A stretch of 64,000 nt of DNA from Polynucleobacter sp. VK25 (GTDB taxonomy: Bacteria > Pseudomonadota > Gammaproteobacteria > Burkholderiales > Burkholderiaceae): assembly GCF_018687355.1 (NCBI RefSeq), contig NZ_CP061288.1, forward strand, positions 1,746,144 to 1,810,143, written 5' to 3'. Shown here one piece after another: positions 1 through 64,000 of the stretch (position 1 is the first letter of the stretch; each line of letters starts with the position of its first letter). The position numbers and the translations under genes are program-made. The notes below the pieces were generated by a model that was not told the origin of the DNA, did not search any database, and was given only the letters and a program-made list of their open reading frames with translations.

Positions 1-78
1 AAAATTCAGAAGACGTATTTTGATGCAGTGTATGGCAGAGATGACAAATACAAATCTTGGCTCACTTACGTAAAGTGA
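1..78 (+). CDS. ilvE: Branched-chain amino acid aminotransferase, C-terminal end (partial)
   Basis: The window opens inside a reading frame that ends at TGA 76-78 and encodes about 25 residues (KIQKTYFDAVYGRDDKYKSW and so on). This resembles the C-terminus of betaproteobacterial IlvE, the PLP enzyme that transaminates leucine, isoleucine and valine. In Burkholderiales ilvE is commonly followed by a small zinc-finger gene and then waaF, which is the order seen here. Only the tail is visible, so no catalytic residue can be checked. The assignment rests on tail similarity and gene order. Confidence 0.6.
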   Translation, partial: KIQKTYFDAVYGRDDKYKSWLTYVK

Positions 79-113
79 TACGTTAAGTAATCTCAGTAAT
101 TAGGAAACAGCAC

Positions 114-302
114 ATGACTCAAGCTCAAGTGGTAATGGTGGATGGCAAAGATTTACCTCTACATTGCCCCACCAATAAAACTCCAGCATGGAATTCGCAT
201 CCACGCGTTTTTCTAGATATCACTAAAACCGGCGAAGCCAAGTGTCCTTACTGTGGCGCAGAGTACAAACTCATTCCCGGCACTGAACCACACGGTCACT
301 AA
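114..302 (+). CDS. Small zinc-finger domain protein (zf-CHCC type)
   Basis: A 62-residue protein with a single compact domain. A Cys at residue 18 and a His at 29 precede a CPYCG pair (Cys 44 and 47), giving the C-H-C-C ligand pattern of the zf-CHCC family. The family also includes mitochondrial complex I subunit NDUFS6/NUMM, but the role of the bacterial stand-alone protein is not established. It starts 35 bases after the ilvE stop with an AGGAAAC ribosome site and lies upstream of waaF, so it may be co-transcribed with both. No signal peptide or membrane segment is present. Confidence 0.8.
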   Translation: MTQAQVVMVDGKDLPLHCPTNKTPAWNSHPRVFLDITKTGEAKCPYCGAEYKLIPGTEPHGH

Positions 303-309
303 GCCTTAT

Positions 310-332
310 CAGCGCCTCCCTGCGAGGCGCTG
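310..332. other. Intergenic hairpin between the zinc-finger gene and waaF
   Basis: A perfect 8-bp GC-rich stem (CAGCGCCT 310-317, AGGCGCTG 325-332) with a 7-nt loop fills most of the 46-bp gap before waaF. No T-tract follows on either strand, so it is not a standard intrinsic terminator. It could stabilise an mRNA end or attenuate transcription. Confidence 0.5.
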
Positions 333-348
333 AGTCGGGATACATTAC

Positions 349-1389
349 ATGCACAGTATTCTGATCATTGCCCCAAACTGGATTGGGGATGCCGTAATGA
401 CTCAGCCCTTGTTGGCTCAGCTTAAAGCGCAATATCCAGAATCTAAAATTGATGTCCTCGCTAGTACCTGGGTAGCACCCATCTATCGTGCTTGCCCAGA
501 AGTTCACGAAGTGATCGAAGCAAAGTTTGAGCATAAACAATTGCAATGGAAATTACGCAAGCAACTTGCCAAAGAACTTGCATCTAAAAATTATCAAGTC
601 TGCTTTGTATTACCCAATAGCTTCAAGTCAGCCATTATTCCTTGGCTCGCAAATATTCCTTTTCGGGTTGGCTACCGCGGCGAATTGCGCTTTGGCTTCA
701 TTAATCTCGCGCTAGATAATCCAAGCAAAATAAATCGTCCGCCGATGGTCGAGCACTATCTTGCATTAAGTCAATTACTAAGTGATGAGCAAGCGCCTTC
801 ACTAGCAAGCAACCCAACGCCAAAATTAAATGTTTCTTCTGCCGCAAATCTTGCTGTGCAGATTAAATTGCAAAGTGCCAAGATTGATCCTGCCAATACT
901 TATGTCATGTGCCCAGGCGCTGAATATGGCCAAACTAAGCGCTGGCCAACAAGTCATTTCACACAATTGGCACAAAGATTAATAGCTAGCAACCCGAATC
1001 ATCAGATCATTCTTTTAGGTAGCAAAGGTGACCACGCACTTGCCCAAGAAATTTATTCTCAAGCAAAGCAAGACGTACATATTCACAATTGGTGTGGGTC
1101 CACATCATTGGATGAGGCAATTGCCCTGATTGGCATGAGTAAAGCGGTGATTAGCAACGACTCAGGCTTAATGCACATAGCCGCAGCCCTTAAAACCCCC
1201 CAAGCGGCTATCTTTGGCTCAAGTGATCCAGCGCATACACCCCCACTATCCAGTAAAGCCAAAGTCATTTGGCTAAACTTACCGTGTAGCCCCTGTCACA
1301 AAAGAATCTGCCCCCTGGGTCACCTAAAGTGCCTAAATGACATCTTGCCAGAGCAAGTATTCGCTACACTGAGTACCTTGCAGTCATAA
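349..1389 (+). CDS. waaF: ADP-heptose:LPS heptosyltransferase II
   Basis: A 346-residue GT-B glycosyltransferase of family GT9 that adds the second L-glycero-D-manno-heptose to the LPS inner core at the cytoplasmic face of the inner membrane. Visible signatures are the N-terminal APNWIGDAVMTQPLL segment, the CPGAEYGQTKRWP nucleotide-sugar motif near residue 187 and NDSGLMHIAAAL near residue 270. The length is typical of WaaF. The heptose pathway enzyme gmhB is elsewhere in the window (33729). Part of the strand-opposite open frame 271-546 is a shadow. The identification of WaaF rather than WaaC rests on the N-terminal motif and gene order. Confidence 0.93.
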   Translation: MHSILIIAPNWIGDAVMTQPLLAQLKAQYPESKIDVLASTWVAPIYRACPEVHEVIEAKFEHKQLQWKLRKQLAKELASKNYQVCFVLPNSFKSAIIPWLANIPFRVGYRGELRFGFINLALDNPSKINRPPMVEHYLALSQLLSDEQAPSLASNPTPKLNVSSAANLAVQIKLQSAKIDPANTYVMCPGAEYGQTKRWPTSHFTQLAQRLIASNPNHQIILLGSKGDHALAQEIYSQAKQDVHIHNWCGSTSLDEAIALIGMSKAVISNDSGLMHIAAALKTPQAAIFGSSDPAHTPPLSSKAKVIWLNLPCSPCHKRICPLGHLKCLNDILPEQVFATLSTLQS

Positions 1390-1406
1390 ACCAGGAACAG
1401 TAAGCC

Positions 1407-1841
1407 ATGACCAAACTTGCCAGACTCTTTCACAGTGCCGATGATGTAGTAGAGGCATGGCGAGATGCACTGAGTCATCGCGATGTGCAAGGCGCACTCG
1501 ATATTTGGTTGGATGATGACTCCATCACCTGCGTACTCCCCGAAGGTCACCGCCTCACTGGTCATGCAGAAATTCGAGAAGGCTTAGAAAGATTACTCGC
1601 GAAGCAGCCTTTATTTTTAGAGCCCATTGCTTGCATTAGTCACTCTGTTTTAGGTGCTGCTGTATATGACACAACTGAAGCAGTGCATTTAAGAGCAGAT
1701 CAAGTTGAGGCAGAATTTTTCCTCAACATTACACTTGTACTTCTACAGGATAGTCAGGGTTGGCGCATTGCCCATTTACATGCCAGCCACTCTACCGAAG
1801 ATACCTTCGACGCACCTTCCACCCCACACGGCCTGCATTAA
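1407..1841 (+). CDS. NTF2/SnoaL-like (DUF4440-type) protein
   Basis: A 144-residue protein with the layout of a nuclear transport factor 2-like fold: helical N-terminus with WRDALSHRDVQGALDIWLDDD, then a beta-rich half ending with GWRIAHLHASHS. Homologues are often annotated as ketosteroid isomerase-like proteins of unknown substrate. It starts 17 bases after waaF and sits 5 bases before the next gene, so these probably form one transcript. The fold supports a small-ligand pocket but no function can be given. Confidence 0.78.
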   Translation: MTKLARLFHSADDVVEAWRDALSHRDVQGALDIWLDDDSITCVLPEGHRLTGHAEIREGLERLLAKQPLFLEPIACISHSVLGAAVYDTTEAVHLRADQVEAEFFLNITLVLLQDSQGWRIAHLHASHSTEDTFDAPSTPHGLH

Positions 1842-1846
1842 ATACC

Positions 1847-2461
1847 ATGGATGACCAAGTGCTACGGTCACTGATGAAGTGGCCCAATGTGCCTGATTGC
1901 TTTGGTTGGCTAGCCTTAGATCGTCGCGGGCAGTGGCGCATGCGCGATGAATTCACACAACAAAATAAGCTTCCAGGCCAAGTTATTAAGCATGCCGCCC
2001 TGAATGAATTTATTGCTCGAAACTATGCCTGTGATGAACTCGGCAGATACTTTTTTCAAAATGGGCCTCAACGGGTTTTTATTACTTTAGATGCGACACC
2101 CTGGATCGTCAGAATCATTCCCAGCGAAGAGAAATCGGTCCTCGTCAATCAATGCCATCAAACCATGGAACCCACTGCTGCTTTAAGTGATGAGAATGGC
2201 AATATTTATATTGTCGGAAAAGTAAGTGAGACTGTTTACAACAGCAAAGACAATCAGCAATTTCTGAAAAACGAATCTCAATCAATAGCTCTTTTACACG
2301 ATCACGATCTAGATCATTTTTCAGGGCTCGCCAAACTTCGCGAAGAAGCCTGTAGTTTTGGTGGGTCATGGGTTTGGCAAGACAAACAATTACCCTTGGA
2401 TCCGATTCATTCTGAAGAGCTAGCCTCTCGCTTTCACTTCATCGCAAAACCACAGCCCTAG
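1847..2461 (+). CDS. Conserved betaproteobacterial protein of unknown function
   Basis: A 204-residue soluble protein beginning at the ATG at 1847 (MDDQVLRSLMKWPNVPDCFGW), 5 bases past the previous stop. An upstream in-frame start at 1760 would overlap the NTF2-like gene and is unlikely. Motifs include GWLALDRRGQWRMRDE, HAALNEFIARNYACDELGRY, FFQNGPQRVFITLD and TPWIVRI, which I recall from Burkholderiales proteins carrying a DUF294x label (number uncertain). It is probably a tail gene of the waaF cluster. Its stop overlaps the convergent protease gene by 4 bases. Confidence 0.72.
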   Translation: MDDQVLRSLMKWPNVPDCFGWLALDRRGQWRMRDEFTQQNKLPGQVIKHAALNEFIARNYACDELGRYFFQNGPQRVFITLDATPWIVRIIPSEEKSVLVNQCHQTMEPTAALSDENGNIYIVGKVSETVYNSKDNQQFLKNESQSIALLHDHDLDHFSGLAKLREEACSFGGSWVWQDKQLPLDPIHSEELASRFHFIAKPQP

Positions 2462-4158
2462 CCTGGCATTTGCTTACCCTGTTCCTTAAGCTCGTCTTGG
2501 TATTGACGCTGCATTTCCCGTAGACGAGCATCGATACTAGAGCCCTGGTAAAAATCAGCGCCACCGGCAGAACGAGCAATCCGTAGTTGTTCGATAGCCG
2601 AGGGCCATGCCCCCTCAAGCGCATATTTTTCACCGAGAGCGTAATGGCGCATCGGCACATTCTTGGCCTGATCGTATGCCTTGGAAAGCAAGCTCCACCA
2701 AACGATTTCATTTGGCTGGGCTCTTGTGCGCGCCTTTAACCATGTAATTGCATCATTGTTACGTCCAAGCCTTAGCTCTGCATTAATCATGGCTGCGCCA
2801 GCTGCATAGGATTGTGGATAAGCACGCAATGTAGCTTGGGCAATTTGTAACGCCTCTTCGCCCTTTCCTTTTGCTAAGGCTAGCTCTGAGGCTGTGATAT
2901 CTAAAGATAGACTCTGTCTTTGGATGGGCGAACCTGGAGCGCTTGCCTTCTGAACTAAGTTACGGGCTTGCTGTAAATCAGCTTCTGCTTGATCAATTTT
3001 TCCTTGGCGTTGCGCGATTAAGGCTAATCCATAGAAACCTTCTAATTGCTTACCAATAGCTTGTTGCTTGCTTAAGCTATCAAAGGTATTTTTTAGGTCA
3101 TACATTCCGCTGGAGGTGCCCGATTGCTCCATGCGAGCACGAGCCTTAATGAAATAAAACTCGACAGATATTGGCACATTGCGAGACCCCACTGTTCTCG
3201 CCCTATCTTGCATATCTGCAATGCGATCCGTTGTTAAGGGATGAGTGCGAACATAACCTGGCACACCTTTATCCATGATGCCGGTAGCTTTTTGCAAGCG
3301 CTGGAAGAATCCTGGCGCACCATTGACGTCATATCCACTCGCATCCAAAATTTGAAATCCAATGCGATCGGCTTCTCGCTCAGCATCTCGGGAATAGGAG
3401 AGTTGATTATTAATTGCAACCGCTTGACCGCCCTGCATCAGGCCAGCTGCAGCCTGTGGATTGCGTGACATCGCTAATGCCCCAAGCACCATGCCGGCAA
3501 CAGCAATCATCGTATTGGTTGTTTGCCTATCCATTTGACGTGCTAGGTGACGCTGCAATACGTGACCTGTCTCATGCCCCATTACAGAGGCAACCTCAGA
3601 ATCTGATTCGGCACTCACGATCAGCCCAGTATGAAAACCAATAAATCCACCGGGTAATGCAAACGCATTAATAGTGCTATCTTTTACGGCAAAGACCTCA
3701 AAGTTGTAAGCGCCACTGCCCTGCTCGTTAGCCCCGCCAAGCTGTAACTTTCTAGCAGCTTGTAATAGACGGCGCTCCATTTGATTTAAAAAATCATAGA
3801 GCGGCAAGTCATTTGAATAATCAGGATCTGGACGAATCTGGCGCATGATCATTTCGCCATACTTGCGCTCATCCATTCTGCTTAAAGAATCGCCGCCAGG
3901 ATCCCCCATATCAGGCAAAATAATCGTAGGCTGACTCTGCATAGAGTTGCGTATAGGAGCATTAGCAGGTCGAGCATCAGGAGACTGCATTGCTCTACCT
4001 ATATTCTGAATGGCAGCAGAGTTGCCCTCTACAGATACATCTCCAGCGGGGGCGGCTGCGTGAGCAGGAAATCCGGCTAAAGCAAGGCTGACCATCAACT
4101 GAATGGCCAAGGTACGCCGCAAAAAAGAGGTTTTTGGAGCTGACTTTATCTCTTGCAT
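2458..4158 (-). CDS. Periplasmic M48-family metalloprotease with TPR domain (BepA-like)
   Basis: A 566-residue secreted protein. An N-terminal signal sequence ([21 protein letters not shown]) precedes a peptidase M48 domain with the zinc motif HETGH at residues 195-199 and the downstream EREADRIG glutamate near 264. The C-terminal half is helical with TPR-like repeats. This matches the BepA/YfgC group, which in E. coli supports LptD and BAM assembly and degrades misfolded outer membrane proteins. Its role here is inferred from the family. It is divergent from moaC with only 23 bases between start codons, so the two promoters must overlap coding sequence. Confidence 0.9.
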
Positions 4159-4181
4159 CTCTATATGGTAAAACTTATCCC

Positions 4182-4658
4182 ATGAACAAACTAACTCATT
4201 TTGATGCGAGTGGGCAAGCCCACATGGTAAACGTTGGTGATAAGCCTAACACCCATCGTATTGCCCTTGCCACTGGCAAAATTACGATGCTGCCCGAAAC
4301 CTTCAAAATGGTAGATGCAGGGACCCATAAAAAAGGTGATGTACTGGGAATTGCCAGAATTGCAGGTATTCAGGCATCGAAAAGAACATCAGACCTCATT
4401 CCCTTGTGCCATCCGCTGGCATTAACTCACGTTAGCCTGGAGTTCCAAACTAACCCCAATGAAAGCAGCATCACCTGCCAAGTCAGGGCAGAAACTACTG
4501 GGCCAACCGGAGTTGAAATGGAAGCCCTCACCGCAGTCCAAGTTGCCCTCCTCGCAATCTACGATATGTGCAAAGCCGTAGACCGAGGCATGGTGATGGG
4601 TGATGTGAAACTTCTTGAGAAGAGTGGTGGCAAGAGCGGGGAGTGGAAGGCTGCTTGA
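4182..4658 (+). CDS. moaC: Cyclic pyranopterin monophosphate synthase
   Basis: MoaC (158 residues from the ATG at 4182) converts the MoaA product into cyclic pyranopterin monophosphate, the first stable intermediate of molybdenum cofactor. The family signatures are intact: [37 protein letters not shown] and [11 protein letters not shown]. An upstream in-frame start at 4134 would read through the start of the divergent protease gene and is rejected. No other Moco gene is adjacent. A strong terminator follows. Confidence 0.96.
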
Positions 4659-4677
4659 TGATTGCTCATCACTCATT

Positions 4678-4706
4678 AAAAAGCCGCTTCTGAAGCGGCT
4701 TTTTCT
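4678..4706. terminator. Bidirectional intrinsic terminator between moaC and the pilin gene
   Basis: GCCGCTT (4683-4689), a CTG loop and AAGCGGC (4693-4699) form a 7-bp stem flanked by A5 upstream and T5 downstream. It can terminate both moaC (+) and the convergent pilin transcript (-). Confidence 0.9.
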
Positions 4707-4714
4707 TTAAGCAT

Positions 4715-5233
4715 TTACTTACCGATCCTGCATTCCGAAGGCAGTAGTTGAGAAATCAAATTGGTCTCAGTAGATCTACATGACCATCCACCGGCCCAAG
4801 TCGAGCCCTCAGGTTTAGATAAATCTAATGGTCTAGGGACATTGGCATCAGGCTCGTTGGTGGGGATGAGATGCAAGGTGTTCTTACCCTCTGGCGCAAC
4901 ACTAATTTGGTAATCAATTGCGATTGCTCCGGATGGCGTGATTTCAATTAGCTTGACGCTTCGGGTGGGTGTAAATGTAAAGGCTCCGCTGGTCGCCTCA
5001 TCCATCACTACAGTTCCACGACTGGCAAACGCTTCCGTCACAGCAAGCTTGGCACTAGAAGATAAATTCATACCCTCTACCACCCTACTGCGCGCAATAT
5101 AGTCTTGATATTGAGGCACTGCTATAGCTACCAAGATGCCAATAATTGCCACTACCACCATTACTTCGATCAAGGTAAATCCTGCATCTTGATCGCCTTC
5201 TAAATCTTGAACGTCATGACTAAAACTCTGCAT
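4715..5233 (-). CDS. Type IV prepilin-like protein (PilA/PilE-type), orphan
   Basis: A 172-residue prepilin. The prepilin peptidase site is GFTLIEVMVVVAIIGILVAI with cleavage predicted after Gly18; mature residue 5 is Glu. A globular domain follows, with two Cys near the C-terminus (WSCRSTETN and PSECRIGK) consistent with the disulfide-bounded D-region of pilins. The leader is unusual: 18 residues with five acidic and no basic residues, where most are short and positively charged. The ATG has a GGGAG ribosome site about 10 bases upstream, so this start looks real. No pilus assembly gene is nearby. Confidence 0.88.
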   Translation of the reverse strand: MQSFSHDVQDLEGDQDAGFTLIEVMVVVAIIGILVAIAVPQYQDYIARSRVVEGMNLSSSAKLAVTEAFASRGTVVMDEATSGAFTFTPTRSVKLIEITPSGAIAIDYQISVAPEGKNTLHLIPTNEPDANVPRPLDLSKPEGSTWAGGWSCRSTETNLISQLLPSECRIGK

Positions 5234-5303
5234 ATCTTTTAACTCCCGAGGTGAAATGCCTCATGATCCAAGTTCAGTAGAGAGTGCACAAGGAAGCAGG
5301 AAA

Positions 5304-5334
5304 CAAAAAAGCCGGCATATTCAGCCGGCTTTTC
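5304..5334 (-). terminator. Intrinsic terminator of the TerC-family gene
   Basis: GCCGGC (5311-5316) and GCCGGC (5324-5329) pair around a 7-nt loop, extended by one A-T pair. On the minus strand the stem is followed by a run of six U, just past the stop of the TerC-family gene. Confidence 0.88.
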
Positions 5335-5352
5335 TGATTTGATGCGGAGAAA

Positions 5353-6060
5353 TTACGCCGCTTCTTTATGCTTCTGTTTCTTTTTGAGATAAGTGCCAAC
5401 TAAAAGTACGATAGCAACTCCAATACCCTCAAAAATCATGTGCGCATCTTCAAATGCAGCCTGCATAGAGTCTTTGATTGCTGGATCTTCAACCAACATT
5501 CCGCCTGCCAACAAGCCTAATAAGCCAGCACCCAGGGTAATGATGATTGGGAAACGATCCATTACTTTTAGAAGCAAAGCACTACCAAAAATAATCAATG
5601 GAATAGAGAGGCCCAAACCGATGATGAGTAGCACCAAGCGAGTTTCTTCTGGACCCTTTTGGGCCGCAGCAGCTACTGCCAATACGTTATCCAAGCTCAT
5701 TACTAAGTCTGCGACCAAGATGGTGCGAATCGCGCCCCAAATATTTGGATGAGCATGCATATCTTCTTCTTCACCGCTATCAGCCAAAAGCTGGACGCCG
5801 ATATAGAGAAGCAAAATAGCGCCGATGATCTTGAGGTAAGGCAAAGTCAGCAATTGAACAGCGGTAATTGTGAGGACTACACGCAAAATAATTGCTGCGG
5901 CACTACCCCAAAAAATTGCCTTCTTCTGCTGAACTGGCGGCAAGTTGCGTGACGCAAGCGCAATTACAACTGCGTTGTCGCCTGATAGCAAAATATTCGC
6001 AACAATGATTGATAAAAGAGCAGCCCAAAATGCTGGCCCTGAAAATACTGATAAATCCAT
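5353..6060 (-). CDS. TerC-family integral membrane protein (YjbE-like)
   Basis: A 235-residue protein with about seven membrane segments and the paired acidic motifs of the TerC family: ILLSGDNAVVIALA in the first third and VADLVMSLDNVLAVAAAA in the middle. Members include proteins linked to tellurite resistance and, for YjbE/Alx-like ones, manganese handling. The substrate here is not shown by sequence. An acidic cytoplasmic loop (DSGEEEDMHAHP) separates the halves and a Lys-rich tail closes the protein. It has its own terminator and is preceded by the sucCD terminator, so it is a single-gene unit. Confidence 0.9.
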   Translation of the reverse strand: MDLSVFSGPAFWAALLSIIVANILLSGDNAVVIALASRNLPPVQQKKAIFWGSAAAIILRVVLTITAVQLLTLPYLKIIGAILLLYIGVQLLADSGEEEDMHAHPNIWGAIRTILVADLVMSLDNVLAVAAAAQKGPEETRLVLLIIGLGLSIPLIIFGSALLLKVMDRFPIIITLGAGLLGLLAGGMLVEDPAIKDSMQAAFEDAHMIFEGIGVAIVLLVGTYLKKKQKHKEAA

Positions 6061-6114
6061 AATGTCTCCTACGTTTATTTGTTTTATTTTATGTTTTAAC
6101 TGCTATTTACTACC

Positions 6115-6146
6115 AAAAAAGGATGCCGAGTTAACAGCATCCTTTT
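6115..6146 (-). terminator. Intrinsic terminator of sucCD
   Basis: GGATGC (6121-6126) and GCATCC (6137-6142) pair around a 10-nt loop. On the minus strand six U follow the stem. It lies directly after the sucD stop. Confidence 0.85.
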
Positions 6147-6158
6147 CCTAATTGCTAA

Positions 6159-7052
6159 TTACAACATGGCTTTCAACAAAGCGGCCATTTCTGATGGATT
6201 CTTTGTTACTTTGAAGCCACACTCTTCCATAACGGCAAGCTTAGCATCTGCAGTATCAGCTCCACCAGAGATCAAAGCACCTGCGTGGCCCATACGCTTG
6301 CCTGGAGGCGCTGTAACGCCAGCAATAAAGCCAACCACCGGCTTCTTCATATTGTCTTTACACCAGCGAGCAGCTTCAGCTTCATCTGGACCGCCGATTT
6401 CACCAATCATGATCACAGCATCAGTCTCTGGATCTTCATTGAACATTCTCATGATGTCGATGTGCTTCAAGCCGTTGATTGGGTCGCCACCAATACCAAC
6501 TGCTGTGGACTGACCTAAACCAATGGATGTCAACTGGCCAACTGCTTCATAAGTCAATGTACCGGAACGGCTAACAACGCCGATGCGACCCTTCTTATGA
6601 ATATGACCGGGCATGATGCCGATCTTGATTTCATCTGGAGTAATGATGCCTGGGCAGTTAGGGCCAAGTAGCAAGGTTTTCTTGCCGCCAGCAGCCTCTT
6701 TAGCATGCATCTTATTGCGCACTTCAAGCATGTCGCGCACTGGAATGCCCTCAGTAATACAAATGACGAAGTCAAGGTCAGCTTCAACAGCCTCCCAAAT
6801 CGCAGCAGCTGCACCAGGAGGTGGAACATAAATTACAGAAGTAGTTGCACCAGTTTGCTGAGCAGCCTCTTTAACAGTTCCGTAAATTGGGATATTAAAA
6901 ATGGACTCGCCAGCTTTTTTAGGATTTACACCAGCAACAAAACAGTTTTTGCCGTTTGCGTATTCCTGGCATTTTTCAGTATGAAACTGACCTGTCTTAC
7001 CAGTAATACCTTGTGTAATGACTTTGGTGTTTTTATTGATCAAAATAGACAT
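6159..7052 (-). CDS. sucD: Succinate-CoA ligase (ADP-forming), alpha subunit
   Basis: SucD (297 residues) forms the CoA-binding subunit of succinyl-CoA synthetase, which makes ATP while converting succinyl-CoA to succinate in the TCA cycle. The N-terminal Rossmann segment ([18 protein letters not shown]) binds CoA, and His256 in [14 protein letters not shown] is the phosphorylated catalytic residue. GPNCPGII near residue 130 is also conserved. It is 15 bases downstream of sucC in one operon and ends at a strong terminator. Confidence 0.97.
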
Positions 7053-7067
7053 ATTGAAATTCCTGGA

Positions 7068-8237
7068 TTATTTGTTTTTGGCAACAGCAGCAACTACCTT
7101 AGTAGCAGCTTCAGCCATTGAATCGGCGCTAATGATTGGCAAACCAGAGTCTGCAAGGATCTTCTTGCCTAGCTCTTCGTTTGTACCCTTCATACGCACA
7201 ACCAAAGGTACTGTGAGGTTAACTGCTTTACATGCAGTAACAACACCGTCAGCGATCACGTCGCAACGCATGATGCCGCCGAAGATGTTTACCAAGATTG
7301 CTTCAACACTCTTGTTCTTCAACATGATCTTGAATGCTTCAGTTACTTTTTCTGCTGTAGCGCCGCCACCAACGTCCAAGAAGTTTGCTGGCTCGCCACC
7401 GAACAACTTAATGGTGTCCATAGTGGCCATCGCCAAGCCTGCGCCGTTAACCAAACAGCCGATATTGCCGTCTAATGAGATGTAAGCGAGATCAAATTTA
7501 GAAGCTTCGATTTCAGCAGCATCTTCTTCATCGATATCGCGGTAAGCAACGATCTCTGGATGACGGAATAATGCGTTTGGATCAAAGTTGAACTTTGCGT
7601 CCAAAGCCTTGATCTTGCCATTGCCTTCAAGAATCAATGGGTTGATTTCAACCAATGAAGCATCGGTATCCCAGTAAGTTTTGTAGAGGTTTTTAAATAC
7701 GTCACGCGCCATCGGAATGGATGCTTCAGGAACGCCAATGCCTTTAGCAACGATGTCGCAATCCGCATCTGTCAAACCAATCATTGGATCAACAAATACT
7801 TTGATAATTTTTTCTGGATGAGATTCGGCAACTTCCTCAATATCCATACCGCCTTCACTTGAAGCCATGATCACATTCTTTTGTGTGCCACGGTCTGTCA
7901 CGATACTGAAGTAGTACTCTTTTTTAATATCTGCGCCATCTTCAATTAAGAGGCGATTTACTTTTTGACCTTCTGGGCCAGTTTGATGGGTCTTGAGCTG
8001 CATACCCAAGATTTCTGAAGAATATTTCTTCACTTCGTCCATGCTTCTAGCCAATTTCACGCCGCCGCCTTTACCGCGACCACCTGCATGAATCTGTGCC
8101 TTCACAACCCATACTGGGCCACCCAATTTTTCAGCGGCTTTCATTGCCTCATCAACACTGAATGCAGGAATGCCGTTAGGAACTGGCACATTAAATTGGC
8201 GAAGAAGTTCTTTGCCTTGGTACTCGTGAATTTTCAT
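7068..8237 (-). CDS. sucC: Succinate-CoA ligase (ADP-forming), beta subunit
   Basis: SucC (389 residues, family length) is the nucleotide- and succinate-binding partner of SucD. The N-terminal ATP-grasp begins [20 protein letters not shown], contains the glycine-rich [16 protein letters not shown] loop, and the C-terminal flavodoxin-like domain carries [11 protein letters not shown] and [10 protein letters not shown]. It is the first gene of sucCD. The 187-bp upstream gap must hold the promoter, but I could not identify convincing boxes there. Confidence 0.97.
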
Positions 8238-8424
8238 AATTACTCCGAAACGGTATCTTTTTTAGCAAGCGATGATGATTAGTTAACCGATGTTGCCTTA
8301 ATCCCATGCTTACTCTAGAAATAGCTAAATTAGCCAATTTTGAATAAATGCGAACGGCTTGACCGACTTGCTAAGTCTATCATGCTGCAACGCCGCAAAT
8401 AGCGTTTGCAGATCCGTAATTGCC

Positions 8425-8958
8425 CTAATCAGGGGTCTGGCCGCCAATCACTTTTGCGACCACTTCAGAGCCAAAACCTTTAGAAGCTAAAAACCGATAT
8501 TGCCTGGCTTTCTCCTTTTGGTCCTGAGGGCGAACACCGTATTTCCTGCTCCAAAGATCAAAAGCCCGCTGAAATTCGGTCTCCTTAAGAATCCCAAGGA
8601 GTTTGGCTGACTGCTTGGAGTCCACGCCAGCCCTTTCAAGCTCATCAGCAATCTTTCGCATGCCGTAGCGCTCACTGCGACGACGTACCAAAGCCTCAGC
8701 AAAGCGTTCGTCGGATAACCAACCGCGAGCCTCAAAATCATCTAAAACAGCCTCAATTTGAGAATGTCTGGACTCTGGGCTTTGCTCTGCCTGCTCTGCG
8801 CCTAACTTGCTCCACCTAGCCTCTGATTCAGCCAATTTAGCAGCCAAGCCCTTGCGACTATATTCTCGCTGCGACAAAAGGCGCAAAGCCCGAGCTTTGA
8901 GACTCGGGCTTTGTTTAACCTTCTGATTGCTACTTAATTCTGACATTGAATTATTCAA
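8425..8958 (-). CDS. recX: RecA regulatory protein
   Basis: RecX (177 residues) binds RecA filaments and limits their extension. It consists of repeated three-helix units, visible as RALRLLSQREYSRKGLAAKL, DFEARGWLSDERFAEALVRR and REKARQYRFLASKGFGSEVV. It starts 5 bases after recA on the same strand, the usual recA-recX arrangement, so it should share the LexA-controlled promoter. The first ATG is used here; MSEL four codons in is a possible alternative. Confidence 0.93.
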   Translation of the reverse strand: MNNSMSELSSNQKVKQSPSLKARALRLLSQREYSRKGLAAKLAESEARWSKLGAEQAEQSPESRHSQIEAVLDDFEARGWLSDERFAEALVRRRSERYGMRKIADELERAGVDSKQSAKLLGILKETEFQRAFDLWSRKYGVRPQDQKEKARQYRFLASKGFGSEVVAKVIGGQTPD

Positions 8959-8963
8959 CGTGC

Positions 8964-10055
8964 TTATTCGACTTCTTCTTCCTCGCTCAGCACATCAGTG
9001 ACTACTGCTGAACCAGACTTCACACCTAACTTCTCGCGAATTTTTGCTTCGATATCTTTCGCAATGGCTGGATTTTCTTTTAAGAACTCGCGCACATTGT
9101 CTTTGCCTTGACCAATGCGATCACCGTTATAGCTATACCAAGAACCTGACTTTTCAACGAGGTCAGCTTCAACACCCATATCAATGATTTCGCCTTCTCT
9201 AGAAATACCGGCACCATACATGATGTCGAAAATCGCTTCGCGGAACGGAGGAGATACTTTATTCTTCACAACCTTCACGCGGGTCTCATTACCAACAACC
9301 TCATCACCTTTTTTGATACTACCGATACGACGGATGTCCAAACGCATAGAAGCGTAGAACTTCAGCGCATTACCGCCGGTAGTGGTTTCTGGGGAACCAA
9401 ACATTACACCAATCTTCATACGAATTTGGTTAATAAAGATCACAGTAGTGTTGGTACGCTTAATCGCGCCGGTCAACTTACGCAAAGCCTGACTCATCAA
9501 ACGCGCTTGCAAGCCCGGCAAAGAGTCGCCCATATCGCCTTCGATCTCAGCTCTTGGAACTAAGGCAGCAACTGAGTCGATCACGATCAGATCAATCGAA
9601 CCTGAACGTACCAAAGCGTCTGCGATTTCTAAAGCTTGCTCACCAGTGTCTGGTTGAGAGATCAATAAATTATTTACATCCACACCAAGGCGTGATGCGT
9701 ACTGCACATCCAACGCATGTTCTGCATCAATAAACGCGCAGGTGCCGCCAAGCTTTTGCATTTCTGCAATAGCGTGCAATGTCAGAGTGGTTTTACCAGA
9801 AGATTCTGGGCCGTAGATTTCAATCACGCGACCGCGGGCAAGACCACCAACTCCAAGAGCGATATCTAATCCGAGTGAGCCGCTAGAAACCACCTGAATA
9901 TCTTGACTGATTTCGGCATCGCCCAATCGCATGATTGAACCTTTGCCAAACTGTTTCTCAATTTGTGCCAGCGCTGCAGTTAATGCTTTTTGTTTGTCCC
10001 CGCTCATTCCTTCAAATTCCGAAGAGGCTGATTGCTTTTTGTTATCCAAGGCCAT
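8964..10055 (-). CDS. recA: Recombinase A
   Basis: RecA (363 residues) catalyses ATP-dependent strand exchange and triggers LexA self-cleavage. The Walker A motif GPESSGKTT is at residues 82-90; FIDAEHALD, the Walker [17 protein letters not shown], the L1 loop [14 protein letters not shown] and the L2 region [17 protein letters not shown] are all intact. The C-terminus is acidic (SEEEEVE), as expected. A near-perfect LexA box lies 72-91 bases upstream, and recX follows. Confidence 0.98.
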
Positions 10056-10126
10056 TTTTTATTCCCTTTTCACTATGTACTGGGCTTTTTCCCGAAGTTT
10101 TATCTACTGTGTAACAACTTAGGAGT

Positions 10127-10146
10127 TACTGTATATAAAAACAGTA
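10127..10146 (-). promoter_or_regulatory. LexA (SOS) box and promoter of recA-recX
   Basis: The 20-bp sequence reads CTGT-N8-ACAG with flanking TA on both sides, matching the LexA consensus of E. coli and betaproteobacteria. On the minus strand it overlaps a plausible promoter: TTGCAA just upstream and TACAGT (spacer 17) or TATACA (spacer 15) inside the box. A repressor bound here would block recA. Confidence 0.88.
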
Positions 10147-10163
10147 GTCTTTGCAAGCGACTT

Positions 10164-10706
10164 TTAAACTGAATTTACAGATTCTTTACTAGGCTGCGCT
10201 TGATTGGCTCGGTCCCAGTAGAAAAACAGGGGTATAGCGACCGCCCAGACTGCTCCCACCAAGATAAATCCAATGGTTTGACCGCCTGGAGCCCACCCAC
10301 CAGCCCCCATCCGAATACCCGCCTCGTAGGACATGGGACCTGCAATACCCCCTAAAACAGCCCCTAAAACAGGTCTGCCACGCAACCAAGTCAAGGAACC
10401 ATTAATAGTGGTGGCAACCAATACCCATAAAACCCACATCCAGAGAGGCGATAAATAAGGTGACGGCCAGTCATCCCGAAAATCCAGATAACCCAAATGC
10501 ATGATGAGAGTGTCAGCCACAAGACCAAAGATAAAGGCCTTCAATAAAAGGCTTATTTCTGTTTTTGGTGTGGGTGAGCGCCAAGCATGGAAGGCAATAT
10601 AGGTCAGAGTAGCTACTACTGCCCAAAGCACATCTTTATTGGCTGCGCCCAGTACACAGGCAAACCAACCAAGCTGGAAAATAACAAAGTTCCAAAATTT
10701 AGCCAT
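10164..10706 (-). CDS. DUF2878-family inner membrane protein
   Basis: A 180-residue hydrophobic protein with about five or six membrane segments (WNFVIFQLGWFACVLGAA, KAFIFGLVADTLIMHLGYL, PLWMWVLWVLVATTINGSL, IGFILVGAVWAVAIPLFFYW). I recognise the general DUF2878 pattern; its function is unknown. The start at 10706 (MAKFWNF) has an AGGA site about 9 bases upstream. Earlier in-frame starts at 10715 and 10745 fall in or next to the tRNA terminator. It is the only gene between recA and tRNA-Met. Confidence 0.75.
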   Translation of the reverse strand: MAKFWNFVIFQLGWFACVLGAANKDVLWAVVATLTYIAFHAWRSPTPKTEISLLLKAFIFGLVADTLIMHLGYLDFRDDWPSPYLSPLWMWVLWVLVATTINGSLTWLRGRPVLGAVLGGIAGPMSYEAGIRMGAGGWAPGGQTIGFILVGAVWAVAIPLFFYWDRANQAQPSKESVNSV

Positions 10707-10719
10707 ACCCAGCATCCTA

Positions 10720-10753
10720 AGAAAAAGGCCACTGCCGAGGGGCAATGGCCTTT
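10720..10753 (-). terminator. Intrinsic terminator of tRNA-Met
   Basis: A long hairpin pairs AAAGGCCA (10724-10731) with TGGCCTTT (10746-10753), with an inner TGCC/GGCA extension and a 4-nt loop. On the minus strand the stem leads into UUUUUC five bases after the tRNA CCA end. It also separates the tRNA from the DUF2878 gene. Confidence 0.85.
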
Positions 10754-10758
10754 AGATT

Positions 10759-10835
10759 TGGTGGCGAATCAGGGATTTGAACCCCGGACCTGCGGATTAT
10801 GATTCCGTCGCTCTAACCAGCTGAGCTAATTCGCC
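10759..10835 (-). tRNA. tRNA-Met (anticodon CAT), probably elongator
   Basis: A 77-nt tRNA with the CCA end encoded. The acceptor stem GGCGAAT pairs perfectly with ATTCGCC. A D-arm with AGCTCAGCTGGTTAGAGC, an anticodon arm with CAT and a T-arm GGTTCAAATCC are all present. It has a base-paired acceptor end, unlike initiator tRNA, and resembles elongator tRNA-Met. A tRNA-Ile with a lysidine-modified CAU anticodon cannot be fully excluded by eye. Confidence 0.95.
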
Positions 10836-10844
10836 GAACTCGCT

Positions 10845-10873
10845 ATTGTAAATGATCGGAACCTATCTGTCTA
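10845..10873 (-). promoter_or_regulatory. Promoter of tRNA-Met
   Basis: On the minus strand, TAGACA (10873-10868) and TACAAT (10850-10845) are separated by 17 bases, close to the sigma-70 consensus. The -10 box ends 9 bases before the tRNA 5' end. Confidence 0.72.
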
Positions 10874-10913
10874 AGGGAACGGGGGTTACCGTCCTCAAGC
10901 CCTAATTAAGCCC

Positions 10914-11348
10914 TTATTTAATCTGAAAGGTGCTCAGCCCCTCCTCCCGACCATACAGCACATTAAATTCAATTTTTTTGGCCAAAAAGAGCTTTTTCAG
11001 TACTTCATCCTTGTTTTCAAAAACAATGGCTGTTTGCTCGGGATAGCGAGAAAAGGGGTCGCTTGTGACATCCACCACTACACCATCAATCTTGATTTGC
11101 TTAATAGAGCGCTTATAAAACTTATCAGGGCGTATAAAAATAAGCCGTTTTACATACTTATCCAATACAAGCTTTTGGCCCTGATCATTCGTCTTGTAGT
11201 AATAGATCAACTCTTCTTTGCCATTGGTGGTCATGTCACGCTCTTCGTCCCACTTGGCATGAGCGCTTTGACTCACCATGACAGCAGAAATGAGGAATGC
11301 CAATTGGCTAAGCGCGCCAACTATTTTCTTTTGAGAGAAATTCATCAT
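10914..11348 (-). CDS. Secreted protein of unknown function
   Basis: A 144-residue protein with a clear signal peptide (KKIVGALSQLAFLISAVMVSQSAHA, cleavage near residue 31) and a mature domain of about 113 residues with no Cys. The mature part alternates charged and beta-like segments (EELIYYYKTNDQGQKLVLDK, KRLIFIRPDKFYKRSIKQIK). I do not recognise a family. It is divergent from the repeat protein at 11406 with a 57-bp gap, so the two may be co-regulated. Confidence 0.65.
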   Translation of the reverse strand: MMNFSQKKIVGALSQLAFLISAVMVSQSAHAKWDEERDMTTNGKEELIYYYKTNDQGQKLVLDKYVKRLIFIRPDKFYKRSIKQIKIDGVVVDVTSDPFSRYPEQTAIVFENKDEVLKKLFLAKKIEFNVLYGREEGLSTFQIK

Positions 11349-11405
11349 GCATTCATATTAGCCCAACCCACAAGCAAAATGCAGAAGGCGTAAGATTCCC
11401 AAACA

Positions 11406-11726
11406 ATGAATCTATTTCTCTTGCGTCTTTTAATCTCCTTGCCATTGAGTCTGTGCATCCCCTTTTACGCCTCAGCAGCGCAGATCTTCGTCACTAATTA
11501 CCCATCAGAGGCGAATGCCAAAGTCTTTGTCACAAAGTACCCATCAGAGGCAAACTGTATTGTGTATGACACCCAATACTCCAGCGATCGCGAACCAGGC
11601 GTTTGGTTCTACACGAAATACAAAAGCGATGCCCGTGCAGTAATTTATTACACCCAATACAAGTCTGAGGCCGATCTGATTGTGTATTTCACTAAGTACA
11701 AGAGTGATGCACGCTGCCGTTACTAA
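11406..11726 (+). CDS. Small secreted tandem-repeat protein (DUF6150-like)
   Basis: A 106-residue protein: signal peptide of about 25 residues, then six tandem units of about 13 residues with the pattern x-x-V-Y-x-T-x-Y-x-S-(E/D)-A-x. Units read AQIFVTNYPSEAN, AKVFVTKYPSEAN, CIVYDTQYSSDREPG, VWFYTKYKSDAR, AVIYYTQYKSEAD and LIVYFTKYKSDAR, followed by CRY. Two Cys (start of unit 3 and the end) could pair. The pattern suggests one beta-strand per repeat. I believe this is the DUF6150 family, described from structure prediction as a small knotted fold, but that label is from memory. Function unknown. Confidence 0.75.
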   Translation: MNLFLLRLLISLPLSLCIPFYASAAQIFVTNYPSEANAKVFVTKYPSEANCIVYDTQYSSDREPGVWFYTKYKSDARAVIYYTQYKSEADLIVYFTKYKSDARCRY

Positions 11727-11755
11727 CCAATACCTCTTAGCTCCCTATTCATCTC

Positions 11756-12367
11756 ATGAGACTTCTTTCAATATCTGCAGGTAAAGTGGCGCCCTTGTTT
11801 GGAAACCATCACCCCAATTACAAATCTGTTGCTTCAGCTATTCGCAAGAAGGTAGTGAGCGACCTAGAATTTCCCGCTCCAGTTGAAATTACTTCACTCG
11901 GTATAAAAGGTGATGAACAAGCAGATCTATCAGTCCATGGCGGTATTGAAAAGGCAATCTACGTTTATCCGGCGGAGCACTACGCATTTTGGAACGCATT
12001 ACTTACCCGCGAAACCAAAAAGCCAGTTGCATTACAACATGGCGCCATCGGAGAGAACTTCACAGTCGAAGGATTACTAGAAACAGAAGTATTTGTTGGC
12101 GATCGACTTCAAATCGGGGAATTGGAATTTGCAGTCGTCAAACTACGTGAGCCCTGTTTCAAATTCAATGCTGCTGTTGGTTACAAAGGCGCAAGCAAAG
12201 CGATGCTGCAGTCTGGCTTCAGTGGCTGGTATTTACGTGTTTTAAAAACTGGTTTGCTTAGCGCTGGCAATGCCATTACTTTAATTCCAGGGGCAAGAGA
12301 AATATCCATTGCCCAGCAAAATCAAAAACTCTTAAACAATCGCAATCAAAAAGATTTGTGGGAATAA
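11756..12367 (+). CDS. MOSC domain-containing protein (YiiM-like)
   Basis: A 203-residue MOSC protein. The family is named after the C-terminal domain of molybdenum cofactor sulfurase and is thought to carry sulfur or handle Moco-related N-hydroxylated substrates. Hallmarks are GIKGDEQADLSVHGGIEKAIYVYPAEHY, GAIGENFTVEGL and KLREPCFKFNA with the conserved Cys near residue 141. YiiM of E. coli detoxifies N-hydroxylated bases; the same role here is an inference. It ends at a convergent terminator shared with the MHS transporter. Confidence 0.88.
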   Translation: MRLLSISAGKVAPLFGNHHPNYKSVASAIRKKVVSDLEFPAPVEITSLGIKGDEQADLSVHGGIEKAIYVYPAEHYAFWNALLTRETKKPVALQHGAIGENFTVEGLLETEVFVGDRLQIGELEFAVVKLREPCFKFNAAVGYKGASKAMLQSGFSGWYLRVLKTGLLSAGNAITLIPGAREISIAQQNQKLLNNRNQKDLWE

Positions 12368-12399
12368 AAAAACCCGACCATTTCTGATCGGGTTTCTTA
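12366..12399. terminator. Bidirectional terminator between the MOSC gene and the MHS transporter
   Basis: AAACCCGA (12370-12377) pairs with TCGGGTTT (12388-12395) around a 10-nt loop, with A-rich and T-rich flanks. It lies between two convergent genes and can serve both. Confidence 0.85.
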
Positions 12400-12433
12400 T
12401 TTGATGCAGACTAAAGAAGCTTATTGAATCTTC

Positions 12434-14104
12434 TTAGTCACGTGCGTAGATATCTACGTCTTTGGTTTCTTTAACAAACAGTGTACCGATTACCAATGTC
12501 ATCGCAGCGATGATGATTGGGTACCAGAGACCGTAGTAAATATTACCGTTTTGCGCTACCAAGGCGAAGGAGATCGTTGGCAACAAGCCACCGAACCAAC
12601 CGTTACCAATATGGTATGGCAAGGACATAGAGGTGTAACGAATGCGGGTTGGGAACATCTCAACCAACATCGCAGCGATTGGACCATAAACCATGGTTAC
12701 CAAGAGCACCAAGAACACCAATAAAGCCAATACAGCAACGTAGTTAATGCCAGCAGGATCTGCCTTGGCTGGGTAACCAGCAGCATTCAACGCTTCACGA
12801 ATTGCTTTCTTAAACTCAGCATCTTTCGCTTTTGCTTCAGCAGGCTCAAGACCCTTAGCAGTGTAGCCAGTGATTTCTGTATCGCCAATCTTTACAACTG
12901 CTGTTCCACCTGCAGGACCGGCAATAGTGCTGTAGCTAGCAGAGTTTGAAGCCATCACTTGTTTTGCAATATCGCAAGAACTTGTGAACTTCGCAGTACC
13001 TGTTGGGTTGAACTGGAAGGTACATTCGCTGACATCAGCAGTAATTGTGGCTGGTGCAGTTGCCATCGCCTTTTCTAACGCTGGGTTAGCAAAGTGAGTC
13101 AAAGCATTGAACACAGAAACAGGTGTGTTTGGAATGTAAGTAATGATCGCAAGCAATAGACCGCCCATGATGATTACTTTACGACCAATCTTGTCAGACC
13201 ATGCGCCGAAGATCACGAAGAATGGGGTGCCGATTACTAATGAAGCAGCAATCAACAAGTTCGCAGTCTTAGCATCTACTTTCAACACCTGGGTGAGGTA
13301 GAACAAAGCATAGAACTGACCTGTGTACCAAACCACCGCTTGACCTGCAACCAGACCAAACAATGCCAAGATAACAATCTTCAAGTTCTTCCATTGACCG
13401 AATGACTCGGACAAAGGCGCTTTAGATAATTTGCCTTCTTCTTTCATCTTCTTGAAAGCTGGAGACTCATTCATGGACAAACGAATCCATACAGAAATAC
13501 CCAACAATGCGATAGAGGCGATGAAAGGAACGCGCCAGCCCCAAACATCAAAGTCTGGACCAGTGAATTCACGTGTGAACAAAATTACGAGCAAGGAGAG
13601 GAACAAGCCAAGAGTAGCTGTTGTCTGAATCCATGCTGTGTAAGCACCACGGCGACCTTGAGGAGCATGTTCTGCAACATAAGTAGCAGCACCACCGTAC
13701 TCACCACCCAAAGCCAAGCCTTGAAGCATACGCAATGCGATCAAGATGACTGGAGCAGCAACGCCGATAGTTGCGTAGTTAGGCAGAATACCTACGATGA
13801 AGGTCGCGCCGCCCATCAATAAGATGGTTACCAAGAAGGTGTACTTACGACCAATCAAATCGCCTAAGCGACCGAATACCAATGCGCCGAATGGGCGAAC
13901 GATAAAACCAGCAGCAAACGCTAACAAAGCAAAAATGAAGGCAGAGCCAGCATCTAAGCCTGAGAAAAACTGCTTGGCAATAACGGCAGCCAAAGAACCG
14001 TAAAGATAAAAGTCGTACCACTCAAAGACCGTACCCAATGAGGAAGCAAAAATAACTTTGCGCTCTTCAGGGGTCATTGGGGCTGCTTTAGTTGATGTTG
14101 ACAT
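12434..14104 (-). CDS. MFS transporter, metabolite:H+ symporter (MHS) family, with a large loop insertion
   Basis: A 556-residue transporter. The N-terminal half has the MHS signature (FEWYDFYLYGSLAAVIAKQFF, then GRLGDLIGRKYTFLVT and RMLQGLALGGEYGGAATYVAEHAP), as in ShiA, KgtP and ProP. The usual length is about 430-450. The excess is a hydrophilic insertion at about residues 325-452, between membrane segments in the C-terminal half, with two Cys (361 and 377) that could form a disulfide if the loop is periplasmic. The substrate is unknown. The promoter must lie in the 338-bp gap shared with the divergent TRAP operon; TAGGAGCT is its ribosome site. Confidence 0.88.
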   Translation of the reverse strand: MSTSTKAAPMTPEERKVIFASSLGTVFEWYDFYLYGSLAAVIAKQFFSGLDAGSAFIFALLAFAAGFIVRPFGALVFGRLGDLIGRKYTFLVTILLMGGATFIVGILPNYATIGVAAPVILIALRMLQGLALGGEYGGAATYVAEHAPQGRRGAYTAWIQTTATLGLFLSLLVILFTREFTGPDFDVWGWRVPFIASIALLGISVWIRLSMNESPAFKKMKEEGKLSKAPLSESFGQWKNLKIVILALFGLVAGQAVVWYTGQFYALFYLTQVLKVDAKTANLLIAASLVIGTPFFVIFGAWSDKIGRKVIIMGGLLLAIITYIPNTPVSVFNALTHFANPALEKAMATAPATITADVSECTFQFNPTGTAKFTSSCDIAKQVMASNSASYSTIAGPAGGTAVVKIGDTEITGYTAKGLEPAEAKAKDAEFKKAIREALNAAGYPAKADPAGINYVAVLALLVFLVLLVTMVYGPIAAMLVEMFPTRIRYTSMSLPYHIGNGWFGGLLPTISFALVAQNGNIYYGLWYPIIIAAMTLVIGTLFVKETKDVDIYARD

Positions 14105-14442
14105 CAGTAGCTCCTAACTATTTTTATTAAATAAAAAACAACGGGTTGATTATGCTTTGAAAAAAATCAAAGAAATCCACTACTTAGGGTAATTCCCCAT
14201 CAAATAGACTCGGGGTTTTCCCGAGAAATGTGGATTTGATGCAACGCATTTAGGCCATGATGTGGCAAGGGTTTGGCACTAACTTGAAGCAATACGCCCA
14301 AGTGAGGTGCATTTCTGGAAATCAGAGTGCAATCCTCTCGAATGACACTTGTTGCACTTCGCTTTAATTAATCTTGTAGTTAGCAAAAAGGCATCCCCAA
14401 AAAAAATGCCATCAATTAATTCATAAACAAGGAGCAAGGCAA
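14105..14442. other. 338-bp divergent regulatory region with nested inverted repeats
   Basis: No gene is visible. It holds the promoters of the MHS transporter (-) and the TRAP operon (+). A two-tier hairpin is formed by CATCAAAT (14198-14205) with ATTTGATG (14234-14241) enclosing CTCGGG (14209-14214) with CCCGAG (14220-14225). A competing repeat pairs AAATCCAC (14173-14180) with GTGGATTT (14230-14237), so the two outer pairings exclude each other. A weak plus-strand promoter is TTGCAC (14352) and TGTAGT (14375) with a 17-bp spacer. Confidence 0.55.
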
Positions 14443-15528
14443 ATGAAAAGACGTGACTTTTTAGGTAAGGCTGCAGTTGGCGCAGCCGCAGGCGTATTAG
14501 CTGCACCAGCGATTGCACAATCCATGCCAGAAGTGAAGTGGCGCTGCGCATCAAGCTTTCCGAAAAGCCTAGATACAATTTATGGTGGTGGTGAATTCAT
14601 CTCCAAACGAGTAGCCGCCTTAACGGATGGCAAGTTTCAGATCCGTATCTTTGGCGCCGGTGAAATCGTTCCAGCCTTCGGCACAGTTGATGCAGTGCAG
14701 CAAGGCACTGTGGAATGTACGCATACTGCCGGTTACTACTTCGTAGGCAAAAACAAAACATTTGCTTTTGACACAACCGTTCCATTTGGCATGAACCAAC
14801 GTCAGCAAAATGCATGGATGTATTGGGGTGGCGGTTTGAAGCTTCAGCGCGAATTCTTACGTGACTACAACATCATCTCTTTCCCAGCAGGCAACACCGG
14901 AACCCAGATGGGTGGCTGGTTTAAAAAGCCAGTGAAAACCGTTGCCGACCTCAAAGGTCTCAAAATGCGTATCGCTGGACTCGGCGGTGAAGTCATGTCC
15001 CGTCTGGGCGCAATTCCGCAACAAATTGCTGGTGGCGATATTTATCCAGCACTTGAAAAAGGCGTGATTGATGCTGCCGAGTGGGTTGGTCCATACGACG
15101 ATGAGAAATTGGGCTTCTACAAAATTGCCCCTTACTACTACTACCCTGGATGGTGGGAAGCTTGTTCGATGTACTCCATGTACGTCAACATCAAGGAATG
15201 GGAAAAATTACCTAAGCAATATCAGGAAGCCTTAGCCTCAGCCTGTGCTGAATGCAACATCGACATGATGGCTGAGTACGACTACAAAAACCCAATTGCC
15301 TTGCAGAGCTTGATCAAGAATGGCGTCAAGTTGCAGTCTTACTCCACAGAAATTATGAAAGCCGCATCCAATGCAGCTTTTGAAATGTATGAGGAAGAAG
15401 CTGCCAAGAATCCATCATTCAAGAAGATTTACGAGCCTTGGAAGAAATTCCGTAACGATCAAATGTTATGGAACAAGGTTGCCGAACAAACTCTCATGAG
15501 CTTCATGCTAACTAATCCTGTCAAATAA
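14443..15528 (+). CDS. TRAP transporter solute-binding protein (TakP/DctP family)
   Basis: A 361-residue periplasmic binding protein of the TRAP system. The Tat signal is explicit (MKRRDFLGKAAVGAAAG, cleavage after AIAQ). Ligand-site features resemble Rhodobacter TakP, which binds 2-oxoacids: Arg176 in LKMRIAGLGGEVMSRLGA and Glu213-Trp214 in AAEWVGPYDDEKLGF, plus FPAGNTGTQMGGWF. This supports an organic-acid ligand, but the exact one is unknown. It leads the operon with the two permease genes. GGAGCAAGG is the ribosome site. Confidence 0.92.
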   Translation: MKRRDFLGKAAVGAAAGVLAAPAIAQSMPEVKWRCASSFPKSLDTIYGGGEFISKRVAALTDGKFQIRIFGAGEIVPAFGTVDAVQQGTVECTHTAGYYFVGKNKTFAFDTTVPFGMNQRQQNAWMYWGGGLKLQREFLRDYNIISFPAGNTGTQMGGWFKKPVKTVADLKGLKMRIAGLGGEVMSRLGAIPQQIAGGDIYPALEKGVIDAAEWVGPYDDEKLGFYKIAPYYYYPGWWEACSMYSMYVNIKEWEKLPKQYQEALASACAECNIDMMAEYDYKNPIALQSLIKNGVKLQSYSTEIMKAASNAAFEMYEEEAAKNPSFKKIYEPWKKFRNDQMLWNKVAEQTLMSFMLTNPVK

Positions 15529-15548
15529 ACTTTAAGCGAGTAACTGAA

Positions 15549-16091
15549 ATGCCAAAACAATTTTTAGTTTTTGCAAATTTCGTTGATCGCCTAAATGACC
15601 GTTTTGGTGTTTTAGCAAGTTGGATGGTTCTTATTGCCGTACTGGTCAGCACAGCAAATGCGCTGATTCGGTACGGCTTTAACATCAGCTCAAACGGTTG
15701 GTTAGAAGCGCAATGGTATTTGTTTGCCGGCATGGTGATGTTTGGTGCCGCCACTACTTTTCGTATGAACGAGCATGTGCGGGTTGACGTGCTCTATGCC
15801 TTATATCCCAACAGAGTTCGCCTCTGGCTAGATTTCTGGGGAGGCATTGTTTTCTTTTTGCCAATGACCATCATTATTGGTTACTACTCTTGGGAATTTT
15901 TTATTACTTCGGTAATTCAAAATGAAACCTCGAGTAACCCAGGCGGTCTTATTCGTTGGCCAGTACGCGGCATTATTACCCTGGGCTTTTTCTTATTAAC
16001 GCTCCAAGGTATATCAGAAATCATCAAGCGCTATGCTGCCATTACCGGCATGATTGAAATCGATCCTAAATACGAAAGACCTCTCCAATGA
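15549..16091 (+). CDS. TRAP transporter small permease subunit (DctQ family)
   Basis: A 180-residue protein with four predicted membrane segments (WMVLIAVLVSTANALIRYGF, EAQWYLFAGMVMFGAATTF, GGIVFFLPMTIIIGYYSWEFF, GIITLGFFLLTLQGISEII) and the DctQ pattern MNEHVRVDVLYALYP. It partners the DctM subunit in the inner membrane to form the transport channel. It begins 20 bases after the binding protein and its stop overlaps the DctM start by 4 bases (ATGA), indicating translational coupling. Confidence 0.92.
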   Translation: MPKQFLVFANFVDRLNDRFGVLASWMVLIAVLVSTANALIRYGFNISSNGWLEAQWYLFAGMVMFGAATTFRMNEHVRVDVLYALYPNRVRLWLDFWGGIVFFLPMTIIIGYYSWEFFITSVIQNETSSNPGGLIRWPVRGIITLGFFLLTLQGISEIIKRYAAITGMIEIDPKYERPLQ

Positions 16092-17533
16092 TTAGCCAAG
16101 ATTTAATGGCCCCCATCATGTTTGGGGGTCTGATTGTATTTTTACTAATTGGATATCCAGCAGCGTTTTCTTTAGGTGCTGTTGGCTTATTCTTCTCTTT
16201 CATTGGTATCGAGATGGGCATGTTTCAGCCCACCTTCTTACAGGCGCTACCAGATCGCGTGTTCGGCATCCTGTCGAATGACCTTCTACTCTCCATCCCA
16301 TTCTTTACTTTCATGGGCGCCATTTTGGAGAAGTGTGGCTTGGCAGAAGACATGCTCGAAGGCTTGGGTCAGTTATTTGGTCCGATCCGTGGCGGCTTAG
16401 CCTATGCCGTGATTATTGTTGGAGCGATCCTAGGTGCAATTACCGGAACCGTTGCGGCCTCTGTGATTGCCATGGGATTAATCTCCTTACCAATCATGTT
16501 GCGCTATGGCTATAACCCTCGCGTAGCAACGGGTGTGATTGCCGCCTCCGGAACGATCACCCAACTCATCCCACCATCACTGGTATTAATTGTGTTGGCT
16601 GACCAGTTGGGCAAATCCGTTGGCGATATGTATGCAGGCGCTATTGGACCTTCGATCATCCAAGTGGTGTTGTTCTGCTTATTCATTTTCTTTTTATCCA
16701 TTTTTAGACCGCAAGATGTACCAGCACTTCCCCCAGAAGCGCGTCCGAAAATTGACTGGAAATTGTTCAAGAAAATCCTTTGGGGTATTGTTCCTTCGAT
16801 CGCCTTGATCTTCTTGGTGCTTGGAACCATCTTGATGGGTCTGGCAACACCAACTGAAGGTGGTGCAATGGGTTCTGTTGGAGCTTTAGTTCTTGCGGCA
16901 ATGAACAAGCGTCTACAAAAGCCTTTGGTCTGGGAAGCAATGACTTCAACCATGCGCATTAATGCCATGGTGATCTTCATTCTGATTGGATCGACTGTCT
17001 TTGGCTTAGCATTCCGCGGCGTTGATGGCGACCTTTGGATTGAGCATCTGTTGTCAGGATTGCCAGGCGGTCAAATAGGCTTCTTAATCGTGGTGAACTT
17101 GTTTGTTTTCTTCTTAGCCTTCTTCTTAGACTATTTTGAAATCGCCTTCATCATCATTCCACTATTGGCTCCTGTTGCAGACAAGCTTGGCATTGATCTC
17201 ATTTGGTTTGGCGTGCTTCTCGGCGCCAACATGCAGACCTCGTTTATGCATCCGCCATTTGGATTCGCCTTGTTCTATCTTCGTGGGGTAGCGCCAAAAT
17301 CGCTGAAAAGCTCCGATATTTACTACGGTGCTTTGCCATGGGTTGGTCTACAACTGATTTTGGTTGCGATCATCATCTTCATTCCAGAGACTGTTACTTA
17401 CTTCATTGATAAGCCAGCGGTTGCAATGGATGTGAATGCTGTCTCAGTTGATCCACTTGAAGGCGTTCAGCAAAATGAAATCACTGTAGACTCTAGTGCG
17501 GATATCGAGCGTCAATTGCGAGAAAATAAATAG
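16088..17533 (+). CDS. TRAP transporter large permease subunit (DctM family)
   Basis: A 481-residue inner-membrane protein with about 12 hydrophobic segments, the sodium-driven channel of the TRAP system. Family motifs include GYPAAFSLGAVGL, IPFFTFMGAILEKCGLAEDML, GPIRGGLAYAVIIVGAILGAITGTVAASV and ASGTITQLIPPSLVLIVLAD. The last 50 or so residues are a hydrophilic tail rich in Val and acidic residues, longer than in most members. It overlaps dctQ by 4 bases and is followed 40 bases later by the gamma-glutamyltransferase homologue. Confidence 0.94.
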   Translation: MISQDLMAPIMFGGLIVFLLIGYPAAFSLGAVGLFFSFIGIEMGMFQPTFLQALPDRVFGILSNDLLLSIPFFTFMGAILEKCGLAEDMLEGLGQLFGPIRGGLAYAVIIVGAILGAITGTVAASVIAMGLISLPIMLRYGYNPRVATGVIAASGTITQLIPPSLVLIVLADQLGKSVGDMYAGAIGPSIIQVVLFCLFIFFLSIFRPQDVPALPPEARPKIDWKLFKKILWGIVPSIALIFLVLGTILMGLATPTEGGAMGSVGALVLAAMNKRLQKPLVWEAMTSTMRINAMVIFILIGSTVFGLAFRGVDGDLWIEHLLSGLPGGQIGFLIVVNLFVFFLAFFLDYFEIAFIIIPLLAPVADKLGIDLIWFGVLLGANMQTSFMHPPFGFALFYLRGVAPKSLKSSDIYYGALPWVGLQLILVAIIIFIPETVTYFIDKPAVAMDVNAVSVDPLEGVQQNEITVDSSADIERQLRENK

Positions 17534-17573
17534 CTATAGAAATAGCAGAATAAAAAAATAGAGGGGATTTACG

Positions 17574-19172
17574 ATGCAAGCAAAGTGGGGTATTCGGGGG
17601 ATGGCGGTAGCACCGCACTCCCTCGCTTCTGAATCGGCTTTAGCAGTTCTACGTGAAGGCGGTAATGCACTGGAAGCAATGGTGGCTGCGGCAGCAACCA
17701 TTGCTGTGGTGTACCCACATATGAACTCTATTGGCGGTGACTCGTTCTGGGTGGTGCATTCGCCTGGCAAGGCCATGGGCGGCATTGATGCCTGTGGCGC
17801 TGCAGCTGGTTTAGCCACAAAGCAATGGTATGCAGAACGTGGCATCACTAAAGCAATTCCATTTCGGGGGGCTATTGCTGCAAATACGGTTGCTGGAACT
17901 ATTTCAGGCTGGGGTGCTGCTCACAAACTTTCTAAACAAGGCTTGGGTGGCAAGATTCCACTCTCTCGTTTATTGGCTGATGCAATTCATTACGCAGAAG
18001 CAGGAGTGCCGGTTACTTACAGTCAATCGAGTTTGACCGAAAAAAAGCGCGCAGAACTCAGTCCTATCCCTGGGTTTTCCAAAACCTTTCTAGTGAATGG
18101 TAAAGCACCAGCGGTTGGCAGCATTTTTAAACAAGAGCGCCTTGCAAAAACTTTACGCCAAATTGCAGAAAAAGGAACGGATGACTATTACCGTGGAGAT
18201 CTTGCGCAATTACTTGGCAAAGAATTAACGGACATTGGTAGCCCCTTACGCTTAGATGACTTGCATCGTCATCACGCCAAACTCATAGACCCACTAGAGC
18301 TCAAACATAGTCTAGGTAAGGTTTACAACATGATTCCGCCTACTCAAGGCGTTGTCTCCCTCATGATTATTGGCATCTTGGATCAGTTGAACTTAAAACG
18401 ATTCAAAGTAGATAGTCCAGAGTATGTACATCATTGTGTTGAGGCCACTAAGCAGGCATTTAAGATTCGCGATCAGTTTGTGACAGACCCCGCGTATATG
18501 ACGAAGAATGCACAGTCCTTCCTAGCCCCAGACTTCCTGAAAAAACTTGCCAAGAATATTGATCCCAATAAAGCGCTACCTTGGGGTCAAGGCAAGGGTC
18601 CAGCCGATACGATTTGGATGGGCGTAATTGATGGTGATGGCAATTGTGTTTCCTTCATTCAAAGTATTTATCACGAGTTTGGCGCAGGTATTGTTCTGCC
18701 GAAGTCTGGCGTGAACTGGCAGAACCGTGGATGCAGCTTCTCACTGGATCCCAAAACCCTCAATCATCTTGAGCCATATAGAAAACCATTCCACACTCTC
18801 AATCCTGCAATGGCCTTGTTTAAAGATGGTCGCTCAATGGTCTACGGAACAATGGGTGGCGATGGTCAACCCCAAACACAATGTGCAGTCTTTACTCGTA
18901 CCGCTACTTACGGCCTTGATCCCCAGGATGCCATTAGTCGTCCGCGCTGGTTACTCGGTCGCACTTGGGGGCAAACGAGTGATAGCTTAAAGCTCGAGTC
19001 ACGCTTTAGTCCTTTGGTCGCCAAAGAGCTTCACACTTTAGGTCATGAGATTGAAATGCTCGACGCCTTCGATGAAACAGTCGGTCATGCTGGCTGCATC
19101 ATTCGTGATCCATCAGGCACGCTGCGGGGCGGATGGGATCCTCGTAGCGACGGCGCTGTTAGCGCGTTTTAG
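17574..19172 (+). CDS. Gamma-glutamyltransferase family protein (cytoplasmic, YwrD-like)
   Basis: A 532-residue Ntn-hydrolase precursor that cleaves itself into two subunits. The predicted new N-terminus is Thr346 in GPADTIWMGVIDGDGNCVSF, which aligns with the catalytic Thr of E. coli GGT (TTHYSVVD), although the following Thr-His is Ile-Trp here. The small subunit carries GGDGQPQTQ near residue 430. There is no signal peptide, unlike secreted GGT, which points to the YwrD-like branch with unproven substrates. A GAGGGG ribosome site precedes the ATG. Its place behind the TRAP genes suggests it processes the imported compound; that is an inference. Confidence 0.86.
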   Translation: MQAKWGIRGMAVAPHSLASESALAVLREGGNALEAMVAAAATIAVVYPHMNSIGGDSFWVVHSPGKAMGGIDACGAAAGLATKQWYAERGITKAIPFRGAIAANTVAGTISGWGAAHKLSKQGLGGKIPLSRLLADAIHYAEAGVPVTYSQSSLTEKKRAELSPIPGFSKTFLVNGKAPAVGSIFKQERLAKTLRQIAEKGTDDYYRGDLAQLLGKELTDIGSPLRLDDLHRHHAKLIDPLELKHSLGKVYNMIPPTQGVVSLMIIGILDQLNLKRFKVDSPEYVHHCVEATKQAFKIRDQFVTDPAYMTKNAQSFLAPDFLKKLAKNIDPNKALPWGQGKGPADTIWMGVIDGDGNCVSFIQSIYHEFGAGIVLPKSGVNWQNRGCSFSLDPKTLNHLEPYRKPFHTLNPAMALFKDGRSMVYGTMGGDGQPQTQCAVFTRTATYGLDPQDAISRPRWLLGRTWGQTSDSLKLESRFSPLVAKELHTLGHEIEMLDAFDETVGHAGCIIRDPSGTLRGGWDPRSDGAVSAF

Positions 19173-19788
19173 TAATAAACATTTTGGGTACGCGCAGATC
19201 CCAGTAAATCGCTGCTGCGCGTAGTCCAAAAATTCCGAGCATGCAAAGCACGGAGCCCTCAACAATATATTGAGGTAAGAAGTTCAATATCAGAACATAT
19301 GCACAACAACCCAAAGTTACCGGAATAGCATATAGCTCATGCGACATGATGAGTGTTTTTCTACCCGCTAGGACATCGCGTAATAAACCACCGCCGATCG
19401 CAGTTACAACACCTAAGATCACAGGTGCTACAGGTAGGCCATAACCCATGCTCCAGGCCTTATCGGCCCCCTGAATGGCAAATAGTGCAGCACCAAAGCC
19501 ATCGATATACAACATCCAGCGATAAATTTGCGGTTGGGTAAAAAAGGATTCTGCGAAGAAAGCGATGACACTGGCGCCTAGCGCAAGCCACACATACATT
19601 TGATTCTCAGACCAGAAAATAGGGGCTTCCAAAATGATGTCACGAATAGTGCCTCCGCCAATTGCAGTAATAAGCCCAAGCACTAAAACACCAAAAAGAT
19701 CCACGCCACGATCGGCAATTGCCAAGACACCTGTCACAGCAAAGGCCATGGTTGCAATGATGCCAATCCAAAAATTAATATCTTCCAT
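19159..19788 (-). CDS. Trimeric intracellular cation (TRIC) channel family protein
   Basis: A 209-residue membrane protein from the ATG at 19788 (MEDINFWIGIIATMAFAVTG). It has about seven membrane segments in two related halves, each with the UPF0126/TRIC motif: GLITAIGGGTIRDIILEAP and GVVTAIGGGLLRDVLAGRK. Prokaryotic TRIC proteins form homotrimeric potassium-permeable channels. An in-frame extension to 20004 would run into the divergent GST gene and is rejected. Its 3' end overlaps the convergent GGT homologue by 14 bases. Confidence 0.9.
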   Translation of the reverse strand: MEDINFWIGIIATMAFAVTGVLAIADRGVDLFGVLVLGLITAIGGGTIRDIILEAPIFWSENQMYVWLALGASVIAFFAESFFTQPQIYRWMLYIDGFGAALFAIQGADKAWSMGYGLPVAPVILGVVTAIGGGLLRDVLAGRKTLIMSHELYAIPVTLGCCAYVLILNFLPQYIVEGSVLCMLGIFGLRAAAIYWDLRVPKMFITKTR

Positions 19789-19878
19789 AACAACAAGTCT
19801 AAAGCACTTTGTGTGAACCAAGACTTGAATCCCCATCCTTAATATACTGTTAGCTATGAGATTAAATAAGGTATTGAT

Positions 19879-20559
19879 ATGACCCCCAAGCTGTATAGCT
19901 TTTGGCGTAGCTCTGCCGCATTTCGTGTGCGTATTGCCCTGAATCTCAAGGGCATGGATTACGAAGTTATTCCAGTACACCTCAGCAAGGGTGGCGGCGA
20001 ACAAATGGGAGAGACTTTCAGCAGCAAAAACCCGAATCGCTTGGTTCCCTTATTTGAAGATGGCGAAAAGAGTATTCATCAATCCTTAGCAATCATTGAA
20101 TATCTAGAAGAAACTCATCCGGAGCCAGCGCTCTTACCAAGTTCAGCAATCGATCGAGCATGGGTCCGCGCCGTAGCAATGGATATTGCCAGCGATATCC
20201 ACCCAATCAATAATTTACGTGTACTGCGCTACCTCATTAAAAAAATGGGTGTCAGTAACGAGGCTAAAGATGAGTGGTATCAGCACTGGATCAAAGTAGG
20301 GCTCGAGAGTTTAGAAAAGCAATTGAGTATTGATCCTCGCGTTGGAAGATTTGCCTATGGCGATCAACCAGGGCTTATTGATATTTGTTTAGTCCCCCAG
20401 CTATTTAATGCTCTAAGCGCAAAAGTAGATATGAATCCCTACCCCACCCTCATGCGAATTTTTCATGAGTGTATGCAATTACCTGCCTTTATTGATGCCT
20501 CTTGGGAAAAGCAAATCGATGCGGAGGGATTAAACCCCGTTACTCCACCACAGAAATAA
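19879..20559 (+). CDS. Glutathione S-transferase, zeta type (maleylacetoacetate isomerase-like)
   Basis: A 226-residue GST. The N-terminal thioredoxin fold has SFWRSSAAFRVRIALNLKG, the zeta-class motif in the bacterial form where the second half lacks Cys, followed by NPNRLVPLFEDG and HQSLAIIEYLEE for glutathione binding. The C-terminal helical domain ends with LPAFIDASWEKQIDAE. In tyrosine catabolism this enzyme isomerises maleylacetoacetate, but no tyrosine-degradation gene is adjacent, so it may serve another role. The 3' end overlaps the AEC gene by 30 bases. Confidence 0.85.
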   Translation: MTPKLYSFWRSSAAFRVRIALNLKGMDYEVIPVHLSKGGGEQMGETFSSKNPNRLVPLFEDGEKSIHQSLAIIEYLEETHPEPALLPSSAIDRAWVRAVAMDIASDIHPINNLRVLRYLIKKMGVSNEAKDEWYQHWIKVGLESLEKQLSIDPRVGRFAYGDQPGLIDICLVPQLFNALSAKVDMNPYPTLMRIFHECMQLPAFIDASWEKQIDAEGLNPVTPPQK

Positions 20560-21459
20560 TGAGAGCGTAAGCAATGAGCTCACTGTCGTAATTAAGACCA
20601 CCCTAGAAATCACGCTGCCATCAGCTTTGTAATACTGAGCCAACATAAACGGCCCAGTACCCGTAGGGAGTGCACTCAAAATCACGATTGCATTTATCCA
20701 TAAATCAGGCAAACCTAAAATGGGGCCAGCAATGATCCAGGCAATGAATGGCTGCAGAATAAGCTTTGCCAAACTGATACCCCAGGCCTGAGCTGGAGCG
20801 GCAGTACTTTTTTGTATCAGAAATAAACCGATTGATACCAGAGCACAAGGAGTCGATGCAGCAGCTAAGAATGCAATCACCTGGGCAATCGGATCATACA
20901 AAGTAAGACCACTAGCAGCCCACGCCAAGCCAGCTACTGGAGCAATTAACAATGGGTTAGTGCAAAGCGATTTGATAACGCTCCACACAATCTCATGGGA
21001 CTTCTTGTGCGACAAAATGCCGATTTCAATAAGTACGGTCGCCAAGGCAAACATCACAAACACAATAAACGTAGAAATAATCGCAGGCGCTAAACCATCT
21101 TGACCAAGGGCAAGCGCGCACAAAGGAATACCCATGTACCCAGTATTCGAATAAGACGCACTAAGGCCATCAAAGCTAGCTGCCGCTAAATCTCGATTGC
21201 GCATCCAACTAATGAGAAGCACTACAACGAACACCATGAGGCAGCTGAGAAAAAACGCAGTGATAAAACCAGGTTGCCAAAGTGTTTGCCAACCACTATT
21301 AGCTGCAAAATTAAAGAGTTGTGCGGGTAATGCCATCCAAACTACGAAGCGATTGAGCTCAACCGAAGCGTTTATGCCTAGCTTGCCAGAGCGTCCGCCA
21401 ACATACCCAATCAGGATGAGTAAAAAAACGGGAAGAACAACATTAAATACGTAGAGCAA
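20530..21459 (-). CDS. AEC-family (auxin efflux carrier-like) transporter
   Basis: A 309-residue protein with about ten membrane segments in two inverted halves of five, typical of the AEC family (PF03547). Visible features: FNVVLPVFLLILIGYVGGRSG at the start, YSNTGYMGIPLCALALG in segment 4 and a C-terminal ALPTGTGPFMLAQYYKADGSVISRVVLITTVSSLLTLS. Bacterial members carry malate, malonate or other carboxylates; the substrate is not evident here. It is the last gene of a minus-strand run and overlaps the convergent GST gene. Confidence 0.9.
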   Translation of the reverse strand: MLYVFNVVLPVFLLILIGYVGGRSGKLGINASVELNRFVVWMALPAQLFNFAANSGWQTLWQPGFITAFFLSCLMVFVVVLLISWMRNRDLAAASFDGLSASYSNTGYMGIPLCALALGQDGLAPAIISTFIVFVMFALATVLIEIGILSHKKSHEIVWSVIKSLCTNPLLIAPVAGLAWAASGLTLYDPIAQVIAFLAAASTPCALVSIGLFLIQKSTAAPAQAWGISLAKLILQPFIAWIIAGPILGLPDLWINAIVILSALPTGTGPFMLAQYYKADGSVISRVVLITTVSSLLTLSLFLWWSNGV

Positions 21460-21486
21460 AATATTTAACGGGCGTAAGTGTAGGGA

Positions 21487-22011
21487 TTAAGAAATTTTCT
21501 TCAGCGTCTTGATATAACGCTGTGCATTTTTGACATAGCGTCCGGCGATATCGTGGATGCCCGCAATTTGCTCTGAGGTAAGCTCTTTTACTGCTTTAGC
21601 AGGCGTCCCCAAAATCATGGAGCCATCTGGGAATTCTTTTCCTTCAGTTACGAGCGCGCCGGCACCAACCAAGCAATTTTTCCCAATCTTGGCGCCATTC
21701 AAAATGACCGCACCAATACCAATAAGACTGCCGTCCCCAATATGACAACCGTGCAACATCACCTGATGACCAACAGTGACGTTCTTACCAATGATGAGAG
21801 GGTAACCTGGGTCGGTATGCAGAACAGAGGCGTCCTGCACATTACTACCCGCCCCAATTTGAATGAGATCGTTATCACCACGGACAACTACCTTGGGCCA
21901 AACGCTCGCATCTTGATGGAGTTCTACTTTACCGATCACTTCTGCGCTCTCGGCAACCCAAGCACCCTCAGCTAATTGCGGGGTGTTTCCGTCTAGTTCA
22001 AATATAGCCAT
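21487..22011 (-). CDS. Gamma-class carbonic anhydrase family protein (YrdA/PaaY-like)
   Basis: A 174-residue left-handed beta-helix protein with hexapeptide repeats ([55 protein letters not shown]). Three His that normally bind the active-site metal are present: [13 protein letters not shown] and LHGCH. Members form trimers with zinc at the subunit interface. Some have weak carbonic anhydrase or thioesterase activity; the activity here is unproven. It lies 27 bases upstream of the AEC gene on the same strand. Confidence 0.92.
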
Positions 22012-22067
22012 GACTCATTATAGGTATGAATCAGGCTACAGTTGAATCACTATGCACTAAAAGTGAA

Positions 22068-23270
22068 TTACCAGTTTGGCTCGCGATCAGGGGTTGAAGA
22101 AATACGATGCACACTTAAATCCGCACCTTCGTATTCTTCTTCTTGCGACATCCGAAGACCCAAGATTGCTTTCAGGGTGCCATAGACAACAATCCCGCCG
22201 ATTAGTGCAATGCCAACGCCCAAGGCACTGCCAATGAGTTGACCAATAAAAGTCACGCCACCAATTCCACCAAGTGCCTTAGTTCCAAAGATGCCTGCGG
22301 CCAATCCACCCCAGAGACCACATAACCCATGCAAAGGCCAAACGCCGAGAACATCATCAATCTTCCAGCGGTTTTGGACCAAGGTGAACATATAAACAAA
22401 TAAAGCGCCGGCAACTAAACCAACAAACAATGCTCCTAAAGGATGCATTAGGTCCGAGCCCGCACACACTGCAACCAAACCAGCAAGTGGACCGTTGTAA
22501 GTAAAGCCAGGATCATTACGACCAACCACCCAAGCAGCTAATGTTCCACCAACCATTGCCATCAGTGAGTTCATCGCAACTAAGCCACTGATCTTGTCAA
22601 TCGTTTGTGCACTCATCACATTGAAGCCAAACCAACCTACCGCCAAGATCCAAGCCCCCAAAGCCAAGAAAGGAATGCTTGATGGTGGATGAGCAGAGAT
22701 TTGGCCCTCTTTGGTGTAACGACCACGACGTGCGCCTAGCAGAATGACTGCAGGCAAGGCAATCCAGCCACCTACCGCATGCACAACAACTGACCCTGCA
22801 AAATCATGAAATTCTTCGCCAGTGAAACCTTTGATCCACGCTTGAATGCCGTAGTGCTGATTCCACGCAATACCCTCGAAGAAGGGATACACAAAGCCTA
22901 CCAATACAAAAGTAGCAATTAACTGTGGATTAAATTTAGCGCGCTCTGCAATGCCACCCGAAATAATGGCCGGAATAGCAGCAGCAAAAGTGAGTAGGAA
23001 GAAAAACTTCACTAACTCATAGCCATTTTTCTCAGCCAATAACTCTGCGCCAGAGAAAAAGTTCACGCCATAAGCAATGCTGTAACCAATAAAGAAATAC
23101 GCAATAGTTGAGACCGCAAAGTCCACCAAGATTTTTACTAATGCATTGACTTGGTTTTTCTTGCGAACCGTTCCCAATTCCAAGAACGCAAAGCCCGCAT
23201 GCATAGCAAGAACCATAATGGCGCCGAGCAAGATAAATAAAGCATCACTACCTGACTTCAAAGTTTCCAT
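22068..23270 (-). CDS. amt: Ammonium transporter
   Basis: A 400-residue Amt/AmtB protein from the ATG at 23270, which has a GAGGGG ribosome site. The longer in-frame start at 23321 is less likely. Eleven membrane segments are expected. Features include FAFLELGTVRKKNQVNALVKILVDF, DFAGSVVVHAVGGW with the conserved Asp and first pore His, GWFGFNVMSA and PLHGLCGLWGGLAAGIFG with the second pore His. It imports ammonium, and the partner GlnK gene is not adjacent. Confidence 0.95.
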   Translation of the reverse strand: METLKSGSDALFILLGAIMVLAMHAGFAFLELGTVRKKNQVNALVKILVDFAVSTIAYFFIGYSIAYGVNFFSGAELLAEKNGYELVKFFFLLTFAAAIPAIISGGIAERAKFNPQLIATFVLVGFVYPFFEGIAWNQHYGIQAWIKGFTGEEFHDFAGSVVVHAVGGWIALPAVILLGARRGRYTKEGQISAHPPSSIPFLALGAWILAVGWFGFNVMSAQTIDKISGLVAMNSLMAMVGGTLAAWVVGRNDPGFTYNGPLAGLVAVCAGSDLMHPLGALFVGLVAGALFVYMFTLVQNRWKIDDVLGVWPLHGLCGLWGGLAAGIFGTKALGGIGGVTFIGQLIGSALGVGIALIGGIVVYGTLKAILGLRMSQEEEYEGADLSVHRISSTPDREPNW

Positions 23271-23407
23271 GAATTTTCCCCTCTTATTTTTTGCATCATT
23301 ATGGGGAATATAAAAACCCATATAAGTGCAATATGCACTTATTTAGTGCATTAATAGGGCTTATTTATGGTTTATCATCGTTTTTACATACACCTAAGGG
23401 AGAACCC

Positions 23408-23770
23408 ATGAAAAAAATACTCGCTGCATTGGCTGCTTTGGCTGCATTTTCTGGCCTGGCTCAAGCACAAGAAACTATCAAAGTATTGAGCACTCAAGAA
23501 CTCGTTAATGTTTGCAAACTCCCTGCAAGCCCAGAATCACGTAGTTTTTGCATTGGCTTTACCACCTCCGTATACGACACCTATTTAGCAACCCGCCACC
23601 CACAACGTGCGAAGCCATTTATTTGTGTGAAGCAACCAGCTCCAGCGCGCGATGAAGTCATTAGTGATTTCGTGAAATTTGCGCAAAGCAACTCACAAAT
23701 TGCCGACAAACCAGCTGCAGGTGTTTTCTTGGGCTTCTTAGCATCACGCTTTCCTTGCGCCAGAAAATAA
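23408..23770 (+). CDS. Rap1a/Tai-type secreted protein, orphan
   Basis: A 120-residue exported protein starting at the ATG at 23408, with AAGGGAGA upstream; the frame extends to 23291 but that overlaps the amt start. A signal peptide (KKILAALAALAAFSGLAQA) is followed by a Rap1a-like domain: ELVNVCK, RSFCIGFTTSVYDTY, KPFICVKQPAPARDEVISDFVKF and LGFLASRFPC. Four Cys (36, 48, 73, 117) fit two disulfides. Rap1a proteins are known as immunity factors against type VI secretion effectors such as Ssp1, but many are orphans. No effector or secretion gene is visible here. Confidence 0.75.
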   Translation: MKKILAALAALAAFSGLAQAQETIKVLSTQELVNVCKLPASPESRSFCIGFTTSVYDTYLATRHPQRAKPFICVKQPAPARDEVISDFVKFAQSNSQIADKPAAGVFLGFLASRFPCARK

Positions 23771-23816
23771 TTTAGCAACTTAGCCAAACGAATAAACATT
23801 TAAAGGATCAGTTGAG

Positions 23817-24104
23817 ATGAAAAAAATTATCGCAATTACCGCAGCAACTTTAGCAATCGCTGGTTGCTCAAATATGAGCAACACTGAGCAACGCACACTT
23901 TCAGGCGCAAGCATAGGCGCAGCTGCTGGCGCTGTTGGAACAGCAATCTTCCACGGCAACCCTATTTGGGGAGCGGTTGGTGGTGCAGCAGTTGGCGCAG
24001 CATCAGGTTATGTCTATGATGCTTACAAGAAAAATGAAGCTTCTAATTACAACTCTGGCTATAACGCCGGAAAAAATAATCAGCCAGCCCAAGCTCCAAA
24101 CTAA
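23817..24104 (+). CDS. Glycine-zipper outer-membrane lipoprotein
   Basis: A 95-residue protein with a lipobox (LAIAGC, lipidated Cys17) and a glycine-zipper segment (SGASIGAAAGAVGTAIFHGNPIWGAVGGAAVGAASGYVYDAYKK) that could form a membrane-spanning helical hairpin. The C-terminal tail is hydrophilic and rich in Asn and Gln. It resembles YMGG/Rick-17kDa-type or OmpA-associated lipoproteins, whose functions are mostly unknown. It starts 46 bases after the Rap1a-type gene and ends in a strong terminator, so the two are likely one transcript. Confidence 0.85.
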   Translation: MKKIIAITAATLAIAGCSNMSNTEQRTLSGASIGAAAGAVGTAIFHGNPIWGAVGGAAVGAASGYVYDAYKKNEASNYNSGYNAGKNNQPAQAPN

Positions 24105-24146
24105 GCTTTGCCGCTAGGTCTACTAAGACCTTAGTACAGCAACACC

Positions 24147-24184
24147 AAACCCAGCTCGTATTAATTTACCAGCTGGGTTTTTAT
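24147..24184 (+). terminator. Intrinsic terminator of the glycine-zipper gene, overlapping the osmC 3' end
   Basis: AAACCCAGCT (24147-24156) pairs perfectly with AGCTGGGTTT (24171-24180), followed by T-rich sequence on the plus strand. The stop codon of the convergent OsmC gene (24161-24163) lies in the loop, and the descending arm encodes the Lys-Thr-Gln-Leu near its C-terminus. Confidence 0.85.
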
Positions 24185-24550
24185 TTGGATCTGGCCAGCC
24201 AATGCTTTATGTATTGGGCATTTGTTTGCTATCTCTAGCAGGCGCTCTTTTTCTTCTGCACTCAAATGACCCATCAATTGAATCTCACGAGAGAATGTTT
24301 CAACATCATCAACTCTCTCAATATCCACCGTCACCATTGCATTTTCTAGTTTCATTTCTTTGCGGCCTGCGTACATCTTTAAAGTCATTGAGGTACAAGC
24401 CGCCAAAGCAGCGCCAAGATACTCGTGAGGACTCGGACCAGTTCCGGAACCCCCTTTAGAAATTTCTGCATCAGCCAGAAAATGTAAATCACCTGCGGTC
24501 AATTTCTGCTGAAGTGGGCCTTGGCCAAACTGGGAGACTACTTTTCTCAT
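24161..24550 (-). CDS. OsmC-family peroxiredoxin-like protein
   Basis: A 129-residue OsmC-fold protein, a thiol-dependent peroxidase family that reduces organic hydroperoxides. The two catalytic Cys are Cys52 (GAALAACTSMTLKMYAGRK) and Cys111 (IANKCPIHKALAG). It is one of two OsmC-family genes in the window; this one has the shorter Ohr/OsmC-like pattern, the one at 55726 the YhfA-like pattern. It lies downstream of the rhodanese gene with a 46-bp gap on the same strand. Confidence 0.9.
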   Translation of the reverse strand: MRKVVSQFGQGPLQQKLTAGDLHFLADAEISKGGSGTGPSPHEYLGAALAACTSMTLKMYAGRKEMKLENAMVTVDIERVDDVETFSREIQLMGHLSAEEKERLLEIANKCPIHKALAGQIQIKTQLVN

Positions 24551-24596
24551 AAAGATCCTAATAAATTATTTCAATACATTAAATGACAGAATGACT

Positions 24597-25010
24597 TTAA
24601 CCGGAATGGGATTTCCCTGCTTTTTCTGCAGTAGGCAACTGCGCTTTCTTCCAGGCGCTAAAGCCACCTTCTAAGTGACAAATATTGGGCACACCCATTC
24701 TCTGAAGTGTTTGCGTGGCCAAGGCTGAACGCCAAGCTGAGGCACAGTACAAAACTAGCTTCTTTCCTTCACCAAATATGGGTTTGTAATACGGGCTATC
24801 GGGATCAACCCAAAATTCCAGCATTCCCCTTGGGGCATGCAGCGCGTTTGGAATCATGCCTTCTCGCTCTAATTCACGCACGTCACGAATATCCACAAAG
24901 ACTACATTTGAGTCGACCAATAATTCCCCTGCCTTTTCTAAGGGTAGCGTCTCAATTTCAGCCATCGCATTCTGGATGAGCTCTTGATGCCCAATCTTTA
25001 ATTTCACCAA
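24597..25010 (-). CDS. Rhodanese-like domain protein
   Basis: A 137-residue single rhodanese domain (FVDIRDVRELEREGMIPNALHAPRG, then KKLVLYCASAWRSALATQTLQRMG). The catalytic Cys89 sits in the loop CASAWRS. Such proteins transfer sulfane sulfur, for example thiosulfate to cyanide, though the acceptor here is unknown. It is divergent from the antiporter gene with a 55-bp gap, and upstream of OsmC. Confidence 0.9.
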   Translation of the reverse strand: MVKLKIGHQELIQNAMAEIETLPLEKAGELLVDSNVVFVDIRDVRELEREGMIPNALHAPRGMLEFWVDPDSPYYKPIFGEGKKLVLYCASAWRSALATQTLQRMGVPNICHLEGGFSAWKKAQLPTAEKAGKSHSG

Positions 25011-25065
25011 AATCTCCTAAATTAACAATGTCAAAATCATCTCACGCACCTGCTACCATTCTGCT

Positions 25066-26328
25066 ATGAACTTTACCCCCACAGAGCTTGTCGCAAGCGT
25101 TATTTTTGCAATCGCTGTTTTGCACACCTTTTGCGCAGGATATTTTGAATCTCTCGCCAAAAAGTCACCACGACATGCTGGCTTATGGCATCTTCTTGGC
25201 GAAGTGGAAATTGTTTTTGGCTTTTGGGCGGCCGTCCTAGTTATTTTTATTTCTTTTTACGATGACTTGAGCTCTGCCAAAGACTTTTTAAATGGACGCA
25301 ATTACACGGAACCACTCTTTGTCTTCGCCATCATGATTGTGGCTGGTACAAAGCCTGTTCTTTATTTTTCTACCCAAATTTTGCATGTACTCGCCAATGT
25401 TCTGCAAAATGTATTCCGCATCCGAAGCGCCCCCGCCTTATATTTTTTAACCCTCGGGGCCACGCCACTGTTAGGCTCTTTAATTACCGAGCCTGCAGCG
25501 ATGACCCTGGCTGCTTTTTTATTGCGCGATCTTGTCTATCGTCATCAATGCTCTAAAGCGTTATTGTTTGGAACACTCGGTGTTTTGTTTGTCAATATTT
25601 CAATCGGTGGCACGCTCACTAACTTTGCAGCTCCTCCTGTACTCATGGTGGCCTCCACCTGGGGATGGAGTTCAGCATTTATGTTTAGCAACTTTGGCGT
25701 AGAGTCTTGTATTGCGATTTTTATTAATGCTCTCGCAGCAACATTACTATTTCATCGTCAACTCATTGAGCCTAATGACAATAAAAAAGAGGTAAAGATT
25801 CCATTGGCAGTGATCTTGATGCATCTGCTGTTCCTGTTTGGAGTCGTTTTCTTCGCACATGATCCAATTATTTTTATGTGGATCCTGCTGTTCTTTATTG
25901 GTTACACCACGGCCTACCCCAAACATCAAAGTCCTCTGATTCTGAAAGAGGCGCTCTTGGTAGGATTCTTCTTGGGTGGCTTAGTCGTATTGGGCGCATT
26001 ACAGGGCTGGTGGCTACAACCAATTCTCGAAATGATGAGTCCTACAGTAGTCTTTTATGGCAGCCTTGTTCTAACTGCCTTTACTGACAATGCCGCTCTT
26101 ACTTATTTAGGGTCATTGGTAACTGGCACTTCTCCAGAATTCAAGCTAGCTTTAGTAGGTGGCGCGGTTGCGGGTGGTGGACTAACAGTGATCGCCAATG
26201 CGCCTAACCCTGCAGGTATTGCAATCTTACGCGGCCACTTTCCAGGGCATACGGTTTCAGCCCTATATTTACTCGTTGCCGCTATTCCACCCACTATTGT
26301 GGCAATTCTGGCTTATCGACTTCTCTAA
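25066..26328 (+). CDS. Putative Na+/H+ antiporter (Na_H_antiport_2-type)
   Basis: A 420-residue membrane protein with about ten to twelve segments. I recognise the general pattern of the Na_H_antiport_2 group (former DUF1504): LHTFCAGYFESLAKKSPRHAGLWHLLGEVEIVFGFWA at the start and TLGATPLLGSLITEPAAMTLAAFLLRD in the middle, with FTDNAALTYLGSL near the C-terminus. Ion specificity has not been shown for this protein. The gene is monocistronic by position, 66 bases before miaB. Confidence 0.78.
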   Translation: MNFTPTELVASVIFAIAVLHTFCAGYFESLAKKSPRHAGLWHLLGEVEIVFGFWAAVLVIFISFYDDLSSAKDFLNGRNYTEPLFVFAIMIVAGTKPVLYFSTQILHVLANVLQNVFRIRSAPALYFLTLGATPLLGSLITEPAAMTLAAFLLRDLVYRHQCSKALLFGTLGVLFVNISIGGTLTNFAAPPVLMVASTWGWSSAFMFSNFGVESCIAIFINALAATLLFHRQLIEPNDNKKEVKIPLAVILMHLLFLFGVVFFAHDPIIFMWILLFFIGYTTAYPKHQSPLILKEALLVGFFLGGLVVLGALQGWWLQPILEMMSPTVVFYGSLVLTAFTDNAALTYLGSLVTGTSPEFKLALVGGAVAGGGLTVIANAPNPAGIAILRGHFPGHTVSALYLLVAAIPPTIVAILAYRLL

Positions 26329-26394
26329 GCCCTCTTTAGTGCTTAGGCAGTAAAATCTGAGCTTCGCCCCCAGCTATAAACCTGAGAACGGCAT

Positions 26395-27741
26395 ATGAAA
26401 AAGCTCTATATCAAAACCTTCGGCTGTCAAATGAACGAGTACGACTCGGGAAAAATGGCAGACCTCCTCCATGCCGATGAAGGCATGGTCATGACAGATC
26501 GGCCTGAAGACGCCGATGTTGTTCTTCTCAATACCTGCTCTATCCGCGAAAAAGCAGAAGACAAAGTTTTTTCAGATTTAGGTCGCCTACGCGAGCTAAA
26601 GAAAAAAAATCCCGACTTACTCATCGGGGTTGGTGGATGCGTAGCCAGTCAAGAAGGCCAACAGATTGTTAGTCGCGCGCCTTATGTTGATGTTGTATTT
26701 GGGCCTCAAACACTTCATCGCTTATCCGACCTTATTGCAGAGCGACGTAAAACTGGCATTTCACAGGTGGATATCTCTTTTCCAGAGATTGAAAAGTTTG
26801 ATCACTTGCCTGCTTCACGCCAAACCCGCGGCTCAGCTTACGTTTCCATCATGGAAGGCTGCTCTAAATATTGCAGCTATTGTGTTGTTCCTTACACGCG
26901 CGGTGAAGAGGTCTCAAGACCATTCGATGATGTGCTCACCGAAGTAGCTGGACTTGCTAGCAAAGGCGTTAAAGAAATTGTTCTGCTTGGTCAAAACGTC
27001 AATGCTTATGTGGGCAAGATGGGTGATACCGAAGAGATTGCTGACTTTGCTCTTCTCATTGAGTACATCGCAGAAATTCCTGGTGTTGAGCGCATTCGCT
27101 TTACTACTAGCCACCCTAAAGAATTCACGCAACGCCTCATTGATGTCTATGCCAAAGTGCCGAAGCTTGTGAGTCATCTACACCTGCCGGTCCAGCATGG
27201 ATCAGATGTCATGCTCTCTGCAATGAAGCGCGGCTATACGGCATTAGAGTTCAAAAGCATTATTCGCAAAATGCGTGCTGTTCGTCCCGACCTAACTCTA
27301 TCGAGCGACTTCATTGTGGGCTTCCCCGGTGAAACTGAAGCCGACTTTGAGAAGCTACTCAAGATGGTGAAAGAACTCAATTTTGATAATAGCTTTTGCT
27401 TTATCTTTAGTCCGCGCCCCGGTACCCCAGCAGCCAATCTCAGTGATGACACGCCCTATGAAGTCAAGCTTAAGCGCTTGCAAACACTATTAGCATTGGT
27501 TGAAGGGCAAGCGAATGAAATTAGCCAAAAAATGTTGGGCAATACTGAAAGAGTGCTGATTGAAGGTCTAGCAAAAGATGGTGTTAATTTGCAAGGTCGC
27601 GCTGAAAATAATCGCGTCATTCACTTCACGGCACCAGATCAAAATATTGAGGATCTCATTGGTCAGATGGTTGATATTCGCATCACTGAAGTTCTTAACT
27701 ACACCCTTAGAGGCGAATTAGTGGAAGCTCATGTCTACTAA
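26395..27741 (+). CDS. miaB: tRNA (N6-isopentenyl adenosine(37)-C2)-methylthiotransferase
   Basis: MiaB (448 residues) is a radical-SAM enzyme with two iron-sulfur clusters that adds the methylthio group to i6A37 of tRNAs. The first cluster uses Cys11, Cys48 and Cys82; the radical-SAM motif is Cys156, Cys160 and Cys163 ([16 protein letters not shown]). The C-terminal TRAM domain ends with [19 protein letters not shown]. Its stop overlaps the ybeY start by 11 bases. Confidence 0.97.
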
Positions 27742-28204
27742 AGTGAAAGTAAGTTCGCCTAAGCTGGTAATTGATCTGCAATATGCCAGCCCCGCAATTG
27801 AGGCTAGTATTAATAAAGCCGCTGCTTCTGCAGCGCTAAAAAAATGGGTGAAGAATGCTACACCCCTTAGCGGCTTAGTTACCTTGCGTTTTGTTAATGC
27901 CGCAGAAGGTAAAAAGTTGAACTTTGCTTATCGTCAAAAAGATTACGCTACCAATGTTTTAACTTTTGCTTATGCGCTTTCAAAAAACACTTTAGCAACG
28001 GATATTATTTTTTGTCTGCCGGTGCTTCAAAAGGAAGCTAAAGAACAAAACAAATCACTGAAAGCCCATTTGGCCCACTTAGTTGTGCATGGCTGTCTTC
28101 ATGCACAAGGCCATGACCATGAAGTCAGCCGTGATGCCAAAAAAATGGAGTCCCTGGAAATCGAAATTCTAGAAAAATTAGGCTTTACTAACCCCTATTC
28201 CTAA
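27731..28204 (+). CDS. ybeY: Endoribonuclease (rRNA maturation factor)
   Basis: YbeY (157 residues) is a zinc-dependent RNase in 16S rRNA processing and ribosome quality control. The three-His zinc site is at His120, His124 and His130 ([18 protein letters not shown]). [15 protein letters not shown] is the conserved N-terminal motif. It overlaps miaB by 11 bases, and the phoH gene commonly found between these two is missing. Confidence 0.95.
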
Positions 28205-28234
28205 TTTGTCTTATTTCTACGCTATTCTTGCTAT

Positions 28235-29074
28235 ATGCCTGACCCCAACAAATCCCTTTTAGATCGTTTAGCTGATTTTTTAACGCCTCAGCCAACGGAA
28301 CCTAGTCAACGTCGTCAAGAACTCATTGAGACGCTTCGTGAGGCACAAACCGAGGGATTGATAGACGCTGACGCGCTCTCAATGATTGAGGGAGTTTTTC
28401 AAGTAGGCCAGCTGTGTGCTCGCGACATCTTAGTGCCCCGCGCCCAAATTGACTGGATCGATATTGGCCATCCTCTTTCTGAAATCATTCAGAATGTAAT
28501 CGATGCAGCACACTCACGCTTTCCAGTGTTTGAGGGCAGCAAAGATAATGTCATCGGTATTTTGTTGGCCAAAGATTTATTACGCCATGCCACAGAAAAA
28601 GATTTTCAAGTCAGAGATTGGTTGCGTCCCGCAGTATTTATTCCGGAATCTAAACGTCTCAGCGTCTTATTGAGAGACTTTAAAGACAATCGCAATCACT
28701 TGGCCATAGTCGTGGATGAATATAGCGGCGTAGCAGGAATTATTACGATCGAAGATGTGCTTGAACAAATCGTTGGTGATATTGAGGACGAGCATGATGT
28801 TGATGAAGAAGCTGATAATCTGATTGCCTTAGATAATGGTGATATTCGCGTCAAGGGCATTACTGAACTTGAGCAATTCAATGAAACGCTTGGCACGCAT
28901 TTTGAGGTTGAGGATATCGAAACCGTTGCAGGCCTGGTAATTCAGCATTTAGGCCGCGTCCCCAAGATGGGTGAGCTTATTGAAATTGACGGAATTGAAT
29001 TCGAAGTGCAACGAGCGGATCCTAGGCAAATTCATATTTTGCTTGCGCGACAAAACAATAAAAAATCTGACTGA
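28235..29074 (+). CDS. CBS-pair protein of the HlyC/CorC family (YbeX-like)
   Basis: A 279-residue cytosolic protein with two CBS domains (VGQLCARDILVPRAQIDWI and FIPESKRLSVLLRDFKDNRNHLAIVVDEYSGVAGIITIEDVLEQIVGDIEDEHD) and a C-terminal CorC_HlyC domain (IETVAGLVIQHLGRVPKMGE). It has no membrane segment, unlike CNNM-type relatives. YbeX homologues have been tied to ribosome homeostasis and magnesium or cobalt efflux. It sits in the miaB-ybeY-corC-lnt run, 30 bases after ybeY. Confidence 0.92.
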   Translation: MPDPNKSLLDRLADFLTPQPTEPSQRRQELIETLREAQTEGLIDADALSMIEGVFQVGQLCARDILVPRAQIDWIDIGHPLSEIIQNVIDAAHSRFPVFEGSKDNVIGILLAKDLLRHATEKDFQVRDWLRPAVFIPESKRLSVLLRDFKDNRNHLAIVVDEYSGVAGIITIEDVLEQIVGDIEDEHDVDEEADNLIALDNGDIRVKGITELEQFNETLGTHFEVEDIETVAGLVIQHLGRVPKMGELIEIDGIEFEVQRADPRQIHILLARQNNKKSD

Positions 29075-29082
29075 GATTCACA

Positions 29083-30615
29083 TTGTTTGATCGGCGCCCT
29101 TCTCAAACCCGCATGAGTATCAAAATCTTTCCAGTCCTAGCTTTATTTTTGTTGGGTGCAATTCTTGCAGCAACAGCTGAGCTTCCCTTTGGCGGCTGGA
29201 TTCAAATTCCTCTTTTAAGCATTCTCTGGTGGCGTCTTGATCCTCAGACTCCTGCTTCATTTAAAAAACAATTTGCCTTAGGCCTCTCATTCGGAATCGG
29301 CTATTTTGTTATCGGCCTGTGGTGGCTTTACATCAGCCTGCACGATGTTGGCGGTATGAATGCAGCACTTGCTTGTATGGGAGTATTTCTACTCTCAGCT
29401 TATGTGGCACTCTATTTTTCGTTAGCTACATTAGCAATTCCACTATTTAAAAAGAATCGTTTGTCTGGCTTACTCTTGGCGTCAAGCTGGGTTCTTGCTG
29501 AATTTCTACGGGGCTATATCTTTACTGGCTTTCCTTGGATGGGCTTTGCTGAAAACCAATTCAATGGCCCATTTGCGCCAGTAGCGCCTTTCTTTGGTGG
29601 CCTGGGATGCACCTTCTTGGCAGTATGGACTTCTTGGGAGATTTACCAACTGCGCAAGCACGTAGTTTCTAGCGCTCTTTTGATTGTGTTGGTGATTGCT
29701 ACCTCACAGCTTGCTGGTTTATTTACATTCACAAAGCCGACTGGAGAACCTATTAGTGTTCGTCTTATACAAGGCAATTTTGAACAAAGTCTTAAATTTA
29801 ATCCTCAGGCTATTGGCAAGCAAATTGATTTCTATGCAGGGGAAATTACTAAAGAGCTTGCTAATCTCATCATCATTCCCGAGACCGCCTTTCCATGGCC
29901 GCTTCCGCATTTGCCAATCGGCTTATTCGATTACTTACAAAACTTTTCCAATAAAAGTGGTAGCAACATCCTAGTTGGCGTCATTGGCGAAGTACCTGGT
30001 GAGACTGGTATGCAGTACTCGAATCGCGCAACAGGGCTTTCCCCAAACACAACTCCTTATCAATACGATAAAGCCCATCTCGTCCCCTTCGGAGAATTTA
30101 TCCCCCCCGGCTTTCAGTGGTTCGTCAAAGCATTTCATGTACCCATGAGTGACTTTGCTAGAGGAAGATTAGATCAATCGCCCTTTACGATTGCGCGCAA
30201 AGATCAGGAAGATATTCATGCGGCCATTACGATTTGTTATGAAGATGTCTTTGGGGGTGAGCTAGCTTCTCGTATTCAACACAGTGATAAGCCAGTCAAC
30301 CTGCTGATTAACATGACTAATCTTGCCTGGTTTGGCGAATCCCAAGCATCTACTCAGCAACTCCGCCTTTCACAACTGCGCTCACTAGAAACTGGACTTC
30401 CTGCCTTACGTGCGACCAATACAGGGATTACTGCAGTTCTTGGGCCCGATGGCAAAGTGCTCAAATCGCTCCCAGAATTTACTCAAGCCACACTGAGCAC
30501 ACAGGTTCAGGCCTATTCCGGCAAAACGCCATATGTAATTTGGGGCAATGTACCAATTTTGGGTCTTTCTTGCCTGCTACTGCTCTGGGGCTTGATTCGT
30601 CACAGACGTTTTTAA
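29083..30615 (+). CDS. lnt: Apolipoprotein N-acyltransferase
   Basis: Lnt (510 residues) adds the third acyl chain to lipoproteins in the inner membrane. Six N-terminal membrane segments are followed by a periplasmic nitrilase domain. The catalytic triad is visible as Glu267 (LIIIPETAFPWP), Lys330 (YDKAHLVPFGEF) and Cys385 (AITICYEDVFGG). A C-terminal segment anchors the protein. The TTG at 29083 has GAG upstream; the ATG at 29113, ten codons in, lacks a ribosome site, so the TTG is preferred with some doubt. Confidence 0.95.
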   Translation: MFDRRPSQTRMSIKIFPVLALFLLGAILAATAELPFGGWIQIPLLSILWWRLDPQTPASFKKQFALGLSFGIGYFVIGLWWLYISLHDVGGMNAALACMGVFLLSAYVALYFSLATLAIPLFKKNRLSGLLLASSWVLAEFLRGYIFTGFPWMGFAENQFNGPFAPVAPFFGGLGCTFLAVWTSWEIYQLRKHVVSSALLIVLVIATSQLAGLFTFTKPTGEPISVRLIQGNFEQSLKFNPQAIGKQIDFYAGEITKELANLIIIPETAFPWPLPHLPIGLFDYLQNFSNKSGSNILVGVIGEVPGETGMQYSNRATGLSPNTTPYQYDKAHLVPFGEFIPPGFQWFVKAFHVPMSDFARGRLDQSPFTIARKDQEDIHAAITICYEDVFGGELASRIQHSDKPVNLLINMTNLAWFGESQASTQQLRLSQLRSLETGLPALRATNTGITAVLGPDGKVLKSLPEFTQATLSTQVQAYSGKTPYVIWGNVPILGLSCLLLLWGLIRHRRF

Positions 30616-30675
30616 GCATTTTTTAACTCTAGACTGCTCTAGCCATGTAAAATCAACGGCTTAGCCAGGTTAATC

Positions 30676-31566
30676 ATGCTTACTTTTCAGCAAATCATTC
30701 TCAAACTACAAGATTATTGGGACCAACAAGGTTGTGCCCTATTGCAACCTATCGACCTCGAGGTTGGTGCCGGTACATCTCATACCGCAACCTTCCTGCG
30801 CGCCATTGGTCCTGAGCCGTGGAAGGCAGCCTACGTGCAGCCATCCCGCCGACCAAAAGATGGTCGCTATGGTGAGAACCCAAATCGTTTGCAGCACTAC
30901 TACCAATATCAAGTAGTTCTCAAACCAGCCCCAGAAAATATTCTCGATCTCTATCTTGGCTCTCTTGCAGCCTTAGGTTTAGACCTCAAAGAAAATGATG
31001 TTCGCTTTGTAGAGGATGACTGGGAAAATCCAACACTTGGTGCTTGGGGTCTGGGCTGGGAAGTTTGGCTTAACGGCATGGAAGTGACACAGTTCACCTA
31101 CTTCCAACAAGTTGGTGGCTTAGATTGCAAACCCGTCCTTGGCGAGATCACATACGGTATCGAACGTTTGGCAATGTATATCCAAAACTGTTCAAACGTA
31201 TATGACTTAGTTTGGGCTGATGGTATTTCTTATGGTGATGTGTATCACCAAAATGAAGTGGAACAATCTTGCTATAACTTCGAGCACTCTAATGCCGATC
31301 TACTCTTTGCTAACTTCACGAACTATGAAAGTGAAGCCAAGCGCTTGATGGAGGTCCCATTAGCGCTACCTGCCTATGAAATGGTTCTGAAAGCTGCCCA
31401 CACATTTAACTTGTTGGATGCGCGTGGCGCCATCTCAGTAACTGAGCGTGCAGCCTATATCGGCCGCATTCGCAACCTTTCTCGCGCGGTTGCTCAAGCC
31501 TACTTTGAGTCTAGAGAAAAACTGGGCTTCCCAATGTGTCAACGTCAAGCTAAAGCTCAGGCTTAA
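30676..31566 (+). CDS. glyQ: Glycine-tRNA ligase, alpha subunit
   Basis: GlyQ (296 residues) is the catalytic subunit of the tetrameric bacterial glycyl-tRNA synthetase. The start is [32 protein letters not shown] and the class II signature includes [25 protein letters not shown] and [21 protein letters not shown]. It precedes glyS by 27 bases in one operon with gmhB and plsC. Confidence 0.98.
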
Positions 31567-31593
31567 GCGCATCGAGATTTCCGCATTCTATCT

Positions 31594-33732
31594 ATGAGCA
31601 CATCCAATTCAAAACCTCAATCTGCGACTTTATTGATTGAGGTCTTTACCGAAGAGCTACCACCTAAATCATTGCGTCGTTTGGGCGATGCATTTAACGA
31701 AGGTATCTTTGCGGCACTTAAATCAGCAGGTCTCGCAACTGAGTTATCTAATGCAACTGGCTTTGCTACACCGCGCCGTTTAGCCGTTCAAGTAACTGGT
31801 GTACTTGATCTAGCGCCAGACTTTCCAGTGCGGGAAAAATTACTGCCCACCAGTATTGCATTTGATGCTGAAGGTAAAGCGACTCCACCACTACTCAAAA
31901 AATTAAGCGCCCTTGGGTATGCAGATGTGGATCTTGCCACTCTAGAAAAAGCGGGCGAAGGTAAAAATGAAGCTTTGTATCTCAATGTCATCGCCAAAGG
32001 CGCTGCACTTGAGCAAACTGCACAATCCGCGCTTGAGCAAACACTGAGTAAGTTGCCGATTGCAAAAATGATGCACTATCAAGTGCTGCAGAAGAATGGC
32101 CAACTAGCCGATGTGCAATTTGCCCGCCCTGCTCACCGCATCATTGCCCTTCATGGCAATACGACTTTAAATATCAGCGCTCTAGGCGTTGATGCAGCCA
32201 ATCAAACTGAAGGTCATCGTTTCCTGGCTCCGGGTAATGTCACGATTAATAGTGCCGATCAATACGATTCAGACTTGCAATCTCAGGCAAAGATTATTCC
32301 CAGCTTTAATCAACGTCGCGCAAAAATTGAAACTGCCCTATTAAAGGCGGCAGGCGACGATTTAGTTCTGATGCCCGAAAGCCTTCTAGATGAAGTAACG
32401 GCCCTAGTTGAGTGGCCCGCTATTTATGAGTGTCATTTTGATGAAGAGTTCTTGGAAGTACCGCAAGAGTGCTTAATTCTGACAATGCAGACTAATCAAA
32501 AATACTTTGCGCTAACCGATAAGCAAGGCAAGTTACGGAATCGCTTTTTGATTGTTTCCAATATCGAAACTAACAAACCGAATGCCATCATTTCCGGTAA
32601 CGAGCGCGTTGTCCGCCCACGCCTATCGGATGCTCGCTTCTTTTTCCAGCAAGATCAGAAACGTCCATTAGCTTCCCGCGTGGCTGATTTAGGTAAGGTG
32701 GTTTATCACAACCAACTAGGCAACCAATTAGATCGCATGAAGCGCGTTCAAGGACTAGCCCTTGGGATTGCCAAGAAATTGGGTGCCGATGAAAAGCTCG
32801 CTGCACGTGCTGCAGAAATTGCTAAAACAGACTTGTTAACTGACATGGTTGGTGAGTTTCCAGAGCTACAAGGAATTATGGGGCGCTACTACGCTACCCA
32901 TGATGGTGAGAATCCAGATGTTGCCAGCGCATGCAGCGAACACTATATGCCGAGATTTGCAGGCGATGCGCTGCCGCAAACTCAAACTGGCACGATCTTG
33001 GCCATTGCTGACAAACTAGAAACACTGGTTGGCATCTGGGGAGTTGGCCTTGCCCCTACTGGTGATAAAGACCCATATGCATTACGTCGTCACGCACTAG
33101 GTATCTGCCGCTTGCTCTTAGAAAAAAATCTTTCACTCAATTTGCCTGAACTAATTGAGTTAGCTCGTGCTCAATTTCCACAAGTCGATGTTCAAGAGAA
33201 GGCAAAGGCTACTGATATCTACGCCTTCATCATTGATCGCCTGCGCGCCTATTTGCGCGATCAATCGGTTGCGGGAAAAGCTTTTACTAGCGCAGAGATT
33301 GATGCCGTTCTCAGTCAGGATCCAGGGCAAATTAACGATTTAATTGAGCGCTTAACTGCATTACGTGAATTTAATGCTCTCGCTGAAGCTGCCCAACTCG
33401 CAGCCGCTAATAAGCGTATTAGCAATATCTTGAAGAAAACGACTACTGCTATTCCTGCAGCTTGTTCGGCATCATTGCTGCAAATTCCAGCAGAGGCTTC
33501 ACTCCATAAAGCTTTAGAGGCGATCACGCCCGCACTCAATACGGCCTATGAAAGACGTCAATTTGTTGAACTCTTGAAAGCGCTTGTCGCCTTGAGCGGG
33601 CCAATTGATCAATTCTTTGCAGATGTGATGGTGATGGACCCTAATCCCGAGCTACGCGATAACCGCTTAGCTCTTCTGCAACAACTTCACCAGAAAATGA
33701 ATCTCGTTGCCGATCTCGGCAAATTAGCATGA
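31594..33732 (+). CDS. glyS: Glycine-tRNA ligase, beta subunit
   Basis: GlyS (712 residues) supplies tRNA binding and an HD-like domain to the glycyl-tRNA synthetase. Features are LIEVFTEELPPKSLR at the N-terminus, LTMQTNQKYFALTD and NRFLIVSNIET in the middle, and an anticodon-binding region toward the C-terminus. It overlaps the gmhB start by 4 bases (ATGA), suggesting coupling. Confidence 0.97.
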   Translation: MSTSNSKPQSATLLIEVFTEELPPKSLRRLGDAFNEGIFAALKSAGLATELSNATGFATPRRLAVQVTGVLDLAPDFPVREKLLPTSIAFDAEGKATPPLLKKLSALGYADVDLATLEKAGEGKNEALYLNVIAKGAALEQTAQSALEQTLSKLPIAKMMHYQVLQKNGQLADVQFARPAHRIIALHGNTTLNISALGVDAANQTEGHRFLAPGNVTINSADQYDSDLQSQAKIIPSFNQRRAKIETALLKAAGDDLVLMPESLLDEVTALVEWPAIYECHFDEEFLEVPQECLILTMQTNQKYFALTDKQGKLRNRFLIVSNIETNKPNAIISGNERVVRPRLSDARFFFQQDQKRPLASRVADLGKVVYHNQLGNQLDRMKRVQGLALGIAKKLGADEKLAARAAEIAKTDLLTDMVGEFPELQGIMGRYYATHDGENPDVASACSEHYMPRFAGDALPQTQTGTILAIADKLETLVGIWGVGLAPTGDKDPYALRRHALGICRLLLEKNLSLNLPELIELARAQFPQVDVQEKAKATDIYAFIIDRLRAYLRDQSVAGKAFTSAEIDAVLSQDPGQINDLIERLTALREFNALAEAAQLAAANKRISNILKKTTTAIPAACSASLLQIPAEASLHKALEAITPALNTAYERRQFVELLKALVALSGPIDQFFADVMVMDPNPELRDNRLALLQQLHQKMNLVADLGKLA

Positions 33733-34301
33733 GCACTAGCTCCTCTAAATTAATTATTCTTGATCGCGATGGCGTGATCAATGAAGATAGCGATGATTAT
33801 GTGAAGTCAGTAGATGAATGGATTCCACTGCCAGGAAGCCTAGAAGCCATTGCCCTGCTAAACCAAGCTGGCTACCAAATTGCTATCGCTACCAATCAAT
33901 CTGGCCTCTCAAGGGGTTTCTTCACGATTGGCGATTTGCATGCAATGCATAACAAGATGGATGCTTTACTAAAACCCCTAGGTGGTCGTATCGATAGTAT
34001 TTTCTTTTGCCCTCATCAAGATTCACATCAATGTGATTGCCGCAAGCCTGCACCCGGCATGATGAAGGAAATTGCGTTACGTTATAAAAAGATAGGTAGC
34101 ACTCAGCCACTAACAGGCGTTCCTATAGTGGGTGACTCTTTACGTGACCTCGAGGCTGGAGTGGTCTTGGGTGCTGCGCCGCATTTAGTCCTTACCGGCA
34201 AGGGAGAAAAGACACTTGCAAAAGGCAAACTCCCAGAGGGAACACAAATTCATGCTGATCTTTTGGCATTTGCAAACGCCCTTTTAGAAAATAAGGCCTA
34301 G
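33729..34301 (+). CDS. gmhB: D-glycero-beta-D-manno-heptose 1,7-bisphosphate 7-phosphatase
   Basis: A 190-residue HAD phosphatase. The nucleophile motif is ILDRDGVINEDSDDY, and the zinc loop is CPHQDSHQCDCRKPAPGM, characteristic of GmhB. It removes the C7 phosphate from heptose bisphosphate on the way to ADP-heptose, the donor used by WaaF (gene at 349). It overlaps glyS by 4 bases and precedes plsC by a few bases. Confidence 0.95.
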   Translation: MSTSSSKLIILDRDGVINEDSDDYVKSVDEWIPLPGSLEAIALLNQAGYQIAIATNQSGLSRGFFTIGDLHAMHNKMDALLKPLGGRIDSIFFCPHQDSHQCDCRKPAPGMMKEIALRYKKIGSTQPLTGVPIVGDSLRDLEAGVVLGAAPHLVLTGKGEKTLAKGKLPEGTQIHADLLAFANALLENKA

Positions 34302-34314
34302 ACCAATCTTGAAA

Positions 34315-35043
34315 ATGATTCGATCCATTCTCTTTGCCTTATTTTTGGTGATATTCACGCCAATCTGGTCGGTGTTGTGCATGATCGCCTTCCCATTTTT
34401 GAGCCCAGAAAACCGCTATACCTTTATTGGACTCTGGAACAAAATTGTTATTGCTCTACTGAAGCCGCTGTGTGGAATTCATTATGAAATCCGCGGCATG
34501 GAAAACATGCAGGCGGTACTCAATGAACGCGTCATCATCCTCAGCAAACATCAATCCGCTTACGAAACAATTGCCTATATCGCATTACTGCCAAAACAAC
34601 TTTGCTTCGTCTTTAAGCGTGAGTTACTCTGGATTCCATTCTTTGGTTGGGCGCTAGCCTTGCTAAAAATGATTCACATCAATCGTTCCAATAAGCAGAC
34701 CGCAGCTCACTCCGTAGCAACTCAAGGTCGTAAACGCTTGAGCGAAGGCAAGTGGATCATGCTCTTTCCGGAAGGCACCAGAACGCCTATTGGCTCCAAC
34801 AAACCCTATCGCAAGGGCGGCGCTCGCTTGGCAAGTGCCACAGATGCCTTAGTGATTCCAATTGCGCACAACGCTGGTCGCTGCTGGCCAAAGAATAGCT
34901 TTATCAAGCAACCTGGCACTGTCATTTTCTCCATTGGGCCCGCCATTAGCTCAACCAATAAGTCAGCAGAAGAGCTGCAAAGAGAAGTAGAAGGCTGGAT
35001 TGAGGCTGAAATGCGGGTGATTGATCCTAGCGCTTATAAATAA
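34315..35043 (+). CDS. plsC: 1-acyl-sn-glycerol-3-phosphate acyltransferase
   Basis: A PlsC-type acyltransferase of 242 residues with one or two N-terminal membrane segments (SILFALFLVIFTPIWSVLCMIAFPF). The catalytic His is in SKHQSAYETIAY, where the usual HX4D motif is HX4E (His79 and Glu84 from this start); this His-Glu variant also occurs in related betaproteobacteria as I recall. Motif III FPEGTRTP is intact. A TTG at 34309 is a possible earlier start. The enzyme makes phosphatidic acid. It ends 3 bases before the convergent rsmA. Confidence 0.9.
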   Translation: MIRSILFALFLVIFTPIWSVLCMIAFPFLSPENRYTFIGLWNKIVIALLKPLCGIHYEIRGMENMQAVLNERVIILSKHQSAYETIAYIALLPKQLCFVFKRELLWIPFFGWALALLKMIHINRSNKQTAAHSVATQGRKRLSEGKWIMLFPEGTRTPIGSNKPYRKGGARLASATDALVIPIAHNAGRCWPKNSFIKQPGTVIFSIGPAISSTNKSAEELQREVEGWIEAEMRVIDPSAYK

Positions 35044-35046
35044 TTT

Positions 35047-35823
35047 TTATAGGGCAAGAACTTTAGCCCACTCAATATAGCGATCAACAGAAATGTCTTG
35101 AGCTCTTGCCTTAAGTTCCACCTCAGTCAAATTTAATCTATCGGCAAATGCACTCAAGTTAGTCCGCAACATTTTTCTTCTTTGGGAAAAGGCTGCAGCA
35201 ACCACTTTCTCTAAAGAGTTCCACTGCGCAGAAGATAACGCAAAGTCTCTTCTCGGAATCATTCGTACAACAGCAGAATTGACTTTAGGTTGTGGATCAA
35301 ATGCTTCCGGCGGAACCTCCAATACCAGCTCCATGTCATAACGGGCCTGGAGCATGACTGATAGCCGACTAAAGTCAGAGCCTCCCGCTTTCGCAACCAT
35401 CCGCTCCACTACCTCGGCTTGCAACATAAATACCTGCTCATCAATATAACTCGCGGCCGCTACCAAATGAAACAGTAGTGGGGAGGAGATGTTGTATGGC
35501 AGATTGCCTACTACCTTGCATAAACCCTGCTTGGTAGCGCGATTCTGTGCCCATGCCAAGAAATCGAACTTGAGAGCATCGCCCTCAATTACCGTAAGAC
35601 CTTTGAGATTTTTCTCGTTCCAAAAAGCCACCAAATCACGATCAATCTCCAGAAGATCTAATTGATCTAAATTGCTAAGCAGGGGAAGTGTTAATGCACC
35701 AAGACCAGGTCCGATCTCAATAACGTGCATATCTGCACTGGGATTAATGAGTGCAACAATTGAATAAATAATCCCGTTATCTTGCAGAAAGTTTTGACCA
35801 AATCGTTTACGAGCGCGGTGCAT
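35047..35823 (-). CDS. rsmA: 16S rRNA (adenine(1518)-N(6)/adenine(1519)-N(6))-dimethyltransferase
   Basis: RsmA/KsgA (258 residues) dimethylates two adjacent adenines near the 3' end of 16S rRNA. The SAM-binding motif is VIEIGPGLGALTLPLL, the catalytic NLPYNISSPLLFHL is intact, and the start has ARKRFGQNFLQD. It is the last gene of the lptD-surA-pdxA-rsmA operon and lies 3 bases downstream of pdxA. Confidence 0.97.
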   Translation of the reverse strand: MHRARKRFGQNFLQDNGIIYSIVALINPSADMHVIEIGPGLGALTLPLLSNLDQLDLLEIDRDLVAFWNEKNLKGLTVIEGDALKFDFLAWAQNRATKQGLCKVVGNLPYNISSPLLFHLVAAASYIDEQVFMLQAEVVERMVAKAGGSDFSRLSVMLQARYDMELVLEVPPEAFDPQPKVNSAVVRMIPRRDFALSSAQWNSLEKVVAAAFSQRRKMLRTNLSAFADRLNLTEVELKARAQDISVDRYIEWAKVLAL

Positions 35824-35826
35824 GAA

Positions 35827-36834
35827 TTAGTTTTGTTTTCTTTGATTTACGGCTAGTTGATAGGCTAAACGTAAAGCCTCAAGCATGCTACCTGAGTCTG
35901 CAATCCCTTTGCCGGCGATATCTAAGGCCGTTCCATGATCTACCGATGTACGAATGATGGGTAGCCCCAGAGTGACATTCACTCCATTGCCAAAAGTTAC
36001 AAATTTAAATGGCGCCAAACCTTGATCGTGATACATCGCAATGAAAGCATCTACTTGTGCAACAGCTTCGGGGTCAAACATCGTATCACCTGGATAAGGA
36101 CCGGAGACATGGATTCCCATCTTCTGTGCAGCTTCAATTGCAGGTGAAATGATTTCGATTTCTTCGCGCCCCAAGTAACCCGACTCTCCTGCATGAGGGT
36201 TTAAACCCGCCATCCGAATAAGGGGCTCAGCAATTCCGAATTTCTTTTGCAAATCCTGGTTAACGATTTGAATTGTTTCCAATATGAGATCAAAACTCAG
36301 TGCTTGCGGAATCTGTTTTAAAGGAAGATGGGTTGTGACTAGGGCAACTCTTAAATCTCTTGCTGCCTTGAGCCCTAAAAAACCACTTGGCAATGATGCG
36401 CACAACATCATCACCACATGAGAAATATTGCAGCGCTGTGCTAGATACTCTGTGTGCCCTGTAAATTGAGTGCCAGCGTCATTAATAACGCTTTTCTGCA
36501 GAGGTGCAGTCACCATGGCATCAAAGTGCCCTTGCAGGCATCCATCGATGGCTTGATCCAGCATATTGACAACATACTGAGAATTACTCGAATTGAGTAC
36601 TCCAGAAACCACAGGAGCCCCAAGCGCAATTGACTGTACTTGCAGTCGACTAGAAAGTTCTGGACTTAGATTGGGTAATGCTAATAATTGAACATCGCCC
36701 AATAATGTGATTTGAGCATCAGCATGCTCACGCAAAAACTCAAGCGATGCGGCTAAAGAAACTTCTGGGCCAATACCAGCAGGTTCGCCGGTACTTACAA
36801 CGAGCTTAACGAGGTGGGCTGCTTGCTGGATCAT
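35827..36834 (-). CDS. pdxA: 4-hydroxythreonine-4-phosphate dehydrogenase
   Basis: PdxA (335 residues) is the NAD-dependent enzyme of pyridoxal phosphate synthesis. Signatures include VVSTGEPAGIGPEVSLAA at the start, TGHTEYLAQRC, GLNPHAGESGYLGREE and YHDQGLAPFKFVTFGNGVN, which supply the metal-binding His. Its start overlaps surA by 29 bases, a tight translational coupling that is common in this operon. Confidence 0.96.
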   Translation of the reverse strand: MIQQAAHLVKLVVSTGEPAGIGPEVSLAASLEFLREHADAQITLLGDVQLLALPNLSPELSSRLQVQSIALGAPVVSGVLNSSNSQYVVNMLDQAIDGCLQGHFDAMVTAPLQKSVINDAGTQFTGHTEYLAQRCNISHVVMMLCASLPSGFLGLKAARDLRVALVTTHLPLKQIPQALSFDLILETIQIVNQDLQKKFGIAEPLIRMAGLNPHAGESGYLGREEIEIISPAIEAAQKMGIHVSGPYPGDTMFDPEAVAQVDAFIAMYHDQGLAPFKFVTFGNGVNVTLGLPIIRTSVDHGTALDIAGKGIADSGSMLEALRLAYQLAVNQRKQN

Positions 36835-38260
36835 CTGAGTTCAGAATTTTTACTGTTGCGTTATCACGTAGCTCGCGCATCCATTCTTGATATGCTTGTT
36901 CAAACTTTCTCTCACGGATAGCCGCACGCGCAAATTGACGTTGCTTCTCAACAGTAAGCTGACCTTCACGACGCTCAAGCACCTGAATCAAATGCCAACC
37001 AAATTCTGTTTTAACTGGGCTACTAACCTCACCAATTTGTAAACGATTCATGGCTTGTTCGAACTCTGGAACCAAATCTCCAGGCCCCATCCAGCCCAAC
37101 TCACCGCCATTGGGGGCTGAACCATCTTCAGAATACTTTTTTGCAAGCTCAGAAAAGTCTGCGGTCTTAGTGCGGATTTGATCACGAAATCCTTGCAAAC
37201 GTCTCTCGGCATCTTGATCAGTCAAGCCTGCACGACTTCTTAGCAAAATATGACGAGCGAGAGTTTGAGTAATAGGAATATTTTGTGGGGTGGTGGATCC
37301 AGCATCCGGTGCCGCAGCTTGCTGCTGGGGAGCGCTTGCGCCTGCCGCACGACGATCCAAAACCTTCAGAACATGGTATCCAGCGGGACTCTTCACTACC
37401 GCATTAGCAGTCTGACCACTACCAGTATTACGGATAGCTTCATAAAATAATTGCGGTAAACGATCAGGAGTTCTGTACCCTAACTCTTGAAATTTAATCT
37501 TTGGATTTTCTTTTGCCGCCATCGCACCAAGCTGCAAGAAATCAACATCTCCACGCGCATCGCGCAATAAAGCATCTGCCTTCTTCTTGGCCTCAGCTTG
37601 AGTGCCCGCTCCAGCACCGGCATCAACCGGAATAAAGATTTGAGCTACATCAATCTCCTCTAACTCGCCTTTGGCTGCCGGGGTTGATCTTGGGGCGCCA
37701 CCTGATGCCATAGCTCGCGTACGTTCAGCAATGAAGTTATCTATCTCAGCATCTGAGATTTTGAGCTTACCCTCAACTTCTCGTTCTCGATAGCGAGTAA
37801 CAATGATATCGTCACGCAACATCTCTCTATAGCGCTCAAATGTGCTTCCTGTTGCAATGACTTTAGCTTTGAATTCTGCATAACTTGACTTGTTTTTAGC
37901 AGCAATGTCTTCAATAATTTTATCTAGCTCTTTATTGGTAACCTTTACTCCTTCTTGCGCGGCATTTTGCAGTTGAATTTTTTCTAAAATCAGTCTTTCT
38001 AAAATTGCCTTACGTAATGTGACATCATCAGGCAACTTTGCACCCTGCTTTTTCAGCGCTGCAATTCGATCATCAATTTCCTTGCGCGTTACAAAACCTG
38101 TATTAACTACTGCTACGACACCATCAATATTACGAATCTTATCTTCCGCAATGGCATTTGTCTTTGCCGTATCTTGAGCAAATGCGATATTCGCAAACAA
38201 TCCAAGGCCAAGAAAAATGGCAAACATACTAATTTTTCTAAAACGATTCATACAAAGCAT
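36806..38260 (-). CDS. surA: Periplasmic chaperone and peptidyl-prolyl isomerase
   Basis: SurA (484 residues) escorts outer membrane proteins across the periplasm. A signal peptide (FAIFLGLGLFANIAFA) is followed by an N-terminal chaperone domain and two parvulin domains; the second is intact (ARHILLRSRAGLTDQDAERRL and GGELGWMGPGDLVPEFEQAM). The first start (38260) shares one base with the lptD stop; an ATG at 38251 is possible. The chaperone helps LptD, encoded just upstream. Confidence 0.96.
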   Translation of the reverse strand: MLCMNRFRKISMFAIFLGLGLFANIAFAQDTAKTNAIAEDKIRNIDGVVAVVNTGFVTRKEIDDRIAALKKQGAKLPDDVTLRKAILERLILEKIQLQNAAQEGVKVTNKELDKIIEDIAAKNKSSYAEFKAKVIATGSTFERYREMLRDDIIVTRYREREVEGKLKISDAEIDNFIAERTRAMASGGAPRSTPAAKGELEEIDVAQIFIPVDAGAGAGTQAEAKKKADALLRDARGDVDFLQLGAMAAKENPKIKFQELGYRTPDRLPQLFYEAIRNTGSGQTANAVVKSPAGYHVLKVLDRRAAGASAPQQQAAAPDAGSTTPQNIPITQTLARHILLRSRAGLTDQDAERRLQGFRDQIRTKTADFSELAKKYSEDGSAPNGGELGWMGPGDLVPEFEQAMNRLQIGEVSSPVKTEFGWHLIQVLERREGQLTVEKQRQFARAAIRERKFEQAYQEWMRELRDNATVKILNSDDPASSPPR

Positions 38261-40782
38261 TATTGATAGTTCTCGTATGTTGAAGGTGGTATAGGCTTAG
38301 AGGTAGGCATATATCCAGGGACATTTAACTTCATGATATCAACTGGATTGCTACCAGCGCTACCAAAGCCCCTAAATTCGACCTGAAAGAGCACCTGGGT
38401 GGTAGTTATTTGAGAGGTATTGAGGACTTGAGAATACGCCCCGCGGAAAGTCCAGCAATCCCTACTCCATTCCAATGCAACCAAGGTATTTAAGGTCTTG
38501 GTAGTTAAGGCGTCGTATCCCCAGCGACCTAAAACAGATACTTCCCGGGTGATAGGCCATTGTCCAGAAATATTGTATTGATCCGTAGTGGTAGATGAGG
38601 GCACGAACGGCTGATTATTTTGCACAGAAGCTTGAACTGGTGGCGACCAAACATTGCGGTAGCCGAAATTTAAACTTCTACCTTGCGTTGGGCGCCAACT
38701 GCCACCAACAGTGGTTTGCACAAAGCGATTGAGTTGGGTGTTGTATTGACCGAATACATCCGCACTGAAATTACCGAGCAAGCGAACCGAACCCGAACCC
38801 AAGGTATCGGAATAAGTGGTGGGGCTGGCAATCGTACCGTTCAAGCCAACTCGCTGCCCAGTAAACTGCTGCTTTTGAGCAACTGTCACGTTAGCACGTT
38901 CTGCTCCAGTATTGGCTTCGATCATGCGGCTTGTTAAACCAAGAGTGGCGGCATTGTTATCAGCAATCCGGTCATTACCAATGAAGGTGTTCTCACTAAA
39001 GATTTGAGAAACACCAAAGCCTGCATCCGCAGTATCAAATAAAGGTGTTTGTGATTGATTTTTATATGGAGTGTAAACATAGAAAGCACGTGGCTCCATA
39101 GTTAACAACATATCTCGACCATAGAAACCTTTGAGCTCAGCAGCATCTCTTTCAAACGCTAATCCAGAATCTAAACTAAAGGTTGGAATAGTGAAGCCTT
39201 GTGCAATTGGCGCTCCACCTGTTGCGAATGGCGTGGCGTTATACGTGTTTGACTGAAAGCTCACCTTAGGAGTGATGTAATAACCAGGAGTAACTTGCGG
39301 CAGAGCCATGGCACCTTTAATCACTGTTCTATCCGCTTGGCTATAAACACCCGGAGCAGTGGCCGCTAAGTTACCAGCAATGTTGTAAGAGAATCTCGTG
39401 TAATCAGCAGAAAAAGTTGTTGCTGGGCCAGTAGGCAAGGTAACGTACTTTCCGCTGGTATCAGCGACTGCTGGAGTAAGACGGTTGTTATATGCGGCAG
39501 TAATATTTGGCAATACGTTGTAAGGCGCCTGAACGATATTGGTTGGATCGGGTTGCAAAGTTTGAAACGTTAATGCTCTTGCAGATACCGCCCAGTTACT
39601 CAAGCTTCCGGTCAAACCTTTAGTGGTTCCTACTTCTTGACGGAACTGACTTGTAATAGCTCCCGCAATACTCTGTGAGAAATCTGTTGGATATAAATTA
39701 TCCGAAACACGAGCCATGTTTGCGTAGCCTGACCAAGATCCTGGCATTGGAATGCCGCCAGGACCTACACCTCCGCTAAATACCTGACGCTGCTGCCAGT
39801 CATAGCGCCAACGATCGGTACCCGTCTTATTGTCGTGCGCTAAATAATCTCCAGCCAAAGTGCCGCTGTATTTACTCTCTAGATAACGGTAGTTTGCACC
39901 TATCTGCACACCACGCTCACTCATGTAACGCGGAAGAATCAGCAAATCCCTGTTGGGTGCGATATTGACGTAATAAGGCTGCGTCATATCAAAACCGTTA
40001 TTAGAGTTATAGCCAATAACGGGAGCCAAAACACCCGAACGTCGTTGATTGGAAGTTGGTGCAGTGAAATAAGGAACGTAAGCAATGGGCACATCGAAGA
40101 AGCGCATCACACCATGCGTACCAACCATCTCCTTTTGCTCATTATCAATTTCTAAGGTACTAGCTGAAAAATACCAATCCATATTTTGCGGTGTACATGT
40201 GGTGTAGGTCGCTTTATCGAAAACAAAAATATCCGTGTTCTCAATAGTGAGTTTTTTTGCAGTTCCATTTCCGCGTGTATCGCGAAATTCATAACTAGGC
40301 GTTTCCATTTCACCTTCACGCGCATCAACTTTGAAAGTTCCCTTCGGCCCTTTGAAAGTTGTATTACCTTTACTCAACTCAGCGTTACCTACGAGGTCAG
40401 CGATATCAGTATCGGGATCATAAATAATCTCATCGGCTTTAATAACGCCACCATTGCGACGAATTTGTGCGCGACCCTTTAGCTTCATCTTGCGATCAAC
40501 TACGCCATCAATAGAATCACTTGATGTAAAGGTCAATGCCTCTCCATCATTGATGGGCTTACCAACCCGCAGCTGATCATCTAACTTTAAAATAGTGACA
40601 TTACCGCGATCAGGCAATAAAACGGTATTCGATCCAGCCTGGGTATTTGCAGGTAAAGGTGCGGGTGCTTGAGCCCATCCGCAGAGGGCAAACTGAAGCA
40701 ATGCCACCCCCATGATGACGCGCAGGGTTACATGCAAAAAAAGAGGGGCGCAAAGGCCGGCGCGACGGCGATAATGACTCAT
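38260..40782 (-). CDS. lptD: LPS-assembly outer membrane protein
   Basis: LptD (840 residues) forms the outer-membrane barrel that inserts LPS. It has a signal sequence (VALLQFALCGWAQAPAP), a periplasmic LptA-like domain (about 80-190), and a long barrel domain. The mature chain has only two Cys, 196 (TTCTPQNMDW) and 776 (RDCWTFRGAY), where E. coli LptD has four; one inter-domain disulfide is expected. It is divergent from amgK with 33 bases between start codons. It is first in the surA-pdxA-rsmA operon. Confidence 0.95.
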   Translation of the reverse strand: MSHYRRRAGLCAPLFLHVTLRVIMGVALLQFALCGWAQAPAPLPANTQAGSNTVLLPDRGNVTILKLDDQLRVGKPINDGEALTFTSSDSIDGVVDRKMKLKGRAQIRRNGGVIKADEIIYDPDTDIADLVGNAELSKGNTTFKGPKGTFKVDAREGEMETPSYEFRDTRGNGTAKKLTIENTDIFVFDKATYTTCTPQNMDWYFSASTLEIDNEQKEMVGTHGVMRFFDVPIAYVPYFTAPTSNQRRSGVLAPVIGYNSNNGFDMTQPYYVNIAPNRDLLILPRYMSERGVQIGANYRYLESKYSGTLAGDYLAHDNKTGTDRWRYDWQQRQVFSGGVGPGGIPMPGSWSGYANMARVSDNLYPTDFSQSIAGAITSQFRQEVGTTKGLTGSLSNWAVSARALTFQTLQPDPTNIVQAPYNVLPNITAAYNNRLTPAVADTSGKYVTLPTGPATTFSADYTRFSYNIAGNLAATAPGVYSQADRTVIKGAMALPQVTPGYYITPKVSFQSNTYNATPFATGGAPIAQGFTIPTFSLDSGLAFERDAAELKGFYGRDMLLTMEPRAFYVYTPYKNQSQTPLFDTADAGFGVSQIFSENTFIGNDRIADNNAATLGLTSRMIEANTGAERANVTVAQKQQFTGQRVGLNGTIASPTTYSDTLGSGSVRLLGNFSADVFGQYNTQLNRFVQTTVGGSWRPTQGRSLNFGYRNVWSPPVQASVQNNQPFVPSSTTTDQYNISGQWPITREVSVLGRWGYDALTTKTLNTLVALEWSRDCWTFRGAYSQVLNTSQITTTQVLFQVEFRGFGSAGSNPVDIMKLNVPGYMPTSKPIPPSTYENYQ

Positions 40783-40815
40783 AGATCCAGACCCGCCTTA
40801 TTATACGAATCGACC

Positions 40816-41817
40816 ATGACTGACTCACGCTTAAACACCCTTCGCAACTGGCTAAAAGCCCTAGAAGCTAGCTGGCAATTAGATCTCGACTCTTTGGTGC
40901 CAGCCTCGGCTGATGCCAGCTTTCGGCGGTATTTCCGAATTGTCTCCAAAAACCCCAATTTTGGGACTTTTATCGTAATGGATGCCCCTCCCCAACATGA
41001 GCCTTTGGATGCCTTTATTAAGGTCGATTTATTGCTCGCTGAAGCGGGTTTGAACGTGCCAAAAATCCTCGAGCAGAATCTTGCGGAAGGCTTCTTGCTA
41101 CTAAACGATTTAGGAACAAAAACCTACCTAGCCGAACTGAATCATGAAACGGCGGACCATCTCTATAAAGATGCAACGCATGCGCTAGTGTTGATGCAAT
41201 TGGCAAGCAAGCCTGATGTATTACCAAACTATGACGAAACACTTTTACAGCGGGAGTTGGATTTATTTCCTGAGTGGTATTTAAAGAAACATCTCAACAT
41301 TGAACTCAACGAGCAACAAACAGAGCAGCTCAAAAAGTCGTTTGAGCTCATCATTGAAAATAACCTAGCGCAGGCTAAAGTCTATGTTCATCGTGATTAC
41401 CATTCACGTAATTTAATGTTGACAGAAAAAAATAATCCTGGAGTCATCGACTTTCAGGATGCAGTTTATGGACCCATTACTTATGATGCTGCTTCATTGT
41501 GGCGCGATGCTTATATTGCATGGCCAGAAGAGCGCATCATTGATTGGGTGATTAAATTTTGGGAGGAAGGTCGTAAGGCTGGACTGCCAATGCCCAATGA
41601 TTTTGGACAGTTCTATCGTGATTTTGAATGGATGGGATTGCAGCGACATCTTAAGGTTCTTGGCATCTTCGCTAGACTCTTTCATCGCGACGGTAAAGAT
41701 GGCTACCTCAAAGATATTCCACTGGTTCTGGAGTATGCGATTGCCTGCGCAAATCGTTACATTGAACTAAAACCCTTGGCCCGCATTCTTGAGTCCACTC
41801 GCATCAATAAAGCGTAA
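40816..41817 (+). CDS. amgK: N-acetylmuramate/N-acetylglucosamine kinase
   Basis: A 333-residue aminoglycoside-phosphotransferase-fold kinase from the ATG at 40816; longer upstream frames overlap lptD. The catalytic loop is VYVHRDYHSRNLML and the metal-binding motif VIDFQDAVYGPITYD. AmgK phosphorylates MurNAc or GlcNAc at the anomeric position, feeding MurU. Together they shortcut de novo UDP-MurNAc synthesis, a pathway best known in Pseudomonas that confers intrinsic fosfomycin tolerance. murU follows 6 bases later. Confidence 0.93.
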   Translation: MTDSRLNTLRNWLKALEASWQLDLDSLVPASADASFRRYFRIVSKNPNFGTFIVMDAPPQHEPLDAFIKVDLLLAEAGLNVPKILEQNLAEGFLLLNDLGTKTYLAELNHETADHLYKDATHALVLMQLASKPDVLPNYDETLLQRELDLFPEWYLKKHLNIELNEQQTEQLKKSFELIIENNLAQAKVYVHRDYHSRNLMLTEKNNPGVIDFQDAVYGPITYDAASLWRDAYIAWPEERIIDWVIKFWEEGRKAGLPMPNDFGQFYRDFEWMGLQRHLKVLGIFARLFHRDGKDGYLKDIPLVLEYAIACANRYIELKPLARILESTRINKA

Positions 41818-41823
41818 TCAATC

Positions 41824-42543
41824 ATGATGAGCAAGAGCAATCTCATTCCTTGTTTTTTGCTTGCTGCTGGCAGAGGTGAGCGCATGCGCCCTCTTACAGA
41901 CACCCTACCTAAACCCTTGCTCAGTATTCAGAATAAATCTTTGCTGGTATGGCATTTAGAAGCGCTGGCAAAAGCAAATATTCAAGAGGTTGTGATTAAT
42001 CACGCCTGGTTAGGCGAAAAAATTGAGGCAGCTATAGGGAATGGAAAGCAATTTGGCCTTCACATTCAGTACTCCCCTGAAGGAAAAGCCCTAGAAACTG
42101 CTGGTGGAATTTGTAAGGCACTGCCTATCATTGCGCCTGAAGACTATTTCCTAGTGATCAATGGCGATGTCTTTAGTCCAGATTTGCCCATTGACCGGTT
42201 ATTAGAAGCTGCATCCAAAATGCGCATGGACCCCAGTAAGCCTTTGGCCCACTTATTGATGGTCCCAAACCCAACACAGCACCCTGAGGGTGATTTTTAC
42301 CTCCAGAGCTCAATGATCGCCAATACAGGGTCCGCTGGCACTGAAAAACTGACCTTCTCAGGAATTGGGATTTATCACAAAGACCTATTTAAAGACCTTG
42401 AATTTGGAGCTCCTGCTAAGTTGGCGCCTTTACTAAGAACTGCCATGGAGCAAAAGAAAGTGTCTGGTGAAAAATATCTCGGTCCGTGGCACGATGTAGG
42501 TACACCACAACGCTTACAAGAGCTTAATGCAGCATATGAATAA
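41824..42543 (+). CDS. murU: N-acetylmuramate alpha-1-phosphate uridylyltransferase
   Basis: A 239-residue nucleotidyltransferase with the signature LAAGRGERMRPLTDTLPKPLL and a second motif VINGDVFSPDLP. With AmgK it converts recycled MurNAc into UDP-MurNAc, bypassing MurA and MurB. AnmK for the anhydro-MurNAc branch is encoded at 51713. murU overlaps pepP by 8 bases. Confidence 0.93.
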   Translation: MMSKSNLIPCFLLAAGRGERMRPLTDTLPKPLLSIQNKSLLVWHLEALAKANIQEVVINHAWLGEKIEAAIGNGKQFGLHIQYSPEGKALETAGGICKALPIIAPEDYFLVINGDVFSPDLPIDRLLEAASKMRMDPSKPLAHLLMVPNPTQHPEGDFYLQSSMIANTGSAGTEKLTFSGIGIYHKDLFKDLEFGAPAKLAPLLRTAMEQKKVSGEKYLGPWHDVGTPQRLQELNAAYE

Positions 42544-43903
42544 AACGGAAATTTATCAGCTTCGCAGAAATCAATTAGCCAAGCAAATATTTGCTAAGAC
42601 TGGCGGAGGTATCGCTGTTGTTTCTACTGCGCCTGAACTTGCTCGCAACCGTGATAGTGAATTTCCTTATCGCCACGATAGTGACTTCTACTATTTAACA
42701 GGTTTTGAAGAGCCAGGTGCCACGCTAGTAATGAAGGTTTCAGGCGATGGAAAAAGCTATCAACTTAAATCCCACTTATTTTGCAGACCTAAAGATCCTG
42801 AGCGGGAAATCTGGGATGGTATTCGTCTTGGTCCGGAGGCTGCGCCAGAATCTTTGGGTATTGAATATGCGCACAGCAATCATGAATTAGACGAAAAGTT
42901 AGGTACTTTATTAGCCGATCAAGATTCTGTCTATGTCCGCCTAGCAGAAAGCGCTGAAGCCGATAGACGCTTGCGTCACTGGATGAAACAAGTACGAGCT
43001 CAAGCGCGCTCTGGAATAAACCCACCGTCTGAGTTTCATGATGTTGAAGCATTAATTCATGAAATGCGTTTATTTAAAGATGTCCATGAAATTGACATCA
43101 TGCGGCGTGCCGCTGCCATCTCTGCCCGTGCGCATGTCCGCGCCATGCAAATCTGTAAACCAGGTATGCATGAATATCAACTCGAGGCTGAATTGCTACA
43201 TGAGTTTCGCAACAGTGGTGCGCAAAGTGTGGCATACAACAGCATTGTTGCTGGTGGTGCAAATTCCTGCATTCTTCACTACCGTGCAGGCGCAACTGAA
43301 TTACGCAGTGGTGAGCTTTGCCTGATTGATGCCGGTTGTGAGCTAGATGGGTATGCATCTGATATCACGAGAACTTTTCCAGTGAATGGCAAATTTCATG
43401 GGGCACAACGCGCTCTATATGACATTACTTTGGCGGCACAAGAAGCCGCAATTGCGATGACAAAACCGGGCAATACTTTTATGCAACCCCATGAGGCAGC
43501 ATTAAAAGTACTTACCCAGGGCTTGCTAGATGAAAAGCTATTAAAGCTGACAGAGCTGGGTTCACTCGATAACGCCATTGAAACTGGCGCTTATCGTCGC
43601 TTTTATATGCACCGCACCTCACATTGGTTGGGAATGGATGTGCATGACGTAGGTTCTTATCGTGAAGTTAGTCATGATTCATCTAGTGAAGATAGGCCAT
43701 GGCGCATATTGAAGAGCGGCATGGTGATTACGGTTGAACCTGGCCTCTATGTCAGGCCGGCAGAGGATGTCGATGAGAAATTTTGGAATATCGGTATTCG
43801 CATTGAGGATGATGCAGTTCTCAATGATTCCGGATGTGAGTTGATTTCTCGTGGCGTCCCTGTCAAGGCTGATGAGATTGAAGCCCTCATGAAGAACGCC
43901 TAA
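42536..43903 (+). CDS. pepP: Xaa-Pro aminopeptidase (aminopeptidase P)
   Basis: PepP (455 residues from the ATG at 42536; an ATG at 42527 would add three) removes N-terminal residues before proline. An N-terminal creatinase-like domain (SEFPYRHDSDFYYLTGFEEP) precedes the M24 domain, with metal ligands in DAGCELDGYASDITRTFP, HWLGMDVHDVGSY, TVEPGLYV and IRIEDD. It overlaps the murU stop by 8 bases and ends 16 bases before ubiH. Confidence 0.96.
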   Translation: MNKTEIYQLRRNQLAKQIFAKTGGGIAVVSTAPELARNRDSEFPYRHDSDFYYLTGFEEPGATLVMKVSGDGKSYQLKSHLFCRPKDPEREIWDGIRLGPEAAPESLGIEYAHSNHELDEKLGTLLADQDSVYVRLAESAEADRRLRHWMKQVRAQARSGINPPSEFHDVEALIHEMRLFKDVHEIDIMRRAAAISARAHVRAMQICKPGMHEYQLEAELLHEFRNSGAQSVAYNSIVAGGANSCILHYRAGATELRSGELCLIDAGCELDGYASDITRTFPVNGKFHGAQRALYDITLAAQEAAIAMTKPGNTFMQPHEAALKVLTQGLLDEKLLKLTELGSLDNAIETGAYRRFYMHRTSHWLGMDVHDVGSYREVSHDSSSEDRPWRILKSGMVITVEPGLYVRPAEDVDEKFWNIGIRIEDDAVLNDSGCELISRGVPVKADEIEALMKNA

Positions 43904-43919
43904 AGATATTCCAATAAAA

Positions 43920-45077
43920 ATGAGCTCATCTAGTTGCGATATTTTGATTCAGGGTGGCGGTCCTGTTGGACTGGCTTGCGCCGCATGGACCTTGCAAAAA
44001 TTTCCTGATGCAAAAATCACCTTACTGGATCGTAACTCTGTTAATGATGAAGATTTAGTAAGCGCTGATAGTAGGGGCATTGCTCTCTCACACGGCAGCA
44101 AACTATTACTCGATACGATTAACGCCTGGCCAAAAGAATCGGCCCAAATTCATCGCGTACACGTTTCCCAAGCAGGCCGCTTTGGCCGAGCACTAATGAC
44201 GCGTGAAGAGCTCAAGCAAGATGCACTGGGCCATATCATTCGCTATCGCGATATTCACATCACACTGCGCCAAGCCCTACGAGCAATTCAGGCGAAAAGC
44301 CCTAACTTTGTATGGGAGCATATACATAAGGATGCCCAAGAAAGTCAGCCCAATGCGAAATGTATTGTGCATGCCGAGGGTGGCTTATTTAAGACCCAAG
44401 AGTGGGTTGAGTCTGGACGCGATTATGGTCAGTCAGCCCTGGTAGGCTTGGTTGAGGTTGAAAATGCAGAGCCTCATCAAGCTTGGGAACGCTTTACTGC
44501 TGAAGGTCCCTTAGCAGTTTTACCAAGCCACTATGGCTCTAATATTTTGAATCTGGTTTGGTGCGGCTCTCCAGAGTCTTCACAACATCGCTTACAACTG
44601 AGTGATGCAGACTTCTTAAGTGAATTACAACAAGAATTTGGTTCACGCATTGGGCGCTTTCTGAAAATTCAAGATCGTCGGTTGTATGAATTAGGCTTGA
44701 ACTATCGCAAAGAGATTACTAAAGACAATGAAGTTTGGATTGGTAACGCCGCCCAAACTTTGCACCCAGTAGCGGGCCAAGGTTTAAATCTAGGATTACG
44801 AGATGCCTTCTTACTATCTGAGAAGTTGGTTGAGGTATTTTCTGGATCCGCAGAACAACAATCTCCAGCAGATGTGCAAAATGTACTGCAGAGTTATGCC
44901 CGAAGTCGCAAAGCTGATAGAACTACTACCATTGGTCTTACCGACTTCATGGCTAGAGTATTTACCTCTAATCTAGCTCCAATTGTGATGGCTCGTGGAT
45001 TGGCTTTATCGGCCCTACAGTGGCTTCCACCAGTCAAAACAGCCTTAGCTCGCCAGATGATGTTTGGTAGGCGCTAA
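43920..45077 (+). CDS. UbiH/UbiF/VisC-family FAD-dependent hydroxylase
   Basis: A 385-residue flavoprotein monooxygenase with GGGPVGLACAAWTLQKF (FAD Rossmann motif), DSRGIALSHGSKLLLDTI and GNAAQTLHPVAGQGLNLGLRDAFLLSEKL. It belongs to the enzymes that hydroxylate ubiquinone precursors; the exact ring position (C5, C1 or C6) is not clear from sequence. pepP-ubiH pairing upstream of dusB is typical in betaproteobacteria. Confidence 0.92.
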   Translation: MSSSSCDILIQGGGPVGLACAAWTLQKFPDAKITLLDRNSVNDEDLVSADSRGIALSHGSKLLLDTINAWPKESAQIHRVHVSQAGRFGRALMTREELKQDALGHIIRYRDIHITLRQALRAIQAKSPNFVWEHIHKDAQESQPNAKCIVHAEGGLFKTQEWVESGRDYGQSALVGLVEVENAEPHQAWERFTAEGPLAVLPSHYGSNILNLVWCGSPESSQHRLQLSDADFLSELQQEFGSRIGRFLKIQDRRLYELGLNYRKEITKDNEVWIGNAAQTLHPVAGQGLNLGLRDAFLLSEKLVEVFSGSAEQQSPADVQNVLQSYARSRKADRTTTIGLTDFMARVFTSNLAPIVMARGLALSALQWLPPVKTALARQMMFGRR

Positions 45078-45131
45078 AGGGCTTAGATAGCCCCCAAAAT
45101 AGAAGCCTTCACCATTTGATCTGAAACAAGC

Positions 45132-45156
45132 AATTTGCCTATTTTTTAGGCAAATT
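45132..45156. repeat. 10-bp inverted repeat upstream of dusB-fis
   Basis: AATTTGCCTA (45132-45141) and TAGGCAAATT (45147-45156) form a perfect dyad with a T5 loop. It lies between the ubiH-type gene and dusB. No U-tract follows the descending arm on the plus strand, so it may be a weak terminator, an operator or part of the dusB leader. Confidence 0.55.
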
Positions 45157-45206
45157 TGGGGCTGAATGTGCTAAAGTGTCATGCTTTCCGCCCAAGCCCC
45201 CTTTAG

Positions 45207-46223
45207 ATGAATATTGGCCCTCACCTCCTCGCAAATAAGTTATTTGTAGCCCCTATGGCTGGGGTAACGGATCGCCCATTTAGGCAGCTTTGTAAGAAAT
45301 TGGGTGCGGGGTATGCCGTTTCTGAAATGGTGGCCTCCAATGCCCTTCTTTGGAAGAGTGAAAAGACGCAACGTCGCGCTAACCATATTGGTGAATTCAA
45401 ACCTATTGCAGTCCAAATCGCAGGGGCCGATCCAGCGATGATGGCGGCGGCGGCAAAAATCAACGTAGATCACGGCGCCCAGATTATCGATATCAATATG
45501 GGATGCCCCGCTAAGAAAGTGTGCAATGTTGCAGCTGGCTCAGCATTACTTCGCGATGAACCCTTAGTGCAACAAATCCTCGAAGCCGTAGTGAATGCTG
45601 TTGGCGTCGGACCAGATGCTGTGCCCGTTACTTTGAAAATTCGTACGGGCTGGGATCGTGAGCATAAAAATGCCATTGAAATTGCGCGCCTCGCAGAAAA
45701 ATCGGGCATCTCTATGCTCACTGTTCATGGTCGCACTAGAGCAGATCTGTATCACGGTGAGGCAGAGTATGAAACCATTACTGCAGTCAAAAATAGTGTG
45801 GGTATTCCGGTAGTGGCCAATGGCGATATCACCAGCCCAGAAAAGGCGGAGCAAGTTCTAAAAATCACCGGCGCAGATGCCATCATGATTGGTCGCGCCG
45901 CTCAAGGTCGTCCTTGGATCTTCCGTGAAATCAATCACTATCTCGAAACAGGGGGCAAGCTACCAACCCCCGAGATCAATGAGATCCAAGCCATTATGAA
46001 TGCACATCTTCTAGACCATTACGAGTTCTATGGAGAACATATTGGCCTGCGTACTGCTCGCAAGCATATTGGCTGGTACTGCAAAGGTTTGCGTGACTCC
46101 CATGCTTTCCGCCAACGTATGAATACCGCTGATGACTGCAGAACCCAACTTCAAATGGTCAATGATTATTTTGATGAGATGAAATCCCATTCTGACCGCT
46201 TGTTATTTTTAGAGGCGGCGTAG
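45207..46223 (+). CDS. dusB: tRNA-dihydrouridine synthase B
   Basis: DusB (338 residues) is a flavin enzyme that reduces uridines in the tRNA D-loop. Motifs are VAPMAGVTDRPFRQLCKKLGAG, INMGCPAKKVCNVAAGSALL with the catalytic Cys, KIRTGWD, TVHGRTRADLYHG and MIGRAAQGRPWIF. It precedes fis by 65 bases, the conserved dusB-fis operon. Confidence 0.96.
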   Translation: MNIGPHLLANKLFVAPMAGVTDRPFRQLCKKLGAGYAVSEMVASNALLWKSEKTQRRANHIGEFKPIAVQIAGADPAMMAAAAKINVDHGAQIIDINMGCPAKKVCNVAAGSALLRDEPLVQQILEAVVNAVGVGPDAVPVTLKIRTGWDREHKNAIEIARLAEKSGISMLTVHGRTRADLYHGEAEYETITAVKNSVGIPVVANGDITSPEKAEQVLKITGADAIMIGRAAQGRPWIFREINHYLETGGKLPTPEINEIQAIMNAHLLDHYEFYGEHIGLRTARKHIGWYCKGLRDSHAFRQRMNTADDCRTQLQMVNDYFDEMKSHSDRLLFLEAA

Positions 46224-46288
46224 TTCTGCCTTGATTTAATTCTCTAGTTTTATTTTTATTATTTTAGTTTTTGTATCGATAGATTGTT

Positions 46289-46528
46289 ATGACCAATAAG
46301 CACCCAATTACCGAATGTATTGAAACCCAATTGCAGGGTTATCTGAATGACCTCAAGGGAACAGCACCGACCGATATCTATCAAATGGTATTAGCTGTGG
46401 TTGAAAAACCCATGCTGGAATTGGTAATGCAACATGCCAAACAAAACCAATCATTAGCAGCACAGTATCTTGGTATTAATCGCAATACGCTTCACAAGAA
46501 ACTCGTTGAGCATCAACTGCTGAAGTAA
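46289..46528 (+). CDS. fis: DNA-binding protein Fis
   Basis: A 79-residue Fis homologue. The C-terminal helix-turn-helix is LELVMQHAKQNQSLAAQYLGINRNTLHKKL. It is shorter at the N-terminus than E. coli Fis (98), as usual for betaproteobacteria. Fis bends DNA and regulates growth-related promoters. It follows dusB through an AT-rich 65-bp gap. Confidence 0.95.
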   Translation: MTNKHPITECIETQLQGYLNDLKGTAPTDIYQMVLAVVEKPMLELVMQHAKQNQSLAAQYLGINRNTLHKKLVEHQLLK

Positions 46529-46581
46529 TTGCAAATATTACCAATAACAATGCCATTTTTTTAAATTAAGCTCCGAAAACT

Positions 46582-48162
46582 ATGATCCGTACAGCCCTCC
46601 TCTCCGTCTCCGATAAAAATGGCATCGTGCCTTTTGCAAAAGCCCTCCATGAGCAAGGTATCAAGCTCATCTCTACTGGAGGTACTGCAAAACTCTTGGC
46701 TGAAAATAATCTGCCAGTGGTTGAGGTTTCTTCCTTGACGAAATTTCCGGAGATGCTTGATGGTCGAGTAAAAACCCTCCACCCAATGGTGCATGGTGGT
46801 CTATTGGCTCGTAGAGATTTCCCAGAGCATATGGCAGCCTTGAAAGAGCATGGTATCGACACGATTGATATGCTGGTAATCAACCTTTACCCCTTTAATG
46901 AGACTGTTGCTAAGGAAAGTTGTTCATTTGAAGATGCGGTTGAGAATATTGATATTGGTGGCCCTGCGATGTTGCGTGCTGCTGCCAAAAATCATCAAGA
47001 CGTCACTGTGTTGATCTCGCCGGAAGATTACGCTCCAGTGTTGTCGGAAATGAAGGCAAATAAGAATGTTGTTTCATATAAAACTAATTTAGCTTTGGCA
47101 AAAAAAGTATTTGCACATACCGCTCAATATGATGGCGCAATTGCAAACTATCTCTCGGCTTTGGGTGATGATTTAGATCACAAAGCCCGCTCCGCTTATC
47201 CAGAAACTTTGCATCTTGCCTTTGAAAAAGTTCAAGAGATGCGTTACGGTGAAAATCCACACCAATCTGCGGCGTTCTACAAAGACATCTATCCAGTAGA
47301 CGGCGCGCTAGCCAATTACAAACAGTTACAAGGAAAAGAGCTTTCCTATAACAATATTGCTGATGCTGATTCTGCTTGGGAATGCGTCAAGAGCTTTACT
47401 GGCAATGCCGGTGGCGCTGCCGCGTGCGTAATCATCAAGCACGCCAACCCTTGTGGTGTAGCCGTTGGTGCATCAGCACTGGAGGCTTATCAAAAAGCGT
47501 TTAAAACTGATCCAAGCTCAGCCTTTGGTGGCATTATTGCCTTTAACGTTCCTTGTGACGGCACTGCAGCCGAAGCCATCTCCAAGCAATTTGTGGAGGT
47601 GTTGATTGCCCCTAGCTTTAGCGATGAAGCCAAAGCAATCTTTGCTGCAAAACAAAATGTTCGCCTTTTAGAGATTCCATTAGGCACTGCATTTAATACA
47701 TTTGATTTCAAACGCGTTGGTGGTGGCTTATTAGTGCAATCTCCAGATGCCAAAAATGTTCTCGAAAGTGAAATGCGTGTTGTTAGCAAGCGCCTACCCA
47801 CTCCAAGCGAAATGCATGACATGATGTTTGCATGGCGTGTTGCTAAGTTTGTTAAATCCAATGCCATTGTTTATTGTGCTAACGGCATGACCCTCGGAAT
47901 CGGCGCTGGCCAAATGAGCCGTGTTGACTCTGCGCGCATGGCCAGCATCAAGGCTGAGAACGCTGGCTTAAGTCTTACAGGCTCTGCCGTAGCAAGCGAT
48001 GCCTTCTTCCCATTCCGTGATGGCTTAGATGTCGTTGTGAACGGTGGCGCAAGCTGTGCAATCCAACCAGGTGGCAGCATGCGTGATGATGAAATCATTG
48101 CAGCAGCAAATGAGCATGGTATTGCCATGATCTTTACAGGCACCCGTCACTTCCGTCACTAA
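46582..48162 (+). CDS. purH: Bifunctional AICAR formyltransferase/IMP cyclohydrolase
   Basis: PurH (526 residues) performs the last two steps of IMP synthesis. The N-terminal cyclohydrolase has [18 protein letters not shown] and [10 protein letters not shown]; the C-terminal transformylase has the [11 protein letters not shown] active site and SVA-type [14 protein letters not shown]. It follows fis by 53 bases and precedes ruvC by 26, an order shared with other Burkholderiales. Confidence 0.97.
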
Positions 48163-48188
48163 TCAAACAGAAATTAACAAACAAACTC

Positions 48189-48707
48189 ATGCGCTGGATA
48201 GGAATCGACCCAGGTTTACGGACTACCGGTTTTGGAGTCATTGATGTCGATGGCCAAAAGCTGACTTACGTCGCCTCTGGGACGATTGAAAGTGGCGATC
48301 CAGCCAAAGGCTTACCTGAGCGCTTAGGCGCTCTTTATGCAGGCGTTAAGGAAGTTCTCGAGACCTATCGCCCAGAGTCTGCTGCAATTGAAGAGGTCTT
48401 CTTAAACGTTAATCCTCGTTCGACACTAATGTTGGGTCAGGCACGGGGCGCTGTCATTGCTGCTCTAGTATCCGAAAAACTGCCCGTCGCTGAATACAGC
48501 GCCCTGAGAGTCAAACAAGCCATTGTGGGTACGGGCCGAGCAGCTAAGCCGCAGGTACAGGAAATGGTGAAGCGCCTTCTCAGATTGAATCGCGCCCCAG
48601 GAACTGACGCCTCTGATGCGCTGGGTGTTGCCATTTGCGCCGCCCATCACGCACAAATACCTAAAGCAATTACTGCTGCCTTAGCACCCAAGAAACGCAG
48701 CAAGTAA
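48189..48707 (+). CDS. ruvC: Crossover junction endodeoxyribonuclease RuvC
   Basis: RuvC (172 residues) resolves Holliday junctions as a dimer. Acidic catalytic residues are in [15 protein letters not shown] (Asp7), [23 protein letters not shown] and [17 protein letters not shown]. It starts the ruvC-ruvA-ruvB cluster, 29 bases upstream of ruvA. No LexA box was seen upstream. Confidence 0.97.
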
Positions 48708-48736
48708 AAATACACATCACAGGTTAAGATCTCTAC

Positions 48737-49318
48737 ATGATTGGTCGCATTCAAGGTACTCTCGTTTCAGTTCACCCTCCTCGTTTATTAGTGGATTGCC
48801 AAGGCATTGGTTATGAGGTTGATGTGCCTATGAGCACTTTGTATCAATTGCCCCAGGCTGGTCAAAAAATTACTTTACTGACGCACTTCCAGGTTCGCGA
48901 AGATGCGCAACAATTATTTGGCTTTGCGACTGAGACTGAGCGTGAAGCTTTTAGACAACTCATCAAGATTAGCGGTGTTGGCTCCCGCACTGCATTGGCT
49001 GTTCTTTCCGGCATGAGCGTTAATGAACTAGCTCAAGCAATTGCCCTTCAAGAAGCAGGGCGACTTACTCAAGTGCCTGGTATCGGCAAGAAAACTGCTG
49101 AACGTCTCTGCCTAGAACTCAAAGGCAAGCTCGCTCCAGACCTAGGTATCACAGGTGGTAAACCTCAGGCGATTGAAGCTAGCAGCGAAGTATTGCAAGC
49201 ACTCTTGGCTTTAGGTTACTCAGAAAAAGAAGCTCTTCTCGCCCTCAAACAAATCCCTCCTGACACTTCGGTATCCGATGGTATCCGCATGGGATTGAAG
49301 TACCTTTCAAAGCCATAA
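48737..49318 (+). CDS. ruvA: Holliday junction branch migration protein RuvA
   Basis: RuvA (193 residues) forms a tetramer that holds the four-way junction and loads RuvB. The N-terminal OB fold ([31 protein letters not shown]) is followed by two HhH motifs ([17 protein letters not shown] and [18 protein letters not shown]) and the C-terminal RuvB-binding domain ([18 protein letters not shown]). Confidence 0.97.
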
Positions 49319-49336
49319 AACCACTACACTTGCAGC

Positions 49337-50407
49337 ATGGCAATTCATACAGACGACCTTAGCTCTATCCCCGAAGATTTACCGGAGAATAATGACCGCA
49401 TTGTGAGTGGTTCAGCCGGTAATGCTGAAGCCGTCTTTGAAAGAGCGCTGCGCCCCAAACAACTCGATGAATACGTCGGTCAAACAAAGGCACGTGCCCA
49501 ATTAGAAATTTTTATTAGCGCAACGAGAGCGCGCCAAGAAGCCCTAGATCATGTTCTTTTATTTGGCCCTCCAGGACTTGGTAAAACTACCTTAGCCCAT
49601 ATCATTGCCAGAGAACTTGGCGTGAACTTACGTCAAACGAGCGGTCCCGTCCTAGACAGGCCGGGCGATCTTGCTGCCTTACTCACCAATCTAGAAGAAA
49701 ACGATGTTCTATTTATTGATGAGATTCATCGTCTATCCCCGGTAGTAGAGGAAATTCTGTATCCAGCACTTGAGGACTACAGCCTAGATATCATGATTGG
49801 TGAAGGTCCCGCAGCACGCAGCGTAAAGATTGATCTCAAGCCTTTCACACTCATTGGTGCAACTACACGAGCTGGAATGCTAACAAATCCATTGCGCGAT
49901 CGCTTTGGTATTGTGGCTAGACTCGAGTTCTACACCGCAGAAGAGCTCACTAAGATCATTAATCGTTCAGCCAGCTTGCTTAAGGCTGATATTGACCCAG
50001 AAGGGTCCGTTGAAATTGCAAAGCGTGCGCGTGGCACTCCGCGTATTGCCAATCGCCTATTGCGCCGTGTACGTGACTATGCAGAAGTCAAAGGTACCGG
50101 CACGATTACCAAAGCTATGGCGGATGCGGCACTGAAGATGCTCGATGTGGATCCAAGTGGCTTTGATGTGATGGACAGAAAACTCTTGGAAGCTATCTTG
50201 CACAAGTTTGATGGCGGTCCAGTGGGTATTGATAATTTGGCAGCAGCCATCGGTGAAGAGCGCGACACGATTGAAGATGTTTTAGAGCCATACTTAATTC
50301 AGCAAGGTTACCTACAAAGAACCTCAAGAGGCCGAGTAGCAACCCGCCAGGCTTATGAGCACTTTGGGTTAACCCCGCCAAGCGGCAGTGCTAGCTTAGA
50401 TATTTAA
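49337..50407 (+). CDS. ruvB: Holliday junction branch migration helicase RuvB
   Basis: RuvB (356 residues) is the hexameric AAA+ motor of branch migration. Walker A is [15 protein letters not shown], Walker [12 protein letters not shown], sensor 1 [12 protein letters not shown], and the C-terminal winged helix is [22 protein letters not shown]. Its stop overlaps the convergent tyrS stop by 4 bases. Confidence 0.98.
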
Positions 50408-51636
50408 GCTAGGGTCACTTTAGCAAACTTACGTTTGCCCACTTGTACTACGTAAGTACCAGCCTCAACCTTAAGCTGCTTATCAGCAATCGTCGCACCA
50501 TCAATCTTCACGCCGTTTTGCTCAATATTGCGATTAGCTTCTGATGTTGATGGAGCTAAGCCAGCAGCCTTCAAGAGATTAGCGATTTGCATTGGAGCAC
50601 CAGAAAGGTTTACTTCTGGAATATCTTCCGGCACGCCACCCTTAGCGCGATGGTTAAAGTCTTCTAAAGCTTTTTCTGCAGCGGCTTGCGAATGAAAGCG
50701 GGCAACGATTTCTTGTGCGAGTAGCACTTTGCAATCTTTTGGATTGCGGCCTGCAGCAACTTCTTGCTTCATCAAATCAATCTCAGCCATTGGCCGGAAT
50801 GACAGTAATGTGAAGTAATCCCACATCAATTCATCGGAGATGCTCAAAAGCTTGCCGAACATCTCGCCAGCAGGCTCGCTGATGCCTATGTAGTTACCTT
50901 TGGACTTACTCATTTTGTCCACGCCATCTAAACCAACCAGCAGTGGCATCGTCAAAATACATTGTGGCTCTTGGCCATACTCACGTTGGAGCTCACGCCC
51001 AACCAAGAGATTAAATTTTTGATCAGTGCCACCAAGCTCTAAGTCACTCTTCAAGGCAACAGAGTCATAACCCTGCATCAACGGATACAAGAACTCATGT
51101 ACAGAGATAGGCACACCACTGCGATAGCGTTTTGTAAAGTCATCGCGCTCTAACATTTGTGCAACGGTATATCTCGCTGCCAACTGAATCATGCCACGCG
51201 CGCCCAAAGGATCGCACCACTCACTGTTGTAGCGTACTTCAGTCTTAGAGGGATCGAGCACCATGCTCGCTTGGCGGTAGTATGTTTCAGCATTGACAGC
51301 AATCTCTTCTGCAGTCAATGGAGGGCGAGTTGCATTACGACCTGATGGATCACCAATCATGCTGGTGAAGTCGCCGATCAAGAAAATAACGGTATGGCCT
51401 AAATCTTGTAACTGACGTAACTTATTCAAGACAACGGTATGGCCTAGATGAATATCAGGCGCCGTAGGATCTAACCCTAATTTAATTCTGAGTGGGGTCT
51501 TGGTAGCCTGGCTACGCGCTAACTTCTGAACCCAGTCTGCCTCAACCAATAGCTCATCACAGCCACGCTTAGTGACTTCGAGTGCCGCGTAGACTTCAGG
51601 GGTCAAAGGATATTTTTGTTCTGGTTTAGCCGTCAT
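50404..51636 (-). CDS. tyrS: Tyrosine-tRNA ligase
   Basis: TyrS (410 residues from the ATG at 51636) activates tyrosine as a class I synthetase. The signatures are [21 protein letters not shown] and KMSKSKGN; the C-terminal S4-like domain ends with the sequence [19 protein letters not shown]. An upstream in-frame start at 51699 would overlap the divergent anmK promoter and is rejected. Confidence 0.97.
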
Positions 51637-51712
51637 GCTGATTCGGATTGCTGATTCAGTTAAATTAGTAGTTAAATTGCTAAAGCATAATTGTCGCATT
51701 CCTGAGAGCTAC

Positions 51713-52840
51713 ATGAACAAACCCTATTCCTTCTATATTGGCCTAATGTCTGGCACCAGCCTAGACGGGATCGATGCCGTTCTAGCCAAGATAGGGCCCA
51801 ATGGAGAAACTAGCGCCTTAGACGCTGTTAGCACCCCATTCTCACCAGAGCTTCGCAAGGCTTTATCTGAGCTCCAAAGCCCTGGTCCTAACGAGCTCCA
51901 CCGGGAAAAACAGGCGGGTAATACCTTAGCTTTGGCTTATGCAGAAGCCGTCAATCAGCTGCTCGAAAAGGCTCAGCTTCAGCCCTCTGATATCACTGCT
52001 ATTGGAGCGCATGGTCAGACCATTCGCCACCAACCACATCTAGGTGAAATGGCATACACACACCAAACCCTGAACCCTGCTCTTTTGGCAGAAAAGACTG
52101 GCATCGATGTTATTGCTGACTTCAGAAGTCGGGATTTAGCTGCTGGTGGACATGGTGCGCCTTTGGTCCCCGCATTTCATGCGCAGCAATTTGTAGAAGA
52201 TAAACATTTAGCGATTCTCAATATTGGTGGCATCGCTAATCTGACCTTACTTCCCAAGAATGGTGAAGTCACTGGTTTTGATTGCGGCCCAGGAAATATG
52301 CTGATGGATGCTTGGATACATGAGCATCAAGGCAATGCATTTGATGAAAATGGTCACTGGGCATTGCAGGGTAAAGTAAATGAATTATTACTAGCAAGGA
52401 TGTTGACAGATCCATTCTTTGCAAAAGCACCACCCAAGAGCACTGGCAGAGATGATTTTCATCTTACTTGGTTGCAAGAAAAAATTAGCAATGAAAATTA
52501 TCTCTCCGAGGATGTACAGGCTACTCTGCTTCATTTAACAGCGCACTCAGCTCTCGAGGCTTTGGTAAACCACGCCCCGCAAACCCAGAAGCTGATTGTC
52601 TGTGGGGGCGGCGCTCGAAATAATGCACTCATGAATTTATTCAAAGTGAAGTCGCAGCACTTCTTTAAACAGTCATTAGAAATCACAACTAGTGATGCTG
52701 CTGGGGTTGATCCACAGCTAGTAGAAGGCCTCGCTTTTGCATGGCTTGCTTGGGCCCATAAAGAAAAACGGCCAGCAAATTTGCCAGCCGTTACGGGAGC
52801 GAAAGGTCCTAGAGTCCTAGGCGCTTGCTATCCAGCTTAA
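51713..52840 (+). CDS. anmK: Anhydro-N-acetylmuramic acid kinase
   Basis: AnmK (375 residues from the ATG at 51713) phosphorylates and opens 1,6-anhydro-MurNAc during cell-wall recycling. The ATP motif is YIGLMSGTSLDGIDAVLA, with IGAHGQTIRHQP and NIGGIANLTLLP further on. Its product feeds the MurNAc pool used by AmgK-MurU (40816-42543) after MurQ or phosphatase steps not seen here. It is divergent from tyrS and convergent with erpA; the stop codons of anmK and erpA are adjacent. Confidence 0.96.
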   Translation: MNKPYSFYIGLMSGTSLDGIDAVLAKIGPNGETSALDAVSTPFSPELRKALSELQSPGPNELHREKQAGNTLALAYAEAVNQLLEKAQLQPSDITAIGAHGQTIRHQPHLGEMAYTHQTLNPALLAEKTGIDVIADFRSRDLAAGGHGAPLVPAFHAQQFVEDKHLAILNIGGIANLTLLPKNGEVTGFDCGPGNMLMDAWIHEHQGNAFDENGHWALQGKVNELLLARMLTDPFFAKAPPKSTGRDDFHLTWLQEKISNENYLSEDVQATLLHLTAHSALEALVNHAPQTQKLIVCGGGARNNALMNLFKVKSQHFFKQSLEITTSDAAGVDPQLVEGLAFAWLAWAHKEKRPANLPAVTGAKGPRVLGACYPA

Positions 52841-53215
52841 TTAAGCAGAGAACGAAGATCCGCAGCCGCAAGTAGTTTGCGCATTTGGATTCTTAATCAC
52901 AAACTGTGATCCGTTGATGTCTTCTTTGTAATCAATCTCAGCACCAACTAAATATTGGAAGCTCATTGAATCTACTAATAAAGTAACGCCATTCTTCTCA
53001 AAGAGAGTGTCGTCTTCATTCACAGCATCATCAAATGTGAAGCCATACTGAAATCCTGAGCAACCGCCACCTTGTACGAATACGCGCAATTTCAACTCTG
53101 GATTACCTTCTTCAGCAATCAAGTCCGCCACTTTCGCAGCAGCGCTATCCGTGAACACCAATGGGGTTGGTGGCTCAGCTAAATCTTGTGCAGGTTGTGT
53201 AGCTAATTCGGTCAT
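52841..53215 (-). CDS. erpA: Iron-sulfur cluster insertion protein
   Basis: ErpA (124 residues) is an A-type carrier that delivers iron-sulfur clusters to apo-targets. The three cluster Cys are Cys52 ([11 protein letters not shown]), Cys116 and Cys118 (TTCGCGSSF). It is downstream of argC on the same strand, separated by 80 bases that may hold its own promoter. Confidence 0.95.
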
Positions 53216-53295
53216 GATTTACTCCCAATTCAAAAGGCAATATCTTATTTTAGGCTTTTAATGGCCAGTTTGCTGAAGGGGTATTCCTTGTGAAA

Positions 53296-54354
53296 TTAAG
53301 GAGATACAGCAATCTGGGTGAGGCCCGTAGTCTCTGGGAGGCCAAACATGAGGTTCATACACTGGACTCCCTGACCTGAAGCGCCTTTCACCAAATTGTC
53401 TTCCACCACCAAAATAACTAAAGTATCACCGCCGCCTGGACGATGAATCGCAATCCGAATGCCATTGCTACCCCGTACAGAGCGTGTTTCTGGGTGACTA
53501 CCAGCCGGCATCACATCCACAAAAGACTCATCTTTGTAGAAATTCTCATAAAGCTTCTGGTAGTCGACATCTTTACCTGCATCCATCAATCGCACGTAAA
53601 GCGTTGAATGAATTCCTCTAATCATCGGCGTCAGGTGCGGCACAAAGGTCAAACCAATCTGATCATGACCAGCAATGGCTTTTAAGCCCTGCTCGATTTC
53701 AGGAAGATGACGGTGGCCTTTAACGCTATAGGCTTTAAAGTTATCAGCCGCTTCAGACAACAGTGTGCCGATCTCCGCCTTACGCCCAGCGCCAGAAGTT
53801 CCTGACTTTGAGTCAGAAATAATGTGATTGCCATCGATCAGTTGTTTGCCACCAGTTGATTTAGGTGACAGTAATGGCGCGAGCCCAAGCTGCACTGAGG
53901 TTGGATAGCAGCCCGCTAAACCCACTACGCGCGCCTTCTTAATGACATCACGATTGATCTCTGGCAAGCCATAAACAGCCTCAGCCAAAATTTCTGGGCA
54001 GCCATGCTCCATGCCATACCACTTGGAAAATTCTTTAACATCTTTGAGACGGAAGTCTGCAGCAAGATCCAAAATCTTCACATTATTGGCGAGCAATTCC
54101 TTTGCTTGCGCCATGGCAACGCCATGTGGGGTTGCAAAGAACACAACATCACACTCATTAAGCTTGGCTTCGTCAGGTGTTGTAAATTTCAGTGAGACAC
54201 GGCCACGTAAAGATGGAAACATATCAGCAACTGGCATGCCAGCTTCTGTACGAGAAGTAATTGCAGTGAGCTCTACTTCGGGATGCTGTGCCAATAAACG
54301 CAACAACTCCACTCCGGTATATCCAGTGCCACCTACGATGCCAACTTTAATCAT
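53296..54354 (-). CDS. argC: N-acetyl-gamma-glutamyl-phosphate reductase
   Basis: ArgC (352 residues from the ATG at 54354) reduces N-acetylglutamyl phosphate in arginine synthesis. NADP binding is [19 protein letters not shown]; the catalytic Cys149 is in [17 protein letters not shown]. The ATG has a GGAGAA ribosome site; an in-frame TTG at 54366 overlaps that site and is rejected. A terminator separates it from rpsI upstream. Confidence 0.96.
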
Positions 54355-54420
54355 GCCATTCTCCAAAATGCCGAATATGTGAAGTTTCTTTTAAAACTTC
54401 TGAATACCTCAATTGTAGAA

Positions 54421-54448
54421 ACAAAAAGGGCCGCTTGCGCGACCCTTT
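54421..54448 (-). terminator. Intrinsic terminator of rplM-rpsI
   Basis: On the minus strand AAAGGG-T-CGC pairs with GCG-G-CCCTTT through a GU pair around a GCAA tetraloop, followed by UUUUU. It lies 27 bases after the rpsI stop. Confidence 0.9.
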
Positions 54449-54474
54449 CGATAAAACTTGAGCGACTGAAAGAA

Positions 54475-54876
54475 TTAGCGCTTGCTGAACTGCTTACGAC
54501 GACGCGCGCCGTGCAGACCAACTTTTTTACGCTCAACTTCACGAGCATCGCGAGTTACCAAGCCTGCTTTAGACAGGGCTGGCTTCAAGGCGTTGTCGTA
54601 GTCGATCAATGCACGAGTAACACCGTGGCGAACCGCACCAGCTTGGCCAGTTTCACCGCCACCAGAAACGTTTACTTTGATATCAAAGGTCGTTAAGTGG
54701 GCTGTGAGAGCCAAAGGCTGACGAGCGATCATGCGTGATGTCTCACGAGCAAAATATGCATCGATAGGCTTACCATTAACAATGATTTCGCCTTTGCCAG
54801 ATTTAATGAATACGCGCGCAACAGAACTCTTGCGGCGACCAGTACCGTAATTCCAATTTCCGTAATTAATAGCCAT
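54475..54876 (-). CDS. rpsI: 30S ribosomal protein S9
   Basis: RpsI (133 residues) has the start [21 protein letters not shown] and the C-terminal tail [14 protein letters not shown] that reaches the P site. It follows rplM by 9 bases in the conserved L13-S9 operon and ends at a terminator. Confidence 0.98.
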
Positions 54877-54885
54877 TTGGTTTCC

Positions 54886-55314
54886 TTAAATCTCTAACGC
54901 TTTTGGCTGTTGAGCCGCATGCGGATGATTGGCGTCGCCGTAGACTTTTAATTTCTTAATCATGGCATAGCCTAGTGGGCCTTTTGGCAACATACCCTTC
55001 ACAGCCTTCTCCAAAGCGCGACCTGGGAAACGGTCTTGCATCTTGTCGAAGTTAGTCGAGCTAATACCACCTGGGTATCCGCTGTGACGGTAATAAATTT
55101 TGTTCAAGCCTTTTGTGCCTGTGACACGGAGCTTAGAAGAATTGATAACGACAATAAAGTCGCCAGTATCAACGTGTGGGGTGTATTCAGGCTTGTGCTT
55201 GCCGCGTAGACGGAGTGCCACTTCACTGGCGACACGACCGAGGACTTTGTCCGTAGCGTCAATCACGAACCATTCATGCACTACCTCATGGGATTTTGCA
55301 GAAAAAGTTTTCAT
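54886..55314 (-). CDS. rplM: 50S ribosomal protein L13
   Basis: RplM (142 residues) has [38 protein letters not shown] and [22 protein letters not shown]. It is the first gene of rplM-rpsI; the 411-bp region upstream holds its promoter and a candidate small RNA. Confidence 0.98.
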
Positions 55315-55473
55315 GATTTCTCAAATTGTTATGGTCAAAAAAAATTACTCCAACCAAACTACGTCCACCTTGGCCCTGCTTATGTTTGCAAGCTCGCAGA
55401 TTCTGCAATTTAACTGGTACAACAAATTACCGCTGACCGGCTCGGTAATTCAGTAAAGCCTTGAATTGTAACC

Positions 55474-55576
55474 TAAAAAAAACCCAGGAACGAGTCCTGG
55501 GTTGGAATCCACCTATGTTTGGGTGGAGGAGACACTGGGAGGTAAGTCGCAGTCTTATACAAGACTGACTACCAAT
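55474..55576 (-). ncRNA. Candidate small regulatory RNA with CCUCC motifs
   Basis: A predicted transcript of about 103 nt with its own promoter and terminator. From the 5' end: a hairpin (55572-55542, inner perfect 7-bp stem CAGTCTT with AAGACTG and outer GTAGTC with GACTTAC), a CU-rich stretch with two CCUCC motifs, a second hairpin (55526-55509, CCACC with GGTGG) and a terminator hairpin with U-tract. CCUCC is complementary to Shine-Dalgarno sites, so it may bind mRNA ribosome sites. The alternative is an attenuated leader of rplM. I do not recognise a named family. Confidence 0.6.
55475..55502 (-). terminator. Intrinsic terminator of the candidate small RNA
   Basis: ACCCAGGA (55482-55489) pairs with TCCTGGGT (55495-55502) around a 5-nt loop; on the minus strand a run of seven to eight U follows. 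No protein gene on the minus strand lies directly upstream. Confidence 0.9.
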
Positions 55577-55582
55577 ATGGTT

Positions 55583-55612
55583 ATTCTACACAAGGAGCAT
55601 GGTGCAACGCAA
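55583..55612 (-). promoter_or_regulatory. Promoter of the candidate small RNA
   Basis: On the minus strand TTGCGT (55612-55607) and TAGAAT (55588-55583) are separated by 18 bases, a good sigma-70 match. The start would be near 55576. Confidence 0.6.
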
Positions 55613-55617
55613 GAATA

Positions 55618-55631
55618 TTGACCAAAATCAA
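55618..55631. promoter_or_regulatory. FNR-like dyad
   Basis: TTGAC-N4-ATCAA differs by one base from the FNR/Anr consensus TTGAT-N4-ATCAA and sits inside a larger AATATTG-N8-CAATATT dyad (55614-55635). It is centred about 48 bases upstream of the predicted small-RNA start. A second dyad (GTTGCTG-TG-CAGCAAC, 55641-55656) lies 10 bases further away. Confidence 0.4.
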
Positions 55632-55725
55632 TATTTTTATGTTGCTGTGCAGCAACTTAGTTTCCCTTAAAATAGGTAAACTATTGATAATATTGATTAA
55701 TTTAGTAAGTTAGGGGTCACTAATA

Positions 55726-56148
55726 ATGGAATGTCGAGTAAGTTGGTTGGGTAATGGCGGGATGGCTTTTTCTGCAGAAACTGGCAGTGGCCACCTTGTA
55801 AACATGGATGGCGCCCCTGAAGCAGGTGGCAGAAACCTGGCTCCAAGGCCAATGGAACTGCTATTAGCGGGCGCGGGCGGTTGCTCAGCCTTTGATGTAG
55901 TTTTAATCCTACAGAGGGCCCGTCAGGCTATTAGCGGCTGTGAAGTGGCTCTCCAAGCGGAAAGGGCCGCAGAAGACCCCAAAGTCTTCACTAAGATCAA
56001 TTTGCACTTCATCGTTAAGGGCAAAGATCTGGATCAGGCAAAGGTAGATCGCGCCGTTAAGCTGTCTCATGAAAAGTATTGCTCAGCCACAACCATGTTG
56101 GCCAAAACTGCAGAACTGACTTACAGCGTCGAAATCATTTCAGAATAA
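55726..56148 (+). CDS. OsmC-family protein (YhfA-like)
   Basis: A 140-residue OsmC-fold protein. Cys53 (GAGGCSAFDVVLILQRARQ) and Cys119 (HEKYCSATTMLAKTAELTY) occupy the thiol positions, and the PRPMELLLAGAGGC pattern is that of the YhfA group, whose substrates are not known. It is convergent with rnpB; the mature rnpB end lies only 2 bases after this stop. Confidence 0.9.
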   Translation: MECRVSWLGNGGMAFSAETGSGHLVNMDGAPEAGGRNLAPRPMELLLAGAGGCSAFDVVLILQRARQAISGCEVALQAERAAEDPKVFTKINLHFIVKGKDLDQAKVDRAVKLSHEKYCSATTMLAKTAELTYSVEIISE

Positions 56149-56150
56149 GT

Positions 56151-56457
56151 GCAGAGTCAATCGATAAGCCGGATTCTGTCGCCTAGATTTGCATCTAGGG
56201 GCAATCATTCCTCTAGGCCGGCAGTTACCTGACGGCTCAAGCTCCCTACCCGCAGACTCAGCGGGACGCCTCATCGCCTGCTTACTTGGGATTGCTCCAG
56301 GTGGAGGTTACCGCGTTTCACCGTAACTAAATACGCTCGTCTCTGTGGCCCTATTCCTCACGTCGCCGTGGATGGCCGTTAGCCATCACCCTTCCCTATG
56401 GAGTCCGGACTTTCCTCCCCCTCAATAAAGAGGCGGCGATTGCCCAATTGACTCTGC
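56151..56457 (-). ncRNA. rnpB: RNase P RNA (M1 RNA), bacterial class A
   Basis: The catalytic RNA of RNase P that matures tRNA 5' ends. On the minus strand the conserved core is visible: GAGGAAAGTCCGGACTCC, AGGGTGATGGCTAACGGCC and the 3' ACAGAATCCGGCTTAT. The ends pair as helix P1 (56457-56447 with 56161-56151, 11 bp). Length is about 307 nt. No U-tract terminator follows the 3' end inside the OsmC-like gene, so the 3' end may be made by processing. Confidence 0.95.
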
Positions 56458-56463
56458 GACTGC

Positions 56464-56493
56464 AGTCTAACGCAGTCAGGAGAATTTGGCCAA
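56464..56493 (-). promoter_or_regulatory. Promoter of rnpB
   Basis: On the minus strand TTGGCC (56493-56488) and TAGACT (56469-56464) are 18 bases apart; the -10 ends 6 bases before the RNA 5' end. Confidence 0.6.
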
Positions 56494-56513
56494 GAAACGA
56501 ATGTTTTGAGTTT

Positions 56514-57572
56514 TTAAACGAGTGACCAGGCGATGGTTTCGCCGGCACGTAATGGAACGATAGTGGCATCACCCAATGGCAATTCAGCGGGGATGCTTTG
56601 CGGCTGCTTTACCAAAGTAATTGTTTTGCTATTACGCGGTAATGAATAGAAGTCTGGGCCAAAGAAGCTTGCAAAGCCTTCCAATTTATCCAGCTTGCCA
56701 ACGCTCTCAAATGCTTCGGCATATAAACCCAATGCATTAAAAGCACTATAGCAACCCGCACAACCACAAGCAGCCTCTTTGGCGCCCTTCGCATGAGGCG
56801 CACTATCCGTGCCCAAGAAGAAGCGAACGTTACCACTAGTAGCTGCCTCTAATAAAGCAACGCGATGTTCTTCGCGCTTAAGCACTGGCAAACAGTAATT
56901 ATGCGGACGAATACCGCCAGCAAAAATTGCATTGCGATTCATCAACAAATGTTGTGGAGTAATCGTTGCCGCAATCGTATTTTTTCCATCTGTCACTGCA
57001 TCACGTACATAGTGAGCAGCTTGTTTGGTAGTAATGTGCTCAAACACAATCTTGAGTTCGGGAAATTTTTTGCGTAACGGCTCTAATACCGTGTCAATAA
57101 ATACCGCTTCACGATCAAAGATATCAATATCAGCATGCGTCACTTCACCATGAACAAGTAAGGGCATTCCGACTGCTTGCATTGCCTCTAATGCAGCATG
57201 GCAATGCTTAAGATCGCTGACTCCAGCATCGCTATTGGTAGTTGCACCCGCAGGGTATAACTTAAAACCGACAATGCCTGCGGCCTTGGCCTTACGTACT
57301 TCATCAGCAGAAGTATTGTTGGTGAGATACAAGGTCATCAAAGGAGTAAAGCTAGTGATGCCTAAGGCATTCAGGTTTGCCTGAATACGCTCTTGATAAG
57401 CCTTAGCCAAATCTACTGTTGTCACAGGGGGCTTAAGGTTCGGCATGATGATGGCGCGTGCAAATTCACGCGCAGTGTCTGCCAACACATCCTTCATGAC
57501 TTCGCCATCGCGAATATGTAAATGCCAATCGTCTGGTTGAATCAATTGAATTTGGGTAGGGCTATTGGACAT
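56514..57572 (-). CDS. pyrC: Dihydroorotase
   Basis: PyrC (352 residues) closes carbamoyl aspartate to dihydroorotate in pyrimidine synthesis. The zinc site is [10 protein letters not shown], with the carboxylated Lys in [18 protein letters not shown] and further His in LVHGEVTH and [13 protein letters not shown]. It belongs to the short type II (E. coli-like) dihydroorotases. It lies 1 base after the glycerate kinase gene. Confidence 0.97.
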
Positions 57573-57573
57573 A

Positions 57574-58899
57574 TTATTTTTCTAGCAAGATGATGCGGAA
57601 ATCATTCACATTAGTAAGTGTAGGGCCAGTTTCCACTAAAGCACGTAATTCTGCAAAAAAGCCATAACAATCATGTGCCAATAAGAATGGCTCTGGTGAA
57701 AGATCGTTGCTCTGGCTAGCTTCACGCACCCCACCATCAAACCAGGCTCCTGCATTTTTCTCGCTGCCATCAATACCATCGGTATCAGCCGCTAAAGCTG
57801 CAATATTGGGCAAATCAGAACTAGCCACAAACAGGGAGAGTAAATATTCGCTACAGCGGCCACCACGTCCTTGAATGCCTGCCGGAATAGTTACCGTACA
57901 TTCACCACCAGAAATCAGGGCAAGCGGTTTACCAATCCCCTTCTTCACATAGTCGCGAACTAAGGCAGCCTGTTCAATGCCGACCTCTCGCGCCTCTCCA
58001 GTAATCGTATCGCCCAGAATTATTGGTTCGTAACCTTGAGTACGAATATAGTCGGCAGAAGCTTCTAAGCTTTTGTAAGCAGTTGCAATCACATGATTAG
58101 CCACTTGCGCATCCACTAAATCAGCATCTTTCAGAGTCTCGGGCTTTTCTCCAGATAATCCTTGCTTGAGATGACTCAACACTGATGCCGGAATAGAGGA
58201 CCCATCTAAATCATATTTTTCTAAAATATTGAGCGCATCTAAATAGGTAGAGTAATCGGCAGCACAGGGACCGCTAGCGATATCTGCAGGTGAATCACCT
58301 GTTACATCAGAAATTAATAGCGCCTCTACTCGTGCGCCACGCGCAATCGCAACTCTAGCTAGGTTGCCACCTAAGATTGCAGATAAATGTTTACGTACTA
58401 CATTCATTTCTTCAATAGGCGCACCACTTCGCAAGAGTGCTTCTGTGGTCTTGCGCATATCATCAATAGAGATCCCCTCTTGCGGCAAGGTGAGCAGGCT
58501 GGAGCCTCCACCAGATACTAGAGCAATCAATACGTCACCCTGCTTAAGCTGTTTAGTTAGCGCCAAAACCTCCTTGGCCCCATCCATGCCCGCCTGATCA
58601 GGTACTGGATGCCCTGCTTCAACAATTTTGATATGACTTGTTGGCGAGTTGTGCCCGTAACGCGTAAGCACAACCCCCTCTATTTTCACTTGCGGCCAGT
58701 ACACCTTTGCATATACCTCTAATGCGCTCGCCATGGATGCGCTAGCCTTTCCTGCGCCAACCACTAAGCATCTACCTGTAGGCTCTTGCCCCTTTGGAAA
58801 TATCTTTGCCAAGTATTGAGGAACAATAACTTGCGGATCCGCTACAGCAACTGCAGCAGAAAAAGCATTCTTAAGAACTGTTTCTTTATTTACTGACAT
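57574..58899 (-). CDS. Glycerate 2-kinase family protein (DUF4147/MOFRL)
   Basis: A 441-residue protein with an N-terminal DUF4147 domain ([35 protein letters not shown]) and a C-terminal MOFRL domain ([51 protein letters not shown]). The family includes GckA/TtuD hydroxypyruvate or glycerate kinases that make 2-phosphoglycerate. It lies upstream of pyrC in tight spacing and downstream of the ABC exporter by 35 bases. Confidence 0.92.
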
Positions 58900-58934
58900 A
58901 GAGGTGAAAAAATAATCTGCGTGATCAAGCTATT

Positions 58935-60758
58935 CTAATCAAGGGCGGCACGCTCTTGCATCTGCCACATCTCGGCATACTTACCATGATGAGAAAGTAG
59001 TTCTGAATGGGTTCCTCGCTCGACAATCTGTCCATGATCCATCACCAAGATTTGATCCGCATGAATAATGGTTGATAGTCGATGAGCAATGATAAGGGTT
59101 GTACGGTTCTTAGCCAGACCTAACAGCTCATCCTGAAAGGCGCGCTCAGTTTTCGAATCCAGTGCTGAGGTAGCCTCATCAAAAATCAACATAGCAGGCT
59201 TCTTGAGAAGTGTTCTCGCAATCGCCACGCGCTGCTTCTCGCCACCCGAGAGTTTTAGGCCTCGCTCTCCCACTTGAGTGTCATATCCATCAGGTAAGCG
59301 CTTAATAAAGCTGTCGATTTGGGCTGCCCTAGCCGCTTCGTGCACCTCTTCAATGGTAGCCGAGGGATCACCATAGGCAATGTTGTAGCCAATCGTGTCA
59401 TTAAACAGAACGGTATCCTGCGGCACAATGCCAATTGCCTTGCGCAAGCTAGCCTGTGTCACGTCCCGAATGTTCTGTCCATCGATCAGAATTTCTCCTG
59501 TTTGAACATCATAGAAACGGAACAGCAATCTGGCCAGGGTGCTCTTGCCAGCACCGCTTTGACCTACTACTGCAGTTATCGTCCCAGCAGGAATATTGAA
59601 GCTCACATCACGCAGAATTTCACGCTTAGCCTCGTAGTGAAATGACACATTCTCAAATCGCACATCAGGGCCATGGCCATGATTTTGAACCTGCAGTATT
59701 TTCGCATCAGGGGAATCAGCAATTTCTTTATCGGTATTGAGTAAAGAGAACATGCGATCCATATCGGTTAATGACTGCTTAATCTCACGATAAATCACCC
59801 CCAAAAAATTGAGGGGTATATAAAGCTGAATCATCAAGGTGTTGACCAGAACCAAATCACCCAAGGTCATCGTGCCATTGACTACGCCTACCGTAGCGCG
59901 CCATAGAATCAACATCAGACCAATTGCAATGATGATCTGTTGACCAAGATTTAGGAAGGCCAAGGTCTTTTGTGACTTTACTGCAGCCGCTTGATAGCGC
60001 AGCAAATTTTCATCGTAACGGCTAGCCTCAAAGGCTTCGTTACCAAAATACTTCACCGTCTCAAAGTTTAATAGTGAATCAATTGCCTTTTGATTTGCCT
60101 TTGAATCCATATCGTTCATGGTGCGGCGATAGTGTGTGCGCCACTCTGTCACCACTACTGTGAAAGCAATATAAAGAACTAAAGCAATGAATGTAATTGC
60201 GGCAAACCAAATATCGTACGAATAGGCTAGGTAGCCCAACACCAAACAAAACTCGATTAATGTTGGCAGGATGCTATAGAGCGAGTATGAAATCAGCGAC
60301 TGAATGCCGCGCGTACCACGCTCAATGTCTCTGCTCACACCACCAGTCTGGCGAGCTAGATGAAAGCTGAGTGCCAAAGAATGCAAATGCTCAAATACCT
60401 GGAGTGCTACTTTGCGAACAGCGTTCTGAGTTACCTTAGCAAACAAGGCTTCACGTAATTCTGCAAATACAGATGCAGAAATTCTTAATAAACCATAGGC
60501 CAGAATAATTCCTAGAGGCACAATCAAAAGTGCTTGAGGCGAGCTAGCCTTGATGTCTAAAGAGTCGATTAACTCTTTCATGACAATTGGGATGCCTAAA
60601 TTGGCAACCTTAGCGGCAACTAAGCAGCCCAGGGCAATCAATACCCGAAAGCGATACTCCAGAAGATAAGGGAGAAGATCACGAATAACACGCCAATCAC
60701 TCCGCCCTGGTGTTTTTGAATCTGCACTACCGTGATGATGCCCTGATGAATGTCTCAT
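58935..60758 (-). CDS. ABC transporter, fused permease/ATPase (Atm1/HMT1-type)
   Basis: A 607-residue half-transporter that works as a homodimer. Six membrane segments with the Atm1-type coupling sequence YFGNEAFEASRYDENL are followed by an ATPase with Walker A GQSGAGKST at 399-407, signature LSGGEKQR and Walker B MLIFDEATSALD. The His-rich N-terminus (HSSGHHHGS) is notable. Atm1 proteins export glutathione-linked sulfur or metal compounds; the substrate here is inferred from the family. Confidence 0.9.
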   Translation of the reverse strand: MRHSSGHHHGSADSKTPGRSDWRVIRDLLPYLLEYRFRVLIALGCLVAAKVANLGIPIVMKELIDSLDIKASSPQALLIVPLGIILAYGLLRISASVFAELREALFAKVTQNAVRKVALQVFEHLHSLALSFHLARQTGGVSRDIERGTRGIQSLISYSLYSILPTLIEFCLVLGYLAYSYDIWFAAITFIALVLYIAFTVVVTEWRTHYRRTMNDMDSKANQKAIDSLLNFETVKYFGNEAFEASRYDENLLRYQAAAVKSQKTLAFLNLGQQIIIAIGLMLILWRATVGVVNGTMTLGDLVLVNTLMIQLYIPLNFLGVIYREIKQSLTDMDRMFSLLNTDKEIADSPDAKILQVQNHGHGPDVRFENVSFHYEAKREILRDVSFNIPAGTITAVVGQSGAGKSTLARLLFRFYDVQTGEILIDGQNIRDVTQASLRKAIGIVPQDTVLFNDTIGYNIAYGDPSATIEEVHEAARAAQIDSFIKRLPDGYDTQVGERGLKLSGGEKQRVAIARTLLKKPAMLIFDEATSALDSKTERAFQDELLGLAKNRTTLIIAHRLSTIIHADQILVMDHGQIVERGTHSELLSHHGKYAEMWQMQERAALD

Positions 60759-60795
60759 CGCTCTATCTTATTCCTAATTCACTATTTGACTGAGC

Positions 60796-61248
60796 TTAGC
60801 TCGCAGAAAATAATTTCAAAATAGCTTCGCCGTTGCTGGGAGAAAAACATTTCTTAGCAGCATCTTCAAATGGCAGCCACTCATAAGCTACATGCTCTCT
60901 AGGAGCTAAAGTAACTCCTGTGTCATCAGGAACCTGCAGTGCAAACCAGTGTTCAGTATTACGAGTAACTCCAGGGGCATAACGAAAGCGCCACTCTGGA
61001 TAGATTTCATATTCGATCTGGTGATGCATATTCTGTAATGCACCGGTTGGCAGCTGATCAACAGCAATGCCTGTTTCTTCAAACACTTCACGGGCGGCTG
61101 CCAAAGCCAGATCTTCATCTGGGGCGTCAAGACTACCAGTGACTGATTGCCAGAAGCTCGCGCGATCAGCACGCTCTATTAATAAAACATCCCTATTCGG
61201 TTTATAGATAACAACTAAAACCGAAATAGGGATTTTTAAGGTAGGCAC
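60796..61248 (-). CDS. nudB: Dihydroneopterin triphosphate diphosphatase-like Nudix hydrolase
   Basis: A 150-residue Nudix protein with WQSVTGSLDAPDEDLALAAAREVFEETGI (residues 33-61). The box fits GX5EX7REUXEEXGU with one extra residue before the first Glu. NudB removes pyrophosphate from dihydroneopterin triphosphate in folate synthesis. It lies 13 bases downstream of aspS on the same strand, as in many Burkholderiales. Confidence 0.88.
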   Translation of the reverse strand: MPTLKIPISVLVVIYKPNRDVLLIERADRASFWQSVTGSLDAPDEDLALAAAREVFEETGIAVDQLPTGALQNMHHQIEYEIYPEWRFRYAPGVTRNTEHWFALQVPDDTGVTLAPREHVAYEWLPFEDAAKKCFSPSNGEAILKLFSAS

Positions 61249-61261
61249 TACTTAAGTGACT

Positions 61262-63061
61262 TTAAGCAGCAGGTGCCGCTTGACGCAAACGGATATGCAA
61301 CTCACGCAACTGACGCTCATCGACTGGGCTAGGAGCCTGAGTTAATAAACATTGTGCGCGTTGTGTTTTAGGGAAGGCAATCACATCTCGGATTGACTCA
61401 GCACCAGTCATCATGGTCACAATGCGATCTAAACCGAAGGCAATACCGCCATGAGGAGGCGCGCCATACTGAAGCGCATCCAATAAGAAACCAAACTTTG
61501 CTTGCGCTTCTTCAGCATCAATCTTCAATGCGCGGAATACTTGGCTTTGAACTGCTTCTTGGTGAATACGTACAGAACCGCCACCAATTTCACTTCCATT
61601 CAACACCATGTCATACGCTTTAGCTAAGCACTTACCTGGATCAGTCTCCAGATACTTCATGTGTTCGTCTTTAGGGCTAGTGAATGGATGATGGCAAGCA
61701 ACCCAGCGTGCTTCGCCTTCATCGTAGTCAAACATTGGGAAATCAACTACCCACAATGGCTTCCAACCTTCGGTAAATAGACCATGCGCTTTGCCCCAAG
61801 CAGATTGACCAATACGTAAACGTAAATTACCAATCGCATCGTTCACTACTTTTTCTTTATCAGCGCCAAAGAAAATAATGTCGCCATCTTTTGCACCAGT
61901 GCGCTTCAAGATGCCTTCAATGGCTGCGTCATGCAAATTCTTAACAATTGGTGACTGCAAGCCATTGCGGCCTTCAGCAACTGAATTGACTTTGATCCAA
62001 GCCAAACCTTTAGCGCCATAGATGCTCACAAATTGGGTGTAGTCATCGATTTCGCTACGACTGATTTCAGCGCCGCCAGGTACACATAACCCCACTACAC
62101 GGCCGCCAACTTGGTTGGCAGCACCTGAAAACACCTTGAAATCAACGTCTTTCATTAAATCAGTTAATTCAGTGAATTCAAAGTTCACACGTAAATCTGG
62201 CTTATCAGAGCCAAAACGTGCCATACCCTCGGAATAAGGCATGGTTGGGAATGGGTTAGGCAACTCTACATTCATGGTCTTCTTGAAAATATGACGAATC
62301 ATGTTTTCAAACAAATCACGAATTTCTAACTCACTTAAGAAAGCAGTTTCACAGTCGATCTGAGTAAATTCAGGTTGACGATCGGCGCGCAAATCTTCGT
62401 CGCGGAAACATTTGGTAATTTGATAGTAACGATCAAAGCCAGCCACCATTAACAACTGTTTAAACAATTGTGGCGACTGCGGCAATGCAAAGAACTGACC
62501 ATCATGTACACGGGATGGCACCAAATAATCACGTGCGCCTTCTGGAGTACTCTTTGTGAGCATCGGTGTTTCGATGTCAATAAAACCAGCATCATCCAAA
62601 TAACGACGACACTCCATAGCCACGTTGTAACGCAAACGTAAATTCTTTTGCATTTGTGGACGACGTAAATCTAATACGCGATGAGTCAGGCGAGTAGTCT
62701 CAGACAAGTTCTCATCATCAATTTGAAATGGTGGAGTGACCGAAGCATTCAGAATCACCAAGCTATGGCAGAGAATCTCCACTTTTCCGCTAACCAAGTC
62801 GACGTTCTCAGTTCCAGCAGGACGCGCACGAACGAGACCTTTGATCTGGATGCAGAACTCGCTACGCACTTGCTCAGCAAGGGCAAACATCTCTGGACGA
62901 TCAGGATCGCAAACAACCTGCACAAAACCTTCGCGGTCACGCAAGTCAATAAAGATAACGCCTCCGTGATCGCGGCGGCGATTAACCCATCCGGAGAGAG
63001 TGACCTCTTGACCAATCAGTGAATCGGTTACCTGGCCGCAGGTATGGCTTCGCATCGACAT
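61262..63061 (-). CDS. aspS: Aspartate-tRNA(Asp/Asn) ligase
   Basis: AspS (599 residues) has an N-terminal OB anticodon domain ([23 protein letters not shown]), class II motifs ([34 protein letters not shown]) and the bacterial GAD insertion. Many betaproteobacteria use this enzyme non-discriminately with GatCAB to make Asn-tRNA; that is not decided by the sequence I can see. It follows the DUF502 gene by 16 bases. Confidence 0.97.
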
Positions 63062-63077
63062 AACAATTTCCTATAAA

Positions 63078-63731
63078 TCAAAAATGGTGTGGCAACTTAG
63101 ATGCAGTTAGACCACTAGAACTATTGGGGGGAACAGAGCCCATTGAAACAATATGCTTCAAAGCCTCTTCCACACTCATCTCCAATTCAATCGTTTGTGC
63201 ACGCGGCACAATCATGAAAAAACCAGAGGTTGGGTTTGGGGTTGTTGGCAAGAATACGTTGACGTAATCTTCACCTAATTTAGAAGTGACTTCTTTGGCA
63301 GGTGTGCCCGTTTGAAAAGCAATCACCCAAGAATCGGCATGGGGATAACGAATGAGTAAAGCTTTGCTGAAGGCTTGGCCGCTGCCAGAAAATAAAGTGG
63401 ATGACACTTGCTGAACGCTAGAGTAAATGGAACGCACAACCGGGATACGATTGATTTGCTTATTCCACATCCGTACCCACCACTGGCCAGCAAAACTAAT
63501 TGCTACTAAACCAGTCAGCATAATGACTGCAATCACAATCAGTATTCCAACGCCAGGAAGGTCGCGGAAATGCTGAACATCTATAGCTGCATCGTGAGGA
63601 AGCACCATGATGATGGCATGCATCACAGAGCCGAAAACACCGTCGAGCAAGCCTAAGCCCGAAGCGATCACCCAGATAGTGATCGACAATGGTGCCCAAA
63701 CGAGGATGCCAGCAATAAAGTATTTTTTCAT
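63078..63731 (-). CDS. DUF502-family membrane protein
   Basis: A 217-residue protein with two N-terminal membrane segments (YFIAGILVWAPLSITIWVIASGLGLLD and GVGILIVIAVIMLTGLVAISFAGQWW) and the DUF502 region IPVVRSIYSSVQQVSSTL, then NVFLPTTPNPTSGFFMIVPR. Its function is unknown. The position between ubiB and aspS is conserved in Burkholderiales. Confidence 0.92.
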   Translation of the reverse strand: MKKYFIAGILVWAPLSITIWVIASGLGLLDGVFGSVMHAIIMVLPHDAAIDVQHFRDLPGVGILIVIAVIMLTGLVAISFAGQWWVRMWNKQINRIPVVRSIYSSVQQVSSTLFSGSGQAFSKALLIRYPHADSWVIAFQTGTPAKEVTSKLGEDYVNVFLPTTPNPTSGFFMIVPRAQTIELEMSVEEALKHIVSMGSVPPNSSSGLTASKLPHHF

Positions 63732-63740
63732 GTGTTCTGC

Positions 63741-63765
63741 CTAACCCGCTATTTTAGCGGGTTAG
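63741..63765. other. Hairpin between ubiB and the DUF502 gene
   Basis: CTAACCCGCT (63741-63750) and AGCGGGTTAG (63756-63765) form a perfect 10-bp stem with a 5-nt loop. No U-tract follows on the minus strand, and it ends 9 bases before the DUF502 start codon, so it may affect translation more than termination. Confidence 0.55.
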
Positions 63766-63783
63766 CAACCAATCAGCGAGAGA

Positions 63784-64000
63784 CTAATAAATGCCTAGGC
63801 TGATGATCAAAATTCCGGCCAAAAACCCGCCGGCAAAGAGCAAAGCACCCGCCAATAGGCGATGCGTACGCCTTTCCTGGAGCAAAAGGGCCTTTAAGAC
63901 CTCTAATTCCCCAGTTTGGTCTTTTATTTGATGCTTTCCTTGGGCCAGGCTATCCGCAATCAAACGTGGCAAGGTGGGCAGAATTTTGGCCCAAGTAGGC
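63784..64000 (-). CDS. ubiB: Ubiquinone biosynthesis kinase-like protein UbiB, C-terminal end (partial)
   Basis: The frame is open to the window edge and encodes about 71 residues ending at 63784: PTWAKILPTLPRLIADSLAQ, a Lys-rich coiled stretch and a hydrophobic tail (LLAGALLFAGGFLAGILIISLGIY). The tail of one or two membrane helices matches UbiB, which anchors the ubiquinone biosynthesis complex. The TTG at 63972 is internal, not a start. The kinase-like core is outside the window. Confidence 0.8.
   Translation of the reverse strand, partial: PTWAKILPTLPRLIADSLAQGKHQIKDQTGELEVLKALLLQERRTHRLLAGALLFAGGFLAGILIISLGIY

Follow-up and report, generated by a model that had tools for sequence, protein, structure and literature searches.

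A Polynucleobacter copy of the RF02278 small RNA family between osmC and rplM, a probable base-pairing repressor of nutrient uptake

The closest described counterpart of the small RNA (sRNA) considered here is ncS27 of Burkholderia cenocepacia J2315, a 92-nt RNA that has a processing site and whose 3' end was confirmed by RACE, labelled RF02278 and placed on the minus strand between BCAL3348a and BCAL3349 (PMC5688073, PMC4603805). In planktonic culture its overexpression is reported to attenuate growth and its silencing to raise growth, with no significant effect in biofilms (PMC5688073), and a review describes effects on genes of phenylalanine and tyrosine catabolism and of carbohydrate transport (PMC10987360). 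A relative from Bordetella pertussis, S17, is reportedly trimmed by RNase E from a 190-nt form to 67 nt and is present at a lower level without Hfq; its pairing at the BP2158 5' UTR was proven by compensatory changes, its candidate targets include 32 transporter-related genes or operons, and two tested candidates showed no effect (PMC11722255). The same preprint gives positions 2-28, including a pairing site in the hairpin loop, as 100% conserved throughout Betaproteobacteria (PMC11722255). The NmsRA/NmsRB pair of Neisseria meningitidis, described as repressing metabolic genes, has three stem-loops, the first and second of which are separated by a UC-rich anti-Shine-Dalgarno stretch (PMC5362039), an anatomy like that of the RNA described below. 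Searches of one open-licence library, covering for one query the first 10 of 9,358 papers, listed no paper on this RNA in Polynucleobacter, and the main text of two papers on Polynucleobacter RNAs makes no mention of rplM (PMC8632094, PMC2864571).

We analysed a 64,000-nt stretch of the Polynucleobacter sp. VK25 chromosome (the window, to which coordinates refer). Here rplM (54886-55314, minus strand, start at 55314) and a divergent OsmC-like gene (55726-56148, plus strand, start at 55726; Pfam OsmC, 5.2e-20) flank an interval, 55457-55725, that holds no ORF of at least 70 aa on either strand, in keeping with an initial annotation of the sequence which had seen no protein gene there. That annotation had read from the minus strand a TTGCGT-N18-TAGAAT promoter, a 5' hairpin, a CU-rich stretch, a second hairpin and a terminator, and had proposed a stand-alone RNA of about 103 nt; all of these elements are present, and we predict an RNA of 102 nt (55475-55576, minus strand), closing with the final T of the terminator T-run and with its start placed by analogy at a probable ATTGG (55576). 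The putative promoter (55583-55612, minus strand) consists of TTGCGT (55612-55607), an 18-nt spacer and TAGAAT (55588-55583). A strict consensus promoter scan gave 0 sites (2.0 expected by chance), and the call therefore rests on conservation of similar hexamers in the genus: TTGNNN-N16-19-T(A/G)NNNT lies shortly upstream of an ATTGG-like start in 68 of 98 genus copies, all matches having a spacer of 17 or 18 nt. We judge that the stretch very probably holds a genuine sRNA gene of a known family. On its other side the OsmC-like gene adjoins a class A RNase P RNA (56149-56455, minus strand) in an Rfam scan of the window, which also returned a sole tRNA gene (10762-10835, minus strand).

The predicted RNA folds into three hairpins (106 nt, -35.3 kcal/mol, z -4.24, 0 of 200 shuffles equally stable; the 3' 64 nt alone gave z -3.74, with 1 of 200 shuffles as good), and all features lie on the minus strand. 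A 5' hairpin (55539-55571) is followed by an upstream, lineage-specific CCUCC (55538-55542), letters 1-2 of which are paired in that hairpin, and then by the unpaired stretch UCCCAGUGUCUCC, which separates it from a downstream CCUCC (55525-55529). The latter belongs to Site 1, GUCUCCUCC (55525-55533), a near-invariant predicted pairing seed, and contributes its last three letters to hairpin 1 (55507-55527; stem UCCACC/GGUGGA), the loop of which, CAAACAUA, contains no CCUCC. An intrinsic terminator (55475-55503) closes the RNA, with a hairpin at 55503-55481 and a T-run whose last T is 55475. Both CCUCC motifs had been assigned to a single-stranded stretch; the two motifs are there, each of them partly paired in the predicted fold rather than fully single-stranded.

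The 3' part of the RNA matches Rfam family RF02278, "Betaproteobacteria toxic small RNA", over the complete model (window 55474-55534, model 1-64; 52.8 bits against a gathering score of 50, E 9.4e-8), and shows the family architecture of two hairpins behind UGUCUCCUCC, the second being a terminator. The sRNA is thus not new in kind: it is the Polynucleobacter copy of the known RF02278 family, a membership that the free-standing description in the initial annotation had missed. Two other families that combine a CU-rich stretch with a terminator stayed below their gathering scores, anti-hemB (RF02837, 33.8 against 49.5 bits, aligning to part of the same stretch) and ar14 (RF02344, 17.7 against 58.8 bits). 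The 2.0-Mb host genome holds this single RF02278 match above the cut-off, the runner-up scoring 18.4 bits. Within the genus, 103 of 121 genomes carry a match, wherever located, with E no higher than 0.01, and 75 of the 121 have one above the cut-off; covariance-model searches across the Burkholderiaceae found matches in 187 of 200 genomes, spread over 20 of 25 genera, many family genomes holding several copies; and at the level of the order 99 of 150 genomes have a match at E 0.001, 59 of them above the cut-off. None of the 14 control genomes in the host, genus, family and order searches gave a match above the cut-off.

Gene order is shared too. We sampled 60 family genomes, 59 of them with rplM, and sought the motif TGTCTCCTCCA up to 1,200 nt upstream of that gene: it is present in 42 of the 59, from 18 of 25 genera, at 213-985 nt from the rplM start, and a divergent osmC relative lies beyond it in 41 of the 42 loci (a 43rd exact match, L111, lacks the hairpin and was excluded from this count). 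Among the genera with no motif in the slot, the genomes of three (g4, g6 and g14) are tiny, at 0.2-0.5 Mb, those of g18 carry RF02278 matches at other places, g19 has one RF02278 match, and the sampled genomes of g9 and g23 have no such match; in g8, g11, g13 and g15 the motif occurs in only part of the sampled genomes. Within Polynucleobacter, the distance from Site 1 to the downstream rplM is 202-235 nt in 97 of 98 copies, the remaining copy standing at a contig end. These counts point to the osmC-rplM slot as a long-standing location of RF02278-type sRNAs. B. cenocepacia NCTC13227 (L182) likewise has a copy between osmC and rplM, 91 nt from ATTGG to the last T, which by its length, family and slot is almost certainly the published, 92-nt ncS27; this near-identity of length also favours the stand-alone RNA that the initial annotation had proposed. 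BCAL3348 we take to be rplM of strain J2315.

Set beside ncS27, the Polynucleobacter sRNA belongs to the same Rfam family, has its 5' hairpin, Site 1, hairpin 1 and terminator arranged in the same succession, and lies, like the B. cenocepacia copy, between osmC and rplM; it differs in a longer 5' hairpin, in a hairpin 1 loop without CCUCC and in copy number, its host having one copy above the cut-off and B. cenocepacia four paralogues according to the published accounts. With S17 it has the Site 1 seed and the terminator in common, whereas S17 is reported to lie between BP3151 and coq7 and to have the 190-nt long form, and the second, loop-borne pairing site of S17 is absent in Polynucleobacter. 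The second CU-rich anti-Shine-Dalgarno site that the double-hairpin RNAs ncS27 and S17 carry in the loop of hairpin 1 is accordingly not found here. The likeness to NmsRA/NmsRB is one of anatomy; those RNAs are described as tandem siblings with a second UC-rich site in a loop and with TCA-cycle targets (PMC5362039).

Of the 98 genus copies, 97 carry Site 1 unchanged as GTCTCCTCC, a figure that in part reflects choice, since a pattern much like Site 1 was used to select the copies. A further CCTCC is less constant: it stands in the linker in 55 of the 98 copies, in the loop in 4 and in neither place in 39. On these counts we rejected the twin CCUCC as a functional unit, to which the initial annotation had given too much weight, and likewise a scheme in which the number of anti-Shine-Dalgarno motifs is fixed at two and only the position swaps between linker and loop. 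Outside the genus the loop CCTCC is present in 30 of 38 rplM-adjacent family copies and, beyond that scripted count, in L074. With loop CCTCC in 4 of 98 copies, Polynucleobacter departs from the 100% conservation given in the S17 preprint, and a second pairing site called fully conserved for S17 relatives can apparently be lost. The parts retained are Site 1, hairpin 1, the terminator and often the 5' hairpin that Rfam omits. Should the RNA be trimmed in the way described for ncS27 and S17, the linker CCUCC would be lost too, and Site 1 alone would be left.

Covariation in related genomes, which the initial annotation had named as one test, was found in both alignments that we built. The genus alignment comprised 52 rows, that is 49 of 84 distinct genus sequences and three named copies; the 35 distinct sequences omitted have differing 5' parts, and among them some (L012, L013, L015) still fold a 5' hairpin of unlike sequence and some (L014, L024-L026) show no clear hairpin. 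Over all three helices 26 cells change on both sides, against 7.1 in shuffles (0 of 500 reaching 26) and 2 to 9 in slid structures, and within the 5' hairpin 6 of 13 pairs show such two-sided changes. In an alignment of 41 Burkholderia-type rows, 3 of 9 pairs of the 5' hairpin change on both sides, with 11 two-sided cells over all helices against 3.3 in shuffles (0 of 500); further pair types in these rows did not exceed shuffles (15 against 15.1). No single register for the inner stem of the 5' hairpin was upheld: there are two slipped registers, each suiting different copies. The 45-nt stretch that precedes Site 1 also folds more stably than an upstream control stretch, with z below -1.5 in 57 of 84 genus sequences against 15, in 18 of 38 family copies against 6, and in 28 of 31 named copies against 3 (31 of 33 distinct named copies had enough flank). 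This covarying 5' hairpin, which lies outside the Rfam model, adds to the known description of the family.

We searched for candidate targets in the host genome by the seed complement before ATG, which gave 9 sites for GGAGGAGA and 14 for AGGAGACA, or 19 different sites; frames shorter than 60 aa were dropped (7 of these 19 sites, and 8 of 21 control sites). Twelve candidate target genes with a frame of at least 60 aa remained, and seven of them encode solute-binding proteins by Pfam (four TctC, two Peripla_BP_6 and one NMT1_3), the other five being a FAD-binding subunit, a molybdopterin oxidoreductase, an amidohydrolase, a DUF2147 protein and a TerC protein. The control pattern, AGGAGA(A/T)A before ATG, gave 21 sites and 13 genes with one solute-binding protein, so that the excess is 7 of 12 against 1 of 13 (Fisher p 0.01, one-sided, in a small sample). 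The five genes retrieved with GGAGGAGA all have TGGAGGAGAC, which extends the search pattern by two letters. Paired with a 19-nt segment of the sRNA, these five genes give predicted duplexes of -20.7 to -29.1 kcal/mol, the other seven -12.8 to -17.3 and rplM -3.9, energies that constitute no test, the targets having been selected by complementarity. An hfq gene is present in the host genome. Chance-level RF02278 matches (12.4 and 13 bits) lie opposite two predicted target sites, at G000:C1:555201-555250 (+) and 1227787-1227816 (+); such weak matches would be expected if the targets mirror the seed.

The extended box TGGAGGAGACA before ATG occurs 121 times in the 101 genus genomes searched, in 66 of them (35 have no site), against 30 occurrences for four pooled control tails with the same TGGAGGA start, or about 7.5 each, and 5 for the reversed pattern. 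These sites are not independent events, because one of them, TGGAGGAGACAACCATG, recurs as 35 rows in 34 genomes; many of the 121 are the same gene across species, and 6 are the opposite strand of the sRNA itself. Thirty of the loci were fetched, 26 of which have long frames, and 19 of these read as solute-binding proteins: three by Pfam (L321, L324, L328), one (L344) as the own-genome gene tested as L277, and the remainder by likeness.

We consider it probable that this locus encodes a stand-alone, trans-acting RF02278 sRNA, an orthologue of ncS27 and a base-pairing repressor of nutrient uptake. In Polynucleobacter, we infer, the sRNA would be transcribed from its own promoter and end at its own terminator, and the 5' hairpin part would probably be removed by trimming, as published accounts describe for ncS27 and S17. 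The exposed GUCUCCUCC would then pair, probably with Hfq, with GGAGGAGAC at the ribosome-binding sites of target mRNAs and so block ribosome entry; with periplasmic solute-binding proteins (TctC, Peripla_BP_6, NMT1_3) as the best candidate targets, it would act as a brake on the uptake of organic acids, amino acids and similar nutrients. That the sRNA probably damps nutrient uptake is read from a pairing stretch that fits the ribosome-binding sites of nutrient-uptake genes, and the results for S17 and ncS27 may not transfer in full because the hairpin-loop pairing site is missing in Polynucleobacter.

The position of the sRNA beside rplM on the same strand, at the genus-wide distance given above, would also suit a cis-acting attenuator or leader of a long rplM transcript started at the TTGCGT/TAGAAT promoter. 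We regard this as very unlikely, because a promoter-like -10 element of rplM, TACAAT (55464-55469, minus strand), directly follows the terminator and survives loss of the sRNA. Just behind the terminator, 80 of 98 genus copies have TACAAT (69) or TATAAT (11) followed by AGGC, near variants stand in all 8 inspected of the other 18, and the element before rplM is retained both in G032, from which the sRNA is lost, and in G089, where it has decayed. The distance to rplM moreover varies widely in the family, several RF02278 copies occur in many family genomes, and ncS27 is reported as an independent transcript; with a separate promoter-like element for rplM and a variable distance, we agree with the initial annotation in ranking an attenuator below a stand-alone RNA.

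Two further readings concern the mode of action. CCUCC is complementary to the Shine-Dalgarno core, and a CU-rich seed that mimics the 16S rRNA 3' end might compete for many Shine-Dalgarno sequences and damp translation in general, in line with reports that overproduced family members slow growth in E. coli or B. cenocepacia; we think this unlikely, given that TGGAGGAGACA is enriched over control tails with the same TGGAGGA start and that the extended complement falls on one gene class more than the control does. A toxin RNA of the toxin-antitoxin kind, as the Rfam name suggests and as the toxicity that PMC4603805 recounts for family members cloned in E. coli might indicate, is scarcely credible for an RNA with a fixed chromosomal slot in 18 of 25 genera; the reported toxicity is in a foreign host, and it was not seen for S17 in exponential growth (PMC11722255). 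For an antisense antitoxin the analysis covered the Rfam scan of the window.

Returning to the stand-alone, trans-acting repressor, a more specific version can be put forward tentatively, at somewhat less than even chances: the RNA may have been pared to the one seed GUCUCCUCC, with a regulon of solute-binding-protein genes sharing the TGGAGGAGACA box that serves as an uptake brake in freshwater plankton, and the 5' hairpin may be a module that controls trimming and hence activation. As a free-living bacterium whose small genome holds a single copy above the cut-off, the host offers a simpler setting for testing the predicted regulon than Burkholderia with its several paralogues; covariation of the 5' hairpin and the predicted uptake regulon are what the present analysis adds.

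Several genus members depart from the common pattern. The copies upstream of rplM that are decayed (L270, in G089) or lost (L271, in G032) belong to genomes that are both small and nearly complete, and G102 (L262) has an altered Site 1, GTCTCTTCC. Two sRNA-like elements occur elsewhere in other Polynucleobacter, not beside rplM. The first, divergent, reads TTGTCTCCTCGGTACCCAG...AAGTACC...CCCCCGC...GCGGGGGTTTTTTT (L258-L261 and L263-L265, at about 401-475 or 801-876), is also carried by G032, has the first 8 seed letters in common with the sRNA and scores 28-30 bits against RF02278, with no Rfam match at gathering score in L259, L261 and L264. The second, GTCTCCTCCATA...TATGGTT...CCCGC...GGCGGGTATTTTTT (L257, L266, L267, L268), gave no Rfam match at gathering score in L266 and L268 and scores 31-37.5 bits against RF02278.
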